A stretch of DNA of 64,000 nt from an uncultured Paracoccaceae bacterium (GTDB taxonomy: Bacteria > Pseudomonadota > Alphaproteobacteria > Rhodobacterales > Rhodobacteraceae): contig CAJJBH010000018.1 of the NCBI GenBank assembly GCA_905182355.1, forward strand, positions 62,001 through 126,000. Reading direction: 5' to 3'. Below, piece by piece: positions 1 to 64,000 of this stretch (position 1 is the first letter of the stretch; every line of letters starts with the position of its first letter). The position numbers were made by a program, and so were the translations under genes. A model generated the notes under the pieces. It was given only the letters and a program-made list of their open reading frames with translations, did not search any database and was not told the origin of the DNA.

Positions 1-194
1 TGTGTCAGGCGCGTGCGGAAATAATCGCCTTCGTGTTCTACGAAAACCTGTGTCTTGTGTTTCAGCCGGCGAAACGCGCTGGCGTGGATAATACGATCTC
101 GATCACGTTGAAAACTTGATCGAAAACTAAACTCTTCTTCCGCAACACGCCGTCCCTTGCTGTGTTTCGGATCAGAGGCAAATGGCGCTTGCAT
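1..194 (-). CDS. dgt: Deoxyguanosinetriphosphate triphosphohydrolase-like protein, N-terminal part (cut by window edge)
   Basis: Reading the minus strand from the ATG at 194 gives 64 residues beginning [10 protein letters not shown], with the signature run [13 protein letters not shown] and then [12 protein letters not shown] and GDYFRTRLT. This is the start of the HD-domain dGTPase family, which hydrolyses dNTPs to nucleoside and triphosphate. An in-frame stop lies just upstream, so ATG 194 is the first possible start. AAGGA lies about 10 bases before it. The gene continues beyond base 1, so the HD metal ligands are mostly outside the window. It is divergent from the Fe-S carrier gene at 291. 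Confidence 0.88.
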
Positions 195-207
195 ACATCA
201 CTAGTCC

Positions 208-247
208 TTGTCGCCTGTCCTATGGCCCTCTATATTATATTATAGAG
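208..247 (+). promoter_or_regulatory. Candidate promoter with overlapping inverted repeat upstream of the Fe-S carrier gene
   Basis: TTGTCG (208-213) and TATATT (231-236) are separated by 17 bases, a good match to a housekeeping promoter pointing at the gene at 291. An inverted repeat CTCTATA / TATAGAG (228-234 / 241-247, six-base spacer) covers the -10 element, as expected for a repressor operator. The same AT-rich stretch could also serve dgt on the other strand. I do not recognise the binding protein. Confidence 0.5.
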
Positions 248-290
248 CATAATGTAACAGGCCTTTGGCCACCCATTCGGAGCATTTCTA

Positions 291-614
291 GTGCAACTGC
301 CGCCAAAAGTAACAACACGCGCCTTTGAACGTCTTGCAGAAATCGGGGCCGCCGATCAAGGGCAGGCTTTGCGTGTCGCTGTCGAGGGTGGTGGATGTTC
401 GGGGTTCCAATATGAGATCGCATTGGATGGCCCCAAAGACGACGATTTGATACTGGAAGGATCCGGTCAAAAGGTGGTTGTGGATTCCATATCGCTTCCG
501 TTTCTGTCCAACGCTGTGATCGACTTTTCCGAAGAGCTAATCGGAGCCCGTTTTGTAATCGAAAACCCGAATGCAACAAGCGCCTGCGGATGTGGAACTT
601 CCTTTTCGATGTAA
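291..614 (+). CDS. erpA: HesB/IscA/ErpA-type iron-sulfur cluster carrier
   Basis: This 107-aa A-type carrier passes Fe-S clusters from the SUF/ISC scaffold to apoproteins in the cytoplasm. The three conserved cysteines are present: Cys36 in GGGCSGF and Cys99/Cys101 in the C-terminal CGCGTSFSM. The start is GTG at 291, preceded by GGAG at 279-282; an upstream in-frame ATG is followed at once by a stop. It is convergent with the gene ending at 619. IscA, ErpA and SufA cannot be told apart from sequence alone; ErpA-like is my best reading. Confidence 0.85.
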   Translation: MQLPPKVTTRAFERLAEIGAADQGQALRVAVEGGGCSGFQYEIALDGPKDDDLILEGSGQKVVVDSISLPFLSNAVIDFSEELIGARFVIENPNATSACGCGTSFSM

Positions 615-618
615 GGGT

Positions 619-1683
619 TTATGTTGCGATGTTAACGCGGAAAAACCGCTCAAAGAAAGCTTCAAATTCCGTTGTCGATTTCTGGGCAGCCGTCAGAGTA
701 TCGTATCCGTCTTCGTCAATCTCTTTCTCCAGAATTGGGCGCATCACGGACCAATCTGCGCTGCGCGCATTTTCCAACTTTAGCAAACAACTCGACATAT
801 GGCGCAGTGGGCCTGAGGACAGATTGTGGCGTTCAAATCTGGTGCGTTCACCAAATACAGCCTGACCAACACCATCATGTTTCGCGGTTGCCGACAGCCA
901 TGAACATACAAAATATTCGTGATATTTGTCCGAAACATCCGCATTCGTGTCAGCAATCGCTTGGAAATTTGACAACGTGGAAAATATCCAATCTTCCCAA
1001 ATTTTGCTTGGCGCCTGCCCAGCATAGCGCAGCGCGATACAAACTTCGGCCAGCAGATCAGCGTTTTGGTCCAGATAGGCAAGAATGCCGACGAAATTCA
1101 GGGATTGTATTGCGCGGTTGTCCAAATGTGGATCACGACGACCATATTCAGACAGATAAAAAACGATGTGCGTCAGTTCGTACGCGGCCTTCTTGTTTGG
1201 CAATGCGAATGTCTCTGCACAATTTATGAAGTGGAGTAGCCGATCATTCAATCCAGCATCAATCACGACACGTTCACCGCGCCGTGATAAAATGCGGTGC
1301 GCTTCTCCCCTTTGAAGATCAGAAAGTTCGGCGGTTGGTAATCCTTGGGTTGCAGCCCAACTGCAAAGTTCCGCGCCTTGTTGGCCCTCCAAGCCCAAAT
1401 CCTCAAGATCAAGGCAGATAGACAGCAAGAAACGGTAATATTGCGGGAAGAAAGACAGTTGTTGGGGCAGCTTATCATAAAATTCCTGATGCACCTCCAA
1501 CATCTGAGGCGCGACTTGAGTGCCAGTACATTCAAGGATATTTAGCAGTTCAGCATTCTCTTTGAGCCAAAAAACATCTTCGCCATATCTGCGATGCTTG
1601 GCAAAAATATCCACCAAAGCCCCTGCCCTTTGCGGCAAGGTCTGACGGCGCTGCGGCACGTTTAATGAAATCACATTGGTCAT
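619..1683 (-). CDS. Uncharacterised 354-aa protein, partner of the FSSGS-repeat peptide
   Basis: I do not recognise this protein. The start is taken as ATG 1683 (MTNVISLNV) because AAGGA lies seven bases upstream; the reading frame stays open to 1707. The sequence looks almost wholly alpha-helical, with no signal peptide, no clear membrane segment and no P-loop. It has seven scattered cysteines but no CxxxCxxC or zinc-ribbon spacing. Aromatic, acidic stretches such as QEFYDKLPQQL and FFPQYYRFLL stand out near residues 65-90. It is the second gene of a probable operon: the repeat-peptide gene ends at 1726, 42 bases upstream. It could be a maturation, export or immunity partner of that peptide, but nothing in the sequence proves this. 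Confidence 0.8.
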   Translation of the reverse strand: MTNVISLNVPQRRQTLPQRAGALVDIFAKHRRYGEDVFWLKENAELLNILECTGTQVAPQMLEVHQEFYDKLPQQLSFFPQYYRFLLSICLDLEDLGLEGQQGAELCSWAATQGLPTAELSDLQRGEAHRILSRRGERVVIDAGLNDRLLHFINCAETFALPNKKAAYELTHIVFYLSEYGRRDPHLDNRAIQSLNFVGILAYLDQNADLLAEVCIALRYAGQAPSKIWEDWIFSTLSNFQAIADTNADVSDKYHEYFVCSWLSATAKHDGVGQAVFGERTRFERHNLSSGPLRHMSSCLLKLENARSADWSVMRPILEKEIDEDGYDTLTAAQKSTTEFEAFFERFFRVNIAT

Positions 1684-1725
1684 TGGATCTTCCTTCGATT
1701 GCATCAAACGCGCCGCGGCAATCGT

Positions 1726-2055
1726 TTAAGAGCCTGAAGAGAACAGCGCAGTCAAATCGCCTATGACCGTGCTCGAAGTTGTTGGAGTTGAGCCAGATGA
1801 GAACATCTCGACAGCTTCGCCAGCGCCCGATTGCGCGATCGTCTTCGGTGCAGAACCGGACGAGAACATTTCGACGCCCTCGCCCATTTGGGTTGCAGTC
1901 GCTTTGGGCGCTGAACCCGACGAGAACAATCCAGTCACGTCACCGCCACTCATGCAAGGTGCAGAGCCTGAAGAGAACATTTCAACGTGTTCACCATCGA
2001 ACATATCCGTTGTTGTCGGAGTTACATTTGTTTCAAATTTACGTTGAGCAGTCAT
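1726..2055 (-). CDS. Small repeat protein with five FSSGS(A/T)P units, precursor-like
   Basis: This 109-aa protein has an N-terminal segment of about 23 residues, then five copies of [VT]-[EGA]-[ML]-FSSGS, mostly followed by AP or TP. FSSGS lies at residues 27-31, 44-48, 64-68, 85-89 and 105-109. Spacings are 17, 20, 21 and 20 residues, and the last copy is the exact C-terminus. Ser-Ser codons differ among copies (TCT TCA, TCG TCG, TCG TCC, TCA TCT, TCT TCA), so the protein sequence is conserved rather than recently copied DNA. Start ATG 2055 follows GAGGGAA. There is no signal peptide and one cysteine (Cys34). The layout resembles a multi-core precursor of a modified peptide, but that is inference. 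Confidence 0.85.
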   Translation of the reverse strand: MTAQRKFETNVTPTTTDMFDGEHVEMFSSGSAPCMSGGDVTGLFSSGSAPKATATQMGEGVEMFSSGSAPKTIAQSGAGEAVEMFSSGSTPTTSSTVIGDLTALFSSGS

Positions 2056-2156
2056 TTTAATTCCCTCGTTGGTTTGAAGTTACAATGTTTAAAACGCTGC
2101 CTTTTAAAGTTGATTATTAATAGAGACTTTCTTTTCATTGGTGTATTTCGGAAAAG

Positions 2157-2262
2157 TTATCTACAATGTGAAGGTTCGTCAAAAAATTTGATTTAGTTCG
2201 ATTTATTTCCAAATTCGTTTTCGTAAAAAATAATTATCCACATCTTTGATACCTGTGGATAT
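2157..2262. promoter_or_regulatory. Cluster of DnaA-box-like sequences
   Basis: TTATCCACA, the exact DnaA consensus, lies at 2234-2242. One-mismatch copies lie at 2157-2165 (TTATCTACA) and, on the other strand, at 2254-2262 (ATATCCACA read on minus). They could bind DnaA as a transcription factor; there is no supporting replication gene nearby. Confidence 0.45.
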
Positions 2263-2297
2263 TAACCTCATGTTAATAATGGTTAACTCTTCCTTAA
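2262..2297. promoter_or_regulatory. Two CtrA-type binding sites in tandem
   Basis: TTAA-N7-TTAA occurs at 2262-2276 and again at 2283-2297, the second with the consensus trailing C (TTAAC). The two are 21 bases apart, two helical turns. CtrA itself is encoded at 58835 in this window. The sites lie about 207-242 bases from the repeat-peptide start and 113-148 bases from the xth start, so the regulated gene is not decided by position. Confidence 0.5.
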
Positions 2298-2409
2298 CGG
2301 GAATCTTAGAATAAATTGCACCCAAGACGCATGATAACCAACGGCCTCACCTCTTGCTCAGACGCATATCTTAGGCGATAGCTGATTTGACAATCGCAGG
2401 AGCCATTCC

Positions 2410-3219
2410 ATGAAAATCGCCACATTTAATATCAACGGCATCAAAGCGCGGATAAATGCGCTTCCTGAATGGTTAGACGAAGCGCAACCAGATGTGGTGC
2501 TTTTGCAAGAAATTAAATCGGTCGACGAAGCATTCCCACGCGAGATATTTGAAGACCGCGGCTACATCGTTGAAACACACGGTCAGAAATCTTTTAACGG
2601 TGTTGCTATCCTGTCCAAACTTCCGCTTGAAGACGTCCGGCGCGGATTGCCTGGTGATGACAATGATCAACAAGCCCGCTGGATCGAAGCCACTGTTGTT
2701 GGTGAAAAAGATGCGCTGCGGATTTGTGGCCTGTATCTTCCCAACGGCAATCCGGTTGAGTTGGAAGACGATGGTACACCTGTCGCTGGTGGAAAATACG
2801 CATACAAATTGGCGTGGATGGAGCGGTTGCAAGCCCGTGCCGAGGCTTTGATGGCGGACGAAATGCCGTTTTTAATGGCAGGGGATTACAACATCATCGC
2901 CCAGCCCGAAGACGCTGCGCGCCCTGAAATTTGGGTTGGCGATGCTGCCTGCCGCCCTGAAAGCCTTGCTGCCTACCGCAAACTGTTAAACCTTGGTTTT
3001 ACCGATGCGACATTGGCGCGTGATCCACGTCCCGGTCAATATTCATTCTGGGATTATCAGGCTGGTGCGTGGAACAAGAACAACGGCATCCGCATTGATC
3101 AGTTCCTGCTTAGCCCCGCATGCGCCGATATGTTGGTAGATTGTGGTACTGACAAAGACATTCGCGCCCGTGAAAAACCGTCTGATCACGTCCCTGTTTG
3201 GGTCGACCTTAACATTTAG
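2410..3219 (+). CDS. xth: Exodeoxyribonuclease III
   Basis: This 269-aa protein of the exonuclease/endonuclease/phosphatase fold has the usual length of XthA. It cuts DNA 5' to abasic sites and removes 3' blocking groups in base-excision repair. Visible family features are MKIATFNINGIKAR at the N-terminus, the metal-binding Glu34 in LLQEIK, the catalytic AGDYNI stretch, and the SDH triad end at 258-260 in KPSDHVPVWVD. AGGAG lies about 11 bases before the ATG. It is convergent with the monooxygenase ending at 3222. Confidence 0.95.
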   Translation: MKIATFNINGIKARINALPEWLDEAQPDVVLLQEIKSVDEAFPREIFEDRGYIVETHGQKSFNGVAILSKLPLEDVRRGLPGDDNDQQARWIEATVVGEKDALRICGLYLPNGNPVELEDDGTPVAGGKYAYKLAWMERLQARAEALMADEMPFLMAGDYNIIAQPEDAARPEIWVGDAACRPESLAAYRKLLNLGFTDATLARDPRPGQYSFWDYQAGAWNKNNGIRIDQFLLSPACADMLVDCGTDKDIRAREKPSDHVPVWVDLNI

Positions 3220-3221
3220 AC

Positions 3222-4379
3222 CTATTTTTGCTGGGTAACGTCATGGCGATAAAGCCAATCGAACGGTTTCAACATTAATTTGGGGGCAAACGTACTTAGG
3301 ATTTTTAGTCCCGTATGCGCCGCCAACCGAACTGGCCCGCGCCGCAAATGATAGCGCTGTGCGTTGCCTTGTGTGGTTTTCACCACCTTAGCCACCCGTG
3401 GTGCGCGCAAACGTTGGTATGTCTCTATCTTATCATTCTTAAGGCTTACCCCTAAAACCCAAGCGTCTTCCAGCGCCATGTTGGCGCCTTGCGCTAAAAA
3501 CGGCAGCATCGGGTGCGCCGCGTCCCCAACAAGGGCAATGCCTTCACCGTACCAACGCGCAGCAATCGGGTGACGAAACAGTCCCCAAACCGATGCGTCC
3601 TGCACAACGTCTATCAAACGCGCTGCCTCACCAGTGAAATCGGAAAACGTGTCACGCAATTGATCCGGATCACCCTTTTGGTGCCAACCTTCGTCCTGCC
3701 AGTCGTTCCGTTCTTCGACAGCAACCAAATTAACAAATTCACCCCCACGTAGGGGATAGGCAACGATATGTTTGCCGGGGCCCATGTAAACACGCGCCTC
3801 TTCTGGTTGGTTCGCAATGTTTGGCACGATTGCGCGCCAAGCGACTTGTTTGGTAAAAAATGCTGTCGACTTGGGATTAAGAACAGATCGCGCGACAGAA
3901 TGTATACCATCCGCTCCCACGATCAATTCGGCCCGCAAAAAATCCCCGTTGCTTAAGGTAACTTCGGGAATATCACCTGCACGCACTTCGGTCACCGTCT
4001 GACCCAAACGAATATCAGCTGCGGCCCAACGCGCAGCACCTTTCAGCACATCCAAAAGATCGGCGCGATGGACAAAGTAATAAGCCTGATCAGGCGTAAG
4101 GCGCTGCAAATCCAATCGTGCCACTTCACCAGCGCGACGATAATCACGCAAAGACACGGCCTGCCCGCGTACGGCACCGCGTTTGATCAGCTCGGGTTCC
4201 AAACCCAAGGCCCGCAAAACAGTCAATCCATTTGGGCTGACCTGAAGGCCTGCGCCCACTTCTTTCAATTCTGCGGCTTGTTCAAGAACTGTAACTGAAA
4301 CGCCCAATCGACCCAGCACCGCAGCTGTTGCCATGCCAGAAATGCCGCCCCCAATTACAATTGCACTCCGGATCATCAT
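3222..4379 (-). CDS. FAD-dependent aromatic-ring monooxygenase (salicylate/3-hydroxybenzoate hydroxylase type)
   Basis: This 385-aa flavoprotein belongs to the class A hydroxylases that use NAD(P)H and O2. GGGISG at residues 10-15 is the FAD dinucleotide-binding motif, a DG motif follows in GADGIHS, and GDAAHPMLPFLAQGANMALED is shortened here to its key parts: GDAAHP with QGANMALED. The overall pattern is closest to salicylate 1-monooxygenase or 3-hydroxybenzoate 6-hydroxylase, but the substrate cannot be read from sequence and no ring-cleavage gene is adjacent. GGGGAC precedes the paired ATGs at 4379/4376. It lies downstream of the dksA terminator and is probably transcribed on its own. Confidence 0.85.
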   Translation of the reverse strand: MMIRSAIVIGGGISGMATAAVLGRLGVSVTVLEQAAELKEVGAGLQVSPNGLTVLRALGLEPELIKRGAVRGQAVSLRDYRRAGEVARLDLQRLTPDQAYYFVHRADLLDVLKGAARWAAADIRLGQTVTEVRAGDIPEVTLSNGDFLRAELIVGADGIHSVARSVLNPKSTAFFTKQVAWRAIVPNIANQPEEARVYMGPGKHIVAYPLRGGEFVNLVAVEERNDWQDEGWHQKGDPDQLRDTFSDFTGEAARLIDVVQDASVWGLFRHPIAARWYGEGIALVGDAAHPMLPFLAQGANMALEDAWVLGVSLKNDKIETYQRLRAPRVAKVVKTTQGNAQRYHLRRGPVRLAAHTGLKILSTFAPKLMLKPFDWLYRHDVTQQK

Positions 4380-4409
4380 ATGTCCCCAAGTTTAAGCCCA
4401 TAAAACGAA

Positions 4410-4441
4410 AAAGGCGCGCGGGTCGTGCCCTGCGCGCCTTT
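4410..4441 (-). terminator. Rho-independent terminator of dksA
   Basis: AAAGGCGCGC (4410-4419) pairs perfectly with GCGCGCCTTT (4432-4441), and an inner GGG/CCC extends the stem. On the minus strand the stem is followed by a T-rich tract, placing the end of the dksA transcript before the monooxygenase gene. Confidence 0.8.
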
Positions 4442-4465
4442 GACTTAATTTATACTACAAACCAA

Positions 4466-4888
4466 TCAGTCGTCACGATGAACTTTTTCGCGGCGTTCAT
4501 GGGTTTCTTGTGCCTCAAGGCTCATGGTTGCAATTGGCCGTGCATCAAGGCGTTTCAGCGAAATAGGCTCGCCCGTGACAGAGCAATAGCCAAATTCATC
4601 GTCGTCGATACGACGCAAAGCGGCATCGATTTTTGACACAAGTTTACGCTGGCGATCCTGCGTGCGTAATTCCAAAGCGCGATCTGTCTCTTCCGAGGCA
4701 CGATCGTTTACATCCGGAATGTTGCGTGTCGTATCTTGCAACGCTTCGATGGTATCACGCGTGCCGACTTGCAGCTCGTCTTTCCAACTGTTCAGCTTGC
4801 GGCGAAAATATTCCACCTGCTGCTCATTCATAAATGGTTCATCATCGGCTGGACGGTAATCGTCCGGCAAAAACACTTCTTGTTTCAT
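4466..4888 (-). CDS. dksA: RNA polymerase-binding transcription factor DksA (single-cysteine type)
   Basis: DksA binds in the secondary channel of RNA polymerase and, with ppGpp, adjusts transcription of stable RNA and biosynthetic genes. I place the start at ATG 4888 (MKQEVFLPDDYRP, 140 aa), preceded by AAGGGG; the frame remains open to 5062, but the extra N-terminus has no family resemblance. The coiled-coil arm spans roughly residues 20-95. In the C-terminal zinc-finger region only the first cysteine remains (FGYCSVTGEPI, then DARPIAT), as in the cysteine-poor DksA reported for Rhodobacter, which works without the four-Cys zinc site. It is divergent from moxR. Confidence 0.93.
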   Translation of the reverse strand: MKQEVFLPDDYRPADDEPFMNEQQVEYFRRKLNSWKDELQVGTRDTIEALQDTTRNIPDVNDRASEETDRALELRTQDRQRKLVSKIDAALRRIDDDEFGYCSVTGEPISLKRLDARPIATMSLEAQETHERREKVHRDD

Positions 4889-5060
4889 CTGGTTCCCCTT
4901 CACGCGGCTTACTTTGTTCATGCATATTCCCCTGTCATGCTCAAACATTAGCTTTCTGCCGCAGCGTTTAAACCAGCATCTAAGGATTGTCACTACACAA
5001 TCCAGAACGGATGTGACTAAAGCATTGGACAAAGTTTTAGACAAAACCACGGAGATTGGC

Positions 5061-5900
5061 ATGAAATTTCAAGGCACTGAAAGCTACGTCGCAACAGACG
5101 ACTTGACGATTGCGGTAAATGCGGCCGTTACATTAGAACGACCACTTCTCGTAAAAGGCGAGCCGGGCACGGGCAAAACTGAACTGGCCAAACAAATTGC
5201 CACGTCTTTGGGCCTGCGCTTGATCGAATGGAACATCAAATCCACAACCCGCGCCCAACAAGGCCTTTATGAATATGACGCCGTATCCCGTCTGCGCGAC
5301 AGTCAGCTGGGCGAGGAAAAGGTACACGACGTTGCCAACTACATCCGCAAAGGTAAGATGTGGGAAGCGTTTGAAGCTGGTGAAAAAGTTGTGTTGTTGA
5401 TCGACGAGATCGACAAAGCTGACATCGAATTCCCGAACGACCTTTTGCAAGAGCTCGATAAGATGGAGTTTTTTGTCTATGAGACGGGCAAAACAATCAA
5501 AGCCGAAAATCGCCCCATTGTGATCATTACCTCAAACAATGAAAAAGAATTGCCAGACGCCTTCTTGCGCCGCTGCTTCTTCCACTACATCCGCTTCCCA
5601 GACATGGACACAATGCGGGCCATTGTCGAAGTCCACCACCCTGGGATTAAAGAACAGCTTTTAACCACCGCCCTGACCCAGTTCTTTGAAATCCGTGAGC
5701 AGGTTGGTTTGAAGAAGAAACCCTCCACGTCTGAAGTGTTGGATTGGCTTAAGCTGTTGTTGGCCGAAGACATGACCGCCGAAGACTTGAAAGCCGGCAG
5801 CACGGCCGCCCTACCCAAACTGCACGGTGCATTGTTAAAGAACGAACAAGACGTGCACTTGTTTGAGCGCCTTGCTTTCATGGCGCGTGGGCAACGTTAA
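5061..5900 (+). CDS. MoxR-family AAA+ ATPase
   Basis: This 279-aa MoxR ATPase is thought to act as a chaperone with von Willebrand factor A proteins in assembling or activating enzymes. Walker A is GEPGTGKT at residues 33-40 and Walker B is VVLLIDEIDKAD near 105-116; sensor 1 is IVIITSNNEKE and the arginine finger region is LRRCFFHYI. The start is ATG 5061 (MKFQGTESYV) with GGAG seven to ten bases upstream; the open frame to 4914 is not needed. Its likely partner is the VWA protein at 8267, about 2.4 kb downstream on the same strand. Confidence 0.92.
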   Translation: MKFQGTESYVATDDLTIAVNAAVTLERPLLVKGEPGTGKTELAKQIATSLGLRLIEWNIKSTTRAQQGLYEYDAVSRLRDSQLGEEKVHDVANYIRKGKMWEAFEAGEKVVLLIDEIDKADIEFPNDLLQELDKMEFFVYETGKTIKAENRPIVIITSNNEKELPDAFLRRCFFHYIRFPDMDTMRAIVEVHHPGIKEQLLTTALTQFFEIREQVGLKKKPSTSEVLDWLKLLLAEDMTAEDLKAGSTAALPKLHGALLKNEQDVHLFERLAFMARGQR

Positions 5901-6244
5901 CTGCAGAACATGACATTTGCGGACGTCTGACTGTAATCCGGTTAGGCGTCCGTTTGCGTTTTGAGACTATATATAAAGTCGCGTCTCCTCCACCTAAGTT
6001 TGGAAGTTCCCAGCGAAATAAGGAAATTGCCTAATTTATGCCTTATTTCAAAAAGAGCCAAATTTTTTATTAAATGATTATTTAACAGCACCTTAAGTCC
6101 GAAATATTATGGCCACACTTGGGGCACACCTAGCTCATATTAGCACATCTAGCCACAAACTTGCCTTATTTGCTCCCTAAGAAGGTCGGGTTCAGAGGCG
6201 AAAAGATCTCCAACAGAGACTATTGAGCAGGCAGGCAGCAACGG
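5901..6244. other. 344-bp intergenic region with hairpin and CtrA-type site
   Basis: No gene is visible. CGGACG (5920-5925) pairs with CGTCCG (5947-5952), followed by TTTGCGTTTT: a weak terminator for moxR with a long loop. The right half is AT-rich and likely carries the promoter of the GNAT operon. A TTAA-N7-TTAA element lies at 6082-6096. Confidence 0.45.
6082..6096 (+). promoter_or_regulatory. CtrA-type site upstream of the GNAT-DUF2927-VWA operon
   Basis: TTAA at 6082-6085 and 6093-6096 with seven bases (CAGCACC) between. It matches the core spacing but lacks the trailing C, and TTAA is common in such AT-rich DNA, so chance occurrence is possible. Confidence 0.3.
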
Positions 6245-6706
6245 ATGACTAGTAATACAGCACTCGAAGTGCGCCCATTGATGGCGTCTGATCGTGACGC
6301 CTGGGCTGCTCTTTGGACGGCATATATTGAGTTTTATAAATCCTCAGTGCCCGCCCATATTTACGACATTTATTTTGACCGATTTTTAGGTGACGACCCC
6401 CATGACTTCAATGGACTGGTTGCTGTCTTGGATGGCAAAATTGTGGGCCTGACCCACTACCTTTACCACCGTCATGGCTGGAAAGTTGAAAACGTCTGTT
6501 ACCTACAAGATCTATACGCAGATCCTGCTGTGCGCGGTATGGGCATTGGTCGCGCGCTGATTGAAGCCGTTTATAATGCCGCTGACGCAAACGGCACCCC
6601 TTCTGTTTATTGGATGACCCAAGACGGCAACACTGAGGCCCGTAAACTTTATGACCGCATCGCGCAGGTCACTGACTTTATCAAATACGGGAGGATTGCA
6701 CCGTGA
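6245..6706 (+). CDS. GNAT-family N-acetyltransferase
   Basis: This 153-aa acetyltransferase transfers an acetyl group from acetyl-CoA to an unknown amine. The acetyl-CoA pyrophosphate loop is RGMGIGRALIE (about 96-106), preceded by the beta strand YLQDLYADPAVRG; NTEARKLYDRI near 130 is the usual C-terminal motif. Its stop overlaps the GTG start of the next gene (GTGA), so it is co-translated with the DUF2927 lipoprotein. The substrate cannot be predicted. Confidence 0.88.
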   Translation: MTSNTALEVRPLMASDRDAWAALWTAYIEFYKSSVPAHIYDIYFDRFLGDDPHDFNGLVAVLDGKIVGLTHYLYHRHGWKVENVCYLQDLYADPAVRGMGIGRALIEAVYNAADANGTPSVYWMTQDGNTEARKLYDRIAQVTDFIKYGRIAP

Positions 6707-8079
6707 ACCCAATGCGCCGTTTTGTCCTTCCATTGGCATTGATGTTGAACGCCTGTGTCCCAGTGACCCCGTCTGACACCACGACACGTGCAGCGATTGC
6801 CGTCAGCACATTCCCACCCATGAAGACTTTTGGCGCACCACGGCCAAACCACCCGATCAAATCAAACAACGACCTGGCGCTAGATTTCATTGAATTGTCG
6901 TTCCGTTTGGAAAGTGGCCGCGATTTGCCAATCTTCACGCGCTTTGAGGAACCAATCACAGTTCGCGTTACAGGTGCACCACCCGCAACACTTGGGTCGG
7001 ATTTAAATAAACTACTTCATCGCTTGCGGACCGAAGCGCACATCGACATCAGCCAGATATCATCATCCAAACAGGCAAACGTCACAATCCAAGCCGTCAG
7101 CAGAAACGAAATTCGCCGTGTTTTGCCCCACGCCGCGTGTTTCGTCGTGCCTAATATCTCAAGCATTGATGAATACCGAAGCGCCCGTCGCACAGCCAAG
7201 ACCAATTGGGCAAACCTGCAAAAGCGCGAGCAATTGGCAATATTCCTGCCAAATGACGCTAGCCCTCAAGAAGTACGTGACTGCCTTCACGAAGAATTGG
7301 CCCAAGCCATTGGACCGCTCAACGATCTATATCGCCTGCCCGACAGCGTCTTTAACGATGACAACGTGCATACGGTCCTGACCGGTTTCGATATGATGAT
7401 GCTACGCGCATATTATTCACCAAAATTGCGCAGTGGCATGACGCGTGGACAAGTGGCCCAAGCCCTGCCTGGTATCTTTAGTCGTATTAACCCTGCAGGA
7501 AATGGCCGCGCCGCACGATTTTCCACCCGCACCCCAAAAGCGTGGTCACAAGCGGTTCAGGCCGCATTAGGCCCAGGCAGCAGCACATCCCAACGGATCA
7601 TTTCTGCAGATAAGGCCTTGAAAATAGCAAAGGCAATGGGTTGGACCGATCACCGCCGCGCCTTTGCCCATTATGCCAATGGCCGTATTTTATTGGCTTC
7701 CGCACCAAAAGTTGCTTATCAACATTTCCTAGCAGCTGATCACTATTACGCGGCGACACCCGGGGCGAAGCTACACCGTGCGTATGTTGCAACCCAATTG
7801 GCCGCACATGCTGTCACACAAGGCGAAGGTGAACGTGCGCTTAACCTAATTGGTCCACATATTGACCGCGCTGCACGCAACGAAAATGCTATCTTACTGT
7901 CGACACTTCTGTTGCTTCGCGCCGAAGCCCTTGATCTGACCGGACGTTCCGCAGAAGCACGTACCGTCAGACTGGACAGTCTTGGATGGGCGCGGTACGG
8001 CTTTGGTCCAGATTGGGCCGTGCGGGCCAAGTTGCGAGAGATTTCGTCGCTTTCCCCGCTGAAAAATGGCCGCAGCTAA
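6703..8079 (+). CDS. DUF2927-family lipoprotein
   Basis: This 458-aa protein starts with GTG 6703 and has a lipoprotein signal peptide: hydrophobic RFVLPLALML followed by the lipobox LNAC with Cys18. An HEELAQAIGPLND stretch in the middle (near residue 205) resembles the HExxx metal-binding helix of zinc peptidases and is the core of the DUF2927 family. The C-terminal 150 residues are Ala-rich helices like TPR repeats. It probably sits in the periplasm or outer membrane; peptidase activity is unproven. It lies between GNAT and a small membrane protein and shares the cluster with MoxR and VWA proteins. Confidence 0.85.
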   Translation: MNPMRRFVLPLALMLNACVPVTPSDTTTRAAIAVSTFPPMKTFGAPRPNHPIKSNNDLALDFIELSFRLESGRDLPIFTRFEEPITVRVTGAPPATLGSDLNKLLHRLRTEAHIDISQISSSKQANVTIQAVSRNEIRRVLPHAACFVVPNISSIDEYRSARRTAKTNWANLQKREQLAIFLPNDASPQEVRDCLHEELAQAIGPLNDLYRLPDSVFNDDNVHTVLTGFDMMMLRAYYSPKLRSGMTRGQVAQALPGIFSRINPAGNGRAARFSTRTPKAWSQAVQAALGPGSSTSQRIISADKALKIAKAMGWTDHRRAFAHYANGRILLASAPKVAYQHFLAADHYYAATPGAKLHRAYVATQLAAHAVTQGEGERALNLIGPHIDRAARNENAILLSTLLLLRAEALDLTGRSAEARTVRLDSLGWARYGFGPDWAVRAKLREISSLSPLKNGRS

Positions 8080-8099
8080 CAGCGTAGGGCTTAACAGAT

Positions 8100-8267
8100 A
8101 TGATCGTACTTGTCGCAGCACTGATTGGTGCACTTGTGGGCGGTTTTACTGCCAAACGCCGTGGCGGAAATAGAATGGACATCGCACAATACGCGGCAGG
8201 TTACGGAATGGCCTTTGTTGTTGTTGGTCTGATTGCAACGGTGGTCCTTGATCGGGTCATTTCCTAA
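8100..8267 (+). CDS. Small two-helix membrane protein, 55 aa
   Basis: ATG 8100 opens a 55-codon gene whose stop overlaps the next start as TAATG. Two hydrophobic helices (IVLVAALIGALVGGFTA at 2-18 and GMAFVVVGLIATVVLD at 36-51) are joined by a basic loop KRRGGNRMD. I do not recognise a function. Tight coupling to the VWA gene and placement after the lipoprotein suggest it belongs to the same envelope-associated unit. Confidence 0.75.
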   Translation: MIVLVAALIGALVGGFTAKRRGGNRMDIAQYAAGYGMAFVVVGLIATVVLDRVIS

Positions 8268-9454
8268 TGTTCATCCCCTTCTTTGAGGCTCTACGAAAGA
8301 ACGGTGTGCCCGTTTCAATGCGCGAATTCCTTGCATTCCTAGAAGGGATGAAAGCCGGAATCGCCACCTATGATATCGACGCATTCTACTACCTTGCCCG
8401 CGTGTCGATGGTCAAAGACGAGCGCAACATCGACAAATTCGACCGTGCTTTTGCCGCGACCTTTGAGGGTCTGGAGAACATTCAGCTTGAGCAAGTTTTA
8501 GAAGCCGTGGATATCCCTTCCGATTGGTTGGATAAAATGGCTGAAAAGCACCTGTCCGAGGAAGAAAAAGCCGAAATCGAAGCGATGGGTGGCTTTGAAA
8601 AGCTGATGGAGACGTTGAAAGAGCGCCTTAAAAAACAAGAAAAACGCCATCAAGGTGGCAACAAATGGATTGGCACGGCCGGCACCTCGCCATTTGGCGC
8701 ATATGGTTACAACCCTGAAGGTGTGCGGATTGGCCAAAAGGAATCCCGCCATCAACGCGCCACCAAAGTTTGGGACAAGCGCGAATTTAAGAACATGGAC
8801 GACACTGTTGAATTGGGTACCCGCAACATCAAGGTTGCACTGAAACGTCTGCGCAAATGGGCGCGTGACGGGGCAGCTGAAGAGCTAGATTTGAACGGCA
8901 CCATTCGGGCAACCGCCGAAAACGGATATCTAGACGTAAAAACACGCCCGGAGCGGCGCAATGCCGTCAAAGTGTTGTTGTTTTTGGACGTTGGAGGGTC
9001 AATGGACCCGCATATTAAAGTGGTGGAAGAACTTTTTTCCGCGGCCCGTACAGAATTCAAGCATCTTGAACACTTTTATTTCCACAACTGCCTTTATGAG
9101 GGCGTATGGCGTGACAACCGCCGTCGTTGGGATGCACAGTTGGACACTAATGAAATCCTGCGCACCTATGGCCCTGATTACAAATGTATTTTCGTCGGTG
9201 ACGCATCTATGTCTCCCTACGAAATCGCATACCCCGGTGGCGCAAACGAGCATTGGAATGCAGAAAGCGGTCAGGTCTGGCTGGAACGTGCGCGTGATCA
9301 GTGGAACAGCCATCTTTGGATCAACCCGATCCCAGAAAAATATTGGGATTACACCCATTCAATCAAGATGATCCAAGAGATTTTTGGCACGGATCGCATG
9401 GTACCAATGACACTGTCCGGCCTTGAACAAGGCATGAAGGGTTTGACGCGTTAG
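8267..9454 (+). CDS. von Willebrand factor A domain protein (CoxE-like)
   Basis: This 395-aa VWA protein is the likely client-binding partner of the MoxR ATPase at 5061. The metal-ion-dependent adhesion site is the variant DVGGSMD (about 243-249), in the DxGxS form usual for this CoxE-like group rather than DxSxS. The N-terminal half is helical and charged (LSEEEKAEIEAMGG, LKERLKKQEKR). Its ATG overlaps the stop of the small membrane protein. The process served by this MoxR/VWA pair is not evident here. Confidence 0.88.
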   Translation: MFIPFFEALRKNGVPVSMREFLAFLEGMKAGIATYDIDAFYYLARVSMVKDERNIDKFDRAFAATFEGLENIQLEQVLEAVDIPSDWLDKMAEKHLSEEEKAEIEAMGGFEKLMETLKERLKKQEKRHQGGNKWIGTAGTSPFGAYGYNPEGVRIGQKESRHQRATKVWDKREFKNMDDTVELGTRNIKVALKRLRKWARDGAAEELDLNGTIRATAENGYLDVKTRPERRNAVKVLLFLDVGGSMDPHIKVVEELFSAARTEFKHLEHFYFHNCLYEGVWRDNRRRWDAQLDTNEILRTYGPDYKCIFVGDASMSPYEIAYPGGANEHWNAESGQVWLERARDQWNSHLWINPIPEKYWDYTHSIKMIQEIFGTDRMVPMTLSGLEQGMKGLTR

Positions 9455-9469
9455 GAACCCATATTTTTA

Positions 9470-9497
9470 ACAATGTGCCTAAAAATTGGCGCATTGT
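9470..9497 (+). terminator. Hairpin after the VWA gene
   Basis: ACAATGTGCC (9470-9479) pairs with GGCGCATTGT (9488-9497) with one G-T pair and an eight-base loop. There is no T-run after the stem on the plus strand; TTTTT precedes it. It probably ends the VWA operon, but classical termination is uncertain. Confidence 0.45.
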
Positions 9498-9543
9498 CCC
9501 ACTAACGTAAACATTAATTAATATTGTTTTTGTTGGAATACCC

Positions 9544-10200
9544 ATGATTAAACCAATCACTGCCCTAACCGTTATTGCTGTCAGTTTTCTTACAGCATGT
9601 GCGGATACGTCTGTGTCGCGCCACGACATTGAAAACGGACCGGTTTCATTGTTGTCCTTCACAGACAATTCACAGCAAGAGAACGCCGTTTCGCAGCAAG
9701 CAAATGCGTTGAATGATCTAAGCCATGATATTTTACGTGCATCGACGATCAAAGGCATGAAGGTTGGCGCAGCCGTGGGGTGTGGATTGGCCGTTGTGTC
9801 TGCAGGAAACGCACAGCGCTGCGTCGTTGGTGCTTTGTCGGGTGGTGCAGTCGGTGCAATTGTGGGCCGCCAAACAGGCAAACGTCAGATCGCGAAGCGG
9901 ATTGAGCTGGTCAATCCCAACCAACTGGTCCGCAGTATTCGCAAGACCAATGACACGATGGAAACCATAACAGGCTCCCTTCCCCAGCTTTTGGCAGCCC
10001 AAGATCGTGAATTGGATGCGCTGTCGCTGAAACGCGACTTGGGTACATTGTCACAAGCCGATTATGACACGCGCTACATTGAAATCAAAACAAACCGCGT
10101 CAACTTGGCGCAATCCTTGACCTTAAGTTCGAAGCAAGCAACCCTTGCTGGCGACAATCTGGAACACGCAGCCTCGCAAGGTCAAACGGGTTTGGAGTGA
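9544..10200 (+). CDS. Glycine-zipper lipoprotein, function unknown
   Basis: This 218-aa protein begins with a lipoprotein signal (ITALTVIAVSFLTAC, lipobox LTAC, Cys19). Residues about 75-115 are glycine-rich with regular GxxxG spacing (GAAVGCGLAV, GALSGGAVGAIVGR), the pattern of outer-membrane glycine-zipper lipoproteins that insert in or pack against membranes. The C-terminal third is helical and charged. It stands alone on the plus strand. I do not recognise a specific family. Confidence 0.75.
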   Translation: MIKPITALTVIAVSFLTACADTSVSRHDIENGPVSLLSFTDNSQQENAVSQQANALNDLSHDILRASTIKGMKVGAAVGCGLAVVSAGNAQRCVVGALSGGAVGAIVGRQTGKRQIAKRIELVNPNQLVRSIRKTNDTMETITGSLPQLLAAQDRELDALSLKRDLGTLSQADYDTRYIEIKTNRVNLAQSLTLSSKQATLAGDNLEHAASQGQTGLE

Positions 10201-10316
10201 CACTTTCGCGCGGCGAAAACATCGCGGAAAAAGCCGAGTTAGTCCGATCTTCAATCACACTTTTGTAATGCAACGTAGACATCCCTAAAAGCCCACAGGT
10301 CACTGTGTCTAAACGC

Positions 10317-10632
10317 TTATAGTGACAGCACATACCGATGGGCCGCTTCTGCCAAAGACGGCCATGATGGCCCGTGATCATATGGAACCTGCACCCACTC
10401 TTTCATTGCGCGCCCCTTGCCAGATGGATCGAACAAATGCGCCTCTGCAAGTGACATTGCTTGGGTATGATCGTCACCCTTCAACTTGAAGACCATACAG
10501 TCCTGAAAAAAATGGCACAAAAGGCTTTCCACCTTTTCCCGCGTTAATGCACTTTTTTCCAAACATCTGCGATACTTCAACCTCGGCAATGGAATACCCA
10601 ACATCATAAAATGTCGCTTCAGGATCGCTCAT
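10317..10632 (-). pseudogene. YjbR/TfoX-like gene broken by a single-base frameshift
   Basis: From ATG 10632 the minus strand reads MSDPEATFYDVGYSIAEV, then EVSQMFGKKCINAGKGGKPF, and shifts frame at the seven-A run 10506-10512. Removing one base joins it to QDCMVFKLKGDDHTQAMSL and HLFDPSGKGRAMKEWVQVP, giving 104 aa. The joined protein resembles small YjbR/TfoX-N-like proteins (MFG near the start, FKL, DPSG-MKEWV). As written it stops after about 51 residues. A homopolymer is a common place for sequencing error, so the gene may be intact in the organism. Confidence 0.65.
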
Positions 10633-10736
10633 GATTCAATTTCCCTATACTCAATTCAGCATGACCGAAATCCCTTGCTCGCACAATGTGACGTTACCTA
10701 TTGCTTAAACGCCCCATCCTCCTTTAGCGTCTGCAC

Positions 10737-11891
10737 ATGAACACTGCACCCATTACGCACATCGATCTGACCAGTTTTTTGCGTGATCCGTATCCCGCAC
10801 TTGCGCAGATGCGTGTCCACGCCCCCATCACTTTTGTGCCGGAATTGAATGCTACGCTTTTCACCCGCCGCAACGACATACACGTGCAGGAAAAACGGGT
10901 TGATTTGTTCTCATCCGATCAACCTGAGGGGCTGATGACCCAATTGATGGGCCAGAACATGATGCGCAAAGATGGCGCGGATCATATGGCTGAACGACGT
11001 TCTTTGTTCCCTGCCCTTAGCCCGCGCACGGTCCATGATCATTGGAAATCAATATTCGAGGCGATGGCTTTAGATCACTTACGGACGTTAGCGCCAAAGG
11101 GGAAATGCGATCTGGTGCGTGACTATGCAATGCCAGTTTCCGCGGCTGCCTTGAGAGCGATTACGGGGCTGGAATCAATGAGCAACGTTGACATGGACGG
11201 TGTCAGTCAGGCGATGATTGATGGCTGTTCCAATTTTGTAGGCGACCCCAAAGTCACGGCGCGCTGCGAACGTGCGACCCGATTGATTGATGACCACATC
11301 AAGTTTGCGCGCACAGATCCCCCCGAACATAGCGCCCTTAAGGTGATGCAAGATGCAGGGATGAATGACGATAGTTTAAGTGCGAATATCAAGCTTATCA
11401 TTTCGGGTGGCCAAAACGAACCGCGTGACGCAATTGCGGGCACCGTCTGGGCACTGATCAATCACCCAAGCCAGTTGGCGATGATCCTTGAGGGCAAGGC
11501 GACATGGTTGGATGCATTTAATGAATACGCCCGCTGGATGGCTCCTATAGGCATGTCACCGCGCCGTGTTGTGCAGCAACACACGATTGAGGGCATCACC
11601 CTTATGCCAGAGGACCGTGTGTTCTTTATGTTTGGATCGGCAGGACGCGACGAGGCACATTTTGACGCTCCTGATACCTTCAACATCACACGAAACACAC
11701 AAGCCGCCATTAGCTTTGGGGCTGGTCCACATTTTTGCGCGGGTGCAGCTGCGGCGCGTTGTTTGATCGCAGATATTGCCCTGCCCCTTGCGTTTAAGCA
11801 TATGAAAAATCTGCGGCTCACTGCCCCTGTCCCTTTCAGCGGATGGGCATTTCGCGGCCCAACAAAAATGCCTGTTGCATGGGATACTTAA
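10737..11891 (+). CDS. Cytochrome P450
   Basis: This 384-aa soluble bacterial P450 has the heme-cysteine loop FGAGPHFCAG (Cys about 339) and the ExxR motif in EYARWM. The I-helix reads ISGGQNEPRDAIAGT, which replaces the usual acid-alcohol pair AGxDT with a region containing NEPRD, a variant seen in several bacterial P450 groups. No ferredoxin or reductase gene is adjacent, so redox partners must lie elsewhere. There is no clear Shine-Dalgarno before the ATG. The substrate is unknown. Confidence 0.9.
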   Translation: MNTAPITHIDLTSFLRDPYPALAQMRVHAPITFVPELNATLFTRRNDIHVQEKRVDLFSSDQPEGLMTQLMGQNMMRKDGADHMAERRSLFPALSPRTVHDHWKSIFEAMALDHLRTLAPKGKCDLVRDYAMPVSAAALRAITGLESMSNVDMDGVSQAMIDGCSNFVGDPKVTARCERATRLIDDHIKFARTDPPEHSALKVMQDAGMNDDSLSANIKLIISGGQNEPRDAIAGTVWALINHPSQLAMILEGKATWLDAFNEYARWMAPIGMSPRRVVQQHTIEGITLMPEDRVFFMFGSAGRDEAHFDAPDTFNITRNTQAAISFGAGPHFCAGAAAARCLIADIALPLAFKHMKNLRLTAPVPFSGWAFRGPTKMPVAWDT

Positions 11892-11934
11892 TTTTGGCTG
11901 TTGCGAAACACAATCAACGCCCCATATCTGATAT

Positions 11935-12627
11935 ATGCTAAAACTTACCCCTATCCTTCTTGCGTTAATTTATGGTTTTGCCATGTATCGGTTTTCCGCA
12001 TGGCAAACTGCCCGGCGTCTTGATGCTGAATCCACTGAACTGAGCGATCCGATGTTGGGGCAACTTGGCGATCAAATGGCCGCAGCTTTGGATTTGCCAA
12101 GAATCCGCGTTCACATCTACGAAATCGAACAAATCAACGGATTGGCGGCCCCCGATGGGCGCATCTTTATCACCCGTGGTTTTTACAAGAAGTTTCAAAA
12201 TGGTGAGGTCAGCGCTGACGAAATTGCTAGCGTGATTGCCCATGAACTTGGCCATGTCGCCCTTGGACACTCGCGCCGCCGCATGATTGATTTTTCAGGA
12301 CAAAATGCGCTGCGCACAATGCTATCAATGGTCATCGGGCGATTCATCCCGTTTGTCGGTGTCTGGATCGCAAATATACTGACGTCCATGTTGGCCGCGC
12401 GCCTTAGCCGCAATGACGAGTACGAGGCCGACGCCTATGCGGCCGCGCTTTTGACCAAATCAGGGATTGGTACGGCAGGTCAGATTTCGCTGTTCAAAAA
12501 GTTGGACGCAATGAGCGGCACAATGAACGGACAACCACCCGCATGGTTGCTAAGCCACCCCAAAACAGTCGAGCGGATCGCTGCACTGCGCAAACTAGAA
12601 GATCGCTGGAACGTCGCAACCAAATAA
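11935..12627 (+). CDS. M48-family membrane zinc metalloprotease
   Basis: This 230-aa protein has an N-terminal membrane anchor (LTPILLALIYGFAMY) and the zinc site HELGHVALGH (HExxH about 101-105). The third ligand is the glutamate in NDEYEADAYA near 162. A second hydrophobic stretch (MVIGRFIPFVGVWIANILTSML) follows the active site, as in HtpX-like peptidases. The likely role is quality control of membrane or envelope proteins. It is convergent with hflX, four bases apart. Confidence 0.87.
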   Translation: MLKLTPILLALIYGFAMYRFSAWQTARRLDAESTELSDPMLGQLGDQMAAALDLPRIRVHIYEIEQINGLAAPDGRIFITRGFYKKFQNGEVSADEIASVIAHELGHVALGHSRRRMIDFSGQNALRTMLSMVIGRFIPFVGVWIANILTSMLAARLSRNDEYEADAYAAALLTKSGIGTAGQISLFKKLDAMSGTMNGQPPAWLLSHPKTVERIAALRKLEDRWNVATK

Positions 12628-12631
12628 CAGA

Positions 12632-13930
12632 TTACAGCGCTTTATACTGCGCTTTTTGGCGTCCACTCCAACGGACTGTAACCACAAAACCTTCGTCCGT
12701 TTGGGTTTCTTCCAGAACAACCTCGTTGGAAAACAGCCACGCCCGTTCACGCCCTTTGGCAAAACCAAGGGTCAAGTCCTCGGTCATCAACGCACCTTGC
12801 AAGGCTTCGGCGATGCCTTCCATTAGCGCGTCGGTGCCAATGCCCTTAGTCGCAGATGTGACGTAGACCATGTCATCGCGATCTGCGCGCACTTTCACGG
12901 CCTCGGCGGCGTCATCATCTAAAGCGTCTAGTTTATTCCAAATCTCAAACGTGGGCCGTTCCGTGTCGACCCCAAGAACCTTCATAATATCGCGGACGTC
13001 CTTGGCCTGTGCCTCGGATTCTGGATGGCTAATATCACGCACGTGGCAGATAATGTCAGCGGCCAAGACTTCTTCGAGTGTAGCGCGGAACGAGGCGACC
13101 AATTCGGTAGGCAGGTCAGAGATGAAACCGACCGTGTCAGATAGGATAACTTCTGGGCCATCCTCCATGTTCCAACGGCGCATGGTTGGATCGAGCGTGG
13201 CGAACAACATGTCCTCCGCCATCACATTAGCACCCGTCAAATAGTTGAACAGCGTCGATTTACCCGCGTTGGTGTAGCCTACAAGGGCAACAATCGGATA
13301 AGGTACCTTTTTACGTGCAGCACGGTGCAAGGCACGGGTTTTGACGACTTTATCCAACTGACGGCGCAAACGCACCAGTTGATCATCAATAGCGCGACGA
13401 TCCGATTCAATCTGGGTCTCGCCCGGTCCACCAACAAACCCCAAACCGCCACGTTGGCGTTCAAGGTGGGTCCATGCCCGCACCAGTCGCGTGCGTTGAT
13501 AGGTCAGTGCGGCCATTTCGACCTGTAACACACCTTCACGTGTCGCGGCACGTTCGCTAAATATCTCAAGAATCAGCGCAGTGCGATCCAAAACCTTCAC
13601 GCCCCAAGCTTTTTCAAGATTGCGTTGCTGCACAGGTGTGACTTTACCATCGATCAAAACCAGATCGATTTCCGCCTCTTCAAAGGCATCATGCAATTCT
13701 TTGACTTTACCTGACCCAAACAACATGGCCGCATTAGGTTTAGGCAATCGAACGTTTTCACTGCCTATGACGTCCAGTTCACTTAGCGCATGCGCAAGCG
13801 ACACGGCTTCTGCCAAAGACAGATCCGCATTACGACGAGAATGGTCTGATTTCAAATCAGGGTGAAGCACCCACGCGCGGGTTAATACCGGCCCGTCGGT
13901 GTCATCTAGCTGGAATTGTTCTTTGCTCAA
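12632..13930 (-). CDS. hflX: GTPase HflX
   Basis: This 432-aa HflX binds the large ribosomal subunit and splits stalled ribosomes. The GTPase domain has G1 [10 protein letters not shown]3 [10 protein letters not shown] and G4 NKLD; the N-terminal HflX domain includes the glycine-rich linker [16 protein letters not shown], here cited by its key GGPGETQ. The start is TTG 13930, which overlaps the hfq stop as TTGA; the next in-frame Met is too far inside. The hfq-hflX pair is conserved across proteobacteria and indicates one operon. Confidence 0.93.
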
Positions 13931-14166
13931 GCTGCGTCTTCGCCCTCGTATAAGCTGATGGGCTGGCTTGGCATGATTGTCGAAATTGCGTGTTTATACA
14001 CCAATTGGGACTGGCCATCGCGGCGCAACAGGACACAGAAATTATCAAACCATGTGATCACGCCTTGCAGCTTTACACCGTTGATGAGGAAGATTGTTAC
14101 GGGCACTTTTGTCTTGCGCACGTGGTTCAGGAATGCGTCCTGTAAGTTCTGTCTGTCCGATGCCAT
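13927..14166 (-). CDS. hfq: RNA chaperone Hfq
   Basis: This 79-aa Sm-fold protein forms a hexamer that pairs small RNAs with mRNAs. Sm1 ([22 protein letters not shown]) carries the conserved QDAFLN start and the Sm2 motif YKHAIST contains the KH residues. It overlaps hflX. The stretch upstream (14167-14293) separates it from trkH and probably carries its own promoter, but I cannot define the elements. Confidence 0.96.
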
Positions 14167-14293
14167 TGCGATTTCGCCTTTTTTTTGTAAATGATTTGCG
14201 GATCAAATCACCCTTTATGCGATTATGTATAAGGATTTAGGGAGTTTCCAGCCCAAAAGACAGATCGAACCAACCCTTTTAACCTAAACGCCC

Positions 14294-15826
14294 TTAACCG
14301 CGCCACAAATCTGACGTCAAAAGTGCTATGATTGCAAGTGTCTCAAGGCGTCCAATTATCATCGCTGCGCCAAATATCACTTTGGCGAAACCACTTAATT
14401 CTATGAGCCGAATGGGGGTTTCACTTCCCACTTCCAGCAAGGGCCCTGTTGTCGAGAGACTTGAAATCGCGATCACAATAGCGTCTTCAAACCCAACGCC
14501 AGCTGCTGCCAACAAAATTGTAACCAAAGCTAAGGAAAGCGCGAAAAGCATGAAAAAAATCCATGCAATGAACGCGCCATTCTTTTGTAGCCGTTTTGCC
14601 ATCGGGTCGGCACCACTTACTGAGGATGGATGAACCAGTCGCTCCATCTCGCGTTTGCCGTTGCGGTAAAGCGCAAACACGCGCAACAATTTGACGCCGC
14701 CTGCAGTTGTCGCAACGCCACCGCCAGTTAAGCAAAGCCCCATAAAAATTAGCCCCGGCGTCGCAAGCCCGGACCAAGCCTGCGCCTCGCCCCATGACAC
14801 GCTAGTAAAACCAGTCGTGGTAAGGAACGACATGACGGTGAACATGGCACCCCAATATGCAATGGCGGCGTCACTCAGCGTGGTTTGTGCATCAACATCA
14901 AATGCCGCAAACCAGTGACGCATGAACAGTACCGCAGGCACACCGACAACCAAAGCCAGTCCAATCCTAAATTCAGGATCGTGCAGTATACCGCCGCTTT
15001 CGCTGGTCACCGTATCTGTCGAAAATGTCAAACGAGACAATGCAAACAACATGAACAACATCATGACGAATTCACCAGAAACGCCGGATTCACCTGTAAG
15101 CCCACCAACAGGTGAAATTCCAGAGGTCGCCATGATCGACATCGCGTGACACAGCGCCACAAGGGATTCATCACCACTGACCCACAACAACGACCACAAC
15201 AGCCAAGTAAGGCCAAAATAAACGGGGAACAACGTGCCGATGATCTTCATCAAACGCAGCCGTCCTTCGGTTTGCCCTACCTGCCCTTGTCCCAAAGCCC
15301 GCCTGCCCGGTTCTGCACGCGCGGTGACTTCGAACCCACCTAGGTTAAGGGGTGCAAGTATGGCAGAGGCTGCAATCCACATAATCAAACCACCCATCCA
15401 GCCAACCTGCGCCCGCCACAAATGAAGCGGTCGGTCTAAGCGTGATGGATCATCAAACAGGGTTGCACCCGTTGTGGTGATTGAACTTACCATTTCGATA
15501 TAGGCGTTAAAAAAGCTGGTGGTTTGAAGCCCCTCGTAAAAAGGCACCGCTAAAATAAGAGGCAAAAAAACAAAAGTCGAAAACAACGACATTAATGGCC
15601 CCAAAGCCCCATGCCCCGGCGCACGCCCATTGTGTGCGATTGCGATCAAAACAAAAACGATGATCCCCAACATGCCAGAATATAGAAACGCCCGGCCTGT
15701 TTCCAGTTCCCGCACGACACCAGCGTATATCGCGGGAATTAACATCGACACCGATGCCATCCCAAACACCAACATAAACAATGGCAGTTGGAACATCCGT
15801 TCGATAAAACCAAGGTCCTGTTTCAT
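14294..15826 (-). CDS. trkH: Trk/Ktr potassium uptake channel subunit TrkH
   Basis: This 510-aa integral membrane protein forms the K+ pore regulated by TrkA. The family's repeated selectivity loops are visible, including STTGATLFD, ATSGISPVGG, LTTTGFTSVSWG and SLSTTGPLLE, each with the central TTG or TSG glycine. It starts one base after the trkA stop, so the two are co-translated. The length is normal for TrkH. Confidence 0.93.
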   Translation of the reverse strand: MKQDLGFIERMFQLPLFMLVFGMASVSMLIPAIYAGVVRELETGRAFLYSGMLGIIVFVLIAIAHNGRAPGHGALGPLMSLFSTFVFLPLILAVPFYEGLQTTSFFNAYIEMVSSITTTGATLFDDPSRLDRPLHLWRAQVGWMGGLIMWIAASAILAPLNLGGFEVTARAEPGRRALGQGQVGQTEGRLRLMKIIGTLFPVYFGLTWLLWSLLWVSGDESLVALCHAMSIMATSGISPVGGLTGESGVSGEFVMMLFMLFALSRLTFSTDTVTSESGGILHDPEFRIGLALVVGVPAVLFMRHWFAAFDVDAQTTLSDAAIAYWGAMFTVMSFLTTTGFTSVSWGEAQAWSGLATPGLIFMGLCLTGGGVATTAGGVKLLRVFALYRNGKREMERLVHPSSVSGADPMAKRLQKNGAFIAWIFFMLFALSLALVTILLAAAGVGFEDAIVIAISSLSTTGPLLEVGSETPIRLIELSGFAKVIFGAAMIIGRLETLAIIALLTSDLWRG

Positions 15827-15827
15827 A

Positions 15828-17204
15828 TCAGAAGAAGTCGATTGAAACTTGCATCAGGCGTTCGACTTCTGGCACGTCTTTGGCCAATGCAAACAAAGCC
15901 ACTATATCACCATCGTCAATCCGCGTACTGCCCAACGGCCGTATCACTTCATCACCTTTGCGGACGGCCCCAACAAGAACACCTTCCGGGAAATCAATGT
16001 CACTGATGCGTTTTCCTGCAAGGTATGAGGTGGACAAAACTTCGGCCTCAATCACCTCGGCCTCTGCATCTCCGATGGAATAAACTGCACGTACGCGACC
16101 GTGCCGAATGTGGCGCAAGATCGAACTTACAGTGGTTGAGCGTGGGTTGATGTATGCGTCGATCCCAAGCGGTCCCATCAGTGGCACAAGCGTCGGGTCA
16201 TTGATCAAAGCGATAGCATAGGGACAGCCTTCTGACTTTGCGCGCACAGCAACAAGCATGTTGGTTTTGTCATCATCCGTCACTGCAAGCATCGCATCAG
16301 CGCGGCTTACCCCTGCTTCCGCCAAAAGGGCTACGTCCAAACCATCGCCGTGCAAAACAATGGTACGTTCCAATGCTTCTGCAGCGGTTTCCGCGCATTT
16401 GCGGTTCTTTTCAATAATTTTGACGCGCACTCGGTTCGCACGAGATTCAAGTTCGGATGCCACTGTTAGGCCCACATTGCCTCCACCAACAATCACAATG
16501 CGTTCTTGCTTTGCCGCGCGTTTGCCGAACACTTCCATAGTGCGCGGAACATCTTCTACATGGGCAAAAACGTAAACTTCATCGCCAACAAAAAGCTGAT
16601 CGCCGGGATTTGGTGAAAACAGTGTTCCATCACGCCGCACCCCAACCACAACCGCCCGTAGGGTCGAAAACAGGTCCGACAACTGGCGCAAGGGCGTGTT
16701 CACAACAGGACATTCGTCTTCGATCAAAATGCCCAAGAGCTGGGCCTGACCGTCCATAAAACGTTCTGTATCGAACGCAGCAGGTGCTGAAAGGCGTTGA
16801 AGGGCAGCAGCCGCGACTTCGCGTTCTGGGCTGATCACAACATCAATTGGCATGTGATCGCGCCGATACAAGTCAGAATAAATCGTTTCCAGATAGGATT
16901 GGCTGCGCAGACGTGCAATCTTGCGATTGATCCCGAAAACCGAATGGGCAACCTGACAGGTCACCATATTCACTTCGTCCGAATGGGTGGCAGCAATAAT
17001 CATATCCGCGTCCCGCGCGCCCGCGCGGTCAAGGATATTGGGATAGCTTGCATACCCAGTTACACCCTGAACGTCCAAGGTATCAGTGGCACGGCGCACC
17101 AGTTCTGGGTCTTGATCCACAACTGTTACGTCGTTGCGTTCTCCCGACAGATGGCGGGCAATTTGCCAACCAACTTGTCCTGCGCCGCATATAATAACTT
17201 TCAT
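15828..17204 (-). CDS. trkA: Trk potassium uptake regulator TrkA
   Basis: This 458-aa peripheral membrane protein binds NAD(H) and gates TrkH. It has two RCK halves, each with a Rossmann motif: GAGQVGWQIA at residues 7-16 and GGGNVGLTVA about 240-249. A TrkA-C domain follows each half. The gene is upstream of trkH and downstream of the ntr genes, an arrangement conserved in alphaproteobacteria. Confidence 0.95.
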   Translation of the reverse strand: MKVIICGAGQVGWQIARHLSGERNDVTVVDQDPELVRRATDTLDVQGVTGYASYPNILDRAGARDADMIIAATHSDEVNMVTCQVAHSVFGINRKIARLRSQSYLETIYSDLYRRDHMPIDVVISPEREVAAAALQRLSAPAAFDTERFMDGQAQLLGILIEDECPVVNTPLRQLSDLFSTLRAVVVGVRRDGTLFSPNPGDQLFVGDEVYVFAHVEDVPRTMEVFGKRAAKQERIVIVGGGNVGLTVASELESRANRVRVKIIEKNRKCAETAAEALERTIVLHGDGLDVALLAEAGVSRADAMLAVTDDDKTNMLVAVRAKSEGCPYAIALINDPTLVPLMGPLGIDAYINPRSTTVSSILRHIRHGRVRAVYSIGDAEAEVIEAEVLSTSYLAGKRISDIDFPEGVLVGAVRKGDEVIRPLGSTRIDDGDIVALFALAKDVPEVERLMQVSIDFF

Positions 17205-17301
17205 GGGTGAGCCTTTAAGCTATGGTCCATAGTCTGATTTGTTGGCATGACAGAAGCCCCAAGACTGGTCAATTCAATTGCGATGCCGATATCGGCCCTA
17301 T

Positions 17302-18708
17302 TCACGTGTCATCATCCTCTTCGACATGCGCAACCCGCGCCCCAGCCTTGGCAGAAGTCACAACACCCAGCGATTTTAATTTACGGTGCAACGCACTGCG
17401 CTCCATTCCAACAAAGTTGGCCGTCCGGCTAATGTTACCACCAAAACGGTTAATTTGGGTCAGCAAATATTCGCGTTCAAACGCCTCACGCGCTTCGCGC
17501 AGTGGCAAGGTAGCCAAAGCACCCGACAGCACTACACGGCCCTCTTCGTTGCTGTTGTCTTCTTCACCGGGCAATTCACGAGCCTCGATTGGACCAGCGC
17601 CATCGCTAAGGATCAACACACGTTCAATTAGGTTTTTCAGTTGGCGCACGTTGCCAGGCCAGATCATTGTCTGCATCAAGGCAGACGCATCATCGCTAAG
17701 CGCGCGCAGCGATAGGCCTTGGTGCGCGTTACATTCGGCAATAAAATGCTCTGCCAACAAAGGAATATCTTCGCGACGTTCCTCCAACGACGGCACAGCG
17801 ATCGGGACAACATTCAGACGGTGATACAATTCTTGGCGGAAGGTTTCTGCCTCAATATCCGCCTCAAGATTGTGGTTGGTGCTGGAAATCACGCGCAGAT
17901 CAACCCGCACTTTATCGACACCGCCAACACGGTGGAATTGCTGATCGACAAGCACGCGCAGGATTTTGGATTGGGTGCCAAGTGGCATATCTGCGACTTC
18001 GTCAAAATAGATCACGCCGCCATGGGCCTGTTCAAGCAATCCGGGTTCGACACCGCGTTCAGTCCCTTCACGGCCAAACAGCACCTCTTCCATTTTATCT
18101 GGGGAAACACCGGCACAATTGACGGTCACAAACGGCGCACTGGCACGGTTGGAGTTGGCGTGAATATAGCGCGCAGCCACATCTTTACCGCTGCCTGCCG
18201 GTCCACTTAGCATCACACGCCCGTTGGATTTCGTGACCTTGTCCAATTGGCTGATCAACGTACGGAATGCAGCAGATGAACCAATCATTTCAGATTGCGC
18301 ACCGTCTTGTCGTTTTAGGGTTTGGTTCTCACGACGCAGCCGGCTGGTTTCCATTGCGCGACGGATCACCACCAACAGCTGTTCAATGTTGAACGGCTTT
18401 TCGATGAAATCATACGCGCCCTGCTTGATCGCAGCGACTGCAATTTCGATATTGCCGTGCCCTGATATGATAACCACCGGAATATCTGGATTGTCGCGTT
18501 TTACGGTCTTAAGGATGTCGATCCCATCCATGCGGCTGTCTTTAAGCCATATATCAAGGATCATCAGCGAGGGTGCTTCAGTGTTAATTGCGCTCATGGC
18601 GTCATCTGAATTGCCCGCTAAACGGGTAGTGAAACCTTCGTCTTTCAAGATTTCCGAGATCAATTCGCGAATGTCGCGTTCGTCATCTACAATCAGAATA
18701 TCGCTCAT
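17302..18708 (-). CDS. ntrX: Nitrogen-regulation response regulator NtrX
   Basis: This 468-aa response regulator partners the NtrY kinase. The receiver domain starts MSDILIVDDERD with the phosphate acceptor Asp in LILDIWL (about 54); the AAA+ domain has Walker A GPAGSGKD and Walker B GGVIYFDEVADM; the C-terminus is a Fis-type helix-turn-helix (GGNISRTANFVGMERSALHRK, here by its core ISRTANFVGM). The GAFTGA loop is replaced by FGREGTERGVEPG, so direct sigma-54 activation is unlikely. I chose ATG 18708, four bases after the ntrY stop; the frame is open further into ntrY. Confidence 0.94.
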   Translation of the reverse strand: MSDILIVDDERDIRELISEILKDEGFTTRLAGNSDDAMSAINTEAPSLMILDIWLKDSRMDGIDILKTVKRDNPDIPVVIISGHGNIEIAVAAIKQGAYDFIEKPFNIEQLLVVIRRAMETSRLRRENQTLKRQDGAQSEMIGSSAAFRTLISQLDKVTKSNGRVMLSGPAGSGKDVAARYIHANSNRASAPFVTVNCAGVSPDKMEEVLFGREGTERGVEPGLLEQAHGGVIYFDEVADMPLGTQSKILRVLVDQQFHRVGGVDKVRVDLRVISSTNHNLEADIEAETFRQELYHRLNVVPIAVPSLEERREDIPLLAEHFIAECNAHQGLSLRALSDDASALMQTMIWPGNVRQLKNLIERVLILSDGAGPIEARELPGEEDNSNEEGRVVLSGALATLPLREAREAFEREYLLTQINRFGGNISRTANFVGMERSALHRKLKSLGVVTSAKAGARVAHVEEDDDT

Positions 18709-18712
18709 GGGT

Positions 18713-20962
18713 TTATACCTCTTTCTTGGTGTTCGCGGCTGCGATGTCGGTTGGGGCAAGTGGCAGTTTGATCACCGCCATTGCCCCAAAATGATGTTGG
18801 CCCTCAAAAACAGGCGCGTTTTCCAACTGCAACGTGCCGCCGTGTTCTTCAATAATTTTTTTCACAATCGGAAGGCCAAGTCCGGTGCCTTCGCTGCGGG
18901 TCGTTACATAGGGTTCAAATAGGCGGGCGCGGTCTTCTGGCAAGCCGATACCATTGTCTGCAATTGTGATATGCGCCTGATCGTCAACAACGGTCATCGT
19001 CACCGCAACTTGTGGTGCCAATCCATCCGGAGCGCCTTTTTCGATCAGTGTATCAATCGCCTCGCCCGCATTTTTGATCAAGTTGGTCATCGCCTGCGAG
19101 ATCATCGTGTCGTCCAATTCAGCCAAAACCGCAACTTTAGGTACCGTTAGCGTGATATCGGCATTTGGCTGGCCCAAACGTTGCAGCATGACCGCATCTT
19201 GCACCAACTTAGACAGGTCATGCGATTTGCGGTCAGGTTCAGGCATCCGCGCGAACTTTGAAAACTCATCCACGATGCGGCGTAAATCACCAGTTTGGCG
19301 AATGATCACATCGGTCATTTGCTCTAGTATTTCGCTTTCATCACCCACCTTAGGTGCAAACTTGCGTTTGATACGTTCGGCACTTAGCTGAATTGGGGTC
19401 AGTGGATTCTTGATCTCGTGCGCAATACGTTGGGCCACATCACCCCATGCGGCCATACGCTGTGCGCTAACCAGATCGGTTACGTCGTCAAAGGCGACCA
19501 CATAGCCTTCAAGTCGTTCAGCATCGTTGCGCCGTGTCGCCATGCGCACCAAAAGGTTCTCAAGACGACCATGACGGCTGACTTTTATCTCTCTTTGGGC
19601 CACTTCGCCTGGGCTGTCGCGCAGGACCTCAAACAACGGGCCAAATTCCGGGACCGCAACAGACAATGGCACAGTTTGCTGGTCTTCTTGCCAATCTAGC
19701 AGACGCGCGCCTGACTTGTTTACAAAGGCCACACGCCCATCTGAATCAAGCCCCACAACACCTGACGTCACAGAACTTAAAACTGAATCGAACATGCGGC
19801 GACGCCCCTCAATTTGGCGAGTGTTATCCAGAAGCGTTTCACGTTGCCCATTCAACTGGCGGGTCATTTGGTTGAAATATCGACCCAACATGGCGATTTC
19901 ATCATCACCATCTTCTTCTATCACTTGCACGTCCAGATCGCCGGCGCCAACACGCTGCGCAGCGCCCGTGAGACGCCCCACAGGACCAGACAAGCGTTCA
20001 GCAAACCCCAACCCCAACCAGATCGCCGCAAGGATTAAAATGACCGCAAAAGCCAAGTACAGCATCCCAAATTCAAACAAGCGTTTGCCACGGTCACTTT
20101 CAAGCTGCTGATAGAGCCGCACAGTTTTTTGGGTTTCATCCAGCAGAGATAAGATTTCGCCGTCCACGTCACGGGTCACGTACAAAAAGCGGTCTGCGTA
20201 ACTGCGCAAAGGCACCAAGGCGCGGAATTCGTTAATTTGCCAATCCTGAATGATCTCTAGACCGTGTTTACGGGCAGCGGCCATCTGGCGGGCATCTGGC
20301 GGTTCGAAATCAAAAAGATACGACCGATCACCACGGGCACGTATGGTTGCAGTGCCATCAACCAAATAGGCCTCGCGCAGGCCACGTTGGATTTGACGCT
20401 GTCCCTCGCCCAGCAATTCACTATCGCTTAATTCAACCTGCTGAGCGCGGGCTGTATCTATACTGCCAGCCAAAGCACGCGCATCTTCAATCAGCCCCTC
20501 GCGTTGCTCTTGTTCATATGCTTCTGCAGCAGCAAGAGAAAATCCCACCACATTGCGCACTCGTTCCGAAAACCAACCCTCAAGTGCAATATTGATGGTC
20601 AACATCGCAAAAATCGCAACGATGACTGTCGGGATCAGGGCAAGTGCCGCAAAAACTGCTGTAAGGTGCAGGTGAAGCCGCGACCCAGCCGATTGTGCCC
20701 GACGCGCGGCAATAATACGTGCCACCTGAGACAAAACCAATGCAGCCACAACAAGGATGTAAATTACGTCTGCCAAAAGAATCAGGCGCAGGGATAAATC
20801 GCTTGCGCCTTGATCCAAAGGTCCCAAAACCAGAAAGGTCGCAAACGCCAAAACGGGCCCCAGAATGACCAGACCAACAGTCGCAAAACTGCGGATACGG
20901 CGCAGCCTATGCAGCCGCCGCAGCCGATCACCCCAACTTTTCTGCCGTGCTCGGGTTGCCAC
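18713..20962 (-). CDS. ntrY: Nitrogen-regulation sensor histidine kinase NtrY
   Basis: This 749-aa membrane kinase has four hydrophobic segments in the N-terminal half bracketing a periplasmic region, then HAMP, PAS, HisKA and HATPase domains. The phosphorylated histidine is in AHEIKNPLTP; the ATP-binding N box is LIKNAGEAID and the G2 box GTGLGLPIV. It feeds NtrX, encoded directly downstream, linking nitrogen status (and in some relatives redox signals) to transcription. It follows ntrC after about 100 bases. Confidence 0.94.
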   Translation of the reverse strand: MATRARQKSWGDRLRRLHRLRRIRSFATVGLVILGPVLAFATFLVLGPLDQGASDLSLRLILLADVIYILVVAALVLSQVARIIAARRAQSAGSRLHLHLTAVFAALALIPTVIVAIFAMLTINIALEGWFSERVRNVVGFSLAAAEAYEQEQREGLIEDARALAGSIDTARAQQVELSDSELLGEGQRQIQRGLREAYLVDGTATIRARGDRSYLFDFEPPDARQMAAARKHGLEIIQDWQINEFRALVPLRSYADRFLYVTRDVDGEILSLLDETQKTVRLYQQLESDRGKRLFEFGMLYLAFAVILILAAIWLGLGFAERLSGPVGRLTGAAQRVGAGDLDVQVIEEDGDDEIAMLGRYFNQMTRQLNGQRETLLDNTRQIEGRRRMFDSVLSSVTSGVVGLDSDGRVAFVNKSGARLLDWQEDQQTVPLSVAVPEFGPLFEVLRDSPGEVAQREIKVSRHGRLENLLVRMATRRNDAERLEGYVVAFDDVTDLVSAQRMAAWGDVAQRIAHEIKNPLTPIQLSAERIKRKFAPKVGDESEILEQMTDVIIRQTGDLRRIVDEFSKFARMPEPDRKSHDLSKLVQDAVMLQRLGQPNADITLTVPKVAVLAELDDTMISQAMTNLIKNAGEAIDTLIEKGAPDGLAPQVAVTMTVVDDQAHITIADNGIGLPEDRARLFEPYVTTRSEGTGLGLPIVKKIIEEHGGTLQLENAPVFEGQHHFGAMAVIKLPLAPTDIAAANTKKEV

Positions 20963-21062
20963 TATGCCCCTACCTGTTAATGCGGTGCCAAGGCACCCGA
21001 CCGCTACATATCGTGGTCTTTATCAGAGGTGCGCCCTGATTGCCAAGTCTTGTGTGGCCTTT

Positions 21063-22433
21063 TTACATCATTTTTCGACGGCGTGTCACCTCTATATCTA
21101 ACTCGGTGATCTTCTTTCTTAGGGTGTTTCGATTGATCCCCAATAGATCGGCACACTTGGCTTGGTTTCCGCCCGTCGCATCAAGCGCAATTTCAATCAA
21201 AGGCATCTCGATTTCACGCAAAATGCGACCGTATAATCCGGCTGGCGGCAACATATCGCCATGCAAGTCAAAGTATCGCTGAAGGTGTCGCCCTACGGAC
21301 GCGCCCAGTTTTTCGGTGTCAGATGATCCCTCATGAAATGGGGTCAAATCTGGCTGATGGCCCAACACTTGTTGGACCTCGGGTGCCGTTATTTCTGCAC
21401 TTCGACATGTTAGACCCAATCGGCGAATGGAGTTTTCCAATTGGCGTACGTTGCCGGGCCAGCTGTAGTTTCGAATTATGTCTGCAGCGTCCTGCGATAA
21501 ACTGCGCAAGATATTACCCGTTTGCTCAATCCGCCCAAGGAAATGTTCCGCCAACAATGGAATATCGTCCACACGTTGGCGCAGAGATGGCACATTCAAA
21601 GTGGCACCACTGAGACGGTAATACAGGTCTTTGCGCACCTTTCCCTGTTCCATTGCTGCCGTCAAATCAGACTGGCTGGTGGCTAAAAAGCGCGGCATAT
21701 GATCGCCTGATAGGTCCATCATACGCACAATACGGCCCTGTATTTCATCAGATATGTCCGAAATTTCATCGAATACAAGCGTACCACCTTTTACCCGTGC
21801 CAAAACCCGTTGCGGCCCTTCCAAATCTTGCAAATCAACCGAAGTGGCCGTAACGAACGGAAAGGCGCGTCTGTCGGAAAAATCATGAATTGCGCGTGCA
21901 ATCAGTGATTTGCCTGTACCGCTTTCCCCCCAAATCAAAACGGGAAGGTCAGTATTCATAACCCGCGCAACGACACGGTAAAGCGACTGCATGACCTTTG
22001 TTTGCCCAATCAAAGGCAAGTCTTCTGGTTGCTCTTTCGCCACTTCCGAAGCAATGGCGCGGTGCTGACCCCGTTGCTCCAAAGCCCGCGCTGTCCGCTT
22101 CATAAGATCGGGTAAATCAAAAGGTTTGGGCAGGTAATCAAAGGCTTCGGCTTCGGCCGCTTTAATCGCCGTCATAATCGTATTTTGCGCCGATATCACA
22201 ATGACGGGCAGACCCGGACGATCCTGCGCAATTCTTGGCAACATCTCCAAACCATTGCCGTCTGGCATCACCACATCTGAAATCACCACGTCACCTTTGC
22301 CCTCGGCCACCCAACGCATCAATGTGGTCAAACTTGAAGTCGCATGCACTTTGCACCCTGCCCGTGTCAGGGCCTGTGTCAAAACTGTGCGAATAGTGCG
22401 GTCATCATCTGCGACCAATACGGTGCCATCCAT
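21063..22433 (-). CDS. ntrC: Nitrogen-regulation response regulator NtrC, GAFTGA-less type
   Basis: This 456-aa NtrC has a receiver domain ([10 protein letters not shown], acceptor Asp in DVVMPDGNG), an AAA+ domain (Walker [10 protein letters not shown]) and a Fis-like helix-turn-helix ([20 protein letters not shown], last 50 residues). The GAFTGA loop is absent: the region reads [20 protein letters not shown]. Known Rhodobacter NtrC proteins share this loss and act with the housekeeping sigma factor. It starts three bases after ntrB. Confidence 0.94.
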
Positions 22434-22436
22434 GTT

Positions 22437-23522
22437 CTATTCCTTTTGCAAATTTGCTGCTGCGCTATTTTTTGATCGCGGCAATGACATGCGAAAAACA
22501 GTGTGACCCGGCACAGACGAAACAGTAATCCAACCGCCGTGGTCCGAGACAATCTTGCTTACAAGGGCAAGCCCCAGTCCTGTCCCATTTTCTTTGCCAG
22601 AAATAAACGGGTCAAAAATTTCATCTTTAATACCTTCGGGCAAACCTGGGCCATCGTCGATTATTTCGATCTGCAATGGCAGCAACTGACCGGAGCCGTC
22701 TGCGCGGCGCAATCGGAAGGAATGTTCATAATAACTGTGCAACCTAATCGTCCCCCCAGGTTCACCAGCCGCCTCGGCTGCGTTCTTAAGCAGGTTCAAG
22801 ATGACCTGTAGCAGTTGATCTGGGTCACCAGACGCCATTGGCAAGGATGGGTCATATTCCTCGATGATCTTCATGTGCGCACCGAACCCCAACAACGCAG
22901 AGCGGCGCGCACGATCTAAAACATCGTGGATATTCACAGCCTGCATCTGCGTTACGCTAAGGTTTCCAAATTGCTCAACTTGATCAAGAAGCTTAACGAT
23001 GCGTCGACTTTCTTCCACAATTAAATCAGTAAGTTCAACATCTTCTGGCGCAAGGTTCATGCTTAGGAGTTGGGCAGCACCCGTAATCCCAGCCAAGGGG
23101 TTCTTAATTTCATGCGCCAACATTTCCGCCATGCCAATCGCAGACTTCGCCGCTGACTTCACAGTGTCATTCTGTGTCATCCGGCCGGCCAGTTCCCTAG
23201 GTGTGATCAGCAATATCATCTGCCCTTCAGCGCCCAACAAAGGGGCAATCTGCAAAGCACACTGCAATGGCGCACGCCGCCCATTGCCTACGTCCACGTC
23301 GTTCACAAACAATGGCGAACTGTTTTCGCGCGCACGTGCAAAAGACTGTTCCAGCGGCGCATCAATCACGATTTGATCCCATAAACGAGTGCCGCGCACT
23401 GATTTGGCTGAGATGTTCAAAAACCCTTCGGCAGCTGAATTTATGTCCAAGATTGTGTCGTCTGGCGCGATCAGAACAGCAGGTACGGGAAGTGATGCCC
23501 AAATATCTGCGTCGCGGATCAT
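22437..23522 (-). CDS. ntrB: Nitrogen-regulation sensor histidine kinase NtrB
   Basis: This 361-aa soluble kinase/phosphatase controls NtrC under PII control. It has a PAS domain (LDINSAAEGFLNIS), HisKA with LAHEIKNPLAGI, and HATPase boxes NLLKNAAEAAG and GTGLGLALV. Its ATG overlaps the dusB stop (ATGA), so the two are translationally coupled, as is usual for the dusB/nifR3-ntrB-ntrC operon. Confidence 0.95.
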   Translation of the reverse strand: MIRDADIWASLPVPAVLIAPDDTILDINSAAEGFLNISAKSVRGTRLWDQIVIDAPLEQSFARARENSSPLFVNDVDVGNGRRAPLQCALQIAPLLGAEGQMILLITPRELAGRMTQNDTVKSAAKSAIGMAEMLAHEIKNPLAGITGAAQLLSMNLAPEDVELTDLIVEESRRIVKLLDQVEQFGNLSVTQMQAVNIHDVLDRARRSALLGFGAHMKIIEEYDPSLPMASGDPDQLLQVILNLLKNAAEAAGEPGGTIRLHSYYEHSFRLRRADGSGQLLPLQIEIIDDGPGLPEGIKDEIFDPFISGKENGTGLGLALVSKIVSDHGGWITVSSVPGHTVFRMSLPRSKNSAAANLQKE

Positions 23523-24484
23523 GCGCCTACCCCCATCATTGCATCAGGGATCAACGACAAAACCTCATCCGAGGTCTTGCTGGTCAAAACCAAACGCCGC
23601 AAGTCCTTTGGCGTACCCACAGTGTCCATAAACCAACCCAAGTGTTTGCGGGCCATGCGCAAGCCAATAACCTCACCGTAAAAAGCAATCATTGCTACGT
23701 AATGCGCAGTGACCATGTCTGCAAAATCCCGCCCTTGCGGGATGATAGGCGCTGGAGTTCCAAACAATTCATGCGCCACTTGCGCCAACAACCACGGACG
23801 CCCTTGCGCACCACGCCCTATCATAATTCCATCCGCGCCTGATTGTTCCATAGCGGACCGCGCCGTAGCAACATCGACAATATCACCATTCGCGATAACG
23901 GGGATTTTCACAGCCTGTTTGACGGCACCAATGGCTTTCCAATCCGCATGCCCTTTGTAGAACTGACATCGCGTACGTCCGTGGATGACAATCCGCTGGA
24001 TGCCTGCAGCCTCGGCCCGTCGCGCGATTTCGGGCGCGTTCAACATATCGTCATCCCACCCCAGACGGGTTTTTAAGGTCACAGGGATATCAACGGCGTT
24101 CACCACCGCCTCGATCAACGTTAGCGCGTGGTCAGGTGTTTTCATCAAGGCTGAACCAGAGTAGCCATTTACCACCTTCTTCGCTGGGCACCCCATATTG
24201 ATGTCTATGACAACCGCGCCCTGACCTTGGACCATACGCGCAGCTTCGGCCATTGGACCTGGTTCACTTCCCGCCAATTGCACGGCAGTGCCAACGTCAC
24301 CCAAACCCAGTTCCGTCTTTTCACGTACCCCACGACGCGCATTGATCATATCGTGGCTTGCGATCATTTCTGACACAACCATGCCAGCGCCGAAAGACGC
24401 AACCAAGTTGCGAAACGGCAGGTCAGTGATTCCAGCCAAGGGGGCCAACATCACAGGTGGGTTCAAGGTAAGCGGGTTGGTCAA
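23519..24484 (-). CDS. dusB: tRNA-dihydrouridine synthase DusB (NifR3)
   Basis: This 321-aa FMN enzyme reduces uridines in tRNA to dihydrouridine. It has the TIM-barrel family motifs APLAGITDLPFR, NMGCPAKKV with the catalytic Cys, KTRLGWDD and VIHGRTRCQ. The only credible start is TTG 24484, supported by AGGAA about eight bases upstream and a stop shortly before in frame. It heads the ntrB-ntrC operon. Confidence 0.93.
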   Translation of the reverse strand: MTNPLTLNPPVMLAPLAGITDLPFRNLVASFGAGMVVSEMIASHDMINARRGVREKTELGLGDVGTAVQLAGSEPGPMAEAARMVQGQGAVVIDINMGCPAKKVVNGYSGSALMKTPDHALTLIEAVVNAVDIPVTLKTRLGWDDDMLNAPEIARRAEAAGIQRIVIHGRTRCQFYKGHADWKAIGAVKQAVKIPVIANGDIVDVATARSAMEQSGADGIMIGRGAQGRPWLLAQVAHELFGTPAPIIPQGRDFADMVTAHYVAMIAFYGEVIGLRMARKHLGWFMDTVGTPKDLRRLVLTSKTSDEVLSLIPDAMMGVGA

Positions 24485-24663
24485 ATTCGTGGTTCCTAAG
24501 TATTTCGATGTGATTTAGCTGTTTTAATGGCCTCACTCAATCCATCAGACCCAATACTTCGCCCAAAAAACAAACATATGCTTAAAATTTAATCATTTAT
24601 AACAGTGTTTGCCTCCATTCACGCAACTGCGTAAACAATGCAAATGATAGAACAAGCACACAG

Positions 24664-25323
24664 ATGAGCACTGCAGCCATAATCGTCGCGGCGGGAAGTG
24701 GAACACGCGCTGGCGGCGAAATGCCAAAGCAATGGCGTGAAATTGCGGGTCAGTCGGTGGTGTTGCATACGGTGCAGGCTTTTCGGACTCATCCTAAGAT
24801 CGATTACGTTATCTTGGTCCTTCATGCCGAAGATTTGGACCGCGCACCTGATATGCCAGAATTGGTTGTCACAACCGGTGGTCACGAACGCGCAGAATCA
24901 GTTGGGGCAGGTTTGAAAGCCGTGCCTTTTGGTATTAAAAACATTTTGATACATGATGTAGCACGACCATGTGTATCACATTCCACAATATCAGATGTCA
25001 TCGCAGCCCTAGACCATTCCAAAGGTGCATCCCCTGCCTTGCCCGTGACTGACGCGCTTTGGACGGGATCAGATGGCTTTGTTAGCGGCACCAAAGACCG
25101 CACAGGCCTTTACCGCGCACAGACTCCGCAAGGGTTTCATCTGGACGCTATTACAGCCGCCCACGCAGCCTATGAAGGCACAGCAACCGACGACGTTGAA
25201 GTGGCGCGTGCTGCTGGTATTGAGGTTGTGATTGTGGCGGGTGATGAAAACAATCTAAAGATCACCCTGCCCGCGGATTTTGCGCGCGCTGAAAGCATAT
25301 TGGAACGACGCAATGGACATTAG
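24664..25323 (+). CDS. ispD: 2-C-methyl-D-erythritol 4-phosphate cytidylyltransferase
   Basis: This 219-aa enzyme of the MEP isoprenoid pathway joins CTP and MEP. The nucleotide-binding loop is [19 protein letters not shown] (residues 6-24), with HDVARP and the family DDVEVA motifs further on. The 3' end overlaps ispF by 11 bases. In relatives the two are often fused; here they are separate but coupled. The preceding 179-bp gap should hold the promoter, in divergence from dusB. Confidence 0.94.
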
Positions 25324-25792
25324 ACTTGGCAATGGCTTTGATGTGCATGCCTTTGGCGCTGGAGATCATGTGACCCTTTGTGGCGTGAAAGTGCCGCACA
25401 GTCATGGTTTGGTTGGGCACTCGGATGCTGACGTTGGAATGCACGCGGTCACGGACGCGATTTATGGGGCATTGGCGAAGGGCGACATTGGCCAACACTT
25501 CCCTCCATCGGATCCACAATGGAAAGGCGCTGAAAGCCATATCTTTTTAACCCATGCGGTCGAGATGGCAAAAAGCCAAGGTTTTTCAATATCTAACGTG
25601 GATTGCACGTTGATCTGTGAATTCCCAAAGGTCGGTCCACACGCCATCACCATGCGCACAAAAATGGCGCGGATCATGGGGATTGAGATGGACCGCGTGT
25701 CGGTCAAAGCAACCACATCCGAACGATTGGGCTTTACTGGACGCGGCGAAGGCATCGCCTGCATTGCGACCTGTACACTTTTAAAGACGTAA
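25313..25792 (+). CDS. ispF: 2-C-methyl-D-erythritol 2,4-cyclodiphosphate synthase
   Basis: This 159-aa trimeric zinc enzyme forms the cyclic diphosphate two steps after IspD. The metal site DVHAF near residue 9, [16 protein letters not shown], shown here by its key HSDADV, and the C-terminal [16 protein letters not shown] are all present. I start it at ATG 25313 ([12 protein letters not shown]); the frame is open further back inside ispD. It overlaps ispD by 11 bases. Confidence 0.95.
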
Positions 25793-25807
25793 AACTGGGG
25801 TGAAGAT

Positions 25808-26305
25808 ATGAAACTCGCAACGATAATCGGAACCGTATTTGGGGTCGGATATATTCGTCCTGCACCGGGGACTTGGGGATCATTGGTTGCCCTACCTTGG
25901 GCATGGTTGTTGCACGTCCTGGGTGGGTTTCCCCTTTTATTACTGGGGGTTATCGCGGCCTTCCTTAAGGGATGGTGGGCAACATCAAAGATGACGGAAG
26001 GATCTGACGACCATGATCCATCCGAAATTGTAATCGATGAAGTTGTCGGCCAATGGATTGCACTTTTGCCGCTGTCATATGCCGCGTGGAGCAACGATAT
26101 TCCCGTCCATGTCATGTGGCCCGGTTGGATCGCTGCATTCGCGCTGTTCCGTCTGTTCGACATTTGGAAACCTTGGATCATCGGCTGGGCTGATCGGCGT
26201 GGTGATGCGTTGGGTGTGATGTTGGATGATGTGATTGCAGGTGTCTTTGCCGCTATTGGTGTTATGGTTTTGGCTGCCTTCTCACATGGGGTATTAATGG
26301 GATGA
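25808..26305 (+). CDS. pgpA: Phosphatidylglycerophosphatase A
   Basis: This 165-aa membrane enzyme dephosphorylates phosphatidylglycerol phosphate to phosphatidylglycerol. The N-terminus has the family pattern VGYIRPAPGTWGSL, the acidic VIDEVVGQW motif lies near 75-85, and several hydrophobic helices follow. Its stop overlaps the cinA-type start (ATGA). It follows ispF after 15 bases, in one operon. Confidence 0.92.
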   Translation: MKLATIIGTVFGVGYIRPAPGTWGSLVALPWAWLLHVLGGFPLLLLGVIAAFLKGWWATSKMTEGSDDHDPSEIVIDEVVGQWIALLPLSYAAWSNDIPVHVMWPGWIAAFALFRLFDIWKPWIIGWADRRGDALGVMLDDVIAGVFAAIGVMVLAAFSHGVLMG

Positions 26306-26790
26306 ACATTGCTTCGCAAATACTTGATAAAGCGAAACAATGTGACGTTATGATTACAACTGCTGAAAGCTGCACAGGCGGCATGGTGATGGCAGCACTG
26401 ACCGATGTTGCGGGATCATCTGCTGTCGCCGAGCGTGGTTTTGTAACCTATACCAATGCCGCTAAAATGCAGATGTTGGGGGTTAAGGCCACAACATTAG
26501 ACGCCCATGGTGCGGTATCCGAAGAGGTCGCGGCACAGATGGCCAAAGGCGCGTTGGCCAATTCTGAGGCACAATTGAGCCTATCAATTACAGGTATCGC
26601 AGGACCAGGTGGATCAGAACACAAGCCAGAGGGACGCGTGTGTTTCGGCATTTGTTATGGCAAAGACTGCCAGACACAAACGGTCGAGTTTGGACCGTTG
26701 GGGCGTGCGAACGTTCGTATTGCGGCACGGGATCATGCCCTTCAAATGTTGCTGGATCAGTTGAACTTAATCATCGGCAAAACCTCTTAA
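26302..26790 (+). CDS. pncC: CinA C-terminal domain protein, nicotinamide-nucleotide amidase
   Basis: This 162-aa stand-alone CinA-C domain deamidates NMN to nicotinate mononucleotide in NAD recycling. Family motifs TAESCTGGMV (about 15-24), YTNAAKMQMLGV and SITGIAGPGGS are all present. It ends the ispD-ispF-pgpA operon and is followed by three short direct repeats and a hairpin. Confidence 0.92.
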   Translation: MNIASQILDKAKQCDVMITTAESCTGGMVMAALTDVAGSSAVAERGFVTYTNAAKMQMLGVKATTLDAHGAVSEEVAAQMAKGALANSEAQLSLSITGIAGPGGSEHKPEGRVCFGICYGKDCQTQTVEFGPLGRANVRIAARDHALQMLLDQLNLIIGKTS

Positions 26791-26797
26791 AATCAAC

Positions 26798-26826
26798 GTC
26801 GGTAAAATGTCGGTATAACGTCGGTA
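26798..26826 (+). repeat. Three 11-bp direct repeats containing GTCGGTA
   Basis: GTCGGTA occurs at 26798-26804, 26809-26815 and 26820-26826, exactly 11 bases apart, within units of the form AYGTCGGTAWW. It starts eight bases after the pncC stop and ends five bases before the hairpin at 26831. One-turn spacing suggests a protein-binding array; no function is known to me. Confidence 0.7.
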
Positions 26827-26830
26827 TTGT

Positions 26831-26854
26831 GTAGGTGCCCCTATCGGCGCCTAC
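26831..26854 (+). terminator. Hairpin after pncC
   Basis: GTAGGTGCC (26831-26839) pairs with GGCGCCTAC (26846-26854) with one G-T pair and a six-base loop, followed by ATTTATG. It probably ends the ispD-pncC transcript, though the T-tract is short. Confidence 0.55.
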
Positions 26855-27036
26855 ATTTATGTGGGAAATTACATTTTGCACATAATTTAAGCACCTCCTG
26901 TAATTTCCAGCACATATTTTAACCATTACCCAAACAGCCCCCTTTTTAGGCAGGGCTTATGATCTTTGCCATTTTTTCCAACACCAACTCCCTTACCAAT
27001 TTTCTCAAATTCAATGATTCCGAATGGAGAGAACAC

Positions 27037-28218
27037 ATGAACGGAGCTGACACAGCTTGGATCATCGTCGCAACCGCACTGGTGCTTATGATGACATTAC
27101 CGGGCCTCGCCCTATTTTACGGCGGCCTAGTCCGTGCCCGCAACGTCCTAAGCGTCTTCATGCATTGTTATGCAATTGCGTGCTTAATGAGCGTATTGTG
27201 GTTTTTCTTTGGGTACACGATCGCGTTTGGCGGCGGCGACAGCGGGTTCTGGGGTGGCTTGGACAAAATGATGTTGCTTGGTGTAACAGCCGACAGCCTG
27301 TCAGGCACATTGCCAGAGGTTCTGTTCTTTGCGTTCCAGATGACATTCGCAATCATTACCCCGGCACTGATCGTTGGGGCCTATGTCGAACGCGTCAACT
27401 TTGGCTTTGTTTTGGCATTCTCGTCCCTTTGGATGTTGTTGTGCTATGCGCCCGTTGTCCACTGGGTTTGGGGCGGCGGATTCTTAGCAGATGGCGGCAT
27501 CTTTGGTGAAATCGGCGTACGCGATTTCGCTGGTGGTATTGTCGTTCACGAGACTGCAGGCATTGCTGCGCTGGTCTTGGCTGTGTTCTTAGGCCCGCGC
27601 AAAAACCAACATATCCCACCGCACAATCCGGGCATGGTTATGATTGGTGCGGCATTCCTGTGGGTTGGTTGGTTTGGCTTTAACGGCGGGTCGCAATTGG
27701 CAGCAGATGGTGGTGCCGCAATGGCGATCACCGTGACACATATCTCGGCCGCGACCGCATCCCTAACTTGGGCACTGTGGGAAAAGATCAAGTTCGGCAA
27801 AGCCTCCCTTATAGGCATCGTGACTGGTACAATTGCAGGTCTGGCATCGATCACACCAGCATCGGGATTTGTGGGTCCAGTCGAGGCGCTGATTATTGGG
27901 GCCATCGCAGGTATCGGTTGCCAAGAAGCGGTCCTGATCGTGCGCAATAAGCTAAAGATCGACGACACGTTGGACGTCTTTGCCGTTCACGGTGTTGGCG
28001 GAATATTTGGCACAATAATGATCGCCGTTTTTGGTGCAGGTGCATGGGCCGCGCAGCTGGGATCACTTGCGATTGTTGGCGTCTATACGCTGGTTGTCAG
28101 CTTGGTTTTGGTGTTGGTCATTCGCGTATTCATTCCAATGCGCGTTGACGATGAGACCGAAGTGAACGGTCTGGACCTCGCTGTGCACGGTGAACGTGCT
28201 TACGATATGACCAGCTGA
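27037..28218 (+). CDS. amtB: Ammonium transporter AmtB
   Basis: This 393-aa Amt/Mep channel conducts ammonium across the inner membrane. Conserved features are MTLPGLALFYGGLVR near the N-terminus and the twin pore histidines in VVHETAGIAAL and AVHGVGGIFGT. The start is ATG 27037 (MNGADTAW) with GGAGA upstream; the open frame back to 26959 adds residues of no family character. No glnK/PII gene is adjacent, unlike many bacteria. The gene is followed by a strong terminator. Confidence 0.93.
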   Translation: MNGADTAWIIVATALVLMMTLPGLALFYGGLVRARNVLSVFMHCYAIACLMSVLWFFFGYTIAFGGGDSGFWGGLDKMMLLGVTADSLSGTLPEVLFFAFQMTFAIITPALIVGAYVERVNFGFVLAFSSLWMLLCYAPVVHWVWGGGFLADGGIFGEIGVRDFAGGIVVHETAGIAALVLAVFLGPRKNQHIPPHNPGMVMIGAAFLWVGWFGFNGGSQLAADGGAAMAITVTHISAATASLTWALWEKIKFGKASLIGIVTGTIAGLASITPASGFVGPVEALIIGAIAGIGCQEAVLIVRNKLKIDDTLDVFAVHGVGGIFGTIMIAVFGAGAWAAQLGSLAIVGVYTLVVSLVLVLVIRVFIPMRVDDETEVNGLDLAVHGERAYDMTS

Positions 28219-28245
28219 TTTACGTGATCAATTTGTAGGATTATG

Positions 28246-28272
28246 CGGGCCCTTTTTGGGCCCGTTTTTTTA
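28246..28272. terminator. Rho-independent terminator of amtB
   Basis: CGGGCCC (28246-28252) and GGGCCCG (28258-28264) form a perfect stem with a five-base T loop, followed by a run of eight T. It sits between convergent amtB and the MmgE/PrpD gene. Confidence 0.9.
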
Positions 28273-29529
28273 TTTCAGCAAAGCGGTGAAGTCATGCAAA
28301 CTTCCCCTGTTACATGCGTCCCAAAGGGCCTTGGATTTGTCCAGCCCAACAAGCCCACTGGCCTTTTTCAACAGCTTTTCAGTCCGTGTATTTAAGGGCA
28401 TTGGCGCAGCCAAGTCATGGCTTGCAACATATTCTACACCACCTGCCTTGATCAAAACATGGCATTGCATCTCACTCAGCTGATCATCAGCGGTAACCTT
28501 AACCTTTGCCGCAAGGGCCATCAGGGTTTGATCTTTGGCATTCGCATCACTGAACTGTTCGATGTCACCAGTGTTGATCCCTGAAAGTGCCATCGCGGCA
28601 GTTTGCGCGTAACTGAATTTACACTCAAGCCCAGTGCGTGGGGATTTGATGTTGCACACACTTAGCCATCTGGGATGCGTTTTAACATGAATGGATTGGA
28701 CGGTATTGGGATCGACGGTTATTTCAAATAATGCCTCAAGAATCGCATGCAAGCCGTGACAACAGGCGTGGAACTTGTGGCTGACGGTTGTCATCTGCCA
28801 GTGTCCCTGCCCGATTGATGTTGGGTTATTCTGTCCCTGATGGGTTTCGCCAAAGCCAAGCGGCCCCTGCAATCCATCATCGGCCGAGGTCATGCCTGAC
28901 TTGGCCCAAAGTGCGGCTTCAACCCCGCACCGTGCAGCAAGCCCTGCATTCAGCGGCTTCCCCATTGTTCCAAATTGCGACTTGAGGCCAGAGGCCATTG
29001 TGCTTGCAAGGCCAAGTGCAGCGCGGATTTGTTTGGGGTTAAGTTTAAGAAGACGGGCCGCCGCAACTGTCGCGCCGTAAGCACCCGCTGTTGCGGTTTG
29101 ATGGTAGCCGATCTGATAGTGATCGCGACCCAACCAAAGGCCAACCTGCACTGAACTTTCTGCCCCGATCAACGCGGCATCTATCATATCATGCGTTGTA
29201 GCGTTGATGTGCTGGGCCACCGCAAGTGCCGCCGACACAACCGCGACAGATGGGTGGCCAATGTGGGCAAAATGCGTGTCATCAAAATCAAGGGCGTGGG
29301 ACAAGGTGCCGTTGATCAGGGCCGCGTTTGTGGGCGATGCCGTACCACCCCCCAAAATTTGGCAGGGCCCTTCCGCCGCATTTGCAGTGACGAAATCATC
29401 AAAGCTGCTTTCAGCAGCACCAGCCAAACCGCAGGCGGCCCAGTCCAACACAGAAAATTGCATAACCGCACGGGCGTTCGCGTCAACTGCCGCGTTGGTA
29501 AAGTGGATAAGGTTGACGGTGATTGTCAT
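28270..29529 (-). CDS. MmgE/PrpD family protein
   Basis: This 419-aa protein belongs to the family of 2-methylcitrate dehydratase (PrpD) and related iminodisuccinate epimerases. Characteristic parts are ALDFDDTHFAHIGHPS (about 68-83), GYHQTATAGAYGATVAAA, given by its core HQTATAGAYGA, and the C-terminal region NTRTEKLLKKASGLVG. I start it at ATG 29529 (MTITVNLIHF) with GGAG upstream. No prpB/prpC lies nearby, so a methylcitrate role is not supported; the substrate is open. Confidence 0.85.
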   Translation of the reverse strand: MTITVNLIHFTNAAVDANARAVMQFSVLDWAACGLAGAAESSFDDFVTANAAEGPCQILGGGTASPTNAALINGTLSHALDFDDTHFAHIGHPSVAVVSAALAVAQHINATTHDMIDAALIGAESSVQVGLWLGRDHYQIGYHQTATAGAYGATVAAARLLKLNPKQIRAALGLASTMASGLKSQFGTMGKPLNAGLAARCGVEAALWAKSGMTSADDGLQGPLGFGETHQGQNNPTSIGQGHWQMTTVSHKFHACCHGLHAILEALFEITVDPNTVQSIHVKTHPRWLSVCNIKSPRTGLECKFSYAQTAAMALSGINTGDIEQFSDANAKDQTLMALAAKVKVTADDQLSEMQCHVLIKAGGVEYVASHDLAAPMPLNTRTEKLLKKASGLVGLDKSKALWDACNRGSLHDFTALLK

Positions 29530-29549
29530 TGGTCGCTCCGCCAAATTTC

Positions 29550-30011
29550 TTATTCAAAGACAGCGGGTAAGCCATAAAGCTCGTTTGCCCGGGCTTCAAA
29601 TGCACGGACTACACGCTGCATCGCCTCGTTAAACACCAGACCGATGATACCTTGCAGGATGGCGTTTTTGAACTCAAAATCAACGAAAAAGATGACGTTA
29701 CAGCCATCGTCTGTATTCTCGAACGCCCAGTTGGATTTCATGTATTTGAACGGGCCATCAAGATACTCGGAGTCGATTTTCATATCATCAGGGAAAAGCG
29801 TGACACGACTGCCAAAACGTTCGCGGAACACTTTGAACGAAATGATCAGATCAGCATCAAGCACCACACTTTCTGCAATTGCTGTTTCAGACCGGATACG
29901 AGCTGCGGCACACCACGGCAGGAACTGCGGATACGACGCGACATCCGCCACCAGATCATACATCTGTTGTCCGGAGTAAGGAAGTTGGCGGGTTTCAGAA
30001 TGTGTGGGCAT
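29550..30011 (-). CDS. RatA/Coq10-like START-domain protein
   Basis: This 153-aa protein has the polyketide-cyclase/START fold. Members are called RatA (ribosome association) or COQ10-like (ubiquinone binding). The N-terminal family motif [17 protein letters not shown] is cited here by [14 protein letters not shown], and [11 protein letters not shown] and [11 protein letters not shown] follow. It lies just upstream of the MmgE/PrpD gene and divergent from hpt. Family membership is clear; which of the two roles applies is not. Confidence 0.88.
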
Positions 30012-30085
30012 CGTTTTTTAGTTTTTTCTGTGGTTATTTATCAAATCCATGTGTTACGAAACTGGTGCAAATACAAGAGGTGAAC

Positions 30086-30631
30086 ATGCCACAGCGTCCA
30101 TATGTCATTGACCAAATGATCTCGGCCAAGTCGATTGCCGCACGTATTGAAGAACTTAGCGAAGAATTACACGACGTGTTCTTAGGCACGGATAAGCTAA
30201 TTGTTGTGGGACTTTTACGCGGGTCGTTTGTGTTTATCGCAGACTTAGTGCGTGAACTCGATCTGCCGATCGAGGTCGATTTCCTTGAGGCATCCAGCTA
30301 CGGTGACGGCATGGAAAGCAGCCGAGAAGTCCGCATTCTCAAAGACTTGCGCGGCGCAATTGAAGGGCGCGATGTTCTGGTTGTGGAAGACATCGTCGAC
30401 ACAGGTCACACGCTAAACCACGTCACAAAAATGCTGCTGACACGGAACCCTGCGCGGCTAAAATCCATTGCGCTTTTGGACAAACCTTCACGGCGCGAGG
30501 TTGATTTTCGCGCGGATTATGTGGGCTTTGATATTCCAGATGAATTTGTCGTGGGATATGGGATCGATTTTGCACAACGCAACCGAAACCTCCCCTATAT
30601 CGGGAAGGTTCGATTCACGGACGCGCAATAG
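30086..30631 (+). CDS. hpt: Hypoxanthine phosphoribosyltransferase
   Basis: This 181-aa purine-salvage enzyme makes IMP or GMP from the base and PRPP. The PRPP motif [12 protein letters not shown] is at about 99-110, the flexible loop [10 protein letters not shown] precedes it, and [18 protein letters not shown] near the end is represented by GYGIDFAQ. The start is ATG 30086 (MPQRPYVID) after AGAGGTGA; an upstream open frame is not needed. Confidence 0.92.
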
Positions 30632-30711
30632 AGTGGTCCAATTCAATGCCTCACATCAGCATAGCAGCTTTTCTCTAATGCATAATATGGGAAAACCAAG
30701 CGCCGTTTGAC

Positions 30712-30745
30712 ATGTTGTTTTGGCCCCTCAAAACCAAAACAACAT
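30712..30745. terminator. Perfect 12-bp inverted repeat between hpt and lipA
   Basis: ATGTTGTTTTGG (30712-30723) and CCAAAACAACAT (30734-30745) pair exactly around a ten-base loop. The genes on both sides converge here, so a bidirectional terminator is likely, although neither side has a clean T-run. Confidence 0.5.
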
Positions 30746-30763
30746 CAATTATTTCACGACATA

Positions 30764-31711
30764 TTAAGCGTGTTTGGCCTGACGGGCTGCACGCAGCTGC
30801 GCAAAGTCATCGCCCGCGTGATAGCTGGAACGGGTCAGAGGTGTCGCGGACACCATTAAAAACCCCTTGCCATAAGCCGCCTTTTCATAGGCCTCAAATT
30901 CATCAGGGTGCACAAACCGATCAACCGCGTGGTGTTTTGGCGTCGGTTGTAGGTATTGCCCAACAGTCAGAAAATCGATGTCCGCCGCACGCATATCTTC
31001 CATTACCTGCATGACAGATTGGCGATCTTCGCCCAAGCCAACCATGATGCCAGATTTGGTGAACATCATCGGGTCCAGTTCTTTTACCCGCTGAAGCAAG
31101 CGCAAAGAGTGGAAATAACGCGCACCCGGACGCACTTCTGGATAAAGACCCGGCACGGTTTCGAGATTGTGATTAAAGACATCTGGCCGCGCTTCAACTA
31201 CGATTTCCAAAACCGACGGATCACAGCGGATAAAGTCAGGTGTCAGAATTTCAATTGTTGTGGCTGGACTGCGGTGGCGGATCGCGCGGATGGTTTGCGC
31301 AAAGTGGTCTGCCCCACCATCTGTGATGTCATCGCGGTCGACGGACGTTATGACGACGTGTTTCAGCCCCAACTTTTCGACAGCATGTGCAACCCGCCCC
31401 GGTTCGAACGCATCCAAGTCTTCTGGTGGCTTTCCTGTCGCAATGTTGCAGAAGGTACAGGCCCGTGTACAAACTTCACCCATGATCATCATGGTCGCGT
31501 GACCTTGCGACCAACACTCGCCAACATTTGGGCAGCCCGCTTCCTCGCAAACAGTGACCAAATTGTTGTCGCGCATGATTTTACGCGTGGCTTCATAGCC
31601 TTTACTGACAGGTGCCTTGACCCTGATCCAATCCGGCTTTTTCGGCTGGGGATTGTCTGGACGCTTGGCTTTTTCAGGATGGCGTTGTTCAGGTATTTTC
31701 AGATCACGCAT
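30764..31711 (-). CDS. lipA: Lipoyl synthase
   Basis: This 315-aa radical-SAM enzyme inserts two sulfurs into octanoyl groups of lipoyl-dependent enzymes. The auxiliary cluster ligands are in [12 protein letters not shown] and the radical-SAM cluster is CTRACTFC; the terminal [10 protein letters not shown] contains the serine that ligates the auxiliary cluster. The start [14 protein letters not shown] is typical of this order. Length is normal. Confidence 0.96.
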
Positions 31712-31765
31712 GGTATCGGCCTTTTAGGCTGTCTGTTTGGAAGTAAGATTGGAATTAGTCTAACC

Positions 31766-31924
31766 TTAAACCTCTTTAGTTAAAACCCGATGCAGCGCAT
31801 TGCAGCTATGTTGCGATAGAATAGCAGCAATTGGATGGCGTCCCTTACATGTTCGGGATGCAGAAATGGCACTAAGGATAGACCCCAGTGCCAATAATAG
31901 TGCCCAAAATACAGCATAAAACAT
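31766..31924 (-). CDS. Possible 52-aa protein with one membrane helix
   Basis: ATG 31924 lies two bases after the stop of the DUF6456 gene and opens 52 codons. The N-terminus MFYAVFWALLLALGSILSA is a plausible membrane helix; the rest has two cysteines and basic residues. There is only a weak ribosome site. It could be a small gene of the same operon or a chance frame. Confidence 0.3.
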   Translation of the reverse strand: MFYAVFWALLLALGSILSAISASRTCKGRHPIAAILSQHSCNALHRVLTKEV

Positions 31925-31926
31925 GC

Positions 31927-33014
31927 TTAACCAATAAGACCACCACCCGGTCCTGTTGTGCGCGCGTAATGTAGTTGCAAGCGCGTTAGGGCAATCCGCA
32001 ACACAATTTTGCCCGAACGCGCAGACCAACCAAGCCGTTTTTCGGCTGTTTCCAATCCTTCAAGGTAGCAACAGCAGCGCAGCACCACATCAGACAGCCC
32101 AGCCCCCAGATCAGTCATTGCATCTGCCACCCGTCGCCGCGCCGCTGACGGTCCATCCCCAACACCACTGTCAGGCCCAAACCCGCCGCGTCCCCCAGCG
32201 GTTAAAAAACGATCCCAATTTTGGGAGACACGTGGGCCCATTTGCGCCAATTCAAAATCTTCGCGCAACGTTCCCCCACATGAACCAATTCATCGCTAAG
32301 AAAAGGAGACCCATCTTTGTCGCGGCGACGGGCAAGCGCGGTTAAAGGTGATTCAGATAGGTTATAACGCGTTCGTTTTGGGCGCCCTGTGTCGACATCT
32401 GGCAACACCTTTTCCCCCCATTCGCGATGTTGTTCCGCAAAATCAGTATCTGCCGCGTTGGGTGTATCACCCAACATTTCAGCCAGCGCATTGCGTCCAG
32501 AATTGGTGATTTCGTAACGGATAATTCGGCCTTGTGTCTGCGCCGATATCCAGTTTTTCAATGCCATTGCCTGTGCAATATGGCGGTCTACCACTGCGGT
32601 TCGCGAGCTGGATCCATTGGCCCCGTCCCTGACAACGACAGCCTTGTCCATATCGGCCGCAACAGCCAGAACTGCCCCTTTTTCGCACAAGCGGCGCAAA
32701 ATACGCAGTGAATCTTGTTCAAATGTAGTCTCATCAGCGGTAATTTTGGCGTTAAAACTCATAGTGTTTTGTTCCTTATTTAGGGACACAGACCCATTTG
32801 CAAACCCAGAAGCAGGATCATCATTCGAAGTGTCAAAGTGATGCGCACCCAAAGCGCGTAATGCGGCGTCTACCAATGGGTCGTCACGATGGGTTTCAAC
32901 CTTGCGAATTTGACGCAAGATAGTTGAGGCATGGCAACCAGACATCCGCGCCAACGCACGTATCGGCAATCCTGCTTCTGTATGTGCGAGGTATATTTGC
33001 GCTGGTTTAGGCAC
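31927..33014 (-). pseudogene. DUF6456 helix-turn-helix protein, interrupted by a one-base frameshift
   Basis: From 33014 the frame gives an N-terminal helix-turn-helix (IRALARMSGCHASTILRQIRK, core ALARMSGCHASTI, about 18-38) and a long middle. It loses the frame near 32267. The next frame then continues LREDFELAQMGPRVSQNWD and ends at 31927, so inserting one base (CGTTG to CGTTTG on the minus strand) restores about 362 aa with the DUF6456 C-terminus. As written the product stops at about residue 270. I associate this family with Rhodobacterales and take it to be DNA-binding. Sequencing error and true mutation are both possible. Confidence 0.7.
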
Positions 33015-33319
33015 TCAATTTGGCAGCGGTTTTCTTGTCAGGACATCTGATATCAGGTCCATTTTTATCTCTCCGTCATCAGTCTTGCGCCAGTTATCCA
33101 CAACTTATCCCCAGAATTATCCACACAACCTAAAGATGCGTTGGTTACTTGATGGTTAACGAACGCCAACAATCTCAATCATTGTTTCTAAATGATAAAC
33201 AATGATGAACGGCCCGGACGCATGGATTGGGTTCTGCGCAACACCCGCAAGGGTTGTGCGATGTATTTGATGATCGGGGCCAGTACTTCCCGCAATCAAT
33301 AAGAAGTTAGGAATATCCC
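33015..33319. other. 305-bp intergenic region with DnaA boxes and a GNRA hairpin
   Basis: No gene is visible. It separates the DUF6456 gene (minus) from DUF6477 (plus). It carries three DnaA-type boxes (separate entry) and, at 33236-33260, a stem CGC-A-ACACCC / GGG-T-TGT-GCG capped by a GCAA tetraloop. Confidence 0.5.
33094..33125 (+). promoter_or_regulatory. Three phased DnaA boxes
   Basis: TTATCCACA at 33094-33102, TTATCCCCA at 33105-33113 and TTATCCACA at 33117-33125 point the same way, 11 and 12 bases apart. Two are exact DnaA consensus. One-turn phasing favours cooperative DnaA binding on one DNA face, upstream of the DUF6456 gene. Confidence 0.6.
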
Positions 33320-33613
33320 ATGCAAGACATTTTGAGCATTCTGCAAACGCTACATCGCCCGCAACTTTTGATGCGTGCTGCGCGTATAGGTGCTGTAGAA
33401 TATAGGCGTTCAGCCCATTTACCACGTTTGTTGGGGTATGGGCGAACACCCAAAACTGCAGCCACACTTCTAAAACTGTTTGAGTATGAGGATGAGCTAA
33501 ACATCCAACGCAAATCCGGCGAATCTGCTTACAATCTGGTCCGTCATCTCGACGTCCTGATTGCGATTGTGGGAGAGGCACGCATTTTACGTGCCTCTCA
33601 ACCAAATGGTTAG
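33320..33613 (+). CDS. DUF6477 family protein
   Basis: This 97-aa helical protein begins MQDILSILQTLHRPQLLMRA and has a conserved-looking basic patch AARIGAVEYRRSAHLPRLLG (cited by RIGAVEYRR). I recognise it as a small family of Rhodobacterales, DUF6477, with no assigned function. No signal peptide or membrane helix is visible. It is divergent from the DUF6456 gene across the DnaA-box region, which suggests shared regulation. A strong hairpin lies inside its last codons. Confidence 0.75.
   Translation: MQDILSILQTLHRPQLLMRAARIGAVEYRRSAHLPRLLGYGRTPKTAATLLKLFEYEDELNIQRKSGESAYNLVRHLDVLIAIVGEARILRASQPNG
33573..33611 (+). terminator. Hairpin pair overlapping the 3' end of the DUF6477 gene
   Basis: GAGAGGCACG (33573-33582) pairs perfectly with CGTGCCTCTC (33590-33599) around a seven-base loop, and AACCA/TGGTT (33600-33611) follows at once. 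It lies inside the last 13 codons, with the convergent MttB-like gene ending eight bases later. No T-run is present. Confidence 0.45.
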
Positions 33614-33620
33614 GAAAACG

Positions 33621-35168
33621 TTACATGAACGAATCTGGTTCCGCCGCTTTTTTCGCTGCGACGAAGTCAGCCAACCCTTCCGCGATGCCCGGGTCCAATG
33701 GTGGTTGGACATAATCGTTCAGCATTTTTTCGACGCGGGCGGTTGCAAGCGCTTGGGTGTCACGTGCGCCTTCGTCTTCCCAAGTCTCAAAAGGTTTGTA
33801 ATCCAACAGGTCTGATTTCCAGAATGCAGACTTAAAGTTCTTTTGTGTATGCTCACAGCCCAAATAGTGCCCACCTGGCCCAACTTCGCGGATCGCGTCC
33901 ATCGCTTGCGCGTTTTCGTCGATCTCAACGCCACGTGCCAAGTGATGTAGGGTGCCCAATTGATCCGCATCCATCACGAATTTCTCAAACGAGCTGACCA
34001 AACCACCCTCAAGCCAACCACACGAGTGCAACATAAAGTTCACACCGGCCAAAAGGCCCATGTTCAGGCTGTTGGACGTTTCATAGGCCGCTTGTGCGTC
34101 AGGCAACTTCGACCCAGTAAATCCACCGGACGAACGATACGGCAGACCCAAACGGCGGGCCAACTGCCCTGCCCCGTATGTGATGTGCGCCGCTTCAGGC
34201 GTGCCGAACGTTGGCGCGCCAGAGTTCATATCGATCGACGTCACAAATGCGCCCATAATCACAGGGGCACCCGGACGGATCAGTTGGCTGTAGGCTATGC
34301 CAGCCAATGCTTCGGCCATCACTTGCGTCAACGTACCAGCCACGGAAACCGGTGCCATCGCGCCACCAACGATAAACGGTGAAATGATGCAGGCCTGATT
34401 GTTTTGCGCATACACTTCCAACGCACCCATCATCACATCGTCAAATGTCATGGGAGAATTGATGTTTATCAGGCTGGTCATAACTGTGTTCTCTTGAACA
34501 AAGTCTTTGCCAAACAGAACGCTCGCCATATCCACACTGTCTTGCGCACGGCTTGGTTCCGTCACCGAGCCCATAAATGGCTTGTCAGACAAGGTCATGT
34601 GCGCGTGCAACATGTCCAAGTGACGTTTGTTTACCGGTACATCTGTAGGTTCACAAACCGTGCCACCAGAGTGGTGCAGCCACTTAGACATATAGCCCAA
34701 TTTCACAAACTTCTGAAAATCACCCATTGTTGCGTAGCGACGCCCGCCTGCAGCATCCCGCACAAAGGGCGGGCCATAGACAGGGGCCAAAACCAAATTG
34801 TTGCCGCCAATGACGACATTACGTTCAGGATTCCGCGCGTGTTGGGTAAAACTGGACGGTGCAGTGGCGCAAAGTTTGCGTGCCAACCCTTTGGGAATAC
34901 GCACACGTTCGCCATCAATATCAGCGCCCACATCTTTCCAGCGCTTTAACGCGGCTGGATTGTCCAAAAAGTTAACGCCAACTTCTTCAAGAATCTGTTC
35001 CGCATTGGCTTCGATAATGCAAAGCGCCTCTTCCGTGAGAATTTCAAAGTTCGGAATATTGCGTTGGATGTATTTGGCCGTTTCAAAGGACACTGCCGTA
35101 CGCTCAGCGCGACGTGCTGCCCCGCCACCACCGCGTGCGCGTCGTGTAGGTGTTGCTGCTTCAGACAT
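33621..35168 (-). CDS. Trimethylamine methyltransferase (MttB) family protein, non-pyrrolysine type
   Basis: This 515-aa TIM-barrel protein belongs to the MttB superfamily. In methanogens MttB needs pyrrolysine read from an amber codon; this gene reads through with no internal stop, so it belongs to the non-Pyl group, some members of which demethylate glycine betaine or other quaternary amines with a corrinoid protein. Visible regions are GGTVCEPTDVPVNKRHLDM (core EPTDVPVN), FKSAFWKSDLLDY and LDPGIAEGLADFV. The N-terminus is basic and Ala/Gly-rich. No corrinoid protein or activase lies nearby, so the methyl acceptor is unknown. Confidence 0.85.
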   Translation of the reverse strand: MSEAATPTRRARGGGGAARRAERTAVSFETAKYIQRNIPNFEILTEEALCIIEANAEQILEEVGVNFLDNPAALKRWKDVGADIDGERVRIPKGLARKLCATAPSSFTQHARNPERNVVIGGNNLVLAPVYGPPFVRDAAGGRRYATMGDFQKFVKLGYMSKWLHHSGGTVCEPTDVPVNKRHLDMLHAHMTLSDKPFMGSVTEPSRAQDSVDMASVLFGKDFVQENTVMTSLININSPMTFDDVMMGALEVYAQNNQACIISPFIVGGAMAPVSVAGTLTQVMAEALAGIAYSQLIRPGAPVIMGAFVTSIDMNSGAPTFGTPEAAHITYGAGQLARRLGLPYRSSGGFTGSKLPDAQAAYETSNSLNMGLLAGVNFMLHSCGWLEGGLVSSFEKFVMDADQLGTLHHLARGVEIDENAQAMDAIREVGPGGHYLGCEHTQKNFKSAFWKSDLLDYKPFETWEDEGARDTQALATARVEKMLNDYVQPPLDPGIAEGLADFVAAKKAAEPDSFM

Positions 35169-35312
35169 GATGATTCCCTATACATATATAGTGCTTGCGT
35201 TGCTGATACCTGAGTGATCGCGCGCGTCACCCTGAAATTGCGGCGATGCAGGGAAGAAAGCGACATCCTTTGATGCTAACCGAGTTGGTTCCTGTCTTGA
35301 AAGCCTCGCAAA

Positions 35313-35329
35313 CTACGCATATTGCGTAG
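35313..35329 (+). promoter_or_regulatory. Inverted repeat directly before the guaA start codon
   Basis: CTACGCA (35313-35319) and TGCGTAG (35323-35329) flank TAT and end three bases before ATG 35333. No Shine-Dalgarno is visible there, so the element covers the expected ribosome-binding site. It could be an operator or a translational hairpin. Confidence 0.4.
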
Positions 35330-35332
35330 CTT

Positions 35333-36892
35333 ATGACACAAATACATGACCGCCTCCTCATCATCGACTTCGGTAGCCAAGTAACGCAGCTGATTGCACG
35401 TCGCTTGCGCGAACTGAATGTTTATTGCGAAATCCACCCTTATCAGAAAGTGACGGATGCGTTTTTGGCCGAATTCGCGCCAAAAGGTGTGATTCTTTCG
35501 GGCGGCCCAGCGTCGGTTATCGATGTAGATTCGCCGCGTCCTCCATCAACTGTGTTTGACATCAACGTTCCGATCTTGGGGATTTGCTATGGTCAACAGG
35601 TGATGATGGAAGTCTTGGGCGGCAAAGTCGAAAGCGGCCATGGCACAAAAGAATTCGGGCGTGCCTATGTGACACCAACGGCTGATAAGTTAACGTTGCT
35701 GGACGGTTGGTTTGCAGACACCCGCGAACAAGTCTGGATGAGCCACGGCGACCATGTTTCAAAAATCGCACCAGGGTTCGAGGTGTTCGGCACCTCCCCA
35801 AATGCGCCTTTTGCAATCACAGCGGACACATCGCGCAATTTCTTTGCTGTGCAGTTCCATCCCGAAGTGCACCACACGCCAAATGGCGCAAAACTGTACG
35901 AGAACTTTGTCAAAATGGCGGGGTTCAAAGGCGACTGGACGATGGGTGCCTACCGCGAAGAGGCGATTGCCAAAATTCGCGAACAAGTCGGTGATGAAAA
36001 AGTCATTTGCGGATTGTCCGGCGGCGTTGACAGTTCTGTTGCTGCAGTCCTGATCCACGAGGCCATTGGCGATCAGCTAACCTGCGTATTTGTCGACAAC
36101 GGTTTATTGCGCAAAGGTGAGGCCGAAGAGGTCGTGACCATGTTCCGCGACAATTACAAAATGCCGTTTATTCACGCGGACGAGCGTGAACTATTTTTGG
36201 GCGAACTTGATGGTCAAAGCGATCCAGAAACCAAGCGCAAGATTATTGGTCGTTTGTTCATCGACGTGTTCCAAAAGCACGCAGGCGAAGTGGGCGGTGC
36301 AAAATTCTTGGCACAAGGTACGCTGTACCCTGACGTGATCGAATCGGTTTCTTTCTCCGGTGGTCCATCCGTTACGATCAAGTCACACCATAACGTTGGT
36401 GGTTTGCCCGAAAAAATGGGCATGAAATTGGTCGAGCCCCTGCGTGAGCTGTTCAAAGACGAAGTACGCGCACTTGGCCGCGAATTGGGTCTTCCTGCAG
36501 CCTTTATCGGACGCCATCCGTTCCCTGGACCCGGCCTTGCGATCCGTTGCCCAGGCGAAATCACCCGTCCGAAACTAGAAATCTTGCGCGAAGCAGATGC
36601 GGTCTATATCGATCAGATTCGCAAACACGGGCTATATGACGAAATCTGGCAAGCCTTTGTCGCCATCCTGCCTGTGCGCACCGTTGGCGTTATGGGTGAC
36701 GGACGCACGTATGATTTTGCTTGTGCCTTGCGGGCTGTGACGTCGGTGGATGGCATGACAGCGGATTACTATCCGTTCACACATGAATTCCTTGGCGAGA
36801 CCGCGACCCGCATCATCAATGAAGTGCCGGGCATCAATCGCGTGACGTATGATATCACGTCCAAACCTCCGGGCACTATTGAGTGGGAATAA
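35333..36892 (+). CDS. guaA: GMP synthase (glutamine-hydrolysing)
   Basis: This 519-aa enzyme aminates XMP to GMP. The N-terminal glutaminase has the nucleophile loop GICYGQQ and HPEVHHT; the ATP-pyrophosphatase loop is [10 protein letters not shown] near 229-238; the C-terminal dimerisation domain ends [17 protein letters not shown]. The start [16 protein letters not shown] matches the family. No recognisable ribosome site precedes it, where an inverted repeat lies instead. Confidence 0.97.
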
Positions 36893-36915
36893 CCCATAGT
36901 TAAGGCGAAAAAACA

Positions 36916-37779
36916 GTGAACCCAGTCTTCAAGGCAGCCATTTGGATGATTGGTGCCATCTGTTCTTTTTCGGCGATGGCTGTGGCGGGGCGCGAGGTCA
37001 GCTTTGCCCTAGATACGTTCGAGATCATGCTGTTTCGCAGCTCCGTCGGGCTGTTGATTGTAGTCAGTGCCTCCCTAATTTTTGGCACTTGGCCCCAGAT
37101 CAATCGCCAACAGTTTGGGCTGCAATTCGGGCGTAACCTTGCCCACTTTATCGGCCAAAATCTGTGGTTTTACGCGGTCACTGTTATTCCATTGGCACAG
37201 GTTTTCGCGCTTGAATTTACCTCACCTATTTGGGTGATCCTTTTAGGCCCATTGTTGCTGGGCGAACGTATCACATTGGTCCGCGCCATCGCTGCTGTGA
37301 TGGGATTCATTGGCATCTTGCTGGTCGCCCGTCCGGACATGGCCGGCCTTAACACTGGCGTGATTATGGCGGCAAGTTCAGCAATCTTTTTTGCCTTCAC
37401 CATCATATTTACAAAACGTCTGACGCGCACCCAATCCATCACTTGCATCTTGTTCTACCTCACTGCTTTACAACTGGTTTTCGGACTTATCACTGCAGGC
37501 TATGACGGTGATATCGCGGTGCCAGACGCTGAAACGCTGCCTTGGTTGATCCTGATCGGGGTCGCGGGATTGCTTGGACATTTTTGCATCACCAACGCCC
37601 TTGCCATCGCCCCCGCAACAATTGTCGTGCCTATCGATTTCGTGCGTTTACCTGTCATCGCAATCATTGGATGGTTGGCTTACGGTGAAGGTATCGACCT
37701 TTGGGTAATCCTTGGTGCTTTGATCATTCTTGCTGGGAATTATTTAAATATCTGGGTGGAAACACGCCGTGCGCGTTAA
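36916..37779 (+). CDS. EamA/DMT-family transporter (first of two)
   Basis: This 287-aa inner-membrane protein has ten hydrophobic helices in two EamA repeats and belongs to the drug/metabolite transporter superfamily, whose members often export amino acids or metabolites. The start is GTG 36916 with AAGGCG upstream. It follows guaA by 23 bases and may be co-transcribed. The substrate cannot be inferred. Confidence 0.88.
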   Translation: MNPVFKAAIWMIGAICSFSAMAVAGREVSFALDTFEIMLFRSSVGLLIVVSASLIFGTWPQINRQQFGLQFGRNLAHFIGQNLWFYAVTVIPLAQVFALEFTSPIWVILLGPLLLGERITLVRAIAAVMGFIGILLVARPDMAGLNTGVIMAASSAIFFAFTIIFTKRLTRTQSITCILFYLTALQLVFGLITAGYDGDIAVPDAETLPWLILIGVAGLLGHFCITNALAIAPATIVVPIDFVRLPVIAIIGWLAYGEGIDLWVILGALIILAGNYLNIWVETRRAR

Positions 37780-37836
37780 TTCTGAAACCGCAACAAACGG
37801 GTTGGTCTATCAGGGACCGCTGCGTAGGTTCACCAA

Positions 37837-38748
37837 ATGATTGACCAAAAAAACCTTACTGGCCGCGCTTGGGCCGAAATGATGTTGCTGGCCATGATAT
37901 GGGGTGGTTCGTTCCTGTCTATTCGTGTGGCATTGGACGAGATTTCGCCACTGGCGTCGGTTGCACATCGCACCACATGGGCAATGTTGGTGTTGTGGGG
38001 TGTGATTGCAATCATGCGTATTCCTCTGCCGAGTGATCCTAAAATTTGGTTTTCGTTCTTGGTGATGGGCCTGCTGAACAACGTCATTCCGTTTACGCTG
38101 ATGGCTTGGGGTCAGTTGTATATTGAATCTGGCCTTACCTCGATTTTGAACGCGTTTACGGCTGTGGTTGGCGTGGTCATAGCCTCGCTGTTCTTTGCTG
38201 ATGAACGGATCAGCCTGCGCAAAGGCATTGGTGTTGTTTTGGGGTTCTTCGGCGTTGCGGTTGCGATAGGGCTTGAAAACTTCCGCACACTAGATTTGCG
38301 CAGTATGGCGCAATTGGCCGTGATTGGTGGCACTGTGGCTTATGCTATTGCAGGTGTTTGGGCGCGCAAAAGATTGGTCGGCATGCCGCCGCAATTGGCA
38401 GCTGCTGGCATGTTGACGGGATCCACGGTGATCATGTTGCCGCTTGCTTATTTCATCGACGGTCCGCTTAGTTTCGACCTTGAGGCACGCACAATGTGGG
38501 CCATCGGGTATTACGCCATCATCGCGACGGCGTTTGCCTATCTGTTGTATTACCGCGTCCTTGCGATGGCCGGCAGCGGAAATTTGATGTTGGTCACATT
38601 GTTGGTCGCCCCAATTGCCATCACCCTAGGCGCCGTTGTTCTGGGCGAAAAACTGGGAACCAATGCGTATTTCGGGTTTGCAATTTTGGCCGTTGGTCTG
38701 ATCATCCTTGATGGACGTGTCTGGAAAGCGATGCAGCGTCGCGGGTGA
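37837..38748 (+). CDS. EamA/DMT-family transporter (second of two)
   Basis: This 303-aa transporter also has two EamA repeats and about ten membrane helices (for example WGGSFLSIRVALDE near the start, GTNAYFGFAILAVGLIILDG at the end, given by AILAVGLIILDG). It lies 57 bases after the first copy but the two are not close in sequence, so this is not a recent duplication. The substrate is unknown. Confidence 0.88.
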   Translation: MIDQKNLTGRAWAEMMLLAMIWGGSFLSIRVALDEISPLASVAHRTTWAMLVLWGVIAIMRIPLPSDPKIWFSFLVMGLLNNVIPFTLMAWGQLYIESGLTSILNAFTAVVGVVIASLFFADERISLRKGIGVVLGFFGVAVAIGLENFRTLDLRSMAQLAVIGGTVAYAIAGVWARKRLVGMPPQLAAAGMLTGSTVIMLPLAYFIDGPLSFDLEARTMWAIGYYAIIATAFAYLLYYRVLAMAGSGNLMLVTLLVAPIAITLGAVVLGEKLGTNAYFGFAILAVGLIILDGRVWKAMQRRG

Positions 38749-38807
38749 TTGACCCAATTGGGTCAACGGTTTAGGACTGAACAACACCATTTTTTCAGGA
38801 TTAAACA

Positions 38808-39665
38808 ATGTTATACCCCACCGCTGAAGCATGGCGCGCGGCCCCCAACAAACGGGTCATGGTTTTTGGCATGTCTGGCCTTGGCAAAACGCACATGTCC
38901 ACCATCCTGCGCGACACCGGCGATTGGTTTCACTACAGTATCGATTACCGTATTGGCACACGCTACATGGGCGAATATATCGTTAATTCCTGCATCGAGG
39001 CGGCGATGGACCACCCCTATTTGCGCGAAATGCTTCGGCAGGATGCGATCTATTTAGCGCCGAACGTGCACACGCATGACCTTGGGGCCGTATCGACCTA
39101 TTTGGGCAAACCCGGCAATGTAGCCGCAGGTGGCTTCAGCTTTGATGAATACACAAAACGTCAGGACCAGTTTCGCGCGGCAGAGATCGCGGCATTGAAC
39201 GACACCAGCTACTTTGCAGAGCGCAGCCAGACATTATACGGGTATCCACATTTCATCTGTGACACTGGCGGTTCAATTTGCGAATGGGTTGAGGCGGACG
39301 ACGATAGCGACGCACTGATGTCGACCCTAAGTGCAACTTGCCTGCCGCTTTGGATCAAGGGGGATGACGCACACACATCCGAACTGATACGGCGATTTGA
39401 TAAATCACCAAAGCCGATGGCGTACCAACCTGCATTTTTGGCAAAAGCATGGTCAAAATATCTAAGTGAAAACAATACCTCAGGGGATGAAGTTGATCCT
39501 GATACATTTATACGCTGGACATATGCCCGTGCGCTTGCGCACCGCCAACCACGCTATGAAGCGATGGCGCGTTGGGGGATCACTGTGACGGCGGATGAAG
39601 TGGCAAACCTAAAATCCGCAGCCGATTTTGACCTGTTGATCGCCACAGCTATTGGTCGAATGTGA
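38808..39665 (+). CDS. P-loop ATPase/kinase-like protein, function unknown
   Basis: This 285-aa protein has a Walker A motif GMSGLGKTH at residues 21-29 and a nearby tyrosine-rich stretch FHYSIDYRIGTRYMGEY. Later it has FICDTGGSICEWVEADDDSD, shown by FICDTGGSICEW, which may carry the Walker B-like Asp. The fold looks like small nucleotide/shikimate-type kinases, but I do not recognise the family. It is cytoplasmic with no membrane segments. It stands between an EamA transporter and metA. Confidence 0.75.
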   Translation: MLYPTAEAWRAAPNKRVMVFGMSGLGKTHMSTILRDTGDWFHYSIDYRIGTRYMGEYIVNSCIEAAMDHPYLREMLRQDAIYLAPNVHTHDLGAVSTYLGKPGNVAAGGFSFDEYTKRQDQFRAAEIAALNDTSYFAERSQTLYGYPHFICDTGGSICEWVEADDDSDALMSTLSATCLPLWIKGDDAHTSELIRRFDKSPKPMAYQPAFLAKAWSKYLSENNTSGDEVDPDTFIRWTYARALAHRQPRYEAMARWGITVTADEVANLKSAADFDLLIATAIGRM

Positions 39666-39786
39666 AGCACCACTGACATCAAACTCAACATCATGTGATC
39701 ACATAGCCTTCACTTGCTGGTCGCACTGGAAATAGATGTCGCGCAACGCTACCTTTGACAAAGCAATATACGTCAGGACCAATCCA

Positions 39787-40704
39787 ATGCCGATTAAAAT
39801 TCCCGCCACCCTACCTGCCTTTGACGTGCTGACGCGTGAAGGTGTATCGGTGATGGACGAAGACGCGGCTGCACGTCAAGATATTCGTCCTTTGCGCATT
39901 GGCTTGTTGAACCTAATGCCAAAGAAAATTCAGACCGAAAACCAGTTTGCCCGTCTTATTGGCGCAACTCCGTTGCAGATTGATCTGAACCTAATCCGTA
40001 TGTCCGATCACAATTCTCGCAACACGGCCGCCGAACATATGGAAAGCTTCTATCGTCCGTTTTCCGAAGTACGTGACGAAAAATTTGATGGTTTGATCAT
40101 CACGGGCGCCCCAATCGAGCATCTTGGATTTGAAGATGTCGATTATTGGGACGAGTTGACCGAGATCATGGAGTGGACCCAAACCAACGTCCATTCCACG
40201 TTGGGTGTGTGTTGGGGCGGTATGGCCATGATCAGCCACTTCCACGGTGTCAAAAAGCATATGTTGGACGCCAAAGCCTTTGGCTGTTTTCGGCATCGCA
40301 ACCTTGATCCAACGTCAAAGTACCTACAGGGGTTTTCAGACGATTGTGTAATCCCAACCAGCCGTTGGACCGAGGTGCGCCAATCGGAAATCGACGCGAG
40401 TGATGGGTTGAAAACTTTACTGGGCAGCGATGAAGTTGGCCCATGTGTTATAGAAGACCCCAAACATCGCGGTGTCTATATCCTTAGCCATTTTGAATAC
40501 GACAGTGGCACGCTGAAACAGGAATATGACCGTGATGTCGCCGAAGATGTCCCGATCAATGTTCCCGTCAATTATTATCCTGACGATGATCCGTCACAAG
40601 CCCCGACCAATCGTTGGCGCAGTCACGCGCATTTGTTTTACGGCAACTGGATCAACGCAATCTATCAAACAACCTCTTTCGAGCTGGAGAACATCGGTGA
40701 TTAA
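39787..40704 (+). CDS. metA: Homoserine O-acyltransferase MetA
   Basis: This 305-aa enzyme activates homoserine for methionine synthesis. The catalytic cysteine is in [10 protein letters not shown], the histidine in YILSHFEYD and the glutamate nearby; [12 protein letters not shown] is a family signature. I use ATG 39787 ([12 protein letters not shown]) with AGGA upstream rather than the open frame from 39736. MetA homologues may use succinyl- or acetyl-CoA, so the acyl donor is not decided. The stop overlaps the next start by eight bases. Confidence 0.93.
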
Positions 40705-41650
40705 GACCATACTTTTGATCCTTTTTGCCGTTTTGGTTGTGGCCATAGCATCAACCTTGTGGCGTGTAGGGCAAAACGCAAAACGCGCTGCAGATATTTT
40801 CTCACCACAAGGTTCGTTTGTCGACGTGGATGGTCATTCCGTTCATTACGTTGAAATGGGTCAAGGTCCTGCATTGGTTTTAATCCACGGTGCCTCTGGC
40901 AATACGCGTGACTTCACCTTTGGGTTGGCGGAAAAATTGGCGAATAATTATCGCGTCATCATGTTTGACCGCCCGGGCCTAGGACACACACAGCCGTTGA
41001 AGGCCTTTGGCACAACAATCACGGATCAGGCCGAACTTTTGGCATCTGCGGCCGTGGCTTTAGGCGCTGAACGTCCAATCGTGGCGGGCCAAAGTTTTGG
41101 CGGGGCCATTGCGATGGCATGGGCTGTTGCACGTCCAAGTAATATCGCCGCAGCAGTTTCTATTTCGGGTGCCACTTATCCATGGGAAGGCGAAATTGAC
41201 GCGCTAACAGGTGCGCTCGCCAATCCCGTCATTGGCCCAGTTCTGTCGCGTCTGGCGTCTGCGTGGGTTAGCACGGACTACGTGAGCAAAAGCATTGAAG
41301 GCACATTCACACCCCAAGACCCAGTCGCAGGCTATGCCAATCACATTGGAATTCCGCTGATCTTGCGCCCTTCACAATTGATGGCCAATGCCCGCCAACG
41401 CAACACGCTAAACGATGAATTGCGCATGCTTTCGCCGAACTACAGCGCCCTGACCATACCGGTGGAAATTGTGCACGGCGATTCAGATGCTATCGTGCCC
41501 TTGCGCGTCCACTCCGCAAGGTTGGTCGATGACATTGAAGGGGCAAATTTGGTTGCATTGGAAGGCCTTGGCCACATGCCCCAGCACCTTGCCCATGACG
41601 CCGTAATCGCAGCTATTGATCGCGCAGCTACACGCGCGGGTTTGCGTTAA
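40697..41650 (+). CDS. Alpha/beta-hydrolase, membrane-anchored
   Basis: This 317-aa hydrolase has an N-terminal membrane helix ([18 protein letters not shown]) and the fold's oxyanion [10 protein letters not shown], nucleophile elbow AGQSFGG with Ser, and catalytic Asp/His in HGDSDAIVP and GLGHMPQH. The start is GTG 40697, inside the metA end, with GGAG just upstream, so it is coupled to metA. A role in methionine synthesis is possible only by association. Confidence 0.87.
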
Positions 41651-41717
41651 CCGCGTCGCTACCCCATATTGATGTAAATGCCAGTTACATTTGCAATCAC
41701 ATCTAAGGAACCGCCCA

Positions 41718-42587
41718 ATGACCCTTCCCTTTGACGGTGGTATAAGTGCGTTTTTCAACGACTTGGCCCCAGATGATATTCGTCACGCAATAAAACGTGC
41801 TGACAAAGGTGAAATCATCAACACAAGCTATCCGCACACCGAACGCATGGCCCGAAAGGTTTATGAAATACAATTGGCCGCGCTACAAATCGAACTGGTC
41901 AAAATGCAGGCATGGGTCAAGGACAGTGGCGCACGTTTGGCGATTGTGTTTGAGGGGCGTGACGCTGCTGGAAAAGGCGGCACGATCAAACGGTTCCGCG
42001 AGAATTTAAACCCGCGCGGTGCACGTATTGTGGCCCTGTCTAAACCCACCGAAAAAGAAGCCGGTGAGTGGTATTTTCAACGTTACATCAAACACCTTCC
42101 CACCGCTGGTGGAATGACATTCTTTGACCGCAGCTGGTACAATCGTGGCGTCGTTGAACACGTGTTTGGCTTTTGTAAGCCTGCACAACGCGAGGTGTTC
42201 TTTAACCAAGTCCAAGATGTTGAAAAGATGATTACAGGCGACGGTGTGCATCTGTTCAAGTTTTGGCTGAACGTTGGACGCGCCGAACAACTGCGCCGCT
42301 TTTTGAGCCGTGAAAGAGATCCATTGAAGCAATGGAAACTCAGCTGGATTGACGTTGAAGGGTTGAAGAAATGGGATGCCTATTCTGACGCCATTGGCGA
42401 GACCCTTACACGGTCCCACACAGATCTGGCCCCTTGGACCATCGTCAAATCAGACGATAAACGCCGCGCGCGCCTGAACGCTATCCGCACAGTGTTACAT
42501 GGTTTGGATTACACAAACAAAGATACCAAAGCTATTGGCGAAATTGATTCTACTGTGTGTGGTGGACCGGATATCTGGAATGTCTAA
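41718..42587 (+). CDS. ppk2: Polyphosphate kinase 2
   Basis: This 289-aa PPK2 phosphorylates nucleoside diphosphates from polyphosphate. Walker A is [12 protein letters not shown], the lid region includes ALSKPTEKE, and [13 protein letters not shown] is the Walker B signature. The start is ATG 41718 with AAGGA ten bases upstream. Its end overlaps the TetR-family gene by eight bases, so the two are coupled. Confidence 0.93.
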
Positions 42588-43197
42588 ACGCGGCTATCAT
42601 CACGGCAACCTCAAACAAGCGTTGGTCGACGCTGCTTTGAAGTTGATTGAAGATAAGGGGCCCACGGGTTTCACGCTATCGGAGGCGTCCAAAACTGCGG
42701 GTGTGACCCCTGCTGCTGTCTATCGTCACTTTGAAGGCCGTAACGATCTGATTGCTGAGGCTGCACGACAAGGCTACGAAATCTTTGCGGAATTGATGGA
42801 GTTCGCATATCAATCTGGCCAGCCATCCGCTTTGGCGGCCTTTGAGGCTACAGGGCGTGCCTACCTTGCCTTTGCACGCAAACACCCAGGCCATTACATT
42901 TCGATGTTTGAAAGTGGTATTTCCGTTAACCAAACGCCAGAATTGGCTGCGGCGTCAAAGCGGGCAAATGACGTTTTGGAAAAAGCGGCGTCTGATTTAA
43001 GTGAACATATCCCAGCAGACAAACGACCCCCTGCGTCAATGTTCAGCGCCCATATTTGGGCCATGAGCCACGGTGTAGTCGAATTATTTGCGCGTAATTC
43101 ACCCGGCCGGGCATCTCCGTTTCCACCAGAAGATTTGCTGGAAACGGGTATTGGGATTTACCTACGGGGGTTGGGGTTGATCAATCCTGATGACTAA
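42580..43197 (+). CDS. TetR/AcrR-family transcriptional regulator
   Basis: This 205-aa regulator has an N-terminal helix-turn-helix ([20 protein letters not shown], residues about 30-49, key [10 protein letters not shown]) after [14 protein letters not shown]. The C-terminal ligand domain is helical. It overlaps ppk2 and is convergent (four-base overlap) with the flavin oxidoreductase gene. The target is unknown. Confidence 0.9.
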
Positions 43198-44189
43198 GCT
43201 GCTTTGAACTTATCCAAGTCTTTTAACGCAGCCGCTGCGATCTCAAACGACTTCACACGTGCTGCGTGATCATGAATTTGTCCCGTAAAGATCATCTCGT
43301 CTGGTTTGTACGTATCAATCAGATCGCTAAGTTGTGCTCGCACAGTATCGGGTGCACCTGTTGCTGAAACCTTCAACATCGGCTCAACATTGCGCCGCAT
43401 ACTTTCGCCGATCACTGCATCAATGTCTTCAACCGGTCGCGGCAATTTTCCTCGCGTGCCCGTGTGCATCCGCGCAAAGGCTTGCTGCATAGACGTACGC
43501 AGATACGCGCCCTCAGCATCAGTTTCAGCCCCAAACACGTTTGCAGCTAGCATGAAATAAGGCTGTTCCAGTTGTGCAGACGGTTTGAAGTCACGGCGGT
43601 AGATATAGATCGCCTCTTCCAACGCGGCTGGCGCGAAATGCGAGGCGAAGGCGTATGGCAGCCCGTAATGCGCGGCCATTTGGGCGCCGTAAAGAGAGGA
43701 ACCCAATATCCAGATCGGCACATGCGTCCCCTCGCCCGGCAATGCCCGCACCGCAGCATCAGGTTGTGGATCACCCAAATAACCCATCAACTCGGCCACG
43801 TCCGCTGGAAAATTATCGCTACCTGTGCGGCGTAACGCCATATAAACGGCCTGATCGCCCCCTGGTGCACGACCCAGGCCAAGGTCAATGCGATCCCCAT
43901 AAAGCGTGGCAAGCGTGCCAAATTGTTCAGCAATTTGTAGCGGCGCATGATTTGGCAACATGATACCACCAGCGCCCACACGAATGGTTTTTGTATTGTT
44001 GGCAACGTGGCCGATCAAGACAGACGTCGCAGCACTCGCAATACCAGGCATATTATGATGTTCAGCCATCCAATACCGATTATAGCCCAACGCTTCAGCC
44101 TTTTGCGCCAAGTCGGTGGTATTGCGCATGGCTTGGACCGCATCGGACCCTTCAGGGACAGGGGCTAGGTCGAGGACAGAAAACTTCAT
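43194..44189 (-). CDS. LLM-class flavin-dependent oxidoreductase
   Basis: This 331-aa luciferase-like protein has the TIM-barrel signatures [14 protein letters not shown] near 38-51, [19 protein letters not shown] (core [11 protein letters not shown]) and [12 protein letters not shown]. Members use FMNH2 or F420, but in this order a flavin is expected. The gene stands alone and divergent from nothing close; the substrate is unknown. Confidence 0.9.
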
Positions 44190-44265
44190 TGATTAGTTCC
44201 TTTTGTTGCCCCTAACTTAGGTGCACCACGGGCAATTCGCTAGACACCACAACGCTACGAAACAA

Positions 44266-44295
44266 AAAAGGGCGCACCATCTGGCACGCCCTTTT
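44266..44295 (-). terminator. Terminator of the rplM-rpsI operon
   Basis: AAAAGGGCG (44266-44274) pairs with CGCCCTTTT (44287-44295) around a 12-base loop; on the minus strand the stem is followed by a T-run. It lies 22 bases after the rpsI stop. Confidence 0.85.
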
Positions 44296-44316
44296 CCAAA
44301 AATCGCAAAGTAAAGA

Positions 44317-44811
44317 TTAACGCTTAGAGAACTGGAAGCTCTTACGCGCTTTTGCTTTACCGTATTTCTTACGCTCAACAACACGGCTGTCGCGTGTAAG
44401 GAAACCCGCAGCTTTCAACGCGCCACGCAGGGTGGGGTTGTACAGCTGCAATGCTTTAGAAACACCGTGCTTAACCGCACCAGCTTGACCAGACAGACCG
44501 CCGCCTTTGACCGTGGCAACCACGTCAAATTCGCCGACAACGCCAGCAATGCTGAATGGCTGCGCAAGAATCATTTGCAAAACAGGGCGCGCAAAGTATT
44601 CGTTTTGCGGCTTGCCGTTTACAGTAACCTTACCAGAACCTGGTTTGATCCATACACGTGCAACAGCGTCTTTACGTTTGCCAGTTGCGTATGAACGACC
44701 AAGTGCGTCGATTTGTGGCTCACGTGGCGTCAGATCGATTTCAGGTGCTGCGGCTTCGCCAACAACAGCTTGCAGATCTTCGAGTGTGTTGATTTCGTCA
44801 GACATGCTCAT
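44317..44811 (-). CDS. rpsI: Ribosomal protein uS9
   Basis: This 164-aa S9 has an N-terminal extension of about 35 residues ([16 protein letters not shown]) before the core [15 protein letters not shown]; such extensions are common in this order. The C-terminus ends [17 protein letters not shown], whose tail reaches the P-site tRNA. The start overlaps the rplM stop by four bases. Confidence 0.96.
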
Positions 44812-45269
44812 GCGCTCCGTGTGTTTTTAGAGTTCATGGATGCAACATCCAAAACTTCTGGGTTTTGCGCTTCATGTGGGTGTTCGCCACCAGCATATAC
44901 GCGCATGTTTGTCATGATTTGACGGCTCAGGCGGTTGCCAGGCAACATACGTTTCACAGCCAAAGTCAAAACGCGCTCTGGGTATTTGCCCTCGAGGATT
45001 TCTTCTTTTGTACGTGATTTGATTCCACCCGGGTGGCCAGTGTGCCAGTAATGGTGCTCTTGACGTTTGTTACCGGTCAACTGCACTTTTTCAGCATTGA
45101 TGACGATGACATTGTCGCCGCAATCCATGTGAGGTGTGAAAGTTGGCTTGTGCTTACCGCGAAGGCGCATAGCGATGATCGAAGCCAAACGACCCAACAC
45201 GATGCCTTCAGCATCAATGATGATCCATTTTTTTTCGATATCTGCTGGTGTTGCAGAAAAGGTTTTCAT
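44808..45269 (-). CDS. rplM: Ribosomal protein uL13
   Basis: This 153-aa L13 is an early assembly protein of the large subunit. Visible signatures are [33 protein letters not shown] (core [10 protein letters not shown]) and [13 protein letters not shown]. It heads the rplM-rpsI operon. The 267-bp region before it (45270-45536) has no recognisable gene; it should hold this operon's promoter. Confidence 0.97.
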
Positions 45270-45536
45270 AGCAGGATAGTCCTGTTTTAGGTGAGTGAGG
45301 CGACATGTATGACGACTCGTGGTTCTGATGAGCGGGTTATAGACGATGCGCGAACACGGTCAAGCGCAGCAAGCATGTTTTAACACAACCAAAACAATGA
45401 CTTGCAATTAAGGTATCAAAATACCCCACACAAACGCACGGCAAATCAGCCAAACAACGCCCCTTGCAATCATGCGTATTGGCTTGCACATATTTCATAC
45501 ACTGAAAATCCAGTAATTGAACGAGTTTTGCCAAAG

Positions 45537-45851
45537 ATGACCCTGATCTCCACTCCTTTTCTGGCCACAGTCATTCTTTTGATCGGCGCGACCTTTGTAG
45601 GGATGGCCCCTGTCATCAAACTGATCAAGGTTTACGAGGGACATCACGAATTAAAACAAGGCTCTGCGGGTTGGCTGCGCACGATTGGCGGCTGGTCGAT
45701 AATCGCTTTCTGGCTGATGACCACTTGGTTCTTGGCCACAATTGTTGGGGATTGGGCGGTGTCGGGTGATCTGCAAGGGGCGGTCGATCGATCGTGGTTG
45801 CGCCTGCGTATCTTGCTTGAAATCGCGTCCGCCATTGCGAATTCTGACTGA
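45537..45851 (+). CDS. Small membrane protein, 104 aa
   Basis: This 104-aa protein starts at ATG 45537 (MTLISTPFLATVILLIGATF) and has two or three hydrophobic helices with a charged middle (IKVYEGHHELKQGSAGW). Its stop overlaps the next start (TGATG), so it is coupled to the zinc-ribbon membrane protein. I do not recognise the family. The upstream frame to 45402 has no such character. Confidence 0.7.
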   Translation: MTLISTPFLATVILLIGATFVGMAPVIKLIKVYEGHHELKQGSAGWLRTIGGWSIIAFWLMTTWFLATIVGDWAVSGDLQGAVDRSWLRLRILLEIASAIANSD

Positions 45852-46897
45852 TGGGCACCGCGATTGGTTCTCAATCTGAATTGCAATGTCCCAATTGCGC
45901 GGGCCAATGCAGCTATTCCCCAACGCAACGTGGCTTGCACTGCGCAAGCTGCGGCGACGTTCATGATTTGCGCACTGATCAAGATCACAAGGCAGCAGAA
46001 GAAGTCGGCTATGATCCAGAATTGGCGACAGAAGACCTGCCCGACCTCAGTGAAACCCGCGCCCACCACTGCAACACCTGCGGCGGTGACGTGCTGTTCA
46101 CGGGCCCTGCCTTATCGGAACGCTGCCCCTATTGTGACGGCGCGGTAGTTCTAAGCAGCCAAGACGTAGGCTATCAAACGATGGCCCTGATCCCGTTCGA
46201 AATCGATAACCTGTTTGCCCAACACCAAGCCCAGACTTGGGTCAAACGCCGCCTTGCCACCCCCAACGATCTGGTGGGGATCGTGGCAAAAGCGCGGATT
46301 GCAGGCCTCTATGCCCCATTCTGGACCTTTGATAGCGAAGAAGCGGTGCAATATTGGGCGCAGTATATCGTGGGCAGCGGGGATAATCGCCGCACCAGAT
46401 CGACCAAAGGCAAGATGAGGATCAGCTTTGATGATTTGCTGATGCCAGCCTCCCCCCATGTCACACCATTGATCCGCGACGGGATTTTGCACGACTTTAA
46501 CCCATCCGCTTTGCGCCCCTACCGCGCTGGATATCTGGCTGGATTTGCCGCGGAACGACACCATCAAAGTGTTGCAGTGGGCCTTGAGGCGAACGAGGCC
46601 GATAAACGCCTCCTGATGCGCAACCGGATCAAGCAGCATATCAATAAATCCGGTGTTCGTAAAATCGGATATAGCACAGACACATCAGGCATCCACTATC
46701 GCCGCATTCTATTGCCCGTGTGGATTTTGCATTATGAATACAAGGGCAAACCGATGAAGGTTGTCGTGTCGGGCATTGACGGGCGCACCTACGGCGAACG
46801 CCCGTTTTCAATGGCCAAAGTTGCGATGTACTCCATGCTTTTGTCTGGCATCGCAATTGGTTTGGGGCTGGCATGGGGCGCTGGCGGGTTACTGTAG
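45851..46897 (+). CDS. Zinc-ribbon membrane protein, 348 aa
   Basis: Two N-terminal zinc ribbons are visible: CPNC...CASC at about 14-33 and CNTC...CPYC near 74-97. A soluble region with WTFDSEEAVQYWAQYIVG (core WTFDSEEAVQY) follows, and a C-terminal helix (VAMYSMLLSGIAIGLGLAWG) anchors it. Homologues are sometimes labelled as PriA-like helicases, but no helicase motif is present. It is co-translated with the upstream 104-aa membrane protein. Confidence 0.75.
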   Translation: MGTAIGSQSELQCPNCAGQCSYSPTQRGLHCASCGDVHDLRTDQDHKAAEEVGYDPELATEDLPDLSETRAHHCNTCGGDVLFTGPALSERCPYCDGAVVLSSQDVGYQTMALIPFEIDNLFAQHQAQTWVKRRLATPNDLVGIVAKARIAGLYAPFWTFDSEEAVQYWAQYIVGSGDNRRTRSTKGKMRISFDDLLMPASPHVTPLIRDGILHDFNPSALRPYRAGYLAGFAAERHHQSVAVGLEANEADKRLLMRNRIKQHINKSGVRKIGYSTDTSGIHYRRILLPVWILHYEYKGKPMKVVVSGIDGRTYGERPFSMAKVAMYSMLLSGIAIGLGLAWGAGGLL

Positions 46898-46899
46898 TT

Positions 46900-48309
46900 C
46901 TAGACCCCAATCTGATCGTGTGGGTTGTCTAACAAATCGCGCAGCCTACCAATTGCCGCCTCAAAGCTTTCCAAACTAACGCCAGCATTAATTGCAAATC
47001 GAATGGCGTGGGGCGCACGCGCATCGCGGCACGCAAACTCTTCGGCAGGGCGGATTTGAACACCTACGGATTCTGCCGCCTGACAAAACGCCCCCGCACG
47101 CCACCCTTCCGGCAGTTTGAGCCAAAGAAACGGCACGTCCATACGCCAATGCAAATCATACCCCCCAAGAATATTCACAGCGCTTTCGACATACGCATTC
47201 GTCCCCATCCGTGCTTTGGTCGTCAGCGCATCCAATTGCGGATGCACCAAAAGACGGGCGCACAGATCAGTAATTGGCGTGGCAAGCCCAAAGAAAGAAT
47301 GTTCAGCAGCACGGCGCAGTATCGCACCTTTGCCTTCGGGGGCCACGGCAATGCCGATCCGCAATGCAGGTGTCACAGTTTTCGAGATGGAAGACACATA
47401 CCACCCCCGTTCAGGCGCAAGCATTCGGTAGGTTGGCGCGACGGCAGCCCCCATCCTGTAACAATCGTCTTCTAGGATTTGCAGGTCGTGCTTACGCGCC
47501 ACAGCCACAATTTCTGCGCGGCGATGTTCAGGCGTAAAGCTACAAGTCGGATTGTGAACTTCCGGCGATGTGCACAGAATTTGCGCTTCGTAAGATTGAC
47601 AGGCGGCAGCCAGTGCTTCGGGGATGATGCCATCATCGTCCATAGCAATCGGAACCACGTTGACTCGCAACAACTCGGCGGCACGGCGAAATCCTGGGTA
47701 CGCCAATTCCTCAACCAATATTGTGGGTTTGCGCCCTTTCAGAACAGCCTGCATGACCATCACAATAGCGTTTTGACCACCATTGGTCAGCGTGAGGCTT
47801 CCCCGGTTAAAATCACCAAGCGGTGCATTTTTCAACCACTTCACCGCCGCTTCACGTGCAGCACGTGAGGTTTGGCGGCTAGGATAATGCATAACGCCTG
47901 AGGGTGGATCATGTGCAATTTCAGACAAAATTTGACGGATTAACGCGGCTTGCCCAACGCTGGGTAGATGCGGCGAAAACAGATTAACCTGATAGGTTTG
48001 CGTCTCTTGATTGGGTATGGTCGGGTCGACTTCGATTGGTGCAAACAATGGTGCGAAGCTTCGTTTGGATGCAACAAAAGTGCCGCGCCCCACCTCCGCC
48101 GTCAACATCCCCTCGTCCGTGAGGATCGTATACGCCCGCGCAACTGTTCCTGGTGTGATGCCCAGCTTCCACGCCAAGTCACGCACTGGCGGCAATTTTA
48201 CACCTTCCGCCAATTCTCCACGTGCAACACCATCACGAATGGTCTGCGCGACGGCTTTGTACTTAGGTCCCACCAATGCCATTAGGGTCGGCTGCCAAAT
48301 TGTATCCAT
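46900..48309 (-). CDS. MocR-type regulator: GntR helix-turn-helix fused to an aminotransferase fold
   Basis: This 469-aa regulator has an N-terminal winged helix (LPPVRDLAWKLGITPGTVARAY, key GITPGTVARAY) and a PLP-dependent aminotransferase domain, with the probable PLP lysine in SISKTVTPALR. Members often control pyridoxine or amino-acid genes. I start it at ATG 48309; the frame is open to 48351. It is divergent from the DUF1127 gene and may regulate it through repeats in the 92-bp gap. Confidence 0.88.
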   Translation of the reverse strand: MDTIWQPTLMALVGPKYKAVAQTIRDGVARGELAEGVKLPPVRDLAWKLGITPGTVARAYTILTDEGMLTAEVGRGTFVASKRSFAPLFAPIEVDPTIPNQETQTYQVNLFSPHLPSVGQAALIRQILSEIAHDPPSGVMHYPSRQTSRAAREAAVKWLKNAPLGDFNRGSLTLTNGGQNAIVMVMQAVLKGRKPTILVEELAYPGFRRAAELLRVNVVPIAMDDDGIIPEALAAACQSYEAQILCTSPEVHNPTCSFTPEHRRAEIVAVARKHDLQILEDDCYRMGAAVAPTYRMLAPERGWYVSSISKTVTPALRIGIAVAPEGKGAILRRAAEHSFFGLATPITDLCARLLVHPQLDALTTKARMGTNAYVESAVNILGGYDLHWRMDVPFLWLKLPEGWRAGAFCQAAESVGVQIRPAEEFACRDARAPHAIRFAINAGVSLESFEAAIGRLRDLLDNPHDQIGV

Positions 48310-48332
48310 TACAATGTTTCCATAAACTCTTT

Positions 48333-48366
48333 GTATCACTATCCGTATCAATATTTATGACGATAC
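48333..48366. promoter_or_regulatory. Candidate MocR operator
   Basis: GTATCA occurs at 48333-48338 and 48345-48350, 12 bases apart, and GATAC on the same strand at 48362-48366 is its inverted partner. Paired direct repeats plus one inverted copy are typical of MocR operators. Confidence 0.45.
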
Positions 48367-48401
48367 CGTCACATTGTGTCAATACAATTCGGGAGACCAC
48401 C

Positions 48402-48635
48402 ATGACACGGTCAGCACTTTCAAACACCAATGCGTTGATTTATCTGCGCGAAAATAATGCCTTACCGATTGTATCGGTTAAGGCGGTAGAATTTGCTGTG
48501 ACGATTTCAAAATGGACCACTCGCCACCTTACCCGCAAGGCCCTTGGCCAACTAACGGACACGCAATTGCGGGATGTGGGGCTTACACCCACGCAGGCTG
48601 ACCAAGAGGCTGCGCGGATGTTCTGGCAAATCTGA
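48402..48635 (+). CDS. DUF1127 family protein
   Basis: This 77-aa protein has an N-terminal part NALIYLRENNALPIVSVK and the DUF1127 C-terminus LGQLTDTQLRDVGLTPTQAD, cited by LTDTQLRDVGLT. DUF1127 proteins are small, basic and often linked to RNA turnover, phosphate or redox responses; the role here is unknown. ATG 48402 follows GGGAGA. A strong terminator follows at 48695. Confidence 0.88.
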   Translation: MTRSALSNTNALIYLRENNALPIVSVKAVEFAVTISKWTTRHLTRKALGQLTDTQLRDVGLTPTQADQEAARMFWQI

Positions 48636-48694
48636 ATTACCTCTTCCCGTAGGCCGCTCCCCGTGTGCCTTTGGGGTTTGCCAGATATCCCCTT

Positions 48695-48723
48695 CCCGCC
48701 GGACTTGTTCTGGCGGGCTTTTT
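48695..48723 (+). terminator. Rho-independent terminator after the DUF1127 gene
   Basis: CCCGCC (48695-48700) pairs with GGCGGG (48712-48717) and is followed by CTTTTTA. It lies 60 bases after the stop and before the convergent thioesterase. Confidence 0.8.
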
Positions 48724-48734
48724 AGATTGGCCAG

Positions 48735-49169
48735 CTATCTTGGCGGTATTGCATAGGTTAGGCTGGCACGGGCCACAGGTTTTTCTTGCCCGTCAGAATA
48801 CAGCAGCACGTCAGACACCGACAGTTGCTTTCCCAACTTCAGTAGGCGGCCCTTCGCAATCAAATCTGCATCAGCAACTGGTTTGCGCATGAAGTCGATT
48901 GAACAGTTTGTGGTGACAGCCAGCGCCTTAGGGCCAATCATCGCCAGCGTTACCAAGTAGGCACACACATCGGCCAGCGCGAACATCGATGGCCCCGACA
49001 CCGTGCCACCAGGACGTAAGTGTTTTTCCGAAATCAGCAGGCGCATCGTTATTTCATTTTCAGTCACGTGATCCACTTTGAAATCGTCAGCCACTTGATG
49101 GAACACCTCGCGCATGAATGTCATCAATTGTGCCTCGTTCATTTGAAGGCTCGGCGCTTTTTGCGTCAT
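48735..49169 (-). CDS. PaaI-type hotdog thioesterase
   Basis: This 144-aa hotdog-fold protein has LRPGGTVSGPSMFALADVCAY (core GGTVSGPSMFALAD) and NCSIDFMRKP, as in PaaI/acyl-CoA thioesterases. It hydrolyses acyl-CoA to free acid and CoA. It is divergent from the crotonase gene at 49227, with a 57-base gap, which suggests shared regulation. Confidence 0.87.
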   Translation of the reverse strand: MTQKAPSLQMNEAQLMTFMREVFHQVADDFKVDHVTENEITMRLLISEKHLRPGGTVSGPSMFALADVCAYLVTLAMIGPKALAVTTNCSIDFMRKPVADADLIAKGRLLKLGKQLSVSDVLLYSDGQEKPVARASLTYAIPPR

Positions 49170-49226
49170 GGCTTTACTCCCCTACCAGTTCCCCTATTAT
49201 TTTCGTGGAACTGATCGGAGAGCAAG

Positions 49227-50012
49227 ATGGCAATTTTGGAACGTCGCGACACAGGCGCAGTCACGCAATTGGTGATGAACGCACCCGAACGGCTAAATGC
49301 TCTTTCGGACGAGATGTTGGCAGCACTGCACAGCGCACTAGACGAAATCGCCAACGATCAATCCATCAGGGTTGTTGTCTTGTCTGGTACAGGCAAAGCC
49401 TTTTGCGCAGGCCATGATTTAAAACAAATGACAGCGGGTCGACAGCTTGATGATGGCGGCAAGGCATACTTCAAGGATCTGTTTGATCGCTGCGCGGCCA
49501 TGATGGCGCGGGTGCAATCCCTGCCCCAACCCGTAATTGCCCAAGTCCACGGCATTGCAACAGCGGCAGGCTGCCAGCTGGTTGCAACCTGCGATATGGC
49601 CGTGGCGGCAAGTGGCACGCGATTTGGAGTGAATGGTGTGAACATCGGTCTGTTTTGTTCAACGCCAATGGTTGCGCTGTCACGCAATATTCCACGCAAG
49701 CAAGCATTTGAGATGTTAACAACAGGTGCGTTTATTGATTCTGATCGCGCGGAAACCCTTGGTTTGATAAACCGTGTTGTCGCAGCTGAAGATTTAGAGG
49801 CTGAAACAATGGCTTTGGCACAGACAGTTGCCGCGAAGCTAGGTGTCGCCGTTAAGATCGGAAAAAAGGCATTTTACAATCAGATCCAGATGAATGTGGC
49901 AGATGCTTATGCCTACACTGGTGATGTAATGGTCGAAAATATGCTGCATTGTGACACGATTGAGGGAATTGAGGCCTTTTTGGACAAACGTGATCCGACT
50001 TGGGAACAGTGA
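49227..50012 (+). CDS. Enoyl-CoA hydratase/isomerase-family protein (ECHDC3-like)
   Basis: This 261-aa crotonase has the oxyanion loops AFCAGHDLKQM and HGIATAAGCQLVATCD. The position of the second catalytic glutamate in true hydratases is VNGVNIGLFC here, as in the ECHDC3 group, so it may not hydrate enoyl-CoA. It is divergent from the thioesterase. Start ATG 49227 has GAGAGCAAG before it. Confidence 0.85.
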   Translation: MAILERRDTGAVTQLVMNAPERLNALSDEMLAALHSALDEIANDQSIRVVVLSGTGKAFCAGHDLKQMTAGRQLDDGGKAYFKDLFDRCAAMMARVQSLPQPVIAQVHGIATAAGCQLVATCDMAVAASGTRFGVNGVNIGLFCSTPMVALSRNIPRKQAFEMLTTGAFIDSDRAETLGLINRVVAAEDLEAETMALAQTVAAKLGVAVKIGKKAFYNQIQMNVADAYAYTGDVMVENMLHCDTIEGIEAFLDKRDPTWEQ

Positions 50013-50315
50013 TGGATACCTTTAACCGACTGATTAAAATGCATTAAAACAGCCCTCTTTTGTTGTTTCCATTTCGGCAAGCGATTATTTCCATATTTCT
50101 GCTAGCAACTTGGGCGCGAATAAGGCACAACTGAGGCACGGGATAGGAAATTTTTCCGACACCCTTTTGGGTCGCCGCCGGCGGAAGGTCCCTCCAGATC
50201 AGCTCTCACTGATCGACTTTCCCGCAGTGGCGACCCCAAAATCCCCCTACTTCAAAAGTGAAATCATCCAAACTTGGGTGTTGTTTGTATGGCACCCCTG
50301 CCCTAGATCAGTTTT
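50013..50315 (+). other. 303-bp intergenic region before trmFO
   Basis: No gene is visible. Its right half carries the long hairpin described separately. Upstream of that, A-T rich sequence could hold a promoter, but no convincing pair is seen. Confidence 0.5.
50146..50241 (+). ncRNA. Candidate structured RNA: 77-nt bulged hairpin with two small competing hairpins
   Basis: TTTTGGGTCGCC (50165-50176) pairs with GGCGACCCCAAAA (50229-50241) with one bulged C; inside it GCGGAAGGTC (50181-50190) pairs with 50215-50225, again with one bulge and one G-T pair; and GATCAG (50197-50202) pairs with CTGATC (50209-50214) around a six-base loop. CCTCC at 50191-50195 is unpaired in the 5' side bulge and could pair with a Shine-Dalgarno. 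ACCC-TTTT-GGGT at 50161-50172 and GGAAA/TTTCC at 50146-50157 form hairpins; the first would compete with the long stem. No T-run follows. A regulatory leader of trmFO or a small RNA are both possible. Confidence 0.5.
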
Positions 50316-51671
50316 ATGACAGATATTCTTCACATCGTGGGCGGCGGCATGGCCGGCTCAGAGGCTGCGTGGCAAGCCGCAAACATGGGCGTTAAAGTGG
50401 TCATCCACGAGATGCGCCCAGAGGTCGAAACCTTTGCCCATCAGACGGGATTGATGGGGGAAATGGTTTGCTCCAATTCTTTCCGTTCCGATGATGATGA
50501 ACAGAACGCAGTTGGCCTATTGCACTGGGAAATGCGCCAAGCGGACGGTTTGATTATGCAAATGGCTGATAAAAATCGCCTGCCTGCAGGTGGTGCACTG
50601 GCTGTGGATCGTGATCATTTTGCCCAAGCAGTGACCGATGCGCTAATGGCCCACCCCAATATTTCCGTGGAATACGGCGAGATCAAGGACCTGCCAACAA
50701 CAGGCCACTGGATTATCGCGACAGGCCCCTTAACCTCGGGCGATCTTGGTAAATCTATCGCAGCCCACACGGGTGCGGATGCTTTGGCTTTCTTTGATGC
50801 TATCGCCCCCATCGTATATTTCGACAGCATCGATATGTCTAAAGCGTGGATGCAATCGCGCTACGACAAAGGCGAAACCGAAGAAGAGCGTACAGCCTAT
50901 CTAAATTGCCCGATGGACAAAGACCAATATGAGGGTTTCATTGATGCGTTGATGGCCGCCGACAAGGCAGAATTTCATGAAGGTGAAACTGCAGGGTATT
51001 TCGAAGGCTGCTTACCAATAGAAGTGATCGCCGAACGGGGCCGTGAATCCTTGCGCTGGGGTCCGATGAAACCTGTTGGCCTTACCAACCCCCACCAACC
51101 TGATATCAAAGCCCACGCCGTTGTACAGCTGCGTCGCGATAATAAATTGGGGACGCTTTATAACATCGTCGGATTCCAGACTAAGATGAAGTATGGCGCG
51201 CAAACTGATGTATTCAAAAGCATTCCTGGATTGGAAAACGCCACCTTTGCCCGTTTGGGCGGCATCCATCGCAACACATTTCTGAATTCCCCTACAATGC
51301 TTGACGATCAAATGCGCCTGCGTTCAATGCCTAACATTCGGTTCGCGGGTCAGATCACCGGCGTCGAAGGATATGTTGAAAGTTCAGCAATGGGTTTGTT
51401 GGCAGGTCGCATGGCTGCCAATGAGATTCTTGGCGGTGGTATCGACGCGCCACCCAATACCACAGCTATGGGTGCATTGATTACCCATATAACGGGTGGT
51501 GCAGACGCAAAAACGTTCCAACCAATGAATGTAAACTTTGGCCTGTTCCCCCCTGTTGAGGGGCTAAAGGGCGGACGTCGTGGGCGCAAAGACCGTTACA
51601 AGGCTTATACAGACCGCGCAAAACTGGACTGGCAGACATGGTTAACCACATCGGCACTGGACGCAGGATAA
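50316..51671 (+). CDS. trmFO: Methylenetetrahydrofolate-tRNA (uracil-5-)-methyltransferase TrmFO
   Basis: This 451-aa FAD enzyme makes ribothymidine at position 54 in tRNA using methylene-THF. The N-terminal FAD motif [10 protein letters not shown] is at residues 9-18 and [12 protein letters not shown] carries an active-site cysteine; later [21 protein letters not shown] and [10 protein letters not shown] are signatures. The length is normal. The gene is preceded by the structured region and followed by a methyltransferase after 23 bases. Confidence 0.95.
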
Positions 51672-51693
51672 AGTCAGGCGTTAACCTTGACCC

Positions 51694-52308
51694 ATGACAA
51701 AAGGTTTTTTAAGCAAGTCCTATGGGAAGACAACATCCGTCAGTGTGCGGGCCCATTATGATGAGTGGGCCACCAGCTATAACAAAGAAATAACTGAAAA
51801 CGGCTATGCAACCCCCGGGCGGTGCGCCGCCGCACTTGCCCAATTTTCGAATGATCGAACTGCGCCCATTCTTGATTTTGGACGCGGGACGAGCCTATCT
51901 GGCCTTGCCTTGAAACTTGCGGGTTTTCAGGTGATCGACGGCATCGATCTGTCTGCAGATATGTTAAAAGTCGCCAAAACAACTGAAACCTATCGCAGTT
52001 TGGAGTTGATCGAACCAAATGCTGTACTCCCCACGCCTGATGTAGCTTACGCAAATATTGCAGCCATTGGTGTCATTGGTGCAGGCGCGGCCCCGATATC
52101 AGTCTTTCACCTGTTGATGCATGCATTACCAAAGGGCGGGAAACTGGTTTTCTCCCTTAATGGTCATGCGCTGGCTGATCCCGAAAACGAGGCCGCCATT
52201 AATGAATGGACCAAGAAGGGTTCCGCCAACCTTCTGTTCAAAGAACACGGTGACCACTTGCCCGGCATCAATCTGAAAAGCAACGTTTATGTGGTCGAAA
52301 AGACGTGA
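51694..52308 (+). CDS. SAM-dependent methyltransferase-like protein with altered motif I
   Basis: This 204-aa class I methyltransferase-like protein has YDEWATSYN near residue 24 and DGIDLSADML in the acidic loop. The glycine-rich SAM-binding loop, normally DFGCGTGLSG, reads DFGRGTSLSG here: the Cys is Arg and the third Gly is Ser, each reachable by one transition. Whether it still binds SAM is unclear. It is coupled to gluQ (GTGA overlap). The substrate is unknown. Confidence 0.82.
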   Translation: MTKGFLSKSYGKTTSVSVRAHYDEWATSYNKEITENGYATPGRCAAALAQFSNDRTAPILDFGRGTSLSGLALKLAGFQVIDGIDLSADMLKVAKTTETYRSLELIEPNAVLPTPDVAYANIAAIGVIGAGAAPISVFHLLMHALPKGGKLVFSLNGHALADPENEAAINEWTKKGSANLLFKEHGDHLPGINLKSNVYVVEKT

Positions 52309-53168
52309 CATTTAGAACCCGCTTTGCGCCCTCACCAACTGGGCCGTTACACTTGGGCCACGCTTATTCCGCAATTCTTGCACATGATATGGCAATAAAA
52401 AATAATGGCGAATTTCTGCTGCGCGTTGAAGACATAGATCAATCCCGTGCGCGTCCAGCTTGGACACAACAGATATTCGATGACCTTGAATGGTTGGGCC
52501 TAACATGGCCCACACCAGTCATGGTGCAATCAAACCGACAAGACGCATACGACGTGGCACTCGATCAGTTGTGGAAAGATCAACTTCTGTTTCCATGCAT
52601 TTGTAATCGCAAAGATATCTCTGCAGCGGCTTCAGCGCCACAAGAAGGTGTCCCGTTGATTGGGCCTGACGGGATTATCTATCCAGGAACGTGCCGCACC
52701 ACCTTATTTGATGCTCAGGCGGACCGCCCACATAACGTTGCCCTTCGCTTGGATGTGAATTCCTGCGCCGCTTACACTACAAACTATCAAGAAACTGGAA
52801 ATGGGGCCAAAAGCGAGACAGGTAAAATCACCACATCAAACATTGAAATCATAGATGAGGTTGGTGCAATTGTTCTGGCACGCAAGGATATGGGCACATC
52901 TTACCACCTATCAGTGGTGTTAGACGACGCTGCCATGGGCATAACCCATGTTGTACGCGGGCAAGATCTGTTTGATGCCACAAAAATTCATGTCCTTTTG
53001 CAACGCCTTTTAATGCTGCCAACACCGATCTATCATCACCACACCCTTATCCGCGATGATCAGGGCAAGCGGTTGGCCAAACGTGACGACGCACGTGCAA
53101 TTTCAAGATACCGCGACGATGGCTATACCCCAGCAGACATTCGAAAGATGGTTGGTTTGGCGCATTAG
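52305..53168 (+). CDS. gluQ: Glutamyl-Q tRNA(Asp) synthetase
   Basis: This 287-aa GluRS paralogue attaches glutamate to the queuosine base of tRNA(Asp). It lacks the anticodon-binding domain, as expected from its length. The HIGH-type motif is HLGH in [10 protein letters not shown] and the KMSKS-type motif is [12 protein letters not shown] and a later TCR provide zinc cysteines. The start is GTG 52305, overlapping the methyltransferase stop; it ends overlapping convergent hisI. Confidence 0.93.
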
Positions 53169-53524
53169 TCTTCGGCTTGCATCAACTCGACTTCAACACC
53201 ATCTATAACGGACGTGTAAAAACAGCTGCGACGCCCTGTGTGGCACGCAGCCCCAACCTGATTGACCACCGCCAATAGACAATCGCGGTCACAATCAACG
53301 CGAAGATCAATCAATTCTTGTGTGTGGCCTGATGTTTCGCCTTTGATCCAAAACGACTGACGTGAGCGGCTCCAATAGGTCACGCGCCGTGTCTCAAGCG
53401 TTTTGCGCACAGCATCAATGTTCATCCACGCCATCATCAACACTTCGCCGGTTGTGGCATCTTGGGCAATTGCGGGGATCAGGCCTGCATCATCGTATGT
53501 CAAACTGCTGGGATCAAACGTCAT
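53165..53524 (-). CDS. hisI: Phosphoribosyl-AMP cyclohydrolase
   Basis: This 119-aa histidine-pathway enzyme opens the purine ring of PR-AMP. The metal-binding DCDRDC run, zinc cysteines of [10 protein letters not shown] and [16 protein letters not shown] (core [10 protein letters not shown]) are all present. The PRA-PH domain (hisE) is not fused. Normal length for the stand-alone type. Its start region is divergent from the IscU-like gene. Confidence 0.95.
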
Positions 53525-53606
53525 TTAATAAAACCTTTTTGCATTTACCTGAGCGAAGCTTATGTATGACACAAGACCCAATGACCAGTCACCAAGGAAC
53601 GCGACC

Positions 53607-54059
53607 ATGGCCACCGACACCGATCTTATCAAGCTGTACTCGGGCCGAATTCTGGCATTGGCGGCGGACATCCCGCACCACACCCGGCTTGCAGCACCAC
53701 AGGCAAGTGTTAAGAAGCGTTCCCCTCTGTGCGGATCAACTGTGACAGTTGATGTTGAGGTCACCGATGGGATCATCAGTGGATTTGGACAGGACGTCAA
53801 AGCTTGCGCCTTGGGCCAAGCAGCAGCGGCTGTGACTGCTGGCGCCGTTATTGGATGCAGCCTTAGCCAAGTCGAAACTGCGCGCGATGGTCTGCGTGAA
53901 ATGTTAAAAAATGACGGCCCAGTGCCAGTGGCACCTTTTGATGGGTTCGAAGTCCTGATTCCAGCACGTGATTACAAAAACCGTCATGCGTCTATCCTGC
54001 TTGCCATTGAAGCCACAGCTGAGGCAATGGAGCAAGCCAAGCAATCAAACTGCGCCTAA
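53607..54059 (+). CDS. Iron-sulfur cluster scaffold protein, IscU/NifU-N-like
   Basis: This 150-aa scaffold-type protein has cysteines in SPLCGSTVTVDV, KACALGQAAAA and VIGCSLSQ, near the positions that hold clusters in IscU, although the last is shifted relative to classical IscU. The start is ATG 53607 (MATDTDLIKLYSG) after AAGGAACG; the open frame to 53562 is not needed. It may supply clusters beside the carrier at 291. Confidence 0.85.
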   Translation: MATDTDLIKLYSGRILALAADIPHHTRLAAPQASVKKRSPLCGSTVTVDVEVTDGIISGFGQDVKACALGQAAAAVTAGAVIGCSLSQVETARDGLREMLKNDGPVPVAPFDGFEVLIPARDYKNRHASILLAIEATAEAMEQAKQSNCA

Positions 54060-54086
54060 CTTAACCGATGAATTTACGGAAAAAAA

Positions 54087-54114
54087 CGTCGCACATCCCT
54101 AGAGATATGCGACG
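54087..54114 (-). terminator. Terminator for the minus-strand small membrane protein gene
   Basis: CGTCGCA (54087-54093) pairs with TGCGACG (54108-54114). The six A before it read as a T-run on the minus strand, which places the end of a transcript coming from 54239. A structured 3' untranslated part (54143-54215) would lie in it. Confidence 0.65.
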
Positions 54115-54238
54115 CAAGTGAAGCGTGTCTTATGGGGACCCTGACCATTCAAAATAACGGAGGACAGGCAGTGTCTGTTACTTGCACCAATTTGGGACGG
54201 GTGCAGGGAATGGTCGGCATAAAAACGCAGGCAGAAAA

Positions 54239-54367
54239 TCAGACAAACGACGGAAGGTACAAACCAACAACTAAAATTACCATCAAAGCAGCAACGCCAA
54301 TGGCGTCTTGAAGCAGCGTGTCTTGTGAACGAACTGCGATTGTTTTGATTTGGCGAAGTGTTGTCAT
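54239..54367 (-). CDS. 42-aa membrane protein, candidate SOS gene
   Basis: ATG 54367 opens MTTLRQIKTIAVRSQDTLL followed by the hydrophobic helix IGVAALMVILVVGLYLP and ends after SFV. AAGGGAACC precedes the start. The N-terminal half is basic and amphipathic, so it would sit in the inner membrane with the tail inside. A LexA-type box (54426-54440) lies about 60 bases upstream, suggesting induction by DNA damage. Function is unknown; by analogy, small SOS membrane peptides such as SidA of Caulobacter block division. It has no obvious sequence kinship to SidA that I can show. Confidence 0.65.
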   Translation of the reverse strand: MTTLRQIKTIAVRSQDTLLQDAIGVAALMVILVVGLYLPSFV

Positions 54368-54425
54368 GTCGGTTCCCTTTGCTCTTTGTTGCACCTTTGT
54401 TCTCACTTTATTAACGCCATGTAAA

Positions 54426-54440
54426 GAACTAAATGGGAAC
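54426..54440 (-). promoter_or_regulatory. LexA-type (SOS) box
   Basis: GAAC at 54426-54429 and 54437-54440, seven bases apart, matches the alphaproteobacterial LexA site GAAC-N7-GAAC. Two further GAAC copies follow at 54447-54450 and 54457-54460, each with six-base gaps. A TAATAA at 54408-54413 on the minus strand is a possible -10 next to the box. Confidence 0.6.
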
Positions 54441-54468
54441 ATTTGTGAACAAATAGGAACCAAAACCC

Positions 54469-58739
<4,271 letters not shown>

Positions 58740-58834
58740 TCATTGCACATCAACGCAAACTTCTGGAATTGATCCGCGTTCACCAGGCAGCAAAGGTCAA
58801 CATGGGATTTACAAACCCTAGCTTCGGCTTCGCA

Positions 58835-59554
58835 TTAAGCGCCAATAGCAATTCGATGATCACTGGATGATGCAACAGGTTCAGGATCGCGCAACACGTA
58901 CCCACGCCCCCATACTGTTTCAATATTGTTTTCACCGTTGGTAGCAATGCTCAACTTCTTGCGGAGCTTAAAAATGAAGACGTCTATAATTTTAAGCTCT
59001 GGCTCGTCCATCCCACCATACAGGTGGTTCAGGAACATCTCTTTAGTAAGGGTTGTTCCTTTGCGCAGGCTCAGCAGTTCCAACATTTGATACTCTTTGC
59101 CAGTGAGATGTACCGTTTTATTATCGACGCTCACTGTCTTGGCATCCAAATTGACGGCAACCTGCCCAGTTTCGATCACTGACTGCGAGTGCCCCTTCGA
59201 TCTCCGAATGATTGCGTGTATCCGGGCCACCAGTTCTTCACGATGAAAAGGTTTTGTCAGATAATCATCCGCACCAAACCCAAATCCCTTAATCTTGTTT
59301 TCAGTGTCATCCGACCCAGACAAAATCAAAATCGGTGTTTCAATGCGCGACAAACGCAATTGTCGCAACACTTCATGCCCGTGCATATCAGGCAAATCCA
59401 GGTCCAAAAGGATCAAATCATAATCATAAAGCTTGGCCAGATCGATCCCTTCTTCGCCCAAATCAGTTGCATAAACGTTCAGGTTTGCATGTGTCAGCAT
59501 CAATTCAATGCTTTTTGAAGTTGTGGGATCGTCTTCAACCAGTAGCACTCGCAT
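58835..59554 (-). CDS. ctrA: Cell-cycle master response regulator CtrA
   Basis: This 239-aa OmpR-type regulator has the receiver motif LLVEDD, phosphorylated Asp51 in [16 protein letters not shown], and the DNA-binding signature [19 protein letters not shown] (core [12 protein letters not shown]), then [14 protein letters not shown]. It binds TTAA-N7-TTAA. In this order CtrA governs motility, gene transfer agents and related functions rather than essential division. It is downstream of sciP. A one-mismatch CtrA site precedes it. Confidence 0.95.
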
Positions 59555-59614
59555 AGTTATTGTCTCCGCATCGATCTAAGGTTCATCGTTGGTCCTAAAC
59601 GTGACCAAAAAAGG

Positions 59615-59629
59615 TTAACCACCGGTTAC
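59615..59629 (-). promoter_or_regulatory. Candidate CtrA autoregulation site
   Basis: TTAA at 59615-59618 and TTAC at 59626-59629 are seven bases apart, one mismatch from TTAA-N7-TTAA. It lies 61-75 bases upstream of the ctrA ATG in the 101-bp gap to sciP. Confidence 0.4.
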
Positions 59630-59655
59630 CGATACCAAAGATATAGGACAACAAC

Positions 59656-59934
59656 CTAAAGTTGTCTATACTTTTGCAAAGTCGTGGCCCTTAGCGCCCC
59701 CTCCCCATGCAAACTAACTGCCCGTACCCACTCTTGAAATTCGTCCGAACTGATCCCGTAATTCTTTTGCACGTTCTCTTCACTGATCAACCCATAGATT
59801 ACGCCACGTACAACCGCAGCCTTCCGCGAGGCCACCCAACGTCGCGTGTTTTGCGGTGGTAAATCCGCCAATGTAATCACTGAACCATCCGGCAGGGTTA
59901 TTGCACGTGGTCCATCCACCTTTTTTAAAAACAT
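59656..59934 (-). CDS. sciP: SciP, CtrA inhibitor (DUF1153)
   Basis: This 92-aa protein matches the DUF1153/SciP family, which binds CtrA and blocks its transcription activation. Key parts are LPDGSVITLADLPPQNTRRW (core TLADLPPQNTRRW), the helix-turn-helix RKAAVVRGVIYGLISEENV, cited by VRGVIYGLISEE, and EFQEWVRAVSLHGEGALRAT (core WVRAVSLHG). It lies directly upstream of ctrA, on the same strand, 101 bases away. Confidence 0.9.
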   Translation of the reverse strand: MFLKKVDGPRAITLPDGSVITLADLPPQNTRRWVASRKAAVVRGVIYGLISEENVQKNYGISSDEFQEWVRAVSLHGEGALRATTLQKYRQL

Positions 59935-60058
59935 CTTTTTTCCCGATCTATTGCCACCGCTGGTACATTGGGACGATCGCGCTTAATGAGGGGTAAAGTC
60001 CCCCCTTGAGAGTAATTAGGATTTACCTATATTCCTATCGAACGCTTGGAGTACCGCT

Positions 60059-61201
60059 ATGACACTAGATCAAAACCACCCGCTAAATTCGCTTGGCTTT
60101 GCAAAATCGCCTGCAAAAACACGTGTGGTCGTTGCAATGTCTGGTGGCGTCGACAGTTCGGTTGTCGCCGCGATGCTTTCTGAAGAAGGATATGACGTCG
60201 TTGGCGTGACCCTTCAGCTTTACGATCATGGTGCCGCGCTTTCAAAAAAAGGCGCATGTTGCGCAGGGATTGATATCCATGATGCACGACGGGTTGCTGA
60301 GACGATGGGCTTCCCACACTACGTTTTGGACTACGAAAACGTGTTTAAAGACGCAGTGATTGACGAATTTGCGGATAGCTATTTGGCTGGGGCAACTCCG
60401 GTCCCCTGCATTCGTTGCAATGAAAGGGTAAAGTTTAAGGATCTTTTAGAAACCGCCAAGGATTTGGAAGCCGATTGCATGGCCACAGGTCATTATATCC
60501 AGCGCATGGTTGGAGAAAAAGGACCGGAACTGCACAGCGCCGCGGATGCGAATCGCGATCAAAGCTATTTCCTGTTCTCAACAACGGCAGAACAACTTGA
60601 CTATTTGCGCTTCCCTTTGGGCCACCTGCCGTCCAAGGATGAGACACGCGCATTGGCTGAAAAATACGGGCTGAGCGTGGCGGATAAACCCGACAGCCAA
60701 GACATCTGTTTTGTGCCCAATGGTGATTACGCGTCTGTTATTCGCAAACTGCGGCCCGAAGCTGCAGCCCCCGGTGACATCGTTGATGTAGATGGAAACG
60801 TTTTGGCCCAACATGATGGCGTGATTAACTATACCATCGGCCAGCGGCGCGGATTGGGGATCGGCGGCTTGGAAGACCCGCTTTATGTCGTCAAGTTGGA
60901 TGCAAACACGCGTCAGGTCGTTGTTGGACCTAAATCCATGCTGGCGACACGAATTGTACCCTTGAAAGAAATCAACTGGCTTGGGGATACGCCACTGACG
61001 TCGCAAAAGGAATGGCATGTTGGTGTACGGGTACGTTCGACACGCCCACCGACCGAAGCAATCATTCGCCCAATCTCGGACACAGAAGCCACTGTGGAAT
61101 TGGTTTTTGCGGAACAAGGCATATCACCCGGACAGGCCTGTGTGTTTTATGACAGCGACAGCAGCCGTATCTTTGGTGGCGGTTGGATTCACAAAGGCTG
61201 A
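60059..61201 (+). CDS. mnmA: tRNA-uridine 2-sulfurtransferase MnmA
   Basis: This 380-aa enzyme adds sulfur to uridine 34 of tRNA for Lys, Glu and Gln. The PP-loop is MSGGVDSS at about 28-35; the catalytic cysteines lie in [11 protein letters not shown] and [13 protein letters not shown] and [10 protein letters not shown] are signatures. GGAG lies eight bases before ATG 60059. It is divergent from sciP. Confidence 0.96.
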
Positions 61202-61226
61202 ATCGCGGCCCCAGTCAAAAAATATG

Positions 61227-61251
61227 GCCTGCGCGATCAGCGCAGGCTTTT
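61227..61251. terminator. Rho-independent terminator between mnmA and lpxB
   Basis: GCCTGCGC (61227-61234) pairs with GCGCAGGC (61240-61247) with a five-base loop, followed by TTTT. AAAAAA stands on the other side, so it can serve both convergent genes. Confidence 0.85.
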
Positions 61252-61254
61252 CGA

Positions 61255-62424
61255 TCAGGCCTCCGGGCTTACCATACGATCCAAAACGGCACGTGCCGCG
61301 CACAAACCAGGGTCTTCGCCATCTTGACCAAGCTGCGTCATAGTTTCAGCCATAGCGGCCAATTGTGGCTCAGGGTTCGCCATCAAACGTTCAAGCCCTG
61401 CAGAAATTAGGTCAGCACGGCAGTCCGCCAATAAAAATTCAGGCACGTGGCGGGTATCAGACACCAAATTAATCAAATTTGCTGTATCGACTTTCACCAT
61501 ACGGCTCATAATTTGGCGGCTTATCCAATTCACATCATACGCACTGATAGTTGGGGTTTTTGCCGCCGCCAATTCCAGCATAACAGTACCAGAGGCAGCA
61601 ATCGCAAAATCAGCTGCCCGAAACGCAGCACGTTTTTCGGCTAATGCAGAAGCCAATGATTGATTGCTTGGATCAAGGACCAGAGGGGTCACAGGCCAAT
61701 CTTTCGCCTGTTCTTGCACCAGTTGCGCCACGGGACCAGCGGCAGGTACAACAACTTTCAAATTCGGGTGCGCGGCCACAAGTGGTTTTAGCGCCTCGCC
61801 CAAAATTGGGGCCAATCGGGTCACCTCGCCGCGCCGCGATCCCGGAAGGACCAACAGCAACGGGTCAGCGCCCTCAAGACCGAAATGTGTTTTAAACGCC
61901 GATGCTTCTGCAGCGGTCGCCACAGGTTCGCCAGCGATTGGATGGCCGACAAAATCACACTCCATCCCAACGGCTTCCATATAGGGTGGTTCAAACGGCA
62001 ACAACGCCAGCACGTGATCAATAACTTTGGCCATCTTGACAGCACGGCCCGGACGCCATGCCCATACGGAAGGTGCCACATAGTGCACACAACGAATATT
62101 AGTTTCGGCTTTTACCAGCTTGGCCACACGCAACGAAAAATCAGGACTGTCGATGGTGATCATTACATTTGGCTTGGCATCAATCACAGCCTGTGCCGTT
62201 TCACGGATGCGGCGTTTTAGATGTTGGTATTTTGGCAATATTTCAACAATGCCCATCACGCTTAGCTCGTTCATATCAAAGAGGCTGGTCAATCCTTGGG
62301 CCTGCATTTCTGCACCACCCACCCCATTAAAGGTGATATCAGGACGCAAGTTCCGCAGACCAGCCATCAAGGCCCCCCCAAGCTTATCGCCAGAGACTTC
62401 GCCCGCAATGACAAATGCCTTCAT
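61255..62424 (-). CDS. lpxB: Lipid-A-disaccharide synthase
   Basis: This 389-aa glycosyltransferase joins UDP-diacylglucosamine and lipid X in lipid A synthesis. GEVSGDKLGGALM at the N-terminus, GVGGAEMQAQG, YVAPSVWAWRPGR and LLPFEP are LpxB signatures. It is downstream of lpxI after three bases. The last residues end near the terminator at 61227. Confidence 0.95.
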   Translation of the reverse strand: MKAFVIAGEVSGDKLGGALMAGLRNLRPDITFNGVGGAEMQAQGLTSLFDMNELSVMGIVEILPKYQHLKRRIRETAQAVIDAKPNVMITIDSPDFSLRVAKLVKAETNIRCVHYVAPSVWAWRPGRAVKMAKVIDHVLALLPFEPPYMEAVGMECDFVGHPIAGEPVATAAEASAFKTHFGLEGADPLLLVLPGSRRGEVTRLAPILGEALKPLVAAHPNLKVVVPAAGPVAQLVQEQAKDWPVTPLVLDPSNQSLASALAEKRAAFRAADFAIAASGTVMLELAAAKTPTISAYDVNWISRQIMSRMVKVDTANLINLVSDTRHVPEFLLADCRADLISAGLERLMANPEPQLAAMAETMTQLGQDGEDPGLCAARAVLDRMVSPEA

Positions 62425-62427
62425 GTG

Positions 62428-63219
62428 TTATTCACCCATACGTGACCACAGGACAATGCCTGCAGCATTTGCAATCTCAATGCAGCGATCAGCGTCCAAC
62501 ATCAAAACATCACCCGCATCGATCACAATACCAGCGAGTCCCGCTTCAATAACAGCCTCTACTGTCCTCGGGCCAATTGTCGGCATATCTGCCCGGGTAT
62601 CTTGACCAGTCTTGGGGCCTTTGACCAACACGCCCTTTTTGACCAGTGGCGTATTTGGCAATGTCGCAATCATATGATCAGTGCCGCCAATGGTTTCCAT
62701 GCCCAGCAGTTGACCACCACCTGTGACACAAGCCTGTCCTACATCCATTGGAGCCATCGCAGCCAGAACATCAGCTCCCATCTTGGCGTCATCGCGCATC
62801 TGCGAATCTGGCCACTTTTCACTTAGAACACCGGGTTGCGCGATCAATTCTGGGGCCAGTTCATGTGCGGACCGCACGGTAAAACCCGTTTTCTCAAACA
62901 ACCCCATGACAGCACGCAACGCACCGTCGTCGCCTGCCTGCAACGCACCCGCAAGCAATGGAACCAAAGGCAGCGTATGTTCATCCAGTTTTGAGGGGTC
63001 AATCTGCGGGCGTTCAATTGCGCCACATGCGCAAGCTTCCGTGACGCCGTGTTGCCCTAATTTGATCAGTAACGATCCAAAAGTTTCCAACGAAAAGTGT
63101 AAATCCGCTGTGAGGCCAGTGGGTTCAAATCCCTCAAGCACACAGACCAGCGGTGGTTCGTTTTGCGCTGCAGCGATTTTTGCGGGCAAATCACCTGTGC
63201 CACATATCAACGCCAACAT
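62428..63219 (-). CDS. lpxI: UDP-2,3-diacylglucosamine pyrophosphatase LpxI
   Basis: This 263-aa LpxI (DUF1009) replaces LpxH in many alphaproteobacteria and yields lipid X. The N-terminus LALICGTGDLPAKIA and the C-terminal DMPTIGPRTVEAVIEAGLAG (core MPTIGPRTVE) are family features. It lies between lpxA (overlap of one base) and lpxB, in the order of lipid A synthesis. Confidence 0.93.
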   Translation of the reverse strand: MLALICGTGDLPAKIAAAQNEPPLVCVLEGFEPTGLTADLHFSLETFGSLLIKLGQHGVTEACACGAIERPQIDPSKLDEHTLPLVPLLAGALQAGDDGALRAVMGLFEKTGFTVRSAHELAPELIAQPGVLSEKWPDSQMRDDAKMGADVLAAMAPMDVGQACVTGGGQLLGMETIGGTDHMIATLPNTPLVKKGVLVKGPKTGQDTRADMPTIGPRTVEAVIEAGLAGIVIDAGDVLMLDADRCIEIANAAGIVLWSRMGE

Positions 63220-64000
63220 CAGCGCGGCGTCAGGAATGAACGATCTGTATCGCCCATAACAAAATCAACAATTTCTTTGACATAGGCACTTTCGGTTTCA
63301 GCACCCAAACGTTCGGCACGATCATTGAACGTGCCCTCACCCTGCGCCAACATCTGGAATGCTGCACGAAGGGCTGTAATGTCGGTACGCGCAACGCCGC
63401 GGCGTTTCAGGCCAACTAGGTTCAGCCCCTCCAACTCACCACGTGGGGCCTGCACAAGACCATAGGGAATGACGTCGTGCGTCACCTTAGTCAGAGCGCC
63501 AATGATGGCGCCACGTCCGATACGAACGAACTGATGTACTCCAGACAAACCACCAATGATCACGTCATCTTCAAGTATACAGTGACCTGCAATCGCGACT
63601 GAATTGACAAGGATAACACGGTCACCAATGATCGCATCATGGGCAATGTGGCACCCAGCCATAAACACACCATCGTCGCCAATGCGGGTCACCCCACCGC
63701 CACCTTCTGTGCCGACATTCATCGTGACATGTTCACGGATACGATTGCGCTTACCAATGATAAGAGCCGATTGTTCACCTTTGAACTTCAGGTCTTGCGG
63801 AATTTCACCGATGACAGCGAAGGGGAAAATGACGGTACCGTCACCCACGTCTGTGCGTCCCGCAACGACAACGTGGCTTTTCAGCTCAACATTTTCACCA
63901 AGAACAACTTCAGGGCCGACCACGCAAAACGGGCCAATCTTGGCAGAAGGATCAATCTGAGCACCGTCTTCGATTACGGCTGAGGGGTGGATATTACTCA
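63219..64000 (-). CDS. lpxA: UDP-N-acetylglucosamine acyltransferase LpxA (start codon cut by the window edge)
   Basis: LpxA is a left-handed beta-helix acyltransferase that starts lipid A synthesis. The visible part reads (M)SNIHPSAVIEDGAQIDPSAK onward, and only the first base of the ATG lies outside, at 64001, giving 260 aa in full. Hexapeptide repeats such as IGPFCV, VVGPEV and ILEDDVIIGG are seen; the catalytic histidine is in the HIAHDAIIGD stretch. The shorter frame starting at 63923 is not the real start. Confidence 0.95.
   Translation of the reverse strand, partial: SNIHPSAVIEDGAQIDPSAKIGPFCVVGPEVVLGENVELKSHVVVAGRTDVGDGTVIFPFAVIGEIPQDLKFKGEQSALIIGKRNRIREHVTMNVGTEGGGGVTRIGDDGVFMAGCHIAHDAIIGDRVILVNSVAIAGHCILEDDVIIGGLSGVHQFVRIGRGAIIGALTKVTHDVIPYGLVQAPRGELEGLNLVGLKRRGVARTDITALRAAFQMLAQGEGTFNDRAERLGAETESAYVKEIVDFVMGDTDRSFLTPR

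Follow-up and report, generated by a model that had tools for sequence, protein, structure and literature searches.

On the minus strand of the 64-kb stretch of DNA analysed here (the window), recG is followed by a compact unit made up of an array of LexA-type boxes, a gene for a 42-amino-acid (42-aa) single-helix membrane protein, and a conserved structured RNA closed by an intrinsic terminator (Table 1). The coordinates and the gene description given in the initial annotation were confirmed against the list of open reading frames (ORFs) and by rereading the sequence. That annotation had noticed the first boxes and the gene. What comes in addition is a second LexA-like site, oppositely oriented and on the far side of the promoter core; the occurrence of the gene almost throughout the family, with recG next to it nearly every time; and the structured RNA that begins after its stop codon.

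Table 1. Features of the recG-proximal unit, in window coordinates
Feature	Coordinates	Strand	Evidence
recG, upstream neighbour	54469..56559	-	ORF; stop codon 9 bases 5' of the operator array
LexA operator array 1, gene strand GTTCCTATTTGTTCACAAATGTTCCCATTTAGTTC	54426..54460	-	Sequence, conservation, matrix score 15.3
-35-like hexamer TTTACA	54420..54425	-	TTTAC in most of 121 loci; putative promoter element
-10-like hexamer GAGAAC	54399..54404	-	115/121 loci at the same spacing; putative promoter element
LexA-like box 2, opposite orientation, GAACAAAGGTGCAAC	54388..54402	-	Matrix score 13.7; one mismatch in second half-site
Shine-Dalgarno-like AAAGGGAA	54373..54380	-	Sequence
Gene for 42-aa single-helix membrane protein, stop codon included	54239..54367	-	ORF, selection, homologues, AlphaFold2
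Conserved structured RNA: closing stem, multibranch loop, unpaired CUGCCU / YGUCCC	54081..54237	-	Covariance model, folding, covariation
Intrinsic terminator closing the unit, GCGTCGCATATCTCTAGGGATGTGCGACG + T7	54080..54115	-	Sequence, folding

On the plus strand, GAAC occurs at 54426, 54437, 54447, and 54457, with spacings of N7, N6, and N6. The first two copies form the GAAC-N7-GAAC element that had been proposed ahead of the gene, found at 54426-54440, 58 bases 5' of the ATG, and the other two are the further phased copies that had been reported with it. Read along the gene strand, the array becomes four GTTC half-sites between 54460 and 54426 (spacings N6, N6, and N7), of which the last two are the canonical GTTC-N7-GTTC box. 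Two opposed LexA-like boxes bracket a promoter-like core, TTTACA-N15-GAGAAC. Box 1 abuts the -35-like hexamer and box 2 overlaps the -10-like hexamer, an arrangement that suggests tight repression. The variants of TTTAC found among 121 loci (TTGAT, TGGAC, TCGAC, and TTGCC) are those expected of a -35 element, in what we infer from sequence to be the promoter. How common is such a double box? About 97% of Caulobacter SOS promoters have a single LexA box (PMC12700426), so by that measure it is uncommon.

Counting the bare pattern says little about its function. The window has 3 copies of GAAC-N7-GAAC, where shuffles give 2.0 +/- 1.2, and the genome has 70, where the reversed control gives 115; with no excess at either scale, the pattern count was rejected as evidence for a LexA box. 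This lack of enrichment fits a chance box ahead of a spurious ORF, an explanation that is refuted by the family-wide conservation of the box, the second box, the ORF, and the RNA, and to which we give practically no credence. Conservation of the box across homologues had been set beforehand as the point on which the proposal might fall. The exact GTTC-N7-GTTC pair was found in 121 of 124 distinct Rhodobacteraceae upstream regions, and 113 of these 121 loci also have the N6 copy. In 116 loci a second site in the opposite orientation, GAAC-N7-NAAC, starts exactly 23 bases past box 1. The operator consensus is GTTCnCaAATGTTCTnAaAAAGTTCTTTACa, then about 12 variable bases, then A.aTGAGAACAAAGnnGCAACA, and in the 20 most diverged homologues fetched the operator is almost unchanged. 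The triple array plus TT lies at the small gene in 21 of 22 genomes, with 2 stray matches elsewhere and 0 for the reversed control; the operator array is essentially unique per genome. Elsewhere in the window, at 1853-1927, two near-identical GAAC-N7-GAAC matches (GAACCGGACGAGAAC and GAACCCGACGAGAAC) lie exactly 60 bases apart; they probably form an internal repeat, not a pair of LexA sites.

Which regulator reads these boxes? A position matrix was trained only on the GAAC-N7-GAAC boxes of the lexA and recA promoters of 22 family genomes, with the small gene excluded, and 420 windows from the same loci served as controls (99% point 4.9, maximum 9.7). All 30 of the 30 small-gene promoters scored above the 99% point, with best scores of 8.1 to 20.6 and a mean of 14.7 versus -7.6 for the control windows. 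The matrix usually finds two sites per promoter, on opposite strands and at a fixed 39-base offset. Because this independent lexA/recA matrix scores all 30 promoters above the 99th percentile, LexA appears to be by far the best candidate regulator. The initial annotation's proposal that the small membrane gene is under LexA-type control thus gains strong comparative support from the matrix and from box conservation, and we regard such control as very likely. The operator is conserved beyond what LexA would need, so another regulator could also act. That a different GAAC/GTTC-binding regulator reads the operator instead of LexA would be in keeping with these strongly conserved spacers and flanks and with a triple array found, bar the 2 stray matches, at no other genes in the 22 genomes; it is nevertheless quite improbable, given that the half-site, the N7 spacing, and the extended GAACA agree with the boxes that these genomes have at lexA and recA.

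In the genome under study, lexA (G000:C22:22900-23592) has its own box, GAACATGCATAGAAC, and the recA box reads GAACATAATAAGAAC. The recA promoters of the family have a conserved, opposed half-box, GTTC-N7-GATC, 5' of the LexA box; in the lexA promoter the box is followed by a further GAACAAACGnAAAC stretch. A second strong LexA-like promoter occurs in the same genome (G000:C47:40500-44500, about 1950-2357), where GAACAAAAATAGAACATAATAAGAAC, a triple GAAC array that holds two overlapping N7 boxes, and GAACAAAGGAG lie directly 5' of an ORF that opens with MSYQHHLPGVFTSEQGALKIEAP. Whether the box is lost where lexA is missing was considered as a test and dropped, many of the apparent lexA-negatives being fragmented or incomplete and the array being kept in 3 of 4 such loci. 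The main text of the paper on LexA sites in Dinoroseobacter shibae makes no mention of recG or of a small protein.

How widespread is the unit? The same GTDB family was sampled with 296 genomes, almost every one from a different genus. The 42-aa query alone found a homologue in 207 of them, and a profile search found one in 253 of the 296 genera. In a sample of the order the profile matched 55 of 61 genomes, all members of Rhodobacteraceae. Named relatives, all within this family, include Sulfitobacter, Tateyamaria, Roseobacter, Roseovarius, and Rhodovulum. Among 80 named loci, recG is directly upstream on the same strand in 79, and hisI (78 loci) and gluQRS (77 loci) lie downstream of the small gene. 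The interval between the RNA terminator and hisI varies by about 1.5 kb among loci, some having longer inserts, and the NifU-like gene that the window has in this interval is found in 19 of the 80.

Twenty genomes negative with the profile were looked at more closely. A full recG was located in 16 of them, and 12 of these 16 loci have, past recG, a box and a diverged membrane ORF of 36 to 46 aa, mostly with a D-x-L-G core. With boxes kept at loci where the protein is too diverged for the profile, the operator appears to be more stable than the protein. In two genomes the region 3' of recG is rich in AT and has just one GAAC-N7-GAAC box, together with a small membrane ORF that is very diverged; these two are possibly the fast-evolving edge of the family. 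Outside the family, the protein profile found no convincing homologue in 385 genomes of the class; the weak class-wide matches, mostly inside long ORFs, were taken as chance. A survey of 88 regions 3' of recG (one for each GTDB family and an added one from Rhodobacteraceae) did not find the arrangement of recG, box, and small gene in other families: a box was seen only at the Rhodobacteraceae region and at one unrelated gene.

The small protein (MTTLRQIKTIAVRSQDTLLQDAIGVAALMVILVVGLYLPSFV; minus strand, ATG at 54367, stop codon 54241-54239) has the evolutionary signature of a translated product. Median dN/dS is 0.17 over 1180 pairs among 65 ungapped sequences, which points to purifying selection, and 58% of the differences among the same sequences fall at third codon positions. 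By these comparative measures the small ORF is a real coding gene. AlphaFold2 predicts one helix, residues 3-41 (pLDDT 93.6), and nothing but helix. Residues 3-20 are basic and amphipathic, with a hydrophobic moment of 0.47, and residues 22-40 are uncharged and uniformly hydrophobic (moment 0.05, mean hydrophobicity 0.79). An N-in, C-out topology is predicted because positive charges are found only at the N terminus (positive-inside rule). T17, D21, G24, L36, and P39 are invariant in 30 of 30 sequences. Searches with Pfam and NCBIfam profiles gave no match to the protein up to an E value of 1.

What might such a peptide do? Granted LexA control, the chance that it is a division inhibitor seems about even to us, judging by analogy with known proteins of its kind. 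A membrane depolariser, and with it a TisB-like factor for growth arrest or persistence that lowers the proton-motive force after damage and does not act on the divisome, is unlikely. The peptide is small, basic, helical, and apparently tightly repressed, as such a factor would be, and its N-terminal segment has the amphipathic character just described. Its transmembrane (TM) helix, however, is uniformly hydrophobic, unlike the amphiphilic helix of TisB; the operator lies so close to the recG stop codon (9 bases) that there is no upstream room for a divergent, istR-like antisense antitoxin; and the invariant residues favour a specific partner. The conserved downstream RNA is on the same strand as the small gene; an antisense RNA within the ORF itself is conceivable.

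This RNA, about 160 nt long, starts 3 to 4 nt past the stop codon in most loci and ends in the intrinsic terminator. The window copy folds with -52.4 kcal/mol (z -4.24), a stability reached by 0 of 200 shuffles. Unconstrained folds give the same outer stem in 71 of 77 homologues, and the RNA body without the terminator has a mean z of -2.9. A covariance model finds one match in the window (143.6 bits) and places the RNA next to the small gene in nearly all of 99 sources; among its matches are three loci (L222, L223, and L228) whose strongly diverged proteins escaped the protein profile. The RNA alignment was fitted to the structure of the model and so leans towards it, with unconstrained folds and effect size in agreement: in 94 distinct rows, 94.2% of cells are paired (shuffles, 81.2%), both sides have changed in 29 of the 35 pairs, double-changed cells number 358 versus 88 in shuffles, and covariation is 0.320 versus 0.120 in shuffles and 0.02 to 0.04 when the structure is slid. 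The terminator helix is 98.9% paired across homologues. The CUGCCU motifs are 88% unpaired, and the UGYCY motif occurs 3.9 times per RNA versus 1.05 in shuffles; such exposed, repeated CUGCCU/YGUCCC motifs suggest a partner in trans. Regulation through base pairing between the RNA and its own 5' untranslated region (UTR) was considered and set aside, there being no preference for own over foreign partners.

A search of Rfam gave no match to the RNA up to an E value of 5 beyond chance-level, below-threshold ones. In 289 genomes of the class there were four strong RNA matches, all from Rhodobacteraceae; nine others were partial, at most 24.6 bits, and taken as chance. In these genome samples the small protein and the RNA both appear to be confined to Rhodobacteraceae. 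The parts available of the work on EcpR1 and of a Ruegeria pomeroyi small-RNA survey contained no match to this locus.

Is the RNA a separate gene? The 3' end of the ORF shows no excess synonymous constraint. The simplest view is thus that the RNA forms the 3' portion of the transcript under LexA control, and a separate RNA promoter inside the ORF, of which synonymous constraint gives no sign, was discarded. The RNA may still be independently transcribed or processed, such conservation being unusual for a mere 3' UTR. That it has a trans role of its own is a plausible suggestion, if somewhat short of probable. We doubt that it is the main product of the locus, that is, an SOS small RNA with an incidental leader ORF or a dual-function RNA whose unpaired motifs bind mRNAs or protein. 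The strong covariation and the exposure and enrichment of the motifs speak for such a role, as does the finding of the RNA 3' of the gene in almost every locus searched, the three with strongly diverged proteins among them; the clear purifying selection on the ORF means that the peptide matters as well.

Taken as a whole, the locus is probably a tightly LexA-repressed SOS unit whose peptide would block division and function like SidA. In outline, LexA would shut the unit off by binding both boxes, which together flank the promoter core and overlap it, a step strongly supported by the comparative data. RecA would trigger LexA cleavage, the promoter would fire, and one transcript of about 320 nt would carry the small ORF, then the folded RNA, then the intrinsic terminator. 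The product is well predicted as an inner-membrane peptide with a cytoplasmic, basic, amphipathic N-terminal segment, one uncharged TM helix, and almost no periplasmic tail. Going by the kind of protein it resembles, its helix may dock on a protein of septal wall synthesis (FtsW, FtsI, or FtsN) and delay division until repair is done; no sequence feature was seen that favours FtsW over another membrane partner. The double operator would silence a product that is costly when it leaks in undamaged cells, and the folded RNA may lend stability to the mRNA or be released from it as a small RNA that is co-induced. Since the gene, near-universal in Rhodobacteraceae, is missing from the Alphaproteobacteria sampled outside that family, a role in division would have to be specific to this lineage.

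A more ambitious reading, offered tentatively, is that this is a family-wide dual-function SOS transcript, which encodes a division-arresting membrane peptide and also carries a regulatory small RNA, processed from it and belonging to a new family, both controlled by LexA. If so, DNA damage would trigger a protein and an RNA effector from one molecule. To our knowledge, coupling between DNA damage and division has not been established in Rhodobacteraceae (the roseobacter family), nor is SidA known there. A widespread part of their DNA-damage response seems to have been missed so far; both the small ORF and the RNA are easily overlooked by routine annotation. With a near-universal candidate that is predicted to be under LexA control and whose place in the genome is obvious, the question of how damage and division are coupled becomes directly testable in model strains, and the attached structured RNA, absent from Rfam, would be a new SOS-linked RNA family.

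How does the unit compare with known systems? The Rhodobacteraceae recA promoter is similar in that its upstream GTTC-N7-GATC half-box is opposed to the GAAC-N7-GAAC box, and differs in its closer spacing and in having no N6 array. TisB (tisB/istR, Escherichia coli) is likewise an SOS-induced small membrane peptide, but has an amphiphilic helix and an antisense RNA antitoxin, neither of which is seen here. It is described as a membrane toxin, made in the SOS response, by which the inner membrane is depolarised (PMC8145889). YneA reaches FtsW via its TM helix, and SosA, ChiZ, and SidA have been modelled likewise (PMC13396833). YneA, SosA, and ChiZ are SOS-induced membrane division inhibitors with one TM helix, as proposed here; YneA and ChiZ have an extracytoplasmic LysM domain, whereas the present peptide is essentially without a periplasmic part. 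DidA of Caulobacter, a 71-aa protein, is another small damage-induced membrane protein and blocks late steps of division. It is LexA-independent, driven by DriD, and binds FtsN (PMC4211646), in contrast to the LexA-type boxes at the present locus.

The small protein would constitute a new family, likened by its proposed function to SidA of Caulobacter crescentus, which is set beside it by description. We know of no structured RNA reported to be attached to SidA. The small-protein family differs in length, at about 40 aa against 29, and in having no homologue detected in the other Alphaproteobacteria sampled. Its promoter has two boxes, whereas SOS promoters in Caulobacter as a rule have one LexA box (PMC12700426). 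SidA, a 29-aa SOS-induced inner-membrane protein, binds FtsW (PMC4211646). What the two have in common is an alphaproteobacterial LexA-box promoter placed ahead of a very small, single-span inner-membrane protein, here a predicted one.
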